Source: Planctomycetota bacterium
Lineage (GTDB): Bacteria > Planctomycetota > UBA1135 > GCA-002686595
Length of the DNA: 35,756 nucleotides
Assembly (NCBI GenBank): GCA_029248265.1
Contig: JAQWJQ010000019.1
Location: 1-35,756 of the forward strand
Direction of reading: 5' to 3'
Positions 1 to 35,756 of this stretch are shown one piece after another. Positions within the stretch are counted from its first letter, which is position 1. Every line of letters begins with the position of its first letter. The notes below the pieces were generated by a model. That model made no database searches. It worked only from the letters and a program-made list of their open reading frames with translations, and was not told where the DNA came from. Position numbers and translations under genes: made by a program.

Positions 1-815
1 GCTTCATCTCCAACGTCAGCCACGAGCTCAAGACCCCCATCGCGGTGCTCCTGACCGAGGCGAGGCGGCTCCAACTCCAGGAGCGTGACACGCAGGAGCT
101 GACGGGGTTCGTGGGCGACGTCGCCGAGCAGATGGCGCGCCTGGGCAAGATCGTCGAGAGCTTCTTGACCCTCGCGCGCATCGACTACGAGGAGCGGCTG
201 CGCAAGTTCGAGGACTTCTGGTTCCACGACCTCCTGCTGGAATCCGTGCGCAGGACGAGGGCTCAGGCGTCGACCCACGAGGTCCACGTCGACCTCGAAC
301 TCCCGGAGGGCACGGATTACTTCGACCGCCCCAGCTGGGGCGACCCGGAGCTCATCTCCTCAGCGGTCGAGAACCTCATTCGTAACGCGATCCGCTTCTC
401 TCCGGCGGGCACCAGCGTGCGGGTCACCCTCCACCCCGACCCCGAGGTGGTGGCCGAGGTCGCCGACGGCGAGCCTTCGCCCTCCCCACGCAAGGGAGCC
501 CGCGTGAGCGTGTCCGACGAGGGGCCCGGGATGCCGCAGGAGCTCCTCGCCACGGTCTTCGAGCCGTTCAAGCAGGCCGACTCCGAGCAATCGAGGGGCA
601 CGGGCCTCGGACTCGCCATCGCTCACCGCGTGGCGACGCTCCACAAGGGATCGATCCGCGCCATGAACCAGCCGCCTCGGAATGAGCAGGGGCCGGGGGG
701 CTGCACGGTCGAGATCTGCGTTCCGTTCCTCTCGGAACAGGACTGGGGTCCCAGGGAAGGGCAGCTCGAGGCGGCGCCATCGGCTGCGACGAACGACCCG
801 ATGAAGGAGACTTGA
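1..815 (+). CDS. Sensor histidine kinase, C-terminal part (5' end outside window)
   Basis: The reading frame is open from base 3 and its true start lies upstream of the window. The first visible residues, FISNVSHELKTPIAVL, are a HisKA H-box; the phospho-accepting His is encoded at 21-23. The HATPase domain follows with an N-box (ENLIRNAIRFSP), a G1 box (DEGPGMP), an F box (VFEPFKQ) and a G2 box (GTGLGLAIAHRV). The protein is therefore the catalytic core of a membrane-type sensor kinase that autophosphorylates and passes phosphate to a response regulator. The sensor domain, any membrane segments and the partner regulator are not visible. About 45 residues after the G2 box form a low-complexity tail ending MKET. 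The next gene, hemE, starts 109 bases later behind its own promoter-like sequence, so co-transcription is not required. The signal sensed cannot be inferred. Confidence 0.93.
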   Translation, partial: FISNVSHELKTPIAVLLTEARRLQLQERDTQELTGFVGDVAEQMARLGKIVESFLTLARIDYEERLRKFEDFWFHDLLLESVRRTRAQASTHEVHVDLELPEGTDYFDRPSWGDPELISSAVENLIRNAIRFSPAGTSVRVTLHPDPEVVAEVADGEPSPSPRKGARVSVSDEGPGMPQELLATVFEPFKQADSEQSRGTGLGLAIAHRVATLHKGSIRAMNQPPRNEQGPGGCTVEICVPFLSEQDWGPREGQLEAAPSAATNDPMKET

Positions 816-867
816 GAGGAGTCGGCCCAGACCACGACGACTCCCACAAGGCGCCCCGAGGGCGTCC

Positions 868-873
868 TATAAT
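868..873 (+). promoter_or_regulatory. Sigma-70-type -10 element of the haem cluster
   Basis: A perfect TATAAT sits in the 109-base gap before hemE, in otherwise GC-rich DNA. A hexamer 17 bases upstream (CACAAG, 845-850) is a poor -35 match. A start near 880 would give a leader of about 45 bases before the hemE ATG. It is the best candidate for the main promoter of the haem genes. Confidence 0.55.
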
Positions 874-883
874 CGAGAGCCGA

Positions 884-902
884 GGGGGCGTCCCACGCCC
901 CC
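884..902 (+). other. GC hairpin in the hemE leader
   Basis: GGGGGCG and CGCCCCC form a perfect 7-bp stem around TCCCA, between the TATAAT and the hemE start. There is no T-run, so it is a weak terminator candidate for the kinase gene. If transcription starts near 880 it would be at the 5' end of the hem mRNA, where it could affect stability or translation. Function is not shown. Confidence 0.4.
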
Positions 903-924
903 GGACCAGCTCCCCCCCACGCTC

Positions 925-1962
925 ATGAATTCCAGATCACGATTCCTCGCCGCGTGCCGTCGCGAAGAGACAGATCGTCCCCCGGCGTGGATGATGCGCC
1001 AGGCAGGCCGCTACCTGCCCGAGTACCGAGAGGTCCGGAGCGGGTCCAGCTTCCTCGGGATGGTCCACGACCCATCACGCGCGAGCGAGGTCACGCTCCA
1101 GCCGATCCGCCGCTACGGCATGGACGCCGCCGTGATCTTCTGCGACATCCTCGTCCCCCCCGCGGGGATGGGACAAGGTGTCGACTTCATCGAAGGCCAG
1201 GGCCCAGTCCTCGAGCCCGCCGTGCGTAGCGCCGCCGACGTCGACGGGCTCCGAGACTTTGACGCCCAGGACGCCACAGGCTTCCTGGGAGACTCCATCC
1301 GCGCGGTGCGCGAGGGCCTTGGGGACGAGCGCGCCATCATCGGGTTCTGCGGCGCGCCGTTCACCGTGGCGAGCTACATGGTCGAGGGACGCTCCTCACG
1401 CAACTTCGAGCACACGAAGAAGATGATGCTCGGCGAGCCGGAGACCTTCGACCGCCTCCTGACCCGGGTCGTCGACAACTCCCTCGGCTACCTGCGCATG
1501 CAGGTTGAGGCTGGCGCAGACGTCCTCCAGATCTTCGATTCCTGGGGCGGCGCCCTGTCCGCCGAGGTGTACCGCGCGCGCATCTTGCCCCACGTGGAAC
1601 GCCTCGTCTCCGAGGCCCGCGGCTTCGGAGTCCCCGTGATCCTCTACGTGAACGGCTGCCATCACCTGCTGGAGGTCATGGCCGACAGCGGTGCCGAGGT
1701 GCTCGGCATCGACTGGCGCATCGACGCGCGCGAGGCCATCGACCGCGTGGGGAAGCGGGTCGCCCTGCAGGGGAACCTCGACCCCTGCACCCTCTTCGCG
1801 CCGCCCGATGTCGTCCGGGCCGAGGCGCAGCGCGTGCTCGACAGCTTCAAGGGACAGCGCGGCTACATCTTCAACCTCGGCAGCGGCATCCTGCCCAAGA
1901 CCCCCCTCGACAGCGTCCAGGCCCTCTGGGACACCGTCCTTGATGGAGGCCACAGCGCGTGA
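925..1962 (+). CDS. hemE: Uroporphyrinogen decarboxylase
   Basis: 345 residues, the usual length for HemE. It decarboxylates the four acetate side chains of uroporphyrinogen III to give coproporphyrinogen III in the cytoplasm. The family signature near the N-terminus (PPAWMMRQAGRYLPEYR, about residues 19-35) carries the substrate-binding Arg residues. FCGAPFTVASYMVEG and FDSWGGALS are further conserved blocks, and GNLDPCTLFAP near residue 285 is also typical. The ATG was chosen because MNSRSRFLAACRREETDRPP matches the normal HemE N-terminus; no Shine-Dalgarno sequence precedes it. It is the first gene of the haem cluster, and its stop overlaps the hemN GTG by 4 bases (GTGA), implying coupled translation. 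Confidence 0.97.
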   Translation: MNSRSRFLAACRREETDRPPAWMMRQAGRYLPEYREVRSGSSFLGMVHDPSRASEVTLQPIRRYGMDAAVIFCDILVPPAGMGQGVDFIEGQGPVLEPAVRSAADVDGLRDFDAQDATGFLGDSIRAVREGLGDERAIIGFCGAPFTVASYMVEGRSSRNFEHTKKMMLGEPETFDRLLTRVVDNSLGYLRMQVEAGADVLQIFDSWGGALSAEVYRARILPHVERLVSEARGFGVPVILYVNGCHHLLEVMADSGAEVLGIDWRIDAREAIDRVGKRVALQGNLDPCTLFAPPDVVRAEAQRVLDSFKGQRGYIFNLGSGILPKTPLDSVQALWDTVLDGGHSA

Positions 1963-3371
1963 AGGCGAGGCTCGAGGTCCCCAAAGAGCTCCTCGCTCGA
2001 TACGCGACGTCGGCGCCGCGCTACACCTCCTACCCCACCGCTGTCGACTGGGAGAAGGACCCCGAGCGAGCCTTCGACCCGACGACCTACGGGGAGCGCC
2101 TCGCCGCCGCCGCCACCGCGCGGCCCGACGAGGCCATCTCGCTGTACACCCACATCCCGTACTGCGCCGAGCTCTGCTTGTTCTGCGGGTGCAACGTGCA
2201 GATCTCCCGGTCGGCGGAGCGGCGTGAGCGATACCTCGAGGCCGTCGAGCAAGAGCTCGGGTTCATCGAGCAGACCGGCATCCAGGGGCGCGCGGTCAAG
2301 CAGTTCCACTGGGGCGGCGGCACCCCCACCAGCCTCGACCCCGATCAACTGGAGCGACTCTTCGGCTCGATCACGTCACGCTTCCGCATGGCAGAGGGCG
2401 CCGAGGTCTCCATCGAGGTGGACCCGCGGGTCACCACCCCCGAGCAGATCGAGCGCCTCGCCGCCCTCGGCTTCAACCGGATCTCCATGGGGGTCCAGGA
2501 CTTCGAGCCAGATGTCCAGCAGGCCATCAAGCGCGTCCAGTCCGAGGAGTTGACGCGCAACATCATCCAGAGCGCCAGGGAAGCGGGCATGAGGTCGGTG
2601 AACATCGACCTCATCTATGGTCTCCCCCACCAGACCCGAGACGGCTTCAAGCGCACCGTCGAGACGACCCTCGACATCGCCCCCGAGCGCGTCGCGCTCT
2701 TCCACTACGCTCACGTGCCCTGGATGAAGAAGCACCAGGCGGCCATGGACGTCGACGCCATGCCCTCGGCGGAGGAGAAGCTGGACCTGTTCGCGGACTC
2801 CATCGACGCCTTCGATGGGGCGGGATACGTCTACCTGGGGCTCGACCACTTCGCCCTCCCAGAGGACGAGCTGAGCGTCGCCGCCGCCGACGGGTCCTTG
2901 CACCGGAACTTCATGGGCTACACCACCCAGCGGGGCCGCGAGATGGTGTCCCTCGGGGTCTCCTCCATCGGTGAAGTCGACGGCTGCTACGTCCAAAACA
3001 TCGCCAACGAGCCGGAGTACGTCCGGGACGTGGCCGAGCGCGGCTTCGCGACCTATCGGGGGCACGCCATGACCCCCGAGGATCAGCTGCGCCGCGACAT
3101 CATCCTCGAGCTGATGTGCAACGGCAGGATCGATAAGCGGCGCATCGAGGCGGAGCACAGCGTCGACTTCGACGCGACGTTCTCCCTCGAGCTCGACGAG
3201 CTCAAGGTCCCCGCCACGGACGGCCTCGTGACGCTCGGCACGGATCTCATCCAGCTCACGCCTGTGGGCCAGGTCCTGATGCGCAACATCGCCGCCCCCT
3301 TCGACCGCTATCTCCGCGAGCGTAAGGCCCGCGGCGAGACCGGGAAGTCCACGTTCTCAAAGACGCTCTGA
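1959..3371 (+). CDS. hemN: Oxygen-independent coproporphyrinogen III oxidase (radical SAM)
   Basis: 470 residues. HemN uses S-adenosylmethionine radical chemistry to convert coproporphyrinogen III to protoporphyrinogen IX without oxygen. The 4Fe-4S motif is complete: C69-x3-C73-x2-C76-x-C78 in YCAELCLFCGC, where the extra CGC cysteine is typical of true HemN. GGGTPTSL, SIEVDPR, GVQDFEPDVQQAIKRVQ and NIDLIYGLPHQT follow in the family order. The C-terminal HemN domain is present (GRIDKRRIEAEHSVDF). The GTG start overlaps the hemE stop. Only 4 bases separate it from the next gene. Length and the CGC motif argue for HemN over the haem chaperone HemW. The cell can thus make haem when oxygen is scarce. 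Confidence 0.96.
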   Translation: MKARLEVPKELLARYATSAPRYTSYPTAVDWEKDPERAFDPTTYGERLAAAATARPDEAISLYTHIPYCAELCLFCGCNVQISRSAERRERYLEAVEQELGFIEQTGIQGRAVKQFHWGGGTPTSLDPDQLERLFGSITSRFRMAEGAEVSIEVDPRVTTPEQIERLAALGFNRISMGVQDFEPDVQQAIKRVQSEELTRNIIQSAREAGMRSVNIDLIYGLPHQTRDGFKRTVETTLDIAPERVALFHYAHVPWMKKHQAAMDVDAMPSAEEKLDLFADSIDAFDGAGYVYLGLDHFALPEDELSVAAADGSLHRNFMGYTTQRGREMVSLGVSSIGEVDGCYVQNIANEPEYVRDVAERGFATYRGHAMTPEDQLRRDIILELMCNGRIDKRRIEAEHSVDFDATFSLELDELKVPATDGLVTLGTDLIQLTPVGQVLMRNIAAPFDRYLRERKARGETGKSTFSKTL

Positions 3372-3375
3372 CGCC

Positions 3376-4917
3376 ATGTCCACCGAGGCCGCCAGCGACA
3401 GCCGCGACATGAACGACGTGATCGTCGTGGGCGCCGGGTTAACCGGGCTCGCGTGCGCGCTGGAGCTCCAAGCCCGCGGCTTACGCGTGCTCGTCCTTGA
3501 GGCCACGAGGCGCGCCGGCGGCGTCGTAGGGACCGGCGAGCGCAACGGCTTCCTGTTCGAGAGCGGACCGAACACGGTCCCCGCCAGCGCCAAGCACGTG
3601 CGTGAGGCCGCCGAGCGGCTCGGCCTCAGCGACAAGCTGATCACCTCCAACCAGGAGGCCAAGCGGCGCTATCTGTTCAAGGACGGCGGCCTCCACGAGC
3701 TTCCGAGCTCGCCCATGTCGCTGCTGCGGACCCCGCTGCTGTCGACACGCGCCAAGCTGAAGATCCTCTCGGAGCCCCTCCGCCGCTTTCGCTCGCCCGC
3801 GAGCGAGGCTGAGCCGACCTTCGAGGCGTTCCTCTCCGAGCGTATCGGTCGTGAGGCCGCCCGCACGCTGGCCGGGGCCTTCGTCCGGGGCGTCTACGCC
3901 GCTGAGATCGAGGAACTCGGCGCGCGCAGCGCCTTCCCGCGGATGCACTCCCTGTGCACGGAGAGCGGCGGCCTGGTCCGAGGCATGCTGGCCCAAGGGC
4001 GCAGGACGCGGAGAGCGCGCGACGCCGGCGAACCGCTCCTCCCGGGCCCCCGCACCTCCCCCGGTGACCTGATTTCCTTCCAAGGGGGCTTCAGGACGCT
4101 GATCGACGGCTACCACCGCGCCCTCGACGGTGCCCTCTCCCTGACGACGGCCGTGGCGGAGATCGACCGTGGACCTGGGGGGTGGCGCGCGGTCCTCGAG
4201 AGCGGTGAGTCCCTCGCGTGCCGCGACCTCGTGCTCGCGACGCCGGCCCCCGCGACCTACCCGCTGGTCGCGCTCTGCGCCCCCGAACGACTGAACCTCG
4301 ACGCGCTCCTGGAGTTGGAGCACGCGGCGGTCACCGCCGTCCACCTCGGGCTCGAAAACGTGACGCTCCCGCCCGGGTTCGGGTTCCTCGTCCCGCCCGA
4401 CGAGGAGGCGCGTCGCGACCCTCGAACCCCTGGGGTGCTCGGCACGCTCTTCACCTCACGCCTCTTCAACGACCGCGCACCGTCGGGTACCTCGTCGGTC
4501 ACCTCCATGTTCCGGGGGGGCGACGTCGCGGACCTCGTCGGGGACTCCCTCGTGGACCGCGCCCTGATCGAACTCGAGCGAGCGCTCGCCGGCTATCGGT
4601 CCAGCCACCCAGACGTGGCCGCCCCCGCAGGGGCGCCCAGGGTGGTCGCCTCCCTCGTGCAGCGCTGGACGAATGTCATCCCGCGCTACGCGCCGGAGCA
4701 CGACCGACGCATGGCCCAACTCGTCGCCGGCTGCGCGCGGCACCTCCCGGGCTTGCACCTCGCAGGGAGCTACATCGGAGGCGTCTCCGTGGACGACAGG
4801 ATTCGCACGGGGACCCTGGTCGCCTCCGCCGCCGCCCAGCGCCTCTCCCACGTGGCGGGACGCGACGGCGCGTCATCCGCCCCCACCACCCCACCGAAGC
4901 GCGGCGAGGTCTCATGA
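3376..4917 (+). CDS. hemY: Protoporphyrinogen oxidase, HemY-type flavoprotein
   Basis: 513 residues. It has an N-terminal FAD-binding Rossmann motif (VVGAGLTGLACALELQ, near residues 16-31) with an acidic end (VLVLEA), then ESGPNTVPAS, typical of HemY/PPOX amine-oxidase-fold enzymes. The C-terminal FAD block is HLAGSYIGGVSVDDRIRTG. It oxidises protoporphyrinogen IX to protoporphyrin IX with oxygen or another acceptor. The related CgoX acts on coproporphyrinogen III in the coproporphyrin pathway; hemN next door favours the protoporphyrin route, but hemH/hemQ are not in view to settle this. The stop overlaps the next gene as ATGA. The proposed ATG is 4 bases after hemN; an internal ATG at 3409 (MNDVIVVGAG) would remove 11 residues and is also plausible. 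Confidence 0.93.
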   Translation: MSTEAASDSRDMNDVIVVGAGLTGLACALELQARGLRVLVLEATRRAGGVVGTGERNGFLFESGPNTVPASAKHVREAAERLGLSDKLITSNQEAKRRYLFKDGGLHELPSSPMSLLRTPLLSTRAKLKILSEPLRRFRSPASEAEPTFEAFLSERIGREAARTLAGAFVRGVYAAEIEELGARSAFPRMHSLCTESGGLVRGMLAQGRRTRRARDAGEPLLPGPRTSPGDLISFQGGFRTLIDGYHRALDGALSLTTAVAEIDRGPGGWRAVLESGESLACRDLVLATPAPATYPLVALCAPERLNLDALLELEHAAVTAVHLGLENVTLPPGFGFLVPPDEEARRDPRTPGVLGTLFTSRLFNDRAPSGTSSVTSMFRGGDVADLVGDSLVDRALIELERALAGYRSSHPDVAAPAGAPRVVASLVQRWTNVIPRYAPEHDRRMAQLVAGCARHLPGLHLAGSYIGGVSVDDRIRTGTLVASAAAQRLSHVAGRDGASSAPTTPPKRGEVS

Positions 4918-5750
4918 GCCAGCAGCTTGTCCAGGCGCTCTCCGTCGCGCTCCCGAGCCTCTACCTGTTCCTTGGGGTCCTCTACGGGATGTCCTTCGCG
5001 GGGGACCGAGAGCCCCCCATCGGGCGCGCCCGCCGCGCGCTGGTCCTCTCGACCCTCCTGCTCCACGCGTGCGTCTTCTTGGTCCTCGGCGACGCCTCAG
5101 GTGGGTTCCCGCGCCTCGACGTCTGGCTCTCCCTCTCCGCCGTCGCCCTCGTCGTGGTCTCGCTGTTCTCGTGCGTGACCCTCCGTCAGCAGCAGCCGAC
5201 CGTCGCGGCGATCGTCTTCATCGCGGCCTTCGTGCTCCAGCTCAGCGCGAGCATGTTCGGCCCCCTGGAGCCGCTCACCCACCGGGGCCCCTCGAACGTG
5301 GTCACGATCATGCACGTGCTGACCGTGGTGCTGGCCAGCGCCGCGGTGGTCCTCTCGGGTCTTTACGGGTTCCTCTACCTGCTCCTCCTCCGACAGATGC
5401 AGCGCCAGACCTTCGGCGCCCTCTTCCGCCGGCTCCCCGACCTCCGCCAGCTGTCGCGTATGACGCGGCTCTCCGCCCTCGCGGGGTTCTTCGGCCTGCT
5501 CCTCGGGGTGAACGTCGGCATCGCCATGGCGCACAGCCGCGGCGTGGAGGGGTTCGGGTACACGGACTCGTTCGTCCTGAGCATGCTCGCCGTCTGCTTC
5601 CACTTCGGGCTGATCGCCTTCTCCAAGCGCATCCCCGGGATCACGGCCAGCCGCGCCAGCTGGGCCGCGGTGGGCGGCCTGATCCTGCTGCTCGCTGCGC
5701 TGATCATGTCCACCGTCCTCCCCGAGGCCTCGTTCCACTCCCTGGATTGA
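4914..5750 (+). CDS. HemX/CcsA-like multipass membrane protein (cytochrome c assembly family)
   Basis: 278 residues, almost entirely hydrophobic, with about eight predicted membrane segments. The first is LVQALSVALPSLYLFLGVLYG and the last GGLILLLAALIMSTVL. Histidines inside or beside helices (TIMHVLTVVLASAAVVLSG, AVCFHFGLIAF) fit haem-ligand positions of the CcsA/HemX/YpjD family. The strict WWD haem-handling motif of CcmC/CcsA is not obvious, so a HemX-like role is at least as likely as cytochrome c synthesis. In Bacillus the hemX gene lies directly next to hemA and affects glutamyl-tRNA reductase; here it is also directly before hemA (3-base gap). The frame is open far upstream inside hemY, but the ATG at 4914 is chosen for the ATGA overlap and because it opens the first membrane helix. 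Confidence 0.82.
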   Translation: MSQQLVQALSVALPSLYLFLGVLYGMSFAGDREPPIGRARRALVLSTLLLHACVFLVLGDASGGFPRLDVWLSLSAVALVVVSLFSCVTLRQQQPTVAAIVFIAAFVLQLSASMFGPLEPLTHRGPSNVVTIMHVLTVVLASAAVVLSGLYGFLYLLLLRQMQRQTFGALFRRLPDLRQLSRMTRLSALAGFFGLLLGVNVGIAMAHSRGVEGFGYTDSFVLSMLAVCFHFGLIAFSKRIPGITASRASWAAVGGLILLLAALIMSTVLPEASFHSLD

Positions 5751-5753
5751 CCG

Positions 5754-7001
5754 ATGCACGCCATCGATGACCTCATCCTTGTGGGAATGTCCCAGCGAAC
5801 CGCGCCTGTCGCGGTGCGTGAGCAGTACGCGGTGACCGAGGGGGACGCGACCGCGCTCCTCCACCAGCTCCAACAGGGCGGGCTCCTCGACGAGGGCGTG
5901 ATCCTGTCGACCTGCAACCGCACGGAGATCCTGGCCTCCACCGCGGACGGCACGCAGGGTGCCATGGCGCTCCACGGCGCCCTGTTCCGGAACGCGGACC
6001 CGCAGCACGTGTACAGCTACCGCGGCGTGGAGGCGATCATGCACCTGTTCCGCGTGGCCAGCGGCCTCGACAGCCTCGTGCTCGGCGAGACCGAGATCCT
6101 CGGTCAGCTCAAGCGGAGCCTCGAGGCAGGCCTCACCGGCCGGCTCCTCACGCCCCTCTATGAGCAGGCCATCACGGTGGGCAAGCGCGTGCGCCGCGAG
6201 ACCTCGATCGGTGAGGGCAGCCTCTCCGTCGCGCGCGTCGGCATCGAGGTCGCGGCGCGCGCCATCGGCCGCTTCGACCGGAGCCGCGCCATCGTGGTCG
6301 GGGCCGGAGAGACCGGAATGCTGGTGGCCCTGAACCTGACCTCCGCGGGCATCAAGAGCCTGTGCCTGATGAACCGGACCCCGGAGCGCTCGGCCGCGGC
6401 CGCGGCCCAGCTCGGCGGCGCCGTGGAGTCCATGGGCCTCGAGCGGCTCACCGAGCAGTTCGAGTCCGCAGACCTCGCCGTCGTCTGCGTGGACGGGGCC
6501 CAGCCCCTCGTGGAGGCCGCATCGCTCGACCGGAAGGCCCTCTCCAAGCGCGACCAGCCGCTGGTCGTCCTCGACCTCTCCGTGCCGCGCGCGGTGGACC
6601 CCCAGGTCGCCGCCCTGGATGGAGTCATCCTCTACGACCTCGATGCGCTCCTCCCCGTGGTGGAGGAGCACCGCGCCAGCCGCGCCGCCGCCGCGGAGGA
6701 GGTGACGCCGATCCTGATCAGCGAGGTCCACAAGTTCCTCAGCCTGCGCACCTTCGCCGCCTTCACCCCCGCGATCGAGGAGCTCAAGAGCGGCTTCGCC
6801 GAGGAGCGCGAGCGGCTCCTGGATCAAATGGGGGGCGGGCCGTCCGCCCGGGAGTTGGAGCTGGCCCACGCCATGGAGCGACAGCTCCTACACCTGGCCC
6901 TCTCCCAGCTCAAGGAGAGCGCGAGGCAGACCCAGTCGACCGCGACGCTCGAGCGGGCCTACCTGCGCTTCGTCAACGGGCTCCCCAGCGACGCCGACTG
7001 A
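5754..7001 (+). CDS. hemA: Glutamyl-tRNA reductase
   Basis: 415 residues, normal for HemA. It reduces glutamyl-tRNA(Glu) with NADPH to glutamate-1-semialdehyde, the first committed step of the C5 tetrapyrrole pathway. The catalytic Cys is C54 in LSTCNRTEIL. The substrate block SGLDSLVLGETEILGQLK and the NADPH Rossmann motif VVGAGETGMLVALNL are intact, and a C-terminal helical dimerisation domain follows. It is usually the regulated enzyme of the pathway; no leader or regulatory site of its own is apparent because it starts 3 bases after the HemX-like gene. A small GC hairpin (7005-7019, GCCCGC/GCGGGC) lies just after the stop. After it comes a 153-base gap, the first real break in the cluster. 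Confidence 0.97.
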   Translation: MHAIDDLILVGMSQRTAPVAVREQYAVTEGDATALLHQLQQGGLLDEGVILSTCNRTEILASTADGTQGAMALHGALFRNADPQHVYSYRGVEAIMHLFRVASGLDSLVLGETEILGQLKRSLEAGLTGRLLTPLYEQAITVGKRVRRETSIGEGSLSVARVGIEVAARAIGRFDRSRAIVVGAGETGMLVALNLTSAGIKSLCLMNRTPERSAAAAAQLGGAVESMGLERLTEQFESADLAVVCVDGAQPLVEAASLDRKALSKRDQPLVVLDLSVPRAVDPQVAALDGVILYDLDALLPVVEEHRASRAAAAEEVTPILISEVHKFLSLRTFAAFTPAIEELKSGFAEERERLLDQMGGGPSARELELAHAMERQLLHLALSQLKESARQTQSTATLERAYLRFVNGLPSDAD

Positions 7002-7142
7002 GCAGCCCGCGACGCGGGCCACCGACGGCCGCCAGCCGCCCCACCGAGGGCCACGCAGGAGCGCCTGACGCAGGAGCCGCGGATCCGCGGGGAGGCCCCG
7101 TGGCCCCCTGGCTTCTCCAGGGCAGGGATAGCCCAGTCCGCG

Positions 7143-7148
7143 TATCTT
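7143..7148 (+). promoter_or_regulatory. Putative -10 (TATCTT) for a leaderless DUF3500 mRNA
   Basis: TATCTT is followed by exactly 6 bases and the ATG at 7155. A start 6-8 bases after a -10 falls on the ATG itself. No -35 is recognisable and no Shine-Dalgarno sequence is present. The same spacing recurs before five other genes here. The rest of the 153-base gap holds only GC-rich dyads (7005-7019; CCGCGGATCCGCGG near 7077-7090). Confidence 0.45.
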
Positions 7149-7154
7149 CCAGTC

Positions 7155-8189
7155 ATGAAAGCCGGCACCTGGATCCACCGCGCCGCCCCCGCAGCGGGCT
7201 GCTTCGCCATCGCACTCCTGTCGGCCGCCGCCGCTCGCGTGGAGCCCTCCGCCCCCGACAGCGTCGCAGACAAGATGGCCCAGAGGGCTCAGGCGATGCT
7301 CGCCGCGCTCCCGGGCGACCTCAGCGCCCGCGCGACGACCGCCCACGCGGACCCCGAGCGCACCCTGTGGGCCTTCGGTCCGGTGCAGCGCGCGGGCCTC
7401 GCGATCGGCGCCCTTGATGTGGGGCAGGTGAAGGCGCTCGAGGCCCTGCTCGACACCGCCCTCTCCGCAGAGGGCATGACCATGTGGCGGCAGGTCCGGC
7501 AGCTGGAGCGAGAGCTTCGGCGCCTGGAGTCCACCCCCGAACGGGTCGCGGCCCACCGCGACCCGGACCTCTACTGGCTCCGCGTCTACGGCGACCCCGA
7601 CCCTGCCCAGCGTTGGTCCTGGCGCTTCGAGGGGCACCACCTCGCCCTGCACGTGGACTGCCGCCCTGGGCGCACGCCGAGCATCACCCCGCTCTTCGTG
7701 GGCGCGAGTCCCGGCATCACCGCGGGGCAGGAGGCGCGCGCGGACGGCGAGGAGATCGAGGCCACCGTCGATGTCCTCGGCGCCCTGAACCAGGCCTACC
7801 AGGCGGCGCTCGAGCTGGGCGGGGACACCCTCCCGGGGTCGGAGGCCCCGCGCCCCAGGGACATCAGGATGGGGCCCGGCGGTGACACCCTGCCCGCCAA
7901 GGATGGCGTCTCCCTCGCCGACCTCTCCCCCGAGGTCCGGGACCAGCTCACGACCCTGCTCACGACCTACCTCGAGCTGGTCGACGAGCCCCTGCGCGCG
8001 CCCTACCACTTCGACCCCCAGCGAGCGAGCGCCGTACGCTTCATGCGCTGGGGCGAGGGCGGCCTGAACGGCGCGCGCGCCTGGACGCTGCTCACCCCAC
8101 GGTTCGCGCTCGAGTTGTTCACGACAGAAGGGCCCAACCACGTCCACACCGTCCTCCGCGACATCGACCGGGACTTCGGAGGCAAGTAG
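7155..8189 (+). CDS. Secreted DUF3500-family protein inside the haem cluster
   Basis: 344 residues. A signal peptide is likely (a basic start, then AAGCFAIALLSAAAARVEPS). The body matches what I recall of DUF3500: RWSWRFEGHHLALHVDC in the middle, FVGASPGI after it, and a C-terminal block ending in FTTEGPNHVHTVLRDIDRDFGGK, where DUF3500 proteins have NHIHTVWRD..DFG. The biochemical function of the family is unknown to me. It interrupts the haem gene order between hemA and hemC with a 153-base gap before it and only 22 bases after it. It could therefore drive hemC-hemD transcription from its own promoter. Two imperfect GGDTLP repeats occur near residues 221 and 241. An outright link to tetrapyrroles is not supported by sequence; co-location is the only clue. 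Confidence 0.8.
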   Translation: MKAGTWIHRAAPAAGCFAIALLSAAAARVEPSAPDSVADKMAQRAQAMLAALPGDLSARATTAHADPERTLWAFGPVQRAGLAIGALDVGQVKALEALLDTALSAEGMTMWRQVRQLERELRRLESTPERVAAHRDPDLYWLRVYGDPDPAQRWSWRFEGHHLALHVDCRPGRTPSITPLFVGASPGITAGQEARADGEEIEATVDVLGALNQAYQAALELGGDTLPGSEAPRPRDIRMGPGGDTLPAKDGVSLADLSPEVRDQLTTLLTTYLELVDEPLRAPYHFDPQRASAVRFMRWGEGGLNGARAWTLLTPRFALELFTTEGPNHVHTVLRDIDRDFGGK

Positions 8190-8211
8190 CCACACCCGTC
8201 CCCCAGACGCC

Positions 8212-9120
8212 ATGCACATCGCAACCAGAGGAAGCCAGCTCGCCCTGTGGCAAGCACGCACGACCCAGGCCGCCCTCGGCGACGGGCACGAGCTGCTGAC
8301 CGTCAAGTCCTCAGGGGACCTCGACCGAGAGACCGAGCTGGCGCGCTTCGGCCGCATCGGCATCTTCACGGCGGAGGTGGACCGCGCCGTCCTCGACGGC
8401 CGCGCGGCCATCGGAGTCCACAGCATGAAAGACATGACCACGACCCTCCAGGAGGGCGTGGTGCTCGCGGGCTGCCTCCCCCGGGGGCTCGTGGAGGACG
8501 CGTTGATCACGAAGCACGGCGGGGGTCTCGACGACCTCGAGGTGGGGAGCCGCGTCGGGACGGGGTCCATGCGCAGGGGCTCCATGGTCCGCGCCGCGCG
8601 CCGCGGCCTCGAGGTCGTACCTCAGCGTGGCAACGTGAATACGCGCCTCGCCCACGTCCTTGAGGGGGACCTCGACGCCTGCCTCCTGGCCCGCGCCGGG
8701 CTGGAGCGGCTCGGGCTCGCCGAGCACATCAGCGAGGTCCTGAGCGTCGACCGCTTCCTCCCCGCCGTGGGGCAGGGGATCGTGGGCATCACCTGCCGCG
8801 AGGACGACGGGGCGACCCGCGCGCTCCTCGAATCTCGCCTGCGGGACCCCGAGGCCTGGGCCGCCGCCCTGGCGGAACGCGCCTTCCTCCGGGGGACCAA
8901 CGGCGGCTGCAACGCCCCGATCGCCGGACACGCGACGGTCGACGACGGCGCGGTCCATCTCCGTGGCCGGGTCCTCTCACTCGACGGCACCCAGGTGCTG
9001 GAGGGCGAGGCGCGCGGCGGCATGTCCGACGCCGAGGCGCTCGGCGCGACCCTGGCTGAGGACCTCCTCTCCCGCGGCGCGGGGGAGCTCGTCGAGCAGG
9101 CCCGCAGGCTGACCTCATGA
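8212..9120 (+). CDS. hemC: Hydroxymethylbilane synthase (porphobilinogen deaminase)
   Basis: 302 residues. It polymerises four porphobilinogen units into hydroxymethylbilane using a covalent dipyrromethane cofactor. It begins MHIATRGSQLALWQA, the standard family N-terminus. HSMKDMTTTLQEGV contains the catalytic Asp region (VHS.KD). RRGSMVRAARRGLEVVPQRGNVNTRL is the conserved Arg-rich substrate segment. C233 in GGCNAPI is the cofactor attachment cysteine; the usual form is GGCQVPI, so the Asn-Ala variation is mild. No Shine-Dalgarno sequence precedes the ATG. The stop overlaps the hemD ATG (ATGA), so the two consecutive pathway steps are translationally coupled. Confidence 0.97.
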   Translation: MHIATRGSQLALWQARTTQAALGDGHELLTVKSSGDLDRETELARFGRIGIFTAEVDRAVLDGRAAIGVHSMKDMTTTLQEGVVLAGCLPRGLVEDALITKHGGGLDDLEVGSRVGTGSMRRGSMVRAARRGLEVVPQRGNVNTRLAHVLEGDLDACLLARAGLERLGLAEHISEVLSVDRFLPAVGQGIVGITCREDDGATRALLESRLRDPEAWAAALAERAFLRGTNGGCNAPIAGHATVDDGAVHLRGRVLSLDGTQVLEGEARGGMSDAEALGATLAEDLLSRGAGELVEQARRLTS

Positions 9121-9839
9121 GCCCCCGCCGGACCGCCAGGATCTGCTTGACCGGTCCCGCGACCCTGCGCGCCGCTGCGAAGTGGATCGAGGCCGTGGAG
9201 GCCACCCCCACCTGGACCCCCATCCACTGCCCGCTGGTGCGGGTGGTCGGGCAACGGATCGAACCCGCCAGAGTGGCCGTGCTGCCCGCGATGGTCGCGG
9301 TCACCAGCCAGAACGCGATTCCGGCCCTGGAGCGACTCTGGGAGGAGCGCACGGACGTTCGCGAGGCCCCGCACGCGGCGGTGGGGCTCTCCACCGCACG
9401 GTCCCTGCGGGAGAAGGGGGTGGACCCCGTGATCGTTGGCGGCAAGGACGAGAGCGGGTCCGCCAGCCTCGCCTCGGCCATCGTCTCGGCCACGCAACCC
9501 GGAGAGCGGATCCTGTGGCCGCGGGGGGGCCTCGCCTCAGACCTCCGAGAGCACCTCGTGGTCGCCGGTCGACTGGTCGACGACCCGCTGGCGTATCGCA
9601 CCGAGCGGGTCCCTGAGGTGATCCTCCCCGAGGATCTGGACGCAGCCTTCTTCGCCAGCCCGTCGGCGGCGCAGGCCTGGCTGCGGAAGGGTGACGCACC
9701 CCGCGTCACCGCCATCGCCATCGGGGCGACCACCCAGGCCGAACTGGCCACCTACTACTCCCGATTCCAACGGCTCATTCGGCTCCCCCGCCCCTCTCCC
9801 GATGCGCTCGTGAGCGCGCTCGCTACACTTCGCGGGTGA
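9117..9839 (+). CDS. hemD: Uroporphyrinogen-III synthase
   Basis: 240 residues. It closes and inverts ring D of hydroxymethylbilane to give uroporphyrinogen III. HemD sequences are poorly conserved. The call rests on position directly after hemC, length, and weak family features: VAVTSQNAIPAL (the usual VFTSxNAV segment), GLSTARSLREKGVDPVIVG, RILWPRGGLASDLREHL and FFASPSAAQAWL. The ATG overlaps the hemC stop by 4 bases, and its own stop overlaps the hemL GTG. Confidence 0.88.
   Translation: MSPRRTARICLTGPATLRAAAKWIEAVEATPTWTPIHCPLVRVVGQRIEPARVAVLPAMVAVTSQNAIPALERLWEERTDVREAPHAAVGLSTARSLREKGVDPVIVGGKDESGSASLASAIVSATQPGERILWPRGGLASDLREHLVVAGRLVDDPLAYRTERVPEVILPEDLDAAFFASPSAAQAWLRKGDAPRVTAIAIGATTQAELATYYSRFQRLIRLPRPSPDALVSALATLRG
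9824..9829 (+). promoter_or_regulatory. Possible internal -10 (TACACT) before hemL
   Basis: TACACT, 6 bases, then the GTG of hemL. It lies inside the last hemD codons, so it may be coincidental, but the spacing matches the leaderless pattern at other genes in the window. hemL can also be reached by GTGA coupling from hemD. Confidence 0.3.
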
Positions 9840-11137
9840 GCCAACAACCCTTCGTCAGAACTCGCAGCGAGGAGATCTTCCACGCGGCAAAGGAACTCAT
9901 CCCCGGCGGCGTCAACAGCCCTGTCCGTGCGTACGGCAGCGTGGGCGGCATCCCACCCCACCTCGTCCGTGGAGCGGGCGCGCTCGTCTGGGACGAGGAT
10001 GGGAATGAGTATGTGGACCTGGTCGGCTCGTACGGCCCCCTGATCCTGGGTCACGCGAACGCGGAGGTCCGAACGGCGCTCCACGAGGCCGTCGACGGGG
10101 GCACGACGTTCGGCGCGCCCACCCGCGGCGAGCTCGAGATGGCCCGAGACATCTGCGAGCGCGTCCACTCGGTGGAGATGGTCCGCCTCGTCAACTCTGG
10201 CACCGAGGCCACCATGTCCGCCGCGCGCCTCGCGCGAGCGGCGACGGGCCGCGAGAAGATCCTGAAGTTCGAGGGCTGCTACCACGGCCACGGCGACTCC
10301 TTCCTCGTGGCCGCCGGCAGCGGCGCCCTCACGCTCGGAGCCCCTGACTCCCCCGGTGTCACCCGCTCTACCGCGGCGAACAGCCTCGTGGCGGTCTACA
10401 ACGACCTCGACTCGGTCAAGACCGTCTTCGATCAGCACGGGCCGGAGATCGCGGCCGTGTTCGTTGAACCAGTGGCCGGCAACATGGGGACGATCCCCCC
10501 CGACCCCGGCTTCCTCGAGGGGCTCCGCGCCCACTGCGACGTCTCCGGAGCCCTGCTCGTCTTCGACGAGGTGATGACGGGCTTCCGCGTCGCACGTGGC
10601 GGCTTCCAGGACTTCACCGAGGTCCGCTGTGACCTGATCACCCTCGGGAAGATCATCGGCGGCGGCCTGCCCGTGGGCGCCTACGGCGGGCGCCGCGACC
10701 TCATGCAACAGGTCGCTCCGGCCGGCCCCATGTACCAGGCCGGCACGCTGAGCGGGAACCCCCTCGCGGTCGCGGCGGGACGCAAGACCCTCGAGATCCT
10801 CGGCCGTGATGGGATCTACGAGGCCCTCGAGGCTGCTGGCTCCGAGCTCGCCAAGGGCTTGATGGAGATCGCCGCGAGGCACGGGCGCGTGCTCGCCGTG
10901 GGCCGCATCGGGTCCATGATGTGCCCCTACTTCTCGGCCGTCATGCCCCGCAACCTCTCGGACGTCACGGCCACCGACCGCGAGGCCTGGGTCCGCTTCT
11001 TCAACGAGATGCTCGCCCGAGGGGTCCTGATGCCGCCGTCTCCCTACGAGGCGTTCTTCCTCTCGGTGGAGCACGACAGCGACATCCTGGGGCGGGTGCT
11101 CGAGGCGGCGGACGCCAGCTTCGGCGCCATCGCCTGA
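9836..11137 (+). CDS. hemL: Glutamate-1-semialdehyde 2,1-aminomutase
   Basis: 433 residues, a class III PLP aminotransferase fold. It converts glutamate-1-semialdehyde to 5-aminolevulinate. Visible features are LIPGGVNSPVRAYG at the N-terminus, FEGCYHGHGDSFLVAAGSG, the cofactor-binding VFDEVMTGFRVA, and K272 in TLGKIIGGGLPVGAYGG as the PLP Schiff-base lysine. The GTG start overlaps the hemD TGA. An ATG is not available at the expected N-terminus. With hemA upstream it completes the C5 route to aminolevulinate; the next enzyme, HemB, is not in the window. It is the last haem gene; 48 bases separate it from gmhA. Confidence 0.97.
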   Translation: MSQQPFVRTRSEEIFHAAKELIPGGVNSPVRAYGSVGGIPPHLVRGAGALVWDEDGNEYVDLVGSYGPLILGHANAEVRTALHEAVDGGTTFGAPTRGELEMARDICERVHSVEMVRLVNSGTEATMSAARLARAATGREKILKFEGCYHGHGDSFLVAAGSGALTLGAPDSPGVTRSTAANSLVAVYNDLDSVKTVFDQHGPEIAAVFVEPVAGNMGTIPPDPGFLEGLRAHCDVSGALLVFDEVMTGFRVARGGFQDFTEVRCDLITLGKIIGGGLPVGAYGGRRDLMQQVAPAGPMYQAGTLSGNPLAVAAGRKTLEILGRDGIYEALEAAGSELAKGLMEIAARHGRVLAVGRIGSMMCPYFSAVMPRNLSDVTATDREAWVRFFNEMLARGVLMPPSPYEAFFLSVEHDSDILGRVLEAADASFGAIA

Positions 11138-11146
11138 GCCAGAGCT

Positions 11147-11161
11147 AAAGGAGGCGATCCA
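11147..11161 (+). promoter_or_regulatory. Orphan extended Shine-Dalgarno-like sequence
   Basis: AAAGGAGGCGATCCA is complementary, with one mismatch, to the conserved 3' end of bacterial 16S rRNA (reverse complement AAAGGAGGTGATCCA). No ATG, GTG or TTG lies 5-12 bases downstream; the gmhA ATG is 24 bases beyond its end. It might be a ribosome standby site on read-through mRNA from hemL, or chance. Confidence 0.35.
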
Positions 11162-11173
11162 CCCCTGGCAGGG

Positions 11174-11179
11174 TAGGAT
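11174..11179 (+). promoter_or_regulatory. Putative -10 (TAGGAT) for a leaderless gmhA mRNA
   Basis: TAGGAT-N6-ATG, the same geometry as at the DUF3500, rpiA and methyltransferase genes. A start here would give an mRNA beginning at the gmhA ATG and excluding the upstream AAAGGAGG. No clear -35 is present. Confidence 0.45.
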
Positions 11180-11185
11180 TCCACC

Positions 11186-11785
11186 ATGACGCCCCCCCAT
11201 GACGACGCCGTCCGGGCCTCCTTCGAGCAGGCCCGGGCCACGCTCGACGCCTTCCTGGCTGATCCCGATCTGATCCAGGCGGTCGGACGATTCGCGGCGC
11301 TGTGCCAGGCCACCCTCGAGGGTGGCGGCAAGCTCCTGTCGTGCGGAAACGGTGGCTCCATGTGCGACGCCATGCACTTCGCAGAGGAGTGGACGGGGCG
11401 CTTCCAAGGGGAGCGCAGCGCCCTCCCGGCGCTGGCCTTCTCGGACCCGAGCCAGCTCTCCTGCATCGCGAATGACTTCGGCTACGAGGAGGTCTTCGCG
11501 CGCTCCCTGCAGGCCCACGGGCGGGCTGGCGACCTGCTGGTCTGCCTCTCGACCAGCGGAGACTCACCGAACACCGTCCGCGCGATCGAGGAAGCACGCC
11601 GCATGGGGATCCAGTCCGTGGCGCTCCTCGGCAAGGGCGGCGGAAAGATGAAGGACCTCGCGGATCTCGCCATTGTGGTTCCGATGGCGGACACGTCGGA
11701 CAGGATCCAGGAGGTCCACATCAAGGTCCTCCACATCGTGATCGAGGCCGTAGAGCGGGCGATGTTCCCCACGAACTACGAGTGA
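11186..11785 (+). CDS. gmhA: Sedoheptulose 7-phosphate isomerase (SIS domain)
   Basis: 199 residues, the usual size for GmhA. It isomerises sedoheptulose 7-phosphate to D-glycero-D-manno-heptose 7-phosphate, the first step to ADP- or GDP-heptose for lipopolysaccharide or other surface glycans. SIS-domain sugar-phosphate motifs are clear: SCGNGGSMCDAMHFAEEW, CLSTSGDSPNTVRAIEEAR and ALLGKGGGKMKDLADLAIVVP. A late His (EVHIKVLHIVIEAVE) fits the zinc/catalytic position. Presence of a heptose pathway suggests a Gram-negative type envelope. The stop overlaps the GTG of the following lipoprotein gene (GTGA). Confidence 0.93.
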   Translation: MTPPHDDAVRASFEQARATLDAFLADPDLIQAVGRFAALCQATLEGGGKLLSCGNGGSMCDAMHFAEEWTGRFQGERSALPALAFSDPSQLSCIANDFGYEEVFARSLQAHGRAGDLLVCLSTSGDSPNTVRAIEEARRMGIQSVALLGKGGGKMKDLADLAIVVPMADTSDRIQEVHIKVLHIVIEAVERAMFPTNYE

Positions 11786-12567
11786 GCGCGCCGCGTGCAA
11801 CGATTGCCCTGGTGTCGGGCCTGCTCGCGCTCGCGGGCTGCGCTTCTCAGCGCCCCCCTACGCTCTCCCACCTCTCGAGCCACCCGGGCCCCGCGTGGCT
11901 CGAGCTCGGATCCAGCCGCGAGGGTCGCCCGCTGCGCGCGCTCAACCTCGGCACTGGCGGACGCCGGGTGGCCGTCATCGCTGGGATCCACGGGACCGAA
12001 CAAGAGGGCCTCCGGCATGTCCCCGAGATGATCGAGTTGCTCGCGACGCTCCCCGCGACCATCCGGCTCTACGAGGATGTGAACCCCGACGGCACCGCCG
12101 CCGCCCGCCGCAGCACGGCGAACGGAGTGGACCCCAACCGCAACTGGCCAGCGGAGAACTTCACGCCCAAGTCGACGCACGGCCCCCGCCCTCTCAGCGA
12201 GCCAGGGGTCGGCCTCGTCTACCGTGACCTCCTGCGCTTCGACCCGGACCTCGTCGTCGTACTGCACTCCACGCGCCGAGGCCCCTTCGTTAACTTCGAC
12301 GGCCCCGCCGACGGCTTCGCCGAGCGCTTCGCGGTCGCCGCAGGCCGGCCCTGGTCTACGCAGCCCTCCATGGGCTACCCCACCCCGGGCTCGCTCGGCT
12401 CCTGGTTCGGCCTGGACCGCGGCCGGCCGATCCTCACCGTCGAGTTCCTGCGAGGGGCGCCCGCGGTGGAGACTGGCCCTGCTCTCCTGCGAGGACTCCG
12501 AGCGGTGATTCAGGATGGGCCTCTGGAGCCCGCCCCCACCCGCGACGAGGTCTTCTACGTCCGCTGA
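11782..12567 (+). CDS. M14-type zinc peptidase lipoprotein (murein peptide amidase-like)
   Basis: 261 residues. The N-terminus is a lipoprotein signal with lipobox LAGC, giving lipidated C20. Zinc-site residues of the M14 carboxypeptidase/MpaA-aspartoacylase group are all present: H70 and E73 in IHGTEQEG, NPDG and DPNRNWP (N119-R120-N121), H162 in VVVLHST, and a candidate catalytic Glu221 in LTVEF. MpaA-type enzymes cut the gamma-D-glutamyl-diaminopimelate bond of murein peptides; the lipid anchor here would place it at a membrane facing the periplasm rather than in the cytosol. A role in wall turnover is plausible but substrate is not proven. It is coupled to gmhA by overlap, so both may serve the envelope. 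It is the last plus-strand gene before a strong hairpin. Confidence 0.86.
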   Translation: MSAPRATIALVSGLLALAGCASQRPPTLSHLSSHPGPAWLELGSSREGRPLRALNLGTGGRRVAVIAGIHGTEQEGLRHVPEMIELLATLPATIRLYEDVNPDGTAAARRSTANGVDPNRNWPAENFTPKSTHGPRPLSEPGVGLVYRDLLRFDPDLVVVLHSTRRGPFVNFDGPADGFAERFAVAAGRPWSTQPSMGYPTPGSLGSWFGLDRGRPILTVEFLRGAPAVETGPALLRGLRAVIQDGPLEPAPTRDEVFYVR

Positions 12568-12577
12568 GTTCAACGAA

Positions 12578-12624
12578 GCACGCCCCGCCGCCTGCGCCTC
12601 AAGGCGCAGCACAGCGGGGCGTGC
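12578..12624. terminator. Bidirectional terminator-like double hairpin
   Basis: Perfect 11-bp outer arms GCACGCCCCGC (12578-12588) and GCGGGGCGTGC (12614-12624) enclose a second perfect 7-bp stem CTGCGCC-TCAA-GGCGCAG. It sits between the convergent ends of the M14 peptidase (plus) and GNAT (minus) genes, 10 and 15 bases from their stops. No T-run is present, as is common in GC-rich genomes. Confidence 0.8.
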
Positions 12625-12639
12625 GGTCTCCCACAGGCC

Positions 12640-13716
12640 TCAGATCGAGTCGAGGCCACAGGCGTAGGGCTCGATCGGGAGCATCGGCAGGTCGACGCCG
12701 ATCTCCGCCTCAACGACCTGGGTGACGCGCTTGTCCCCCCGGGGCGGGCAGAGGGCCAGCAAGGTCTCGTTCTCGCTGAGGGTGATCTGGCCAGAAGGGC
12801 CGGTCAACGAGAGCGATTGGTCTCCCACGACCTTGACGTCGACCCCCTCCGGGGTGAGCTCGTCGAAGGCCTTCGCCACAGCGCCGAGGTCGCCGATCCG
12901 AGCCATGGCCAGGATCCCCTTGGCGCCGAGCGAACGGATGAAGGTGAAGTAAGCGGTGAAGGCCGACTCGGACTCGGGGACCATCACGAAGAGCCGGTCA
13001 CTCTCCGCGCTCGTGACCTCCCAGTGACCCGCGATGATCGGGAGCACATCCTCGGGGTCTCCCCCCCACTCGTGCACGCAGTGCGCCAGGTCCTCTCCGC
13101 GACCGACGCAGGCATATCCGGTCAACCGCCCGTTCACCTCGCGGACCAACGCTCGGAGACCGGGCGTTGTCAGCATGGCGCCTGTCTCAGCCAAGGTGCG
13201 ATCGGCCCGCGCCTCGTGGTTGCAGTAGAGCTCGTGCACCTCGGGCATGTCCCGCGCCTGCATCGGGCGCACCCCCTCCGGATCGGGGAGCAGGAAGGCG
13301 TTGCTGCCGTTGACCACGAAGACGTTTTCGGTGCCAAAGGGCACCCAGCCTCGCTTCTGGTACCAGTCCGACTCGTCAGCCCACAACAAGGCGAGGGCCG
13401 CGCCCTGCTCTGCTGCGCGGGCGATCGCCCGCTCCACGACCTCGCCGCCGTGCCCCTTGCAGCGTTGGTCGGCGCGGGTGGCGACGGAGCCGACGAAGGC
13501 GACGGGCAACCGCAGGCCACCCACGACCAGATCCCGCCGCAACCACGCGCAGGTCGAGACGACCTCGCCGTCCTCTTCGATGGTCTCAACATGACCGGTA
13601 GCGCCCGGCCCGAAGACCTGCGCGTACTCGGCCGCCATCGAACGGCCGTCTCGGAGGACGGCCTCCATCAGGTGAAGCGCAGCTTCGGGCTCACTCGTAG
13701 TCGGTGTGTTCATCAT
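12640..13716 (-). CDS. GNAT-family N-acetyltransferase with C-terminal extension
   Basis: 358 residues. The N-terminal third is a GNAT fold: AFVGSVATRADQRCKGHGGEVVERAIARAAEQG is the acetyl-CoA pyrophosphate-binding region, here with RCKGHGG in place of the usual RxxGxG/A spacing, followed by ALLWADESDWYQKRGWVPFG, the usual Y..x.GF motif. The remaining 200 residues resemble a second, degenerate GNAT-like or substrate domain, as in Eis-like two-domain enzymes. Substrate unknown. It is the last gene of the flagellar operon: its ATG (13716-13714) shares a base with the TAA of the upstream 107-residue gene (TAATG), so it is translationally coupled to flagellar genes. Whether it acts on a flagellar protein is speculation. 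The ORF opens with two adjacent ATG codons. Confidence 0.8.
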   Translation of the reverse strand: MMNTPTTSEPEAALHLMEAVLRDGRSMAAEYAQVFGPGATGHVETIEEDGEVVSTCAWLRRDLVVGGLRLPVAFVGSVATRADQRCKGHGGEVVERAIARAAEQGAALALLWADESDWYQKRGWVPFGTENVFVVNGSNAFLLPDPEGVRPMQARDMPEVHELYCNHEARADRTLAETGAMLTTPGLRALVREVNGRLTGYACVGRGEDLAHCVHEWGGDPEDVLPIIAGHWEVTSAESDRLFVMVPESESAFTAYFTFIRSLGAKGILAMARIGDLGAVAKAFDELTPEGVDVKVVGDQSLSLTGPSGQITLSENETLLALCPPRGDKRVTQVVEAEIGVDLPMLPIEPYACGLDSI

Positions 13717-14039
13717 TACTTGGCGTTGGATGAAGATTCGGATTCGGCGCTGTGCGCCTGGTGGTTGCCCCGTTGAACCGAGGCTCGATAGGCATCAATT
13801 AACTCTGTTCCGAGCGACACAGCCTCCTCCACAGAGGCCCGTGCGCTCAGGACCGCGTCCCCCAAGCGGCTGGGATCGTCGAGGTTCTCAGAGGCTTCTC
13901 CTAGCGCTCTCGTCCTCTCCTCCAGTCGCTCAAGAACGGCCCTGAATGCGGCACCGGCCTTCGCGTTGGTTGGCTGATTTCGCGCCGCCCCCTCAACGGT
14001 GACGTCCGCGTGGCTCTGAATCGTGGGATCGATCGACAT
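13716..14039 (-). CDS. Small helical protein of the flagellar operon, FliE-like
   Basis: 107 residues, not confidently recognised. It lacks a signal peptide and has a low-complexity hydrophilic tail (HSAESESSSNAK). The central part, FRAVLERLEERTRALGEA, then LGDAVLSARASVEEAV and ELIDAYRASVQ, resembles the layout of the rod/MS-ring adaptor FliE: an amphipathic helix, a short loop, then a helix ending in a hydrophobic residue-AY element. The similarity is by eye only. It has a good ribosome site (AAGGA 8 bases before ATG), unlike most genes here. It lies between flgL and the GNAT gene and is coupled to the latter. Alternatives are an anti-sigma or chaperone-type small flagellar protein. True fliE is expected next to flgB/flgC, which are outside this window. 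Confidence 0.6.
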   Translation of the reverse strand: MSIDPTIQSHADVTVEGAARNQPTNAKAGAAFRAVLERLEERTRALGEASENLDDPSRLGDAVLSARASVEEAVSLGTELIDAYRASVQRGNHQAHSAESESSSNAK

Positions 14040-14070
14040 TGGATATTCCTTGAGTGGTTTCGGCGGCGAA

Positions 14071-15486
14071 TCAGAGGAAGCGCAGCAAGCTCTGCTGCAT
14101 CAGGCGGGAACCGGTCGCCTGGGCGAGCTGGAGGGTCTGCTCGGACCGCTGGAGGTCGAGGGCGACCTCCGTGAAGTCGGCGTCCTCGACGTTGGAGATC
14201 AGGCCACGGACGGTCACCTTCAGGTCCTCGAGCCGGTTCGTCGCGATATCGATCTGCTGGGCAGCCGTGCCGAGCTTGCCGAGGCCGGTGATCATGTCCC
14301 CCTCGCTACGGTCCAGCTCACCGAGGCGGGCCTGGAGCCGGCTCGAGCGCTGTTGGCGATCCGTGTCCTCTGGCATCCGAAGGTCGGCCACCACGCCGCG
14401 GATGGTCTCGAAGACGCTCGGCGTGCCCGAGAAGGTGACCAGGTCACTCCCAGCCACCTTCAGGCCGGTGGTGTCCACGTGGAGCCGCGCGCCCGTGCTC
14501 TCGCTCCGCAGGAGCAGGTCCGTCTCCGTGAGGTTCACGGGGGTGAAGCTCTCTCCGTCGATCGAGATCGAGGCAGAGCCCAGGACAGAGGTGGTCAGGT
14601 CGGCCCCCGCCCACGCGCTCAGGTCCAGCTCGACGGTGGCGCCGTTCTCATCCCTGACCGTCATCGTGTCCGGCGTCGGCGTCGGAATGTCCAAGACCTC
14701 TCCGCTCCCGAGCTGAACGGTCCGCGCTCCGCCGTCCACCGCGAGCGACTGGGTGCCGACGAGCGTGTCCTCCGCATCGACCAGGGTGATCCCAGCGCCC
14801 ATGGTCGCCGTGGTCCCCTCCTGCCGAACGGTGAGCTCCGAGTATCCGGACCCCGAGTCCGCGGTCAGACCGCTCGCGATGCCGGTGGTCCCGGTCATCT
14901 CCGTATCCGTGTAGTCGAACTTGGCGAACACCTCCTGGCCCGAGACGTTGATCGCGACATCTGCGTCCCGTCCCGTCTGGATCCGCTGGATCTGGCCGTT
15001 CCCCTTGAAGACGAACTGAGTGACGCCGTTGACGGTCTCTTCCTGGAAGGCGCGCTCGTCCGTCGCGGTGCCGCTGAAGAGGTAACGGTCTCCGCTCTTG
15101 GTGTTCGCGATGTCGAGGAGCTGAGCCTCCAGCAGCTCCATCTGCGTCGCGATGGAGGCCCGGTCCTCGGCGCTCAGCGCGCCGTTCATACCCTGGATCA
15201 TCAGCGCCCGGAGATCCGCGACCACATTGACCCCCTCCTGGAGCCGCGCGGAGGCCTGCTCGACCACGGGCTTGGCCGTCGCCGTGGAGGTCGAGTAAGC
15301 CTGGAGCGCGCCGCGCTGCCGCCGAAGCGAGAGCGCCACAGAGGTGCCGACGGGGTCATCCGATGCGCGCACGATACGGCGCCCGCTCGAGGCCTGTTCC
15401 TGCGCCCGAATCAGCCGGGAGGTGTTCCGCTCGATCCCGCTCTGAACGAGGTCGAAGATGCGTCCTTGTGTAGGTCGAATACTCAT
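14071..15486 (-). CDS. flgL: Flagellar hook-filament junction protein FlgL (HAP3)
   Basis: 471 residues from the ATG at 15486, longer than the ~317 of enteric FlgL. It is a flagellin-like junction protein exported after FlgK. N-terminal coiled region: MSIRPTQGRIFDLVQSGIER, then QEQASSGRRIVRASDDPVG, the flagellin/FlgL hallmark. NTKSGDRYLFSGT is typical of FlgL. The C-terminus ATGSRLMQQSLLRFL matches the terminal helix that packs in the filament axis. The middle 200 residues are an expanded variable domain rich in Thr, Ser and Gly. The frame is open 31 codons further upstream, but the chosen ATG has GAGGA 6 bases before it and begins the conserved helix. It starts 13 bases after flgK ends. Confidence 0.94.
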   Translation of the reverse strand: MSIRPTQGRIFDLVQSGIERNTSRLIRAQEQASSGRRIVRASDDPVGTSVALSLRRQRGALQAYSTSTATAKPVVEQASARLQEGVNVVADLRALMIQGMNGALSAEDRASIATQMELLEAQLLDIANTKSGDRYLFSGTATDERAFQEETVNGVTQFVFKGNGQIQRIQTGRDADVAINVSGQEVFAKFDYTDTEMTGTTGIASGLTADSGSGYSELTVRQEGTTATMGAGITLVDAEDTLVGTQSLAVDGGARTVQLGSGEVLDIPTPTPDTMTVRDENGATVELDLSAWAGADLTTSVLGSASISIDGESFTPVNLTETDLLLRSESTGARLHVDTTGLKVAGSDLVTFSGTPSVFETIRGVVADLRMPEDTDRQQRSSRLQARLGELDRSEGDMITGLGKLGTAAQQIDIATNRLEDLKVTVRGLISNVEDADFTEVALDLQRSEQTLQLAQATGSRLMQQSLLRFL

Positions 15487-15499
15487 TTCAAATCCTCGC

Positions 15500-17833
15500 T
15501 CAGACGAGCGCCATGACGGTGTCATTGAGCTGCCCGACCACCTGCAAGAAGCGTGCGGCGGCCTGGTAGCTCTGCTCAAACTCGATCATCTTCACCAGCT
15601 CCTCGTCGACGTTGACGCCCGACACCTGCTCGCGCTGCTGCTCGAGGCTGCTGAGCATGAAGCTCTCCACCTCGAGGGCGCTGGAGGTGGAGGCGACCTC
15701 GAAGCCGACCCCGCCGACCATCGAGCCGAAGTAGGTCCCGAGCGAGCCGTCGAGGCTCTCGATGTCGGCGCTCTGCACCTCAAGCATCTTGAGGATGGCG
15801 CCGTTATCGCCGTCTTCCCCGGTGCTGGACCCGGCGAAGAGCGCCGGGTCATTGGCGATCTCCTCCCGAAGGCTGATGGTGGCAGCGTCACTACCCGTGA
15901 AGAGGCTGTTGAGCCCCAGGGCCACGAGGACGTCGCTGGAGTCAGAGTCGGCGATGGTGTCGAGGGTGAAGACGTCGCCGGCCCCCCCGTTGATCTCCCC
16001 CACAGAGAAGGAGACCGAGAGCCCGTCCGCGACGGCGATAGACGTCCCCGGCGAGTAGCCCTCGCCGACGTCCAGCGTGGTCACCAACGCGCCCGCCTCG
16101 TCGCGCACCTCGACCTCGAGGCGGGGGGTCGTCCCGATCGTCCCGGTCCCGATCGGAGTGAAGGTCCAGCGCCCATTGTCCGCGCCCCCGTAGGCGCCTG
16201 TCACGCCGACGTCCACGGCCAGCTCTTGGCCGTTGTAGGTGCCCACCGTGAGCCCGAGGGAAGAGGCGGCGGTACCTCCGGTCAACTGGAACGAGGCGCC
16301 GGCGCCGGTCGACAGCGACTGGAAACCGAGCCGATCCCCCACCGCGACCGCGCGGAGGTTGTTGGCCGCCATGTCCGGCGAGGCGTTGAAGCTCGCGGCC
16401 AGCTCACTGGCGGTCGGCTGCCCGGGCGCCGCGAAGCTGGCAGGGTCAACGTTGAGCGTGAAGGGCCCGGCGGACCCCACAAGCTCCAGGGTCGACGCCG
16501 TCCCGATGGAGAAGGGGCCGTCGAAGCTGCTCACATGGGAGGCCTGGTCGCCGCCAAACACCCCCGCGTTGTCAGGCTGTCGATCCAGGCGCTTGCCAAA
16601 GTGAAACTTGGTCTGCGACAGCGAGTCGATGTTCAGGCGGCCGGAGGCGTCAATGCGTGCCGCGAGGCCGCTCACACCAGAGAGGGCGTCAACGAAGCCC
16701 TGGACCGTCATTCGTTCAGGGTCGATCTGCAGACGGGTCGTCGTGAAGTCCCCATCCTCGCCGGCAGCGACGTGCACATAGAGCTCGCCCGAATTGACCT
16801 CGAAGGGGAGGTCCGCATCCCGAAGCAGGACGTCGCCAAAGGCGCCGTCGCCGTCGAGGTCCGCGATCGGATTATCGCTGCGGAGTTGGTTGAAACCGCC
16901 CCCGAGGGGGACCCCCGTCGAGTGGGCGCGGTTCATCTCCAGCACGATCCCGCGGGCGTAGCGGTCAAAGCCATCGAGGACCTCGTTGGCGAAGGACTCC
17001 GAGAAGGCGACCACGCCAGCCAGCTGCCCCGCCTGGGGCTCCACCGGCTGGACCCCCCCCCTGAGCTGCAGGGTGATCGCGCCGTTCGGTCCCGCCTGGG
17101 CGCGCATGTGATTGGACGAGCCCGAGCCGACCAGCAGCTGGCCATCGACCTGGACGAGCACCGCGCCATGCGCGTTCTCCCTGGCCGTGATCTCTACGCG
17201 CTCCGCCAGGGCGCGCAGCGCGACACCTCGCTGGTCTCGAAGGTCGTTCGCCACGGTCCCGCTGGACGCCTCGACCTGCGAGATCTGCTCGTTGAGGCTC
17301 ACGAGTCGATCCGCGAGCAGGTTCACGTCTGCGACGAGGGTCTCAGCCTTGAGCTGCGCGTCTCCCTGGAGCTGACGGATTTCCCCAGACACCTGGTGAA
17401 AGCGCCGGGTCACGCCCTCCGTCGACTGCAGCGCGCCGTTGCGCGCCACCGCGTCCTCCGGGCTCGCCGAGAGCAACGACAGGCTGCTGAACAGGCTGTC
17501 CATCAGCGCTCCGAAGCCACCCTCCCCGGGCTCGTTGAGCAGGGCTTCGACGCTCGCCATCTCCGTCAGCTGCGACTCAAGCCGCGAGACGGACGACGAC
17601 TGACCGACGATCCGAGTGTTGAGGAGCTCGTCCACGGAGCGGGTCACCACGCTGGCGTCGACGCCGTTGCCCAGCTGCAGGCCCCGGAGGTTCACCGGAC
17701 GCGCACTGGAGGTGAGCACCCGCTGCCGGCTGTACCCCTCCGTCGTCGCGTTCGCGACGTTGTGACCGATGGTGTCGAGCGCTGACTGAGAGGTCAGCAG
17801 GGCCCGCAGGCCGATGTTTGTACTGAGTCCCAA
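15500..17833 (-). CDS. flgK: Flagellar hook-associated protein FlgK (HAP1)
   Basis: 777 residues (enteric FlgK is about 550). It joins hook to filament. N-terminus GLSTNIGLRALLTSQSALDTIGHNVANATTEGYSRQRV is the flagellar rod/hook/HAP signature; C-terminus NVDEELVKMIEFEQSYQAAARFLQVV is equally diagnostic. The centre is a long beta-rich, Gly/Ala-rich insertion. The start is a TTG at 17833 preceded by a strong GGAGGT that overlaps the flgN stop codon, so this Shine-Dalgarno decides the start; there is no suitable ATG. The expanded central domain parallels those of FlgL and FlgE in this window, suggesting an ornate hook surface. Confidence 0.95.
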   Translation of the reverse strand: MGLSTNIGLRALLTSQSALDTIGHNVANATTEGYSRQRVLTSSARPVNLRGLQLGNGVDASVVTRSVDELLNTRIVGQSSSVSRLESQLTEMASVEALLNEPGEGGFGALMDSLFSSLSLLSASPEDAVARNGALQSTEGVTRRFHQVSGEIRQLQGDAQLKAETLVADVNLLADRLVSLNEQISQVEASSGTVANDLRDQRGVALRALAERVEITARENAHGAVLVQVDGQLLVGSGSSNHMRAQAGPNGAITLQLRGGVQPVEPQAGQLAGVVAFSESFANEVLDGFDRYARGIVLEMNRAHSTGVPLGGGFNQLRSDNPIADLDGDGAFGDVLLRDADLPFEVNSGELYVHVAAGEDGDFTTTRLQIDPERMTVQGFVDALSGVSGLAARIDASGRLNIDSLSQTKFHFGKRLDRQPDNAGVFGGDQASHVSSFDGPFSIGTASTLELVGSAGPFTLNVDPASFAAPGQPTASELAASFNASPDMAANNLRAVAVGDRLGFQSLSTGAGASFQLTGGTAASSLGLTVGTYNGQELAVDVGVTGAYGGADNGRWTFTPIGTGTIGTTPRLEVEVRDEAGALVTTLDVGEGYSPGTSIAVADGLSVSFSVGEINGGAGDVFTLDTIADSDSSDVLVALGLNSLFTGSDAATISLREEIANDPALFAGSSTGEDGDNGAILKMLEVQSADIESLDGSLGTYFGSMVGGVGFEVASTSSALEVESFMLSSLEQQREQVSGVNVDEELVKMIEFEQSYQAAARFLQVVGQLNDTVMALV

Positions 17834-17834
17834 G

Positions 17835-18317
17835 CTAGACCTCCGCGTCGATCAGGCTTCCGCCTGCGTGTACATCTCCGCCGTCCTCGGGACCGAGGAC
17901 GACCTGAATCAACTCACGAGTCACCTGCCGATGGAGGCGGACGAGCGTGGCCATGCGCCGGTTCTGCTGCCCGACCTCCTTGGCCACCTCGATGAGAGCC
18001 GACCGCTCCGCACGGAGCAGGTCTCCGTCCGAGCCGAGGCGCTCCGCCAGGCTCCCCACCGTCGCCGCCGAGGACGCGACGCCAAACTCGGTCGCCAGCG
18101 CGACCACCGCGCGCTCCCGGAGACTCGTGCGTTGGGCGCAGCGCTTCAGCTCCACCTCGAGGTCCCGCGTCGCTCCACGGAACGAGTCGCCAGCAGGCTG
18201 GCGAATAGCGCCCTCCTGCGTCCGCAAGAGCGCGAGGACCTGCCGGTGGGAGGCGATCTCCTCACGGATGGCCACGACCAGGCGGTTCACCAGGTTGGAC
18301 TGAGTCGCGACGCTCAC
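17835..18317 (-). CDS. flgN: FlgN-like flagellar export chaperone
   Basis: 160 residues, all-helical with heptad-like spacing (LVNRLVVAIREEIASHRQVLALLRTQEGAIRQ; then ERSALIEVAKEVGQQNRRMATLVRLHRQVTRELIQVVLG). This is the form of FlgN, the cytoplasmic chaperone that holds unfolded FlgK and FlgL for export. Sequence identity in the family is low, so placement directly before flgK and flgL is a large part of the evidence. The GTG start overlaps the FlgJ stop (GTGA). Its TAG stop lies within the sequence that serves as ribosome site region for flgK. Confidence 0.8.
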   Translation of the reverse strand: MSVATQSNLVNRLVVAIREEIASHRQVLALLRTQEGAIRQPAGDSFRGATRDLEVELKRCAQRTSLRERAVVALATEFGVASSAATVGSLAERLGSDGDLLRAERSALIEVAKEVGQQNRRMATLVRLHRQVTRELIQVVLGPEDGGDVHAGGSLIDAEV

Positions 18318-18682
18318 GGGTTCACCCCGCCGTCGGCGCCCTCACCGGCGGCCTCGGCAGCCTGAGCGGCCTTGGCCGCTTGCTGCCGGATGATGCTCTC
18401 CTTGACCTGCTCGCCAATCCCGAGGTTGCCCTGCTGAGCGATCGAGGCGCCGAGCTGCTCGTCGAACCAACCGTTGAAGGTGTCGGCGCCCTTTCCGGTG
18501 CCGAAGAAGCCTTCGCCGAGGCCCTTCCGCATCTCGGTCACCAGGAGCGTCGCGAACAGCGACTCCATCTCCTTGGCCGCCACGTCCGGCGCGTCCGCGC
18601 CGCGGTCGACCCTCGAGATCCGGCCGGACATCAGGCCGTTGCGCGCCTTCAGGGCGCCTGTGTTTTCTGCGTGTAGCTCCAT
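18314..18682 (-). CDS. flgJ: FlgJ-type rod-binding protein (single domain)
   Basis: 122 residues from ATG 18682; an in-frame GTG one codon upstream (18685) is equally possible. The core ESLFATLLVTEMRKGLGEGFFGTGKGADTFNGWFDEQLGASIAQQGNLGIGEQV is the rod-binding domain of FlgJ (usual motif FE..ML..MR....... Y.dM.D.ql...ia...G.GiA). The C-terminal glucosaminidase domain of enteric FlgJ is absent, as in many phyla, so another enzyme must open the peptidoglycan for rod growth. The start overlaps flgI by one base (TGATG), and the stop overlaps flgN. The C-terminus is an Ala-rich tail. Confidence 0.88.
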   Translation of the reverse strand: MELHAENTGALKARNGLMSGRISRVDRGADAPDVAAKEMESLFATLLVTEMRKGLGEGFFGTGKGADTFNGWFDEQLGASIAQQGNLGIGEQVKESIIRQQAAKAAQAAEAAGEGADGGVNP

Positions 18683-19980
18683 CACATCCTCTTGAGCTCT
18701 GCCACAAGGAGTCCGCCGGAGACCAGCGACTCCATGATCGCGATCATGTCCCTCGGGGTCGCGCCGAGGACGTTGAGCACCTCCACCACCTCCTCGAGGC
18801 TGGTCGCGCCGCCCATCAAGACCAGGGGCGCGTCCCCCTCGACGACGTTGAGGTTGGTGCGCGGCACCTCGGTGGTGACCCCGCTAGAGAAGCCAGCCGG
18901 CTGGCTAACCTCCGGCGTCTCCGCGATCGTCACCACGATCGAGCCGTGCTGGATCACTCCAGGGCGGAGGCGGACGTCGCCGCCCATCACGATGACCCCA
19001 GTGCGCTCGCTGATGACCACACGGGCGAGATTGTCCGTCTCGACCTCGAGCTGCATCGCGCGGTCGAGGTACGCGACGACGCTCTCCTCCGGGACACCGC
19101 CCATGACCTGCAGGCGAACAGACTTCCCGTCCGGGAGGACCCGCGCCATCTCAGGGTAGAGCCGGTTGACGACCTCGACCGCGCGGACGGTGTTCCCGAA
19201 CGACCCCTGACCGTTCTTGGCGTCGAGGTAGATGTAACCGTGCTCGTTGACGATGCTCGCATCAACACCGACCTGGACCACGCCCGCGCTCGCGAGGGTC
19301 CCGACGGTGACGTGGTTCTTGGTGGCACTCGCGGATTCCCCAGCGGCCATGAACCCGCCCACGGTGAGTGAGCCCGAGGCGGTCGCGTAGACGTTGTTGC
19401 CCTCGAGGTCGGTGAGCTCAGTGAGCAGCAGGTTGCCGCCGAAGAGGCTCTCCGCGTCGCCCAGGGTGGACACGATCACGTCCATGCGCGTCCCGGGCTT
19501 GGCACCGTGGGGGATGATCCCCTTCACGTGGACCGTCGCGATGCTGGAGGTCGTCAGCATCTTGGGGTCAATGTTGATGTTCTGCGCCAGCAGGCTGTTC
19601 GCCAGGAGCTGGGGCGCGAGGAGGCCGGTGTCGCCCGTGCCATCCAGGCCCATGACGATCCCGATCCCGTTGACCTCGTTGTCCTGGACCCCGCGGACCT
19701 GGAAGAGGCTTGAGAGCGGCGAGGACACCCGCGCCTGGTAGTCTCCGCCGGCCCGGGAGACCGGGCGAATCCTCGCGGTCCGCGAGAAGTTCGCGGTGGA
19801 GACCCCCTGGGGCTGCGTGGGCGCCTCGAGCCCAGAGGTGACAGGGAACACCGTGGCGATGCCCGCGGCCTGGCCTTCGGCGGTGGTCGGCTGGGCGCCG
19901 GACCCGGCGGTCGGAGTGCCCTGCTGAGCAGCGGCGGTGGCCGTGACGGCCAGGGCAAAGATGAACTTGGTGAGCTTCAT
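18682..19980 (-). CDS. flgI: Flagellar P-ring protein FlgI
   Basis: 432 residues. It has a cleavable signal peptide (MKLTKFIFALAVTATAAAQ) for Sec export to the periplasm, where it forms the P-ring around the rod in the peptidoglycan layer. The FlgI core begins VSSPLSSLFQVRGVQDNEVNGIGIVMGLDGTGDTG. VIVSTLGDAESLFGGNLLLTEL and the C-terminal LMGGATSLEEVVEVLNVLGATPRDMIAIMESL are standard. Before the core is an unusual 60-residue Thr/Gln/Gly-rich linker, and the protein is about 65 residues longer than enteric FlgI. The presence of flgI and flgH shows that the flagellum crosses both a peptidoglycan layer and an outer membrane. Confidence 0.96.
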   Translation of the reverse strand: MKLTKFIFALAVTATAAAQQGTPTAGSGAQPTTAEGQAAGIATVFPVTSGLEAPTQPQGVSTANFSRTARIRPVSRAGGDYQARVSSPLSSLFQVRGVQDNEVNGIGIVMGLDGTGDTGLLAPQLLANSLLAQNINIDPKMLTTSSIATVHVKGIIPHGAKPGTRMDVIVSTLGDAESLFGGNLLLTELTDLEGNNVYATASGSLTVGGFMAAGESASATKNHVTVGTLASAGVVQVGVDASIVNEHGYIYLDAKNGQGSFGNTVRAVEVVNRLYPEMARVLPDGKSVRLQVMGGVPEESVVAYLDRAMQLEVETDNLARVVISERTGVIVMGGDVRLRPGVIQHGSIVVTIAETPEVSQPAGFSSGVTTEVPRTNLNVVEGDAPLVLMGGATSLEEVVEVLNVLGATPRDMIAIMESLVSGGLLVAELKRM

Positions 19981-19986
19981 GGCAGA

Positions 19987-20610
19987 TCAGAAGGGCCAGA
20001 CCCAGTCGACGGCGTTGTAGAGCCACTTGGAGAGACCGCGGCGCTCGTTCGAGCGAGTGAGCGGTCCGCTCCCCGAGTAGGAGACGTAGGCGTCCGCCAC
20101 CAGCTCCGACTGCACGGTGTTGTCCCGCTTGACGTCGTAGCGCCGGACCACACCACGGAACTCGAGGACCTTGCGCTCCTCGTCGATCCGGATCTCACGT
20201 CGCCCTTCGACGACGAGGTTCCCGTTGGGGAGTCGATCCACCACCATGGCGGTCAAGCGCGCCTCAAAGGCCCCGCTCTTCTCGTAGTTCGCGGTCCCTC
20301 CGAAGCTGTCTGACTTCGACGTGCGCATGGAGGGGAGCGTGTCGAACGCCTGGGGAGCGACGTTGAAGTCCACCAGCTGGTAGTTCAGCGTGCTGTTCTT
20401 CGCGAGGTCGGTCTTCTCCTCGTTCTTGAGGTCCTGATTCTCGCGGATCACCACTGTGAGCAGGTCGCCCACGCGGTTCGCGGTCTTGTCCGCGATCGGA
20501 GAGATCGGTCCGCGGGTCGGGTTGTAGATCGACCCCCGGCGTTGCGCCTCGGCAGAACCCACGGAGAGGGCTGCGGCCAAGGTGATGATGAGTGTGCGGT
20601 AGAGCTTCAT
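19987..20610 (-). CDS. flgH: Flagellar L-ring protein FlgH, without a lipobox
   Basis: 207 residues. It forms the outer-membrane L-ring. Typical segments are DKTANRVGDLLTVVIRENQD, then TSKSDSFGGTANYEKSGAFEARLTAMVVDRLPNGNLVVEGRREIRIDEERKVLEFRGVVRRYDV. In enterics FlgH is a lipoprotein; here the signal peptide MKLYRTLIITLAAALSVGSAEAQ ends in an AEA-Q signal peptidase I site and has no Cys, so no lipid anchor is expected. The ATG overlaps the flgA stop (ATGA). Only 6 bases separate it from flgI. Confidence 0.94.
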   Translation of the reverse strand: MKLYRTLIITLAAALSVGSAEAQRRGSIYNPTRGPISPIADKTANRVGDLLTVVIRENQDLKNEEKTDLAKNSTLNYQLVDFNVAPQAFDTLPSMRTSKSDSFGGTANYEKSGAFEARLTAMVVDRLPNGNLVVEGRREIRIDEERKVLEFRGVVRRYDVKRDNTVQSELVADAYVSYSGSGPLTRSNERRGLSKWLYNAVDWVWPF

Positions 20611-21539
20611 TTGATCTTCACCTCGACGGCCTTGGGGCCGCGAACGACGGCGACGAGTTCGACGCCAGAGGAGCGAAGGACCACGCGGACCCGCTCCCCC
20701 ATGCGCCCGTCGGATTTGGCTTCCGCGACGTCCTTGACCGTGACGCCCCCGCTGCGAACGGCGACCTGGACCAGGTCGCCTCGATGGACCAGCGTGACGC
20801 GCTTCACGTCACGCTCGGTCACCGGGGCGCCCGCCGCCAGGGACCGGTTGGCGACGGAGCCGGGGACCTCGTTGAGCGCGAGGCTCTGGAGCCCGGAACC
20901 CGAAGCCACCCGTGAACGGACCGTCTTGAACATCCCAGGCGTCAGCTGGACGCCGGCCGGAACGGCCTGCTTGAGGACGGCCTGGCGCTGCCAGATGGCC
21001 ACCTCAAAGCGGACCCGGATGGTGCGGTAGACCTGGTCGCCCACCCAAACCTCCACAGGCAGGTCGAGTCGGCCAGGGAAGATCCGCTCGACTCGGTGGG
21101 CCACCCGCAAGCGAGGCTCGTCCTTGCCCGCGGGGAGGACGAGGTCGCCCACGTCCATCAGCGGGCGCGCCTCGGCGTCCATGCCCGAGAGCGCCGTGCG
21201 GATCGCCTGGCTGGCCTCCGCGACAATGCGCGAACCGGGGACCGTCACCGTCGCGCAGGTCACGCGGCAGCGGGGAGCCCCCTGCACGGTGACCTGGACG
21301 CCCGGCAGCGACCGTCGCAACGAGGCCTTGAGGAAGTCCGCCCGCATGGTGCGGTGGTAGCCGGGCGCCGGGGCGTACCCCAGGGACGCGGCGCGAACTC
21401 TCGCGACCTCAGCGTCGTCGTCGCCCTCGACCTGGGCGATCTCCGCGACGGAGATCTCCAGGCCGGAGGACGTGGCCTCGGCCGGGAGGGTGATGGAGAC
21501 GCCCCCGGCGCAGAGGAGGAGCAGAGTGCTGGCAATCAT
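20607..21539 (-). CDS. flgA: Flagellar P-ring assembly chaperone FlgA
   Basis: 310 residues, longer than enteric FlgA (~219). A hydrophobic signal (MIASTLLLLCAGGVSITLPAEA) directs it to the periplasm, where FlgA helps FlgI polymerise. The C-terminal half is the SAF/FlgA domain: RQAVLKQAVPAGVQLTPGMFKTV, ALNEVPGSVANRSLAAGAPVTERDVKRVTLVHRGDLVQV and GERVRVVLRSSGVELVAVVRGP. The N-terminal half is a less conserved domain. It sits between flgG and flgH, as in many non-enteric operons. The start codon is 6 bases downstream of flgG without a clear ribosome site. Confidence 0.93.
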   Translation of the reverse strand: MIASTLLLLCAGGVSITLPAEATSSGLEISVAEIAQVEGDDDAEVARVRAASLGYAPAPGYHRTMRADFLKASLRRSLPGVQVTVQGAPRCRVTCATVTVPGSRIVAEASQAIRTALSGMDAEARPLMDVGDLVLPAGKDEPRLRVAHRVERIFPGRLDLPVEVWVGDQVYRTIRVRFEVAIWQRQAVLKQAVPAGVQLTPGMFKTVRSRVASGSGLQSLALNEVPGSVANRSLAAGAPVTERDVKRVTLVHRGDLVQVAVRSGGVTVKDVAEAKSDGRMGERVRVVLRSSGVELVAVVRGPKAVEVKIK

Positions 21540-21545
21540 GGTGGA

Positions 21546-22331
21546 TCAGCGAATGAGTTGGTTGACCTGCTGGAGCATCTCGTCGGAGACGCGGATGGCC
21601 CGGCTGTTCACTTCGTAGTTGCGCTGGGCGACGATCAGCGAGACGAGCTCGTCGACGGTCTCGACGTTGGAGCGCTCGAGGTAGCCCTGCTTGACCATCC
21701 CGGCGCCACCTGTGGTGGGCTGGATCGCGGCGGGGTCGCCGGAGGACGGCGTGCCGGCGAAGTAGTTACCGCCCATGGCGCGGAGGCCCGTCGGGTTCGG
21801 GAACACGTGCAGGCGGATCGCGCCGATCTGCTGCTGCTCGTTCCCTTCTGTGATCGCATAGACCCCACCGTCGAGGGCGATTGAGACGCCCTGGGCGTCA
21901 TCCGGGATCTGAACCTGATCACTCAGTCGGTATCCCTCAGCCGTCACGAGGCTCCCGTTCGCGTCCTGCCGGAACGTGCCGTTCCGCGTGTAATGCCGCT
22001 CGCCGTTCGGCAGCTCCACTTCGAAGAAGCCCGACCCCTCGATGCCGAGGTCGTACTTGTTGCTCGTGAGCTCCAGGACGCCCTGCTGCATCTCCTTGCT
22101 AGAGCCCGCGACCTCCGTACCGGAGCCGATCTGGAGGCCCGTCACGTCGTGCTGGCTGTTCGCCTGCGGGATACCCGGCTCGCGGTAGGTCTGGTAGAGC
22201 AGCGAGCGGAACGACAGGCGGCTCTTCTTGAACCCGCTGGTGTTCACGTTCGCGATGTTGTTCGCGATCGTGTCCACCTGCAGCTGCTGCGCCTTCATGC
22301 CGGAGGCCGCGGTGTAGAGAGAACGAATCAT
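21546..22331 (-). CDS. flgG: Flagellar distal rod protein FlgG
   Basis: 261 residues, the normal FlgG length (260 in E. coli). N-terminus MIRSLYTAASGMKAQQLQVDTIANNIANVNTSGFKK is nearly the family consensus. GSGFFEVELPNGERHYTRNGTFRQDANGSLVTAEGYRLSDQV is the FlgE/F/G-like D1 core, and the C-terminus RSNVETVDELVSLIVAQRNYEVNSRAIRVSDEMLQQVNQLIR is typical. The frame stays open another 69 codons upstream inside flgF, but only the ATG at 22331 starts the conserved helix. It follows flgF by 31 bases. Confidence 0.97.
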   Translation of the reverse strand: MIRSLYTAASGMKAQQLQVDTIANNIANVNTSGFKKSRLSFRSLLYQTYREPGIPQANSQHDVTGLQIGSGTEVAGSSKEMQQGVLELTSNKYDLGIEGSGFFEVELPNGERHYTRNGTFRQDANGSLVTAEGYRLSDQVQIPDDAQGVSIALDGGVYAITEGNEQQQIGAIRLHVFPNPTGLRAMGGNYFAGTPSSGDPAAIQPTTGGAGMVKQGYLERSNVETVDELVSLIVAQRNYEVNSRAIRVSDEMLQQVNQLIR

Positions 22332-22362
22332 GGTGCTTGGGTCTCTAGGGTCTGGGCTCGCT

Positions 22363-23058
22363 TCAGCGATAGAGGCGGCTGAAGCTCTGGTCGATGGTCT
22401 TGAAGGCCTGGGAGGCGGACTCGAAGGCCCGCTGGGCGGCGATGAGCTCCACGAGCTCGTCGATGGTCTCGAGGTTCGCGCGCTCCAGGAATCCCTGGCG
22501 AACGGTGGCGTTCGCCTCGGTGTACTCAGCGCCGTCACGGAGGCGGAAGCCGCCCTGCTCGCCGGGCTCGATGGAGTGCGGCCCGGCGACGTTCACGAGG
22601 CGCAGGCGGCCCTTGGCGACGCCCGCTTGGACGACGACGCCTTCCTTGTCGATCTGGATGCCGGCCTTGCTCGGGTCGATGGTCCCGCGCGGCCCGTCCC
22701 ACTGAACAGGGAAGCCGCCCGAGTTCACGAGGACACCGTCCTCCGTGAGAGAGAACGACCCATCGCGCGTCAGGATCTCGCCCTCGCCACCCTCGAGGAC
22801 AAAGAAGCCGTCCCCGTCCAACGCGAGGTCGAGCGTGTTCCCCGTGCCCTTGAGCACGCCTTGGCTCATGTCCAAGCGGGTCGCTGCGGTGACCTGGAGG
22901 TGAGCGGCGTCATCCGCCCAGTCTTCGGCGCCGTGGGCGACGTGGAGCATCCGCTTGAAGCCCGTGGCATCCGCGTTGGCGATGTTCGAGCTGATGACCT
23001 CGACACGCTGCTGGTTGGTGCTCATGGCAGCAACCGTTCGATAGAGCCCGACGTTCAT
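22363..23058 (-). CDS. flgF: Flagellar proximal rod protein FlgF
   Basis: 231 residues from ATG 23058. MNVGLYRTVAAMSTNQQRVEVISSNIANADATGFKR is the N-terminal rod-protein helix; LDGDGFFVLEGGEGEILTRDGSFSLTEDGVLVNSGGFPVQWDG is the shared central domain. The C-terminus RANLETIDELVELIAAQRAFESASQAFKTIDQSFSRLYR marks the family. It is distinguished from flgG by its divergence and by standing just before it. It is the first gene of the long minus-strand operon, directly behind a sigma-54 promoter whose predicted start is one base before the ATG. The frame continues 12 codons upstream to an ATG that would lie inside the promoter, so it is rejected. Confidence 0.94.
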   Translation of the reverse strand: MNVGLYRTVAAMSTNQQRVEVISSNIANADATGFKRMLHVAHGAEDWADDAAHLQVTAATRLDMSQGVLKGTGNTLDLALDGDGFFVLEGGEGEILTRDGSFSLTEDGVLVNSGGFPVQWDGPRGTIDPSKAGIQIDKEGVVVQAGVAKGRLRLVNVAGPHSIEPGEQGGFRLRDGAEYTEANATVRQGFLERANLETIDELVELIAAQRAFESASQAFKTIDQSFSRLYR

Positions 23059-23070
23059 GCCGGTCTCTAC

Positions 23071-23086
23071 GCAAGCGCAGTGCCAA
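23071..23086 (-). promoter_or_regulatory. Sigma-54 promoter of the flgF-flgL operon
   Basis: On the minus strand TTGGCAC-TGCGC-TTGC matches the sigma-54 consensus TGGCAC-N5-TTGC. The GG (23084-23083) and GC (23072-23071) elements have the required 12-base register. With the C at -12, transcription starts near 23059, one base before the flgF ATG. Sigma-54 promoters need an enhancer-bound activator; a pair of palindromes lies upstream (23127-23182). Confidence 0.88.
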
Positions 23087-23126
23087 CCGCGCACGAGGCC
23101 CGTGAGGGCGGTTCAGGCGGCCGAAG

Positions 23127-23182
23127 CCGGAAAGAACTTCCGGGTCCCGCTCAACGAGGGGCGGAAAGAACTTCCGGGTCCC
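23127..23182. repeat. Tandem palindromic sites upstream of flgF (candidate activator enhancer)
   Basis: A 21-base sequence containing CGGAAAGAACTTCCGGG occurs twice without change, at 23128-23148 and 23162-23182. Each copy has a GGAA-N5-TTCC palindrome; the nearer one extends to CCGGAA-N5-TTCCGG. The 13-base cores are centred at 23135 and 23169, that is 76 and 110 bp upstream of the predicted sigma-54 start. This is the usual range for NtrC-type enhancer sites. The distal copy covers the last codons of the methyltransferase gene. A transcript hairpin is an alternative reading, but there is no T-run. Confidence 0.6.
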
Positions 23183-23867
23183 TGGCAATCCGGACCATCC
23201 GGAAGGCGCCCGCAGCCGGCGGGGCCGGTTGGCCCTCGACGTCCTCGGTCACCACCGCCAGCCCGCGGGCCGCGGCGCGGCGCAGGAAGCCCGGGAGCCG
23301 GGTCCGCCCGGGGTCGGCGAAGAGGGCGAGGCCGTCGGGCGCCAGGTAGCGCTCCACGACATCCAGGAGCGGCCCCTGGAGCCGAGCCTCATATGCGACA
23401 TCGCAGCCAACGACCAGGTCGAAGGTGCCCGCCTCGGCCCTCTCGAGCTCACGCCAGTCCAGATTCCAGGTCTCGGTCCCCGTGAGCCCGTTCAGAGCGG
23501 CGTTCAGGGGGAGGACAGCCAGGGAGAGCGGGTCGTGATCCGAGAGGGTCAAGGCCGCCGGCCCGTCCACGGCGAGGGCCGCCGCGATGCCGACCAGCCC
23601 GAGGCCCGCGCCCAGCTCGAGGATGCGCGCGCCTGGCTTCGGGGGTGCAGCGGCGATGCGGCGTGCCATCGCCGGGGCAGACTCCCACAGCCACGCCCAG
23701 TAGGGCATCGAGTCGTTGAACTCGTTCCTCGCGACCACCGCGTCGTCATCCAGCAGTTCGTCCGGTGCCGCCGGGACGAAGAGCTCCACCTGAAGTCCCT
23801 GGGAGACCTCATGGGACTGGCGGGCCCAGCCGCCCGCCAGATCGGGGAGTTGTGCTTCGAGGGTCAC
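23151..23867 (-). CDS. Class I SAM-dependent methyltransferase (Methyltransf_16-like)
   Basis: 238 residues. Motif I is ILELGAGLGLVGIAAAL, binding S-adenosylmethionine; an acidic LSDHDPLSLAVLPLN block follows, then FDLVVGCDVAYEARL, where the post-II Asp and Tyr resemble the NNMT/lysine-methyltransferase-like (METTL/EFM) group. N-terminal NDSMPYWAWLWESAPAMARRI is typical of that group, so a protein lysine substrate is possible, but none can be named. GTG start at 23867, with TAGAGT six bases before it and no ribosome site. It lies between the two flagellar operons on the same strand; a strong hairpin separates it from flgE upstream, so it is probably its own unit. Its 3' end carries one copy of the flagellar palindrome repeat. 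Confidence 0.85.
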   Translation of the reverse strand: MTLEAQLPDLAGGWARQSHEVSQGLQVELFVPAAPDELLDDDAVVARNEFNDSMPYWAWLWESAPAMARRIAAAPPKPGARILELGAGLGLVGIAAALAVDGPAALTLSDHDPLSLAVLPLNAALNGLTGTETWNLDWRELERAEAGTFDLVVGCDVAYEARLQGPLLDVVERYLAPDGLALFADPGRTRLPGFLRRAAARGLAVVTEDVEGQPAPPAAGAFRMVRIARDPEVLSAPR

Positions 23868-23873
23868 GGGGAG

Positions 23874-23879
23874 ACTCTA
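23874..23879 (-). promoter_or_regulatory. Putative -10 (TAGAGT) for a leaderless methyltransferase mRNA
   Basis: On the minus strand TAGAGT is followed by CTCCCC and the GTG start. The 6-base spacing is the same as at rpiA, gmhA and the DUF3500 gene. It sits downstream of the flgE-operon hairpin, fitting an independent promoter. Confidence 0.45.
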
Positions 23880-23900
23880 GCGACCGTGGGGGACCAGCGA

Positions 23901-23935
23901 GCGAGGGCCAGAGCGTCTATCGCTCCGGCCCTCGC
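23901..23935 (-). terminator. Hairpin ending the fliK-flgD-flgE operon
   Basis: GCGAGGGCCAGAGCG and CGCTCCGGCCCTCGC form a 15-bp stem with one mismatch around TCTAT, 40 bases after the flgE stop. No T-run follows on the minus strand. It is the only strong dyad in the 108-base gap between flgE and the methyltransferase. Confidence 0.7.
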
Positions 23936-23975
23936 CCTGAAGCTCGTCATGAGCTCGCTCGAGGTCCGATCAAGA

Positions 23976-25952
23976 TCAGATCAGGTTGACGGTCTCTGCG
24001 AGGACCTCGTCCTGGGTGGAGATCACCCGGGCGTTGGCCTGGTAGCCGCGCTGGGCCTCGATCAGGCGCACGAATTGCTCCGCGGTGTCCACGTTGGAGT
24101 TCTCCAGCGCACCGGAGATCACGGCCCCCGCGCTCCGGAGGTCGCCGACGCCGTAGCGGGCCTCGCCGGAGTTCGACGTCTCCTGGAACATGTTGTTCCC
24201 GGCGCTACGGAGCCCCTCGTCGTTCTGGAACGTCACGACGCCGAGCGACCCCAACGAGCGGGTCTGCCCGTTCGAATAGAAGCCCTCGATGTCGCCGGTG
24301 GTCGACACCGTGAGGTTCGCCAGCTCGCCGTCTCCGAACCCGTTCTGGTCGAAGACGTAGGCCGTCCCCGAGCTTCCGAACTGGGTCAAGCCGTCCACTG
24401 CTCCGTCCCCGCCGAGGTTGATGGAGACCTCCTGGAGCGGCTGTCCGGTGAACTGAAGCTGCATACGAGAGTCGACGGAGCCAAGCCCGGTCGGGGACCC
24501 GTCCGGCGCGAAGGAGATGCCCGTGATCGGGTCCGCTGCGCTGCCCTTACCGACGACTCCCTCGCTCGGGTCCAGGTCGGCGTAGAGGTTCCAGGTGAGG
24601 TCCGCCTGCCGCTCGTAGCGCATGGTCACCGAGTGAGCCACGCCAGCCGCGTCGTAGATCTCAGTCGACGTGGTGACCGTGTCAGGGCCGGTGCCGTCCG
24701 TGGTGACGGACATCGCGTAGGTGCTGAAGTCGGCACCGCCGGTGTTGCCCGGGCCGTCCGAGAGCGAGAGCAGGAGGTTCGCCTCACCTGCCGTCTGAGC
24801 CGTGGCGATCAGTCGCCCGGACCCATCCACGGACACGGCCGCGTCGGTGTAGAGGGTGTTCATGTAGCTCACCAGGTCCTCCATCGTCGTGCCGTCGTTG
24901 GCTGCGCCGAAGGTGAAGCTCCCGGAGACGGGAGCACCGTCGGTGTCTTCGCCCACAATCTGGATCTGATCACCGTCGACATACTCACTCAGGTTCGACG
25001 TGAGGTCGTTCAGGTTGGCCGCGCTCAGGTCGCTCGGGATCGGGCTCTCCGTGCCGCTCTGGAGCGTGTTGGAGAACCCGACAAGCTGCGTCAGGTCCGC
25101 CACGCCGGTGGGCGGGTTCAGGTCGATCGAGAAGGACGCGCCCTTTCGGTTGGAGGTGATCGCCAGCTGGCCCGCGCCGTTGACCGTCGCCGTGACATCC
25201 TGCAGGGCATTGATCGCCGCTGCGATGGCGCTTGACGTGACTTCACCCGTCGTCGGGTCGCTCGCCACGATGACCTGCTGCGGCACGCCGCCGTTGGCGA
25301 CGAGCTCCATCGAGACGATATCCCCGGGGGAACCACCGACCGCGGAGACGTTGTAAGAGGCGCTTGTACCTGTACTTGCGATCTCCGCAGGCGTCCCCAC
25401 CAGGAACGGCGAGTTGGCCGACAGGAGCTCCGCCAGCGGCCCGTCCACCACGGCCGAGAGGTTGCCCTTCATGGTGACGTCGGTGGTCGTCTGCGGAGGG
25501 AAGAGCGAGGCGACGTCGAGGGTGATCGCCGAGCCGGTCGGGTCCAGCACCCGCATGCCCGTGCCCTGGTCCACCAGGTTCTGCTGAGCGTCGAGGCCGA
25601 AGGTGCCCACCCGGGTGAAGCTGCGCCCGGCGCCGTCCTCGAGCGCGAAGAACCCGCCGCCTTCAAGCGCCAGGTCGAAGACGCGGCCCGTATCCGAGAG
25701 CGCACCCTGTGTGAACGTCTGGTCCACGCTCGCGAGGCCGACGCCATACCCAACCTGCATGCCGTTGATCCCGCCCATGTTGCCCTGGGGACCGCTCGCG
25801 AACCTGAAGTTGCGAGAGAAGTTGTCCGCGAACACGGCGCGGCTCTTCTTGTAGCCGGGGGTGTTCTGGTTGGCGAGGTTGTTACCGATGACGTCGATCC
25901 ACTGCTGGTGGGATCGCATCCCCGAGAGGGCTGAATAGAAGGATGAAGGCAT
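23976..25952 (-). CDS. flgE: Flagellar hook protein FlgE (enlarged)
   Basis: 658 residues against about 400 in enterics. It forms the flexible hook. N-terminus MPSSFYSALSGMRSHQQWIDVIGNNLANQNTPGYKKSRAVF and C-terminus ENSNVDTAEQFVRLIEAQRGYQANARVISTQDEVLAETVNLI are the conserved coiled-coil ends. LEGGGFFALEDGAGRSFTRVGTFGLD is the D1 core shared with FlgF/FlgG. The FlgE-specific domain near the C-terminal half contains STEIYDAAGVAHSVTMRYERQADLTWNLY. About 250 extra residues form beta-rich outer domains with low conservation. It follows flgD by 63 bases and ends the first flagellar operon. No ribosome site is evident. Confidence 0.95.
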   Translation of the reverse strand: MPSSFYSALSGMRSHQQWIDVIGNNLANQNTPGYKKSRAVFADNFSRNFRFASGPQGNMGGINGMQVGYGVGLASVDQTFTQGALSDTGRVFDLALEGGGFFALEDGAGRSFTRVGTFGLDAQQNLVDQGTGMRVLDPTGSAITLDVASLFPPQTTTDVTMKGNLSAVVDGPLAELLSANSPFLVGTPAEIASTGTSASYNVSAVGGSPGDIVSMELVANGGVPQQVIVASDPTTGEVTSSAIAAAINALQDVTATVNGAGQLAITSNRKGASFSIDLNPPTGVADLTQLVGFSNTLQSGTESPIPSDLSAANLNDLTSNLSEYVDGDQIQIVGEDTDGAPVSGSFTFGAANDGTTMEDLVSYMNTLYTDAAVSVDGSGRLIATAQTAGEANLLLSLSDGPGNTGGADFSTYAMSVTTDGTGPDTVTTSTEIYDAAGVAHSVTMRYERQADLTWNLYADLDPSEGVVGKGSAADPITGISFAPDGSPTGLGSVDSRMQLQFTGQPLQEVSINLGGDGAVDGLTQFGSSGTAYVFDQNGFGDGELANLTVSTTGDIEGFYSNGQTRSLGSLGVVTFQNDEGLRSAGNNMFQETSNSGEARYGVGDLRSAGAVISGALENSNVDTAEQFVRLIEAQRGYQANARVISTQDEVLAETVNLI

Positions 25953-26015
25953 AGGAGTACGGTGGGCTCAGGTGGTGGATTCGAAGGGAGAGGGACAGTC
26001 GCGGCTCGTCAGGGG

Positions 26016-26510
26016 TCAGAGGGACTCGCCGGAGCCCTCGCCCTCGCCCTCTTCATCACCGACGATCTCGTCGCCGTCTCCCGCCTCGCCGAGCACCTCG
26101 ACGACACGGTTGAGGGGCACGTCGACGCCGTCGATGCCGAGGAAGATCTCGCCGTCCTGGACCCGCGCAGAGTCCACCGAGCCCTCCACCTGCTGGCCGG
26201 AGGTCGGGTCGAGGTAGCCCACGCGCTGGCCCACGAGGCCGCTGGCGCCGGTGAGCTGGTCCATCAAGGCGTTGCCCTGCTGGAGGCGGGCCAGGCCCAC
26301 GAGGTTCTCGTTCACCAGCTCCATCTGCTCCAGCGACGAGAACTGCGCCAGCTGGGCGGAGAGCTCCTCGTTGGACTGGGGCGACATGGGGTCCTGGTTC
26401 TGGAGCTGGGTGACCAGAAGCTGCGTGAACGCGTTCTTGTCGAGCTGCTGGCTGGCCGTCGCGTTGGAGAAGCTCCGCTGCGCGTCCTGGATTCCGATTC
26501 CGTCAATCAT
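26016..26510 (-). CDS. flgD: Flagellar hook cap (scaffold) protein FlgD
   Basis: 164 residues from ATG 26510, shorter than enteric FlgD (231). FlgD caps the growing hook and is needed for FlgE assembly. The conserved N-terminal block LDKNAFTQLLVTQLQNQDPMSPQSNEELSAQLAQFSSLEQM is unmistakable. LTGASGLVGQRVGYLD begins the Tudor-like part, and the FN3-like half appears cut short. The C-terminus is an acidic tail (GDGDEIVGDEEGEGEGSGESL). The frame is open 84 codons further upstream inside fliK, but the product there has no FlgD character. It starts 26 bases after fliK. Confidence 0.94.
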   Translation of the reverse strand: MIDGIGIQDAQRSFSNATASQQLDKNAFTQLLVTQLQNQDPMSPQSNEELSAQLAQFSSLEQMELVNENLVGLARLQQGNALMDQLTGASGLVGQRVGYLDPTSGQQVEGSVDSARVQDGEIFLGIDGVDVPLNRVVEVLGEAGDGDEIVGDEEGEGEGSGESL

Positions 26511-26536
26511 GGCTGCCTGCTGTTGTGGTTTGGGTC

Positions 26537-27700
26537 TCAGGCGGTGAGGTCCACACCGCCCTCGGCGGTGCGTGATGCGAGTGTCTTGAGGAGCGCCTCT
26601 GGTCCGGCGAGGGAGAGCCCCTCGTCGGCGTGGTGGTCCTGGCGCGCCCGCGGGTGCTGGCCACGCTCCCCCTGTTCGGAGCGGGACTGGGCGTCCGCCT
26701 CTGCGGAGCTCATGAGGCCGAGGTTGAGCTCGACGGTCTCTGCCCCGTCCCGGCTGAGCCACGCTCGAAGCTCGGGCGCGTGGGCCTCGAGGACGGCGAG
26801 CGTCTCGGCGCTCTCGGCCACGATCGATGCGTGCACAGCGCCTTGGTCCACCTTCACGTGCAACCGCAGCCTGCCGAGGTCGACCGGATTGAGGTTGATG
26901 ATCGCCTCGCGGTCACCACCCTGGATCCGGACCCTCAACTGCTCGAGGATGGCCTCCGCGCGCTGCATGGAGGACGCGGGCCTCGCGGGCGCGGCCTTGC
27001 CCGTGGGTGCGCTGGCGGCCGCCTCGACGCGGGTCCCGGCCGCGGTGGCGGCGGCGGGCGGACGAGGACCACCGGACGCCACTCCAGGGAGCGCCTGCCC
27101 CGTGGACAAGGCCCGTGCCCCCCCCGAGGTGACCGGTGCAGAGGCCGCAGCGGCCCCTGTGGACAGCGTCATGTCGCCCGTCGGCGGGGGCGGCTGGATC
27201 CCGAAGGTGGGTCCATAGGGGGCCTCCGTCACGTCCTCAGGCTCGATGGTCGCCCCGTGGCCGTCCCCGATCTCGTTGGTCTCCTGACCAGAGAGCGGCC
27301 CTCTCTGACGTCCGGACGACGCCTGCTGGCGGTCACGGAACTCCACGCTGCGGCGGTCCGAGCCCGATTGTTCGCTCGCCCGCCGGGCCTCGCGCCGAGC
27401 GTCACTGCGCCGGTCGCCCTGGACGGCGCCTTCGCGGCGGCGGGCGTCCTGCGCGGAGTCCGTCCGCCCGTCGCCGAGACTCGCCGCCACCTTGTCCTGC
27501 GCCTCCAGAAGAGAGGCGCGGGTGGCCGCCGTCCCTGCGGACGACTTCAGCTCGAGGTACTCAGAGAACCTCCCCACGGCGGGCGATCCGCCTGGGTGGC
27601 CCGCTCCAGGGGTGGTGAACGTGGGCGGCCGCTCCGTGCCGAACAATCGCCCGTCCATTTCCATGGAACGGAGGCTCGAATGGGACTTCAAGAACTCCAT
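26537..27700 (-). CDS. fliK: Flagellar hook-length control protein FliK
   Basis: 387 residues from the first ATG (27700); ATGs at codons 13 and 15 are alternatives. The C-terminal domain, AEAILEQLRVRIQGGDREAIINLNPVDLGRLRLHVKVDQGAVHASIVAESAETLAVLEAHAPELRAWLSRDG, is the FliK/FlhB-interacting domain (usual L.P..LG.v.v). The N-terminal 270 residues are low-complexity (Arg/Asp/Ala/Pro rich), as expected of a secreted molecular ruler. The order fliK-flgD-flgE is the classic hook-assembly trio. The first ATG is two bases after the predicted sigma-54 transcription start, so it would be translated from a leaderless mRNA; if that is wrong, the codon-13 ATG gives a leader near 38 bases. Confidence 0.9.
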   Translation of the reverse strand: MEFLKSHSSLRSMEMDGRLFGTERPPTFTTPGAGHPGGSPAVGRFSEYLELKSSAGTAATRASLLEAQDKVAASLGDGRTDSAQDARRREGAVQGDRRSDARREARRASEQSGSDRRSVEFRDRQQASSGRQRGPLSGQETNEIGDGHGATIEPEDVTEAPYGPTFGIQPPPPTGDMTLSTGAAAASAPVTSGGARALSTGQALPGVASGGPRPPAAATAAGTRVEAAASAPTGKAAPARPASSMQRAEAILEQLRVRIQGGDREAIINLNPVDLGRLRLHVKVDQGAVHASIVAESAETLAVLEAHAPELRAWLSRDGAETVELNLGLMSSAEADAQSRSEQGERGQHPRARQDHHADEGLSLAGPEALLKTLASRTAEGGVDLTA

Positions 27701-27712
27701 CGGCGGCCATGG

Positions 27713-27729
27713 AGCAACGGCCGTGCCAA
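27713..27729 (-). promoter_or_regulatory. Sigma-54 promoter of the fliK-flgD-flgE operon
   Basis: On the minus strand TTGGCACG-GCCG-TTGCT is an essentially perfect sigma-54 site. The GG (27727-27726) and GC (27715-27714) are 12 bases apart, as required. Transcription is predicted near 27702, just before the fliK ATG. Activator-like palindromes lie at 27773-27804. Confidence 0.92.
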
Positions 27730-27772
27730 GCGCCCCATCGCGCCGTGGACGCGGATCGCCTCCGGTTCAGGT

Positions 27773-27804
27773 GGAAGACCTTTCCCAGGGCGGAAAGACC
27801 TTAC
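27773..27804. repeat. Paired palindromic sites upstream of fliK (candidate activator enhancer)
   Basis: Proximal core GGAAGACCTTTCC (27773-27785; on the minus strand GGAAAG-GT-CTTCC) and distal core GGAAAGACCTTAC (27792-27804) share the motif found upstream of flgF. Centres are 77 and 96 bp before the predicted sigma-54 start. The distal copy overlaps the rpiA stop codon and, with its flank (GCGGAAAGA-C-CTTACG), closely resembles the flgF sites. The sequence can also fold as a 9-bp hairpin (27777-27800) right after rpiA, but it has no T-run. Confidence 0.55.
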
Positions 27805-28487
27805 GTCCCTTTGTTCCGCAGGTCGGCCGACCCGTCGTCGTATCCGACCACGAGGGTGCGCGCGAGGTTGATGAAGAGGCCCGACTCCACGACCCCAGGG
27901 ATCGCGTCGAGGGCCAGCTCCAGCCCCGGGGCGTCAGGGATGCCGCCGTCGAAGTGCACGTCGAGGATCTCATTGCCGTTGTCCGTGAGGTACGGCGCTC
28001 CGTCCGCGTCCCGCAGCGCTGGAGCGCCGCCCAGCGCTCGGATCCCCCGCTCGACCGCGGCGCGGGCAAAGGGGACGACCTCCACGGGGAGGTCGAAGGT
28101 GGTCCCCAAGCGATCGACCACCTTGGTCGGGCCGACAACGACCACCATGTGCTCCGTGGCCGCCGCCACGACCTTCTCACGGAGCAGCGCGCCGCCCCCC
28201 CCCTTGATCATGGCGTAGGCCCCGTCGATCTCGTCCGCGCCGTCAATGGTGACGTCAAAGCGCTCGATCTCGTCGAGGGTCGCCAGCGGGATGCCGAACT
28301 CGCGAGCCTTGATCTCGGTGTCCACCGAGGTGGGGACGCCGCGGATCACGAGGCCCTCGTCGCGGATCCGCTCCCCGAGCCGTTCGAGCGCGAAGAACAC
28401 CGTCGATCCGGTCCCCAGCCCAACGTCCTGTCCGGTCTCCACCACATCTGCTGCGCGGCGACCCGCGGCTCTCTTGGAAGCGCTCAT
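27801..28487 (-). CDS. rpiA: Ribose-5-phosphate isomerase A
   Basis: 228 residues, normal for RpiA. It interconverts ribose 5-phosphate and ribulose 5-phosphate in the pentose phosphate pathway. GLGTGSTVFFALERL is the phosphate-binding loop, DVTIDGADEID holds the catalytic Asp residues, KGGGGALLREKVVA the conserved Lys/Glu, and GNEILDVHF is another family block. The ATG at 28487 has TAAGTT exactly six bases upstream and no ribosome site. It diverges from the sulfatase gene across a 97-base gap. Its stop codon is embedded in a palindrome of the fliK enhancer-like pair. It is metabolically linked to gmhA's sedoheptulose 7-phosphate only in the broad sense of the same pathway. Confidence 0.97.
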   Translation of the reverse strand: MSASKRAAGRRAADVVETGQDVGLGTGSTVFFALERLGERIRDEGLVIRGVPTSVDTEIKAREFGIPLATLDEIERFDVTIDGADEIDGAYAMIKGGGGALLREKVVAAATEHMVVVVGPTKVVDRLGTTFDLPVEVVPFARAAVERGIRALGGAPALRDADGAPYLTDNGNEILDVHFDGGIPDAPGLELALDAIPGVVESGLFINLARTLVVGYDDGSADLRNKGT

Positions 28488-28493
28488 GGGGCC

Positions 28494-28499
28494 AACTTA
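28494..28499 (-). promoter_or_regulatory. Putative -10 (TAAGTT) for a leaderless rpiA mRNA
   Basis: On the minus strand TAAGTT-GGCCCC-ATG places a -10-like element six bases before the start codon. It is among the few AT-rich hexamers in this intergenic region, which supports its use as the rpiA promoter. Confidence 0.5.
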
Positions 28500-28502
28500 G
28501 CG

Positions 28503-28544
28503 CCCCGGGCAGCCGGCTGCGATCATGGGGCGGCCTGCCCGGGG
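28503..28544. repeat. Inverted repeat between divergent rpiA and sulfatase
   Basis: Perfect 10-bp arms CCCCGGGCAG (28503-28512) and CTGCCCGGGG (28535-28544) are separated by 22 bases, so arm centres are 32 bp apart, near three helical turns. It lies between the rpiA -10 and the sulfatase -35. This is a sensible place for a regulator binding two faces-aligned half sites, or for a hairpin; neither is shown. Confidence 0.5.
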
Positions 28545-28547
28545 TAC

Positions 28548-28577
28548 TTGGACGACTTCCACGGATCCCTGTAGGGT
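28548..28577 (+). promoter_or_regulatory. Putative sigma-70 promoter of the sulfatase gene
   Basis: TTGGAC (28548-28553) and TAGGGT (28572-28577) are separated by 18 bases. The ATG follows 7 bases after the -10, so the mRNA would again be leaderless or nearly so. Confidence 0.45.
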
Positions 28578-28584
28578 CAGGCCC

Positions 28585-30177
28585 ATGCTCCCCTCCTCGC
28601 GACCGCGCCTCCTCACCTCCCTCACGACGCTCCTGGCCTGCGCTGCAGCCACCACGACAGCAGCCACCGCCGCGCCGACCCAGGAAGACGGCCCCAAAGG
28701 GAGCCGTCCGAACATCCTGTTCATCTTCAGCGACGATCACGCCACCGACGCCATTGGCGCCTACGGCGGACGGCTGGCGGAGGTGGACCCCACACCCCGC
28801 ATCGACCAGCTGGCGAGCGAGGGCATGGTCTTCCGCCGCTCGTTCTGCACCAACTCCATCTGTGGACCGAGCCGAGCCGTGATCTTGACCGGCAAGCACA
28901 GCCACGTGAACGGGTTCCAGCAGAACGGGAACCGCTTCGACGGGGGCCAACCGACCTTCCCGAAGATGCTGAAGAAGGCGGGCTACACCACGGCCATGAT
29001 TGGCAAGTGGCACCTGGGGAGCGACCCCCAGGGCTTCGACTACTGGGACGTACTCCCCGGTCAGGGCGCCTACTACAACCCGCGCCTCAAGCGCGCCGAG
29101 GGCCCCCGCGTGGTGGAGGGGCACTGCACGGATATCGTCACCGACCTCGCCCTTGAGTGGCTCGAAGGGAACAAGGACAGCGATCAACCCTGGCTGCTCA
29201 TGTGCCAGCACAAGGCGCCCCACCGCACGTGGATGCCCGCCGCACGACACCTGGACCTGTACGCGGACAGTGACCTCCCGGTCCCCGACACCCTGTTCGA
29301 CCAGCACGCGGACAACTCGAGCGCCGCGGCCCGCTCCGAGATGACCATCGCGGAGCACATGTACCTCTTCTACGACCTGTTCGTGCCGCCGGTGGAGGGC
29401 GCGGATCCGAAGAAGGGCGGCTCGCTGGACGCCTCGGGTCAACGCAACATCGACCGCATGACGCCGGAGCAGCGCGCGCTCTGGGACGCCGCCTACGGAC
29501 CCCGCAACGCCGCCTTCCGCGCGGCCGACCTCGAGGGCGAGGACCTGGTCCGGTGGAAGTACCAGCGCTACGTGAAGAACTACCTGCGCTGTGTGCGCGG
29601 CGTCGATGAGAGCGTCGGTCGCCTCGTGGACTGGCTCGCGGCCAACGGCCTCGACGAGAACACCATCGTCATCTACTCCTCCGACCAGGGCTTCTACCTG
29701 GGCGACCACGGCTGGTACGACAAGCGCTGGATGTACGAGGAGTCCCTCGAGATGCCCTTCATCATCCGCTGGCCAGGCGTGGTCCCGGCCGGGGGCGCGT
29801 CGGACGCCCTGATCCAGAACCTCGACTACGCCCCCACCTTCCTCGAGGCCGCAGGCGCCGAGGTCCCCGCCGACATGCAGGGGCGCTCCCTGCTCCCCGT
29901 GCTCGGCGGTGACACGCCGGACGACTGGCGCGACGCGATCTACTACCGCTACTTCGAGTTCCCGGGCCCGCACCAGGTCGCCAAGCACTACGGCATCCGC
30001 ACGGACCGCTACAAGCTCATGTACTTCCACGACCTGGACCAGTGGGAGTTCTATGACCTCCAGGAAGACCCCGACGAGCTCACGAACGTGTTCGGGGCCC
30101 CGGAGCACACCGCGCGCATCGCCCGCCTGGCCACGCGGCTTGGCGAGATGAAGGCCGAGGCCCTTGACGCCGATTGA
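28585..30177 (+). CDS. Secreted formylglycine-dependent sulfatase
   Basis: 530 residues from ATG 28585. A signal peptide (LLTSLTTLLACAAATTTAATA) predicts export. Sulfatase features in order: RPNILFIFSDDH with metal-binding D50-D51; C93-G-P-S-R97, the CxPSR motif whose Cys is converted to formylglycine by a maturation enzyme not in this window; KWHLGS with the active-site Lys and His; and SSDQGFYLGDHGWYDKRWMYEESLEMPFIIRWPG, the C-terminal metal/substrate block. The C-terminal subdomain ends with the usual HDLDQWEFYDLQEDPDELTN. Such enzymes remove sulfate esters from algal or host glycans, and expanded sets are characteristic of Planctomycetota and Bacteroidota. Specificity cannot be read here. 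The open frame starts 20 codons earlier, but that start lies before the promoter. Confidence 0.95.
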   Translation: MLPSSRPRLLTSLTTLLACAAATTTAATAAPTQEDGPKGSRPNILFIFSDDHATDAIGAYGGRLAEVDPTPRIDQLASEGMVFRRSFCTNSICGPSRAVILTGKHSHVNGFQQNGNRFDGGQPTFPKMLKKAGYTTAMIGKWHLGSDPQGFDYWDVLPGQGAYYNPRLKRAEGPRVVEGHCTDIVTDLALEWLEGNKDSDQPWLLMCQHKAPHRTWMPAARHLDLYADSDLPVPDTLFDQHADNSSAAARSEMTIAEHMYLFYDLFVPPVEGADPKKGGSLDASGQRNIDRMTPEQRALWDAAYGPRNAAFRAADLEGEDLVRWKYQRYVKNYLRCVRGVDESVGRLVDWLAANGLDENTIVIYSSDQGFYLGDHGWYDKRWMYEESLEMPFIIRWPGVVPAGGASDALIQNLDYAPTFLEAAGAEVPADMQGRSLLPVLGGDTPDDWRDAIYYRYFEFPGPHQVAKHYGIRTDRYKLMYFHDLDQWEFYDLQEDPDELTNVFGAPEHTARIARLATRLGEMKAEALDAD

Positions 30178-30286
30178 CCCCTGGGCGCGGCCCCCGGTCG
30201 CGCCCGGTCCGAGGCTCTCCCAGGTTGAGGACTCCCAGACACAAGGCTTCAGGGTCCCTGCCCCTTCAGCCGAGAGGGTGAGATGT

Positions 30287-32803
30287 ATGTGGTATCGAAT
30301 CCCGATCCTGGCTGCCGCAGGAGCCGCGACGCTCGCAGCCTGCGGAACGGACGGCATCCAGGTCTCAGCGCCCGAGACGACCGTCGGCTTCGCCTCGGGG
30401 GCCTCGGGGCACGGGGAGGATGACGGCGCCCTCTTCATCGCGGTCGAGCTCACCACAGCCCTCACGGCGATCGAGCAGCCCGTATCCGTCACGGTCACGG
30501 ACGGCCTGTCCGGGTCCGCCACCAGCGGAGCCGACTACGTGCCGTTCGCCCCCACGGAGGTCTCCTTCCCCGCAGGTACGGCGAGCGGGTCCACGGCCCT
30601 GGTGCGGTTCACCGCCCTCGGGGACGACCTCGCAGAGGGAAGCCCCGAGACCGTTCGCCTCGTCCTCAACGACGCCTCGGGGGCCTCACTCGGCAGCGTG
30701 ACCGAGACCCTGATCAGCCTCGCGGACACGGAGCGCGCCGACGTGCGCTTCGTCAACGCCACGAGCCTCACGCCCGACGAGTCCACGGCGAGCTACGGCA
30801 TGGACGTTCAGCTGGTCCTCACTGGCGGCGCGACCTTGGCCTACGACATCGACCTCCTCGCCGTGGACGGCGGCAGCGGGAGCGCGACCTCCACCGAGGA
30901 CTACGGGGCCGTCGCCCCGGCGGCGATCCAGTTCAGCGCCGGCACGCCCTCAGGGACCACGCGCACCGTCACCGTCGACGTCCTCGACGACGCCCTGCTG
31001 GAGGGACCGGAGACGGTCAACCTGATCCTCTCCGGAGGTGACCTCACCCAGCTCGCCCTCGCGGGGCCCACCCAGCACGTACTCACGATCCTCGACGACG
31101 AGGCGGCTCCGGAGTCCTTCTTCGTGGCGAGCCATGGACCGGCGACCGGGCTCGAGATGACCCTCGCCTCCGGGGATTCGATCGACCTTGGAGCGGCCCC
31201 CAACGAGGGCAGCCCCGGCCCGGCGACCCTCCTCGTCTTCGCCAACGAAGGCGGCGTGGACATGGCCCTGGGCCAGCCCACCTTCAGCGGGGCCGACCCG
31301 ACTGACTTCGCCCTCGAGGTGGAGGCCGCCACCTTTGAAGGCGGCGAGATGGTCGTCGCGTCGATGTCAGCCCCCGGCGAGACCTTCGACCTGGCCGCCC
31401 CGTTCGTGCGTGCCGCCGCCCTCGGCCCGCCCGCCGCCGCGGGACGCCCTGGCGTCGAGGTGACCGTCGACGCCGCCGGCCTCGCAGATCTCGTGGGCTT
31501 CGACCACGTCCGCCTCCACGGCTTCCCCATCCCGGGAGGTGGAGAGATCACCCTGGAGCTGGACCGAATCCCGCTCCCCGTCGCCGCGGATGCCGTGCTG
31601 TCGGTGGACGGCTCGCCCGTCCCCGGGGGACTCAAGGCTGCGCTCGGCGACCTCTCGACCTGGGGCGGCCGCGCCCTGGAGCTCCCCGGAAGCCGCGTCT
31701 TCCTCGCCCTGCGCGAGGACGGCCCCGAGGGCTGGATCGAGCTGCCCTTCGAGGACGGGCGCTTCATCCACCTCACCACCGAGGCCGCCGCCACCTCCGA
31801 AGCGGCCGCCCAGTGCCGCCTCATCCACGAGGATGATCTGATGGCCCTCGCGCCGGGGGCCCGCCCGCCCCTGTGCGGAGGCATGGAGCTCGCGCCTGGC
31901 GCCCTGCTCCCTTCCCAGTCCGCCTCCCCGGACCACGGCGCACAGCCGGGCGGCGGGGACCCGCCGACCTCCGGCCTGGTGACCGTGACCGCTTGCCGCC
32001 TCGCCATCGAGACCGACTGGCAGTTCTTCCAGAAGTTCGGGAACGCTCCCGACGCCACGGCCTATGTCACGGGGCTCATCGCGGCGATCAGCGACGTGTA
32101 CTTCGAGCACGTCCAGACGACCCTCTCGATCGCCTACCTGGGCCTCCACTCCACCTCCGCCGACCCCTGGACGGCGCCCGACCTAGGGGCCAGCGCGGGG
32201 GCGGTGCTCAGCGAGTTCAGGAGCGCGTGGAACAGCTCGGGGTGGCCCGTGACCGCCGACCTCGCGCACTTCATGTCCGGCGCTGATCTCGGCGGCGGCA
32301 TCGCGTACGTGGACGTGCTCTGCAGGCCGAACTTCGCCTACGGCGTCAGCGGCAACCTGAACGGGAACATCGACTGGGGGAGCTGGACAGGGAACCCGGG
32401 GAGCTTCACCTGGGACTTCGTGGTGGTGGCCCACGAGCTCGGACACAACTTCGGTGCCGAACACACCCACGAGTACTGCCCGCCCATCGACACCTGCACG
32501 AGCAACTGCACCGGCAGCAACACCTGCAGCCTGGGCACGCTGATGAGCTATTGCCACTCGTGCGGAGGCATGAACAGCGTCGACCTCCGGTTCCACCCGC
32601 AGGTCTCCAACATCATGCGGAGCCGGGTCGACGCCAGCTGCCTGGGCGACGCGACCATGCAGGCGGGGGACACCATCCAGTATCGCCTGCGCTTCGCGCC
32701 CCGCAGCGGTGCGGGCGTGAAGAACGCCACCCTGGACGTCGAGCACGACGCCGCGAACGCGCCGTCCCCCTTCACGATCAACGTGACGGGCCTGGCCCAG
32801 TAG
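30287..32803 (+). CDS. Lipoprotein with two Calx-beta domains and an M12-like zinc metalloprotease domain
   Basis: 838 residues from ATG 30287, which has a purine-rich GAGAGGGTGAG before it. The lipobox is LAAC (C19), so the protein is anchored to a membrane. Two Calx-beta repeats (about residues 35-150 and 155-265) show the GSATSGADY / GSATSTEDY and ETVRLVL / ETVNLIL signatures. A 400-residue less defined middle follows. Near the C-terminus is a reprolysin-type site H716-E-L-G-H720-N-F-G-A-E-H726 with a Met-turn at M753 in LMSYCHSC and a Cys-rich loop, as in ADAM-like M12B enzymes. It presumably degrades or processes extracellular protein with calcium-binding spacers. It begins 109 bases after the sulfatase; that gap holds no other gene. 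The convergent dsbD ends 22 bases away. Confidence 0.85.
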   Translation: MWYRIPILAAAGAATLAACGTDGIQVSAPETTVGFASGASGHGEDDGALFIAVELTTALTAIEQPVSVTVTDGLSGSATSGADYVPFAPTEVSFPAGTASGSTALVRFTALGDDLAEGSPETVRLVLNDASGASLGSVTETLISLADTERADVRFVNATSLTPDESTASYGMDVQLVLTGGATLAYDIDLLAVDGGSGSATSTEDYGAVAPAAIQFSAGTPSGTTRTVTVDVLDDALLEGPETVNLILSGGDLTQLALAGPTQHVLTILDDEAAPESFFVASHGPATGLEMTLASGDSIDLGAAPNEGSPGPATLLVFANEGGVDMALGQPTFSGADPTDFALEVEAATFEGGEMVVASMSAPGETFDLAAPFVRAAALGPPAAAGRPGVEVTVDAAGLADLVGFDHVRLHGFPIPGGGEITLELDRIPLPVAADAVLSVDGSPVPGGLKAALGDLSTWGGRALELPGSRVFLALREDGPEGWIELPFEDGRFIHLTTEAAATSEAAAQCRLIHEDDLMALAPGARPPLCGGMELAPGALLPSQSASPDHGAQPGGGDPPTSGLVTVTACRLAIETDWQFFQKFGNAPDATAYVTGLIAAISDVYFEHVQTTLSIAYLGLHSTSADPWTAPDLGASAGAVLSEFRSAWNSSGWPVTADLAHFMSGADLGGGIAYVDVLCRPNFAYGVSGNLNGNIDWGSWTGNPGSFTWDFVVVAHELGHNFGAEHTHEYCPPIDTCTSNCTGSNTCSLGTLMSYCHSCGGMNSVDLRFHPQVSNIMRSRVDASCLGDATMQAGDTIQYRLRFAPRSGAGVKNATLDVEHDAANAPSPFTINVTGLAQ

Positions 32804-32825
32804 GGCTCACCCGCCGCGCGGAGCC
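32804..32825. terminator. Short GC dyad between convergent genes
   Basis: GGCTC and GAGCC bracket a GC-rich core in the 22 bases between the stops of the metalloprotease (plus) and dsbD (minus). It may end both transcripts; the stem is only about 5 bp, so support is weak. Confidence 0.35.
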
Positions 32826-35378
32826 TCAGCGCGCCTCGAGGTCCTCCGTGACCACCGTCATGAACTCCACGAAGGGCGACCAATCCTTGATGGTCCCACC
32901 CTGGAAGCGGCCGAGCTCCTCCTCGGAGGAGGGGTCCACCGCCACGTAGATGGGCTGGGCGGGGCTGCCCGCAAGGGTGTCGATCAGGCCCGCGATGCGC
33001 TCTCGGAGCTCGAGATCGTGGGCGTCCGAGTGGAGCCGGGCCTCGACCCAGCGTTGCTTGAGTGCGCGGACTTCAGGCTTGGGGAAGATGGAGACCTCCA
33101 TCTTGCGGCAGACCACTCATGTGTGACCGGTGAAGTTCACCAGGACCCCCAGCCCTCGCTCTCGCGCGACCTTCAGGGCCAGGTCGTAGTCGTCCAACAC
33201 CACCAGCGAGCCGGCCTGGCGCTTGACGCCCGCGGGAAGGGCCAGGCTCCCAGCGCTGCTGACGACCTCGGCCTTGTGGGTCTCCACCAGGCCACGGGAG
33301 TAGCTCGGCGGCGGCGCCATGGCTGACATGATCGTCTCGTCGAGGTGATACCCCAGGACCCCCATGAAGCAGTAGGCAGACCCGATCAGGGTCACCAGGC
33401 CGCCGCAGAGCCGGCCGGGTCCGATCTCGCCGTCGGGGGACTCGCCCTTCAGGTTGATGCGGCCGAAGAGGTACATGGCCGCGGCGAGGCCGATCGCCGC
33501 CCACATCATCAGGAAGACCTCGCGCGGCAGCCAGCCGGCCTGCAGGGCGATGTCCGCGTTGGAGAAGAACTTCAGCGCGGCGGCCAGCTCCACGAAGCCC
33601 ATGAACACCTTGAGCGTGTTCATCCATCCGCCAGCGGAGGGGATCGCGCTCAGGCGGCTGGGGATCAGCGCCAGGACGACGAACGGCGCCGCCATGGTCG
33701 CGCCGAACACCCCCATGCCGATCACGATGCGCATCACGCCGCCGCTGGCGCCCGCGGCGATCAGCGTGCCGACGAAGGGGCCCGTGCAGGTGAAGCTCGT
33801 GATCACCAGCGTCAGGCCCATGAGGAAGACGCCGTAGATGCCGCCGGTCCCGCTGGCCTTACCCGCAGCCCCCATGAGGAAGGCGGGCGGGTTCAGGTTG
33901 ATGGCCCCGAAGAGCGCGAGGGCGAACACGACGAACAGGACGCCGATGAACAGGTTGGTCACATAGTGCGTGGCGAAGGGCACCAGCAAGGGGCCGGCGA
34001 GCACGCCGAGGAGCACGAACATCAGCACGATCCCGAGCCCGTACACCGAGGCCAGCAGGAGCGCGTTGCCGCCCCGCTCGTCCGCCTGCTTGGTGAAGAA
34101 GGAGATCGTGATGGGGATCATCGGGTAGGTGCAGGGCATCAGCAGCGTGAAGAGCCCCGCGCCGATGGCCAACAGAATGAACTCCAGCAGCCCCTCGCTC
34201 TCGGTCTCCTGGCCGAAGGAGCGCCGCTCGCCGTCGGCCGCGGGGGCCTCGATCGTGGGCGTCGATCCGGCTGCGCCGACGACGGACTCCGCGACGTCCA
34301 CGGCGCCGGACTCCGGCGCGGCGTCCGCCCCGGCGCTGGGCGCAGCGTCCGGTTCCATGTCCGCCCCTGCGCCGCCGCTGGCGGCCTGCGGGAGGGTCCA
34401 CGTGGCGAAGGCCGCCGCGAACAAGGCGTCCGAACCGGCGCCCACGACCTCGACCCCGGAGAGGTTGACCGGGAGGCAGGAGCCGTCGTCGCACGACTGG
34501 CCGTCGAGGCTGATCTCCAGATCGCCCGGGTCGAACTCGTCGAAGGCCTCACCGCGGAGGGCGAAGTGGAAGAGACCCTCGTGGGCCCAGAGCCACCCCT
34601 TCTCCTCGTCCGCAGCGTCCTGGACGTAGCGGAACGGTTCGGGATAGTGGACGTCCTCGTCCCAGTCCACGTTGCCGCCCTCGACGGTGACCGTGGTCGG
34701 GGACCCGATCCCCGGCCCCATGTCCTCGGCGCTGGGGCCGTGGTACATGTGCCAGTGCTCGGGCGTCGCCACCTGCACCACGAGCTCGACGATCTCGCCG
34801 TCGTCCCCGTCGAGCACCCGGGCGAAGGCCCGCGCCGCCGCCGCCTCGTCGCCAAAGGCAGGGCTCCACTGCAGGGGGTCCTCCTCAGGCTCCGCGAGCA
34901 GCGACTCGGGGAAGCCCTCCCAGACGGACTCCGGGCCGGCCCCGAGGGTCGCCAGGTCCTCGTCGAACGGGAGGCACTGGTTCTCGTTGCACACCTGCCC
35001 CTCGACAAGAGCGCCGACCGCGCCGGCGTCGACTCCAGCGGCCGCGGCGCCACGGGCGGCGGCGAAGAAGTACGTCTTCTTGTCGAAGACGCGCGCCGGG
35101 CCATAGCCCACGTCGGGCTTCACCTTCGGCTCGGGGTACCAGACCTCGCTCCACTCCGCGCCCTCGACCTCTCCGAGGGTCACCGTCGTCGGCAGCCCCC
35201 CGACCTCGCTCGGGTCCCCCTTGTCATAGACCCAGCAGCCGTAGGACGGCCGGATCTGGATCGCCACGAGCACGTCGTCGCCAGCAGCCTTCGAGAACAG
35301 CTTGACCTTGACGTCCTGAGCGATCGCCGGCGCGAGCGTCCCGAAGGCGATGAGGAGGAGAGAGAGGAGTCGGGACAT
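32826..35378 (-). CDS. dsbD: DsbD-type thiol:disulfide interchange selenoprotein (in-frame TGA read as selenocysteine)
   Basis: 850 residues if the TGA at 33119-33117 is read through. DsbD carries electrons from cytoplasmic thioredoxin across the membrane to periplasmic partners. Signal peptide 1-21 (ends APAIAQ). Two DsbD-alpha-like domains follow, with Cys pairs C130-NENQ-C135 and C296-DDGS-C301. An Ala/Pro/Gly linker leads to the eight-helix core, with C416 (LMPCTYPMIPI) and C531 (FTCTGPFVGT). The C-terminal thioredoxin domain reads VLVNFTGHT-TGA-VVCRKME; family members have FTGxTCxxCRKME, so the TGA (residue 754) replaces exactly the first catalytic Cys, and the frame continues unbroken for 96 more residues. 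A SECIS-like hairpin follows. The ATG has AAGGA before it. A chance Cys-to-TGA mutation is the main alternative; the hairpin argues against it. Confidence 0.85.
33085..33104 (-). other. Predicted bacterial SECIS element
   Basis: In the dsbD mRNA, 8-bp arms AAGAUGGA and UCCAUCUU pair perfectly around a GGUC tetraloop. The stem begins 12 bases and the loop 20 bases after the UGA, inside the 16-37-base range known for bacterial SECIS loops. Guanines in a 3-14-base apical loop are the feature recognised by SelB; E. coli fdhF also has GGUC-containing loop sequence. The hairpin lies in coding sequence (KMEVSIF), as required in bacteria. Confidence 0.8.
33117..33119 (-). other. Recoded TGA (selenocysteine codon) in dsbD
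   Basis: The TGA is in frame with both sides and gives a U-V-V-C redox motif. The upstream part alone would lack the thioredoxin active site; the downstream part alone (96 residues, GTG first) would lack the first Cys and the first strand of the fold. No selA, selB, selC or selD gene is in this window. Confidence 0.8.
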
Positions 35379-35625
35379 CGTTGGTCCTTGATCAATGGGG
35401 CCCAGCGCGACGATGGACGCATCTGGGCGGCGATAGAGGGGTCCAGGGCCGGCCAGTGCGTCACCGTGGGCCCCGGATGGGGTACGTAGTTTAAGCGTCC
35501 CATTAGGGCGTTCTTGGGCCTATTACGTCTCGTAAGCGTGTCTCGTTTATGTTCCTCGCCTCTGGGCTCATGGCGCGGCGACCCGACCTCCGACATATGC
35601 CGATGGACCAGAACCCAATCCCATC
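35379..35625. other. Divergent intergenic region, locally AT-richer
   Basis: 247 bases between dsbD (minus) and the last gene (plus). The half near 35485-35560 is clearly less GC-rich than the rest of the window (runs such as GTAGTTTAAGCG, CCTATTACGTCTCGTAAGCG and CTCGTTTATGTTCC). The half-repeat TAAGCGT occurs at about 35493 and 35533. I expect promoters here for both genes but cannot fix a convincing -35/-10 pair. No ORF or RNA gene was recognised. Confidence 0.4.
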
Positions 35626-35756
35626 ATGAAGCGCACCCACGCCCTCCCCTTGCTCCTGAGCACCCTGACGGTCTTCTCCTTTGCAGGTCAACAGAGGTCC
35701 CAGCGGACCCGTGGCACGGCAAAGGGCACGCCGCAAGAGACCGTCCAGGAAGAGAG
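35626..35756 (+). CDS. N-terminus of a secreted protein (3' end outside window)
   Basis: The frame ATG-AAG-CGC is open to the end of the window, 43 complete codons. MKRTHALPLLLSTLTVFSFA is a clear Sec signal peptide with a likely cleavage after SFA. The mature start (GQQRSQRTRGTAKGTPQETV) is basic and polar with no recognisable domain. No ribosome site precedes the ATG. Function unknown; too short to classify. Confidence 0.65.
   Translation, partial: MKRTHALPLLLSTLTVFSFAGQQRSQRTRGTAKGTPQETVQEE

What the first reader, a model, noticed from the sequence alone, without database searches (positions are those of the whole stretch)
32826..35378. DsbD whose thioredoxin active site is Sec-x-x-Cys
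Sequence: one frame from 35378 to 32826 is interrupted only by TGA at 33119-33117. The context FTGHT-TGA-VVCRKME aligns with the DsbD C-terminal motif FTGxTCxxCRKME, so the TGA replaces exactly the first, nucleophilic Cys. Knowledge: Sec usually replaces catalytic redox Cys, and UxxC thioredoxin-fold selenoproteins are established. Inference: this DsbD is a selenoprotein, which would lower the pKa and speed electron transfer to periplasmic partners. I do not recall a described DsbD with Sec at this site but cannot search.
Basis: partly seen in the sequence, partly recalled or inferred. Interest (0 to 1): 0.93.

Follow-up and report, generated by a model that had tools for sequence, protein, structure and literature searches.

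The report
Selenocysteine DsbD of the Planctomycetota
A membrane protein that carries reducing power out of the bacterial cell (DsbD) very probably has selenocysteine in place of its key catalytic cysteine, read from an internal stop codon, and the same is seen in many relatives across its bacterial phylum.

Summary
Confirmed. The frame 35378-32826(-) is broken by one TGA (33119-33117), exactly at the first Cys of the CxxC of the C-terminal thioredoxin domain of a DsbD-type reductase. The genome has tRNA-Sec, SelA, SelB and a Sec-type SelD. Every relative read has TGA, TGC or TGT there: 75, 5 and 1 of 81 distinct near rows, and 64, 21 and 5 of 90 loci across the phylum. Twelve bases after the TGA lies a hairpin, AAGAUGGA-GGUC-UCCAUCUU, that meets every point of the published bacterial SECIS model. 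A GGUC hairpin is in 79 of 124 distinct TGA rows and 0 of 30 Cys rows, and its stem covaries. In most rows that have it, its spacing is outside the published range. A Sec-containing DsbD-gamma-like domain was tabulated from ocean reads in 2008 (PMC2398784), so the motif is not wholly unseen. A full-length Sec-DsbD is not in the 2026 table of prokaryotic selenoproteins (PMC13188914). I rate it a new variant of a known kind.

The parts
32826..35378 (-). Sec-DsbD gene, 850 residues with Sec at 754, then a TGA stop
33117..33119 (-). in-frame UGA read as Sec754, at the place of the first (nucleophilic) Cys of cDsbD
   Evidence: TGA or a Cys codon in every relative read
33085..33104 (-). SECIS hairpin, 8-bp stem with GGUC loop (33096-33093), 20 nt between UGA and loop
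   Evidence: -8.7 kcal/mol, 0 of 200 shuffles as low; two sister relatives share a compensatory change
34929..35312 (-). first N-terminal nDsbD (alpha) domain, residues 23-150, with C130/C135
34440..34838 (-). second beta domain, read as nDsbD-like, residues 181-313, with C296/C301 invariant in 51 rows
   Evidence: the nDsbD likeness is my reading of strand order and Cys spacing
33309..34193 (-). transmembrane DsbD_TM domain, residues 396-690, with C416 and C531 invariant
   Evidence: PF02683 E 4.9e-21 at 400-605
32829..33227 (-). C-terminal thioredoxin domain (cDsbD/DsbD-gamma), residues 718-850, U754-x-x-C757

Best explanation
This is a DsbD-type thiol-disulfide electron conduit whose C-terminal thioredoxin domain uses a Sec754-x-x-Cys757 site. 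UGA754 is decoded by SelB and tRNA-Sec, steered by a GGUC-loop hairpin 12 nt downstream. Shown here: the UGA, its alignment with Cys, the Sec machinery genes, the conserved and covarying hairpin, the four conserved pairs (C130/C135, C296/C301, C416/C531, U754/C757) and the predicted fold. Inferred: electrons go from cytoplasmic thioredoxin to the membrane pair C416/C531, then to U754/C757 by a selenosulfide intermediate, then to the N-terminal domains, then to periplasmic client proteins. Also inferred: Sec is favoured because the selenolate is always ionised and its oxidised forms are easily reversed. Sec is the commoner state among the relatives read, and switched with Cys, in one direction or the other, at least 14-16 times on the tree.
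For: Single TGA at the catalytic Cys. Codon tally 99 TGA, 8 TGC, 2 TGT of 109 loci with duplicates; 75, 5 and 1 of 81 distinct rows; 64, 21 and 5 of 90 loci across Planctomycetota, some of them already in the first set. Own tRNA-Sec, SelA, SelB, SelD; in the 14 control genomes SelA rings in 2 and SelB over cut-off in 2, as it should for a rare trait. GGTC hairpin with stem of 4 or more in 67 of 75 near TGA rows and 0 of 6 near Cys rows; stem of 5 or more in 50 of 75 against 5.4 expected from synonymous resampling; over all distinct rows 79 of 124 TGA and 0 of 30 Cys. Covariation: 37 double-change cells against 9.2 +- 2.5 shuffled. A compensatory change in the window's own genus. Purifying selection after the UGA. 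Domain and fold matches.
Against: No protein data. TGA and tRNA-Sec do not associate across the phylum sample (56 of 64 TGA genomes and 22 of 26 Cys genomes have tRNA-Sec, p = 0.74). Eight of those 64 TGA genomes showed no tRNA-Sec; 5 of the 8 have SelB, 3 show neither, and those 3 are listed as 77-90% complete. Outside the near set only 9 of 45 distinct TGA rows have a GGUC hairpin, and generic hairpins are only modestly better than codon shuffles (23 of 124 TGA rows at the 5% tail, 3 of 30 Cys rows). The organism's own SelD shows no GGUC in the 75 bases from its UGA. The tRNA-Sec cut-off alone is lenient: 5 of 14 control genomes pass it.
Confidence: 0.96

Rival explanations
1. The TGA is a real stop: DsbD ends after the transmembrane domain, and a second ORF starting at the GTG just after it makes a separate part of the thioredoxin domain by coupled re-initiation.
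For: A GTG follows the TGA in the window and a 96-aa ORF is listed; 48 of 124 distinct TGA rows have ATG, GTG or TTG next.
Against: 76 of 124 distinct TGA rows have no start codon next. Split products would cut the thioredoxin fold between strand 744-750 and helix 755-764. Only Cys codons replace TGA. The GGUC hairpin goes with TGA: 79 of 124 against 0 of 30 Cys rows.
Confidence: 0.02
2. Sequencing or assembly error, or a decaying gene.
For: The window is from an incomplete assembly (82.78% complete).
Against: The same TGA occurs in independent assemblies, including records titled complete chromosomes (CP036434, CP036296, CP036290); dN/dS is well under 1 after it.
Confidence: 0.005
3. UGA is decoded here as Cys or Trp by another suppressor or code change, not as Sec.
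For: The protein product was not observed.
Against: The genome has the full Sec set, the hairpin fits the published SECIS model, and the site is a redox Cys. Read with TGA as sense, frames in the window run on through many further TGAs, up to 74 in one, so UGA still acts as a stop.
Confidence: 0.01

Closest known systems
E. coli DsbD (protein-disulfide reductase)
   Same: nDsbD, transmembrane and cDsbD domains with paired cysteines; fold matches to 1jpe, 1vrs, 1uc7. The Sec stands where C461 of cDsbD stands (PMC3961690 passages).
   Different: Sec for C461; two N-terminal beta domains in tandem; Asn748 where E. coli has Asp455 (Glu468 is kept as E761); far below the cut-off of NCBI's DsbD model (92.8 against 330 bits).
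'Trx-like 2 (Thiol disulfide interchange protein)', cd02953, UxxC, 22 sequences in the Global Ocean Sampling reads (PMC2398784, table rows seen)
   Same: UxxC in what I recall to be the DsbD-gamma conserved domain (the identity of cd02953 is recalled, not from a call).
   Different: Not named DsbD; no membrane or N-terminal domains, lineage or SECIS given for it in the passages I saw.
'Thiol:disulfide interchange protein' PF13098 UxxC, WP_011366075.1 (PMC13188914 Table 1; PMC1794560 Table 3 lists it in Geobacter and Syntrophus)
   Same: Trx-like UxxC selenoprotein.
   Different: The table gives only PF13098; I did not have the sequence, so whether it is a DsbD is unknown.
TsoB rhodanese/DsbD fusion-like selenoprotein (NF045694)
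   Same: DsbD membrane region; best NCBIfam hit (105.8 bits).
   Different: Cut-off is 805 bits; Sec motif UxxxxU with two Sec (PMC13188914 Table 1).
Bacteroidota DsbD/CcdA fusion, cDsbD 3f9u
   Different: Cys, not Sec (also L212, L213).
ScsB N-terminal domain (6c29)
   Different: Membership not tested beyond this.

Membership tests
bacterial selenoprotein | in-frame UGA aligned with Cys in homologues | tested here: met
bacterial selenoprotein | SECIS fitting the published model: loop 3-9 nt, stem 4-16 bp, G in the first two loop positions, 16-37 nt from UGA, at most -7.5 kcal/mol | tested here: met
   window: 4-nt GGUC loop, 8 bp, 20 nt, -8.7 kcal/mol
bacterial selenoprotein | same SECIS model in the relatives | tested here: not met
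   56 of 75 near TGA rows have the hairpin with the loop 44 nt from UGA, outside 16-37; the review itself says a subset breaks the model
bacterial selenoprotein | tRNA-Sec, SelA, SelB, SelD in the genome | tested here: met
bacterial selenoprotein | Sec present in the protein | not testable with these tools
   needs 75Se labelling or mass spectrometry
DsbD (domain architecture) | nDsbD, DsbD_TM and thioredoxin-like domains | tested here: met
   PF11412, PF02683, PF13899 all over cut-off; folds of the first N-terminal and the C-terminal domain
DsbD (domain architecture) | redox pairs in each domain | tested here: met
   C416, C531, C754(U), C757, C296, C301 invariant and C130, C135 at 90% or more in 51 rows
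NCBI PRK00293 DsbD subfamily (NF001419) | score over 330 bits | tested here: not met
   92.8 bits; filed as a DsbD-architecture protein, not as this subfamily
TsoB (NF045694) | score over 805 bits | tested here: not met
   105.8 bits
DsbD (function) | reduces periplasmic clients with electrons from thioredoxin | not testable with these tools
   no biochemistry

The most novel reading that the evidence does not exclude
Sec at the cDsbD nucleophile is the prevailing, possibly ancestral, state of a whole phylum's main periplasmic reductant gate. Its SECIS is mobile within the coding sequence: at +21 in the window's genus, +45 in most of the near rows, rarely +25, +27, +33 or +39. A second conserved hairpin between UGA and the far SECIS folds the spacer up so that SelB still reaches, an arrangement outside the published spacing model.
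Probability: 0.55. Interest if true: 0.75.

Novelty: new variant of a known kind. Interest (0 to 1): 0.66.

Why it matters
It would make the export of reducing power to the periplasm selenium-dependent in much of a phylum, and put an ionised selenolate at a site where E. coli keeps an unusually high thiol pKa of 10.6 (PMC3961690), so the value of that high pKa becomes testable by nature's own swap. The tree offers 11 to 14 independent Sec/Cys pairs of rows. SECIS elements outside the published spacing could explain why SECIS-based searches pass over the family; gene callers that stop at UGA would give a DsbD without its thioredoxin active site (inference; I saw no annotation of these genes).

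Tried and rejected
Codon against tRNA-Sec across the phylum: no association (56 of 64 against 22 of 26, p = 0.74), because nearly all these genomes decode Sec; this test neither helps nor hurts. Residue at -6 (Asp455 of E. coli): Asn in 91 of 124 Sec rows and 8 of 30 Cys rows, but the difference vanishes when only independent pairs on the tree are counted (median p 1), so I claim no co-evolution. Rfam scan of 32900-33300: no SECIS family hit, three matches far below cut-off. Folding the 50-nt stretch as a whole is not exceptional (z -0.70); the signal is in the hairpin itself and in comparison. In L022, a +45 row, two arbitrary 20-22 nt cuts were not exceptional alone either (z -0.36 and -0.65). 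RNAalifold on the 56 rows chose another long-range helix instead of the distal hairpin; I prefer the hairpin because four of its five pairs show double changes and the alternative's four pairs show none. In one search one of five measures, further pair types, was reached by 63 of 500 shuffles. Generic SECIS scan: TGA rows score above Cys rows (median 17 against 13, p 2e-9) but few single rows beat codon shuffles; so outside the GGUC class I claim no defined SECIS. The proximal spacer helix is partly forced by the peptide: 5 or more of 6 pairs in 47 of 57 +45 rows, but also in 14 of 30 Cys rows. Of 66 plasmid records with a match I fetched 5, from four other phyla; all five have Cys. Literature: searches listed no title or abstract about a Sec-containing DsbD. 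Of the 9 papers that hold both words I opened one (PMC13188914). The library holds open-licence papers only, and supplementary tables (for example S9 of PMC4807772 on planctomycete selenoproteins) could not be read.

Full report
OBSERVATION. On the minus strand, 35378-32826 translates as one protein of 850 residues if the single internal TGA (33119-33117, codon 754) is read through. Pfam finds DsbD_N, DsbD_TM and Thioredoxin_7, all over cut-off. The TGA is the first Cys of the thioredoxin CxxC: a PDB search aligns it with the Cys of 3f9u, a cDsbD from Bacteroides.

RELATIVES. A scan of named genome contigs kept the best 80 of 149 loci, most of those 80 titled Planctomycetota, among them Poly30 (CP036434, Saltatorellus ferox by my knowledge), Pla86 and Pla163. 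At the aligned codon, 109 of 119 loaded loci could be read (nine of the ten others are not DsbD loci, one is a fragment): 99 TGA, 8 TGC, 2 TGT, with duplicates between the two sources. After removing identical stretches: 81 rows, 75 TGA, 5 TGC, 1 TGT. Over the phylum, 141 of 294 genomes matched the profile at 1e-60. I read 90 of the listed matches (30 loci given, 60 that I chose and fetched): 64 TGA, 21 TGC, 5 TGT, nothing else. At least nine of the 90 come from the window's family and were in the first set. About 30 listed matches that reach the site were not read; by the call's own stop column about 20 of them hold one TGA and 10 none. On a tree of 159 rows with 5 outgroup rows at least 16 Sec/Cys changes are needed (14 without the outgroups). 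The tree is FastTree with many weak branches, and three of the five outgroup rows (Salinibacter and two Bacteroidota) fell among the planctomycete rows, so I do not claim that the family is one clade or that Sec is shown to be ancestral. In the clade around the window the Cys rows (L021, L023, L027, L030+L033, L071, L143) lie singly or as one pair among Sec rows, as expected of repeated Sec-to-Cys change; all 9 rows of the window's genus are Sec.

MACHINERY. The window's genome has tRNA-Sec (70.5 bits, anticodon UCA), SelA, SelB and SelD, the last itself with an in-frame TGA at CAG-U-AAK. In the family, tRNA-Sec is over cut-off in 74 of 81 and SelB in 73 of 81 genomes. Controls: SelA rings in 2 of 14 well-known genomes, SelB passes its cut-off in 2 of 14, tRNA-Sec passes the lenient cut-off in 5 of 14 and E 1e-9 in 3 of 14.

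SECIS. Twelve bases after the TGA lies AAGAUGGA-GGUC-UCCAUCUU (33104-33085), -8.7 kcal/mol, better than all 200 shuffles. The published model (PMC13188914, passages) asks for a 3-9 nt loop, a 4-16 bp stem, G in the first two loop positions, 16-37 nt from UGA and at most -7.5 kcal/mol: all met. In the nine rows of the genus the hairpin is kept; in two sister rows (L016, L018; perhaps one event) ATGGAG became GCGGAG on one side and ATC became GTC on the other, so that one U-A pair became C-G and one A-U became G-U while amino acids changed. Across the 81 near rows a GGTC hairpin with stem of 4 or more is in 67 of 75 TGA rows and 0 of 6 Cys rows; with stem of 5 or more in 50 of 75, against 5.4 expected from synonymous resampling with codon pools from the same rows. 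Over all 154 distinct planctomycete rows: 79 of 124 TGA and 0 of 30 Cys rows; the loop starts at +45 in 63, +21 in 10, +25 in 3, and +27, +33, +39 in one each. Cys row L023 keeps the peptide PAVA of many TGA rows but spells Val GTG and so loses the GGTC motif. On the 56 +45 rows, two helices, a proximal one and the GGUC one, have 91.2% of cells paired and 37 double-change cells against 9.2 +- 2.5 in shuffles, and beat all six slid versions; one of the five measures (pair types) was reached by 63 of 500 shuffles. My reading, an inference, is that the proximal hairpin folds up the spacer so that a loop 44 nt away can work.

LIMITS. Among the 45 distinct TGA rows outside the near set only 9 have a GGUC hairpin; hairpins of TGA rows are better than those of Cys rows as a group but mostly undefined there. 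TGA and tRNA-Sec do not associate in the phylum sample, p = 0.74: 8 of 64 TGA genomes showed no tRNA-Sec; 5 of these have SelB, 3 neither. Of the 26 Cys genomes 4 showed no tRNA-Sec, 3 of them also no SelB; two of the three are listed as 100% complete.

KNOWN OR NEW. The 2026 review table, said to hold 119 prokaryotic selenoprotein families or subfamilies (section 7, parts 1 and 2 of 3 read), has no DsbD except the TsoB fusion, which this protein does not match (105.8 against 805 bits). It does list 'Thiol:disulfide interchange protein', PF13098, UxxC, whose sequence I did not have. The 2008 GOS paper lists 22 sequences of UxxC in cd02953 (passages), which I recall to be the DsbD-gamma domain. 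A planctomycete genome paper reports Sec decoding and selenoproteins in other planctomycetes but no Dsb protein in its main text (PMC4807772, passages). Passages of PMC1794560, PMC1088965, PMC12013277, PMC9312934 and PMC5029168 name no DsbD. Hence: a new variant of a known kind, seen in part before at read level.

Noticed in passing
L001 (G000:C34), L009/L216 (G000:C60): Sec machinery genes are scattered: selA and selD matches lie about 1.5 kb apart with an ORF between them that looks (by eye) like a nucleotide-sugar dehydrogenase; tRNA-Sec and selB are on other contigs; SelD has an in-frame TGA of its own.
   Followed up: partly
window 34929-35312 and 34440-34838: Two beta domains in tandem before the membrane part, each with a CxxxxC pair, instead of one nDsbD; Foldseek's top hit is the ScsB N-terminal part.
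   Followed up: partly
L010-L018 against the other near rows: The SECIS loop differs in place by 24 nt (eight codons) between the window's genus and most of its relatives.
   Followed up: yes
L015 (G076:C117): The same-genus relative has an additional in-frame TAG besides the TGA.
   Followed up: no
G059:C38 and G059:C242: One family genome holds two matches, each with one TGA.
   Followed up: no
window 1-32803: Rest of the window by Pfam: a histidine kinase, haem biosynthesis genes (URO-D, HemN-like, GlutR, porphobilinogen deaminase, HemD), flagellar genes (FlgK, FlgI, FlgH, FlgA-type chaperone, FlgE/G-like, FliK), ribose-5-phosphate isomerase, a sulfatase and a reprolysin-like protease.
   Followed up: partly
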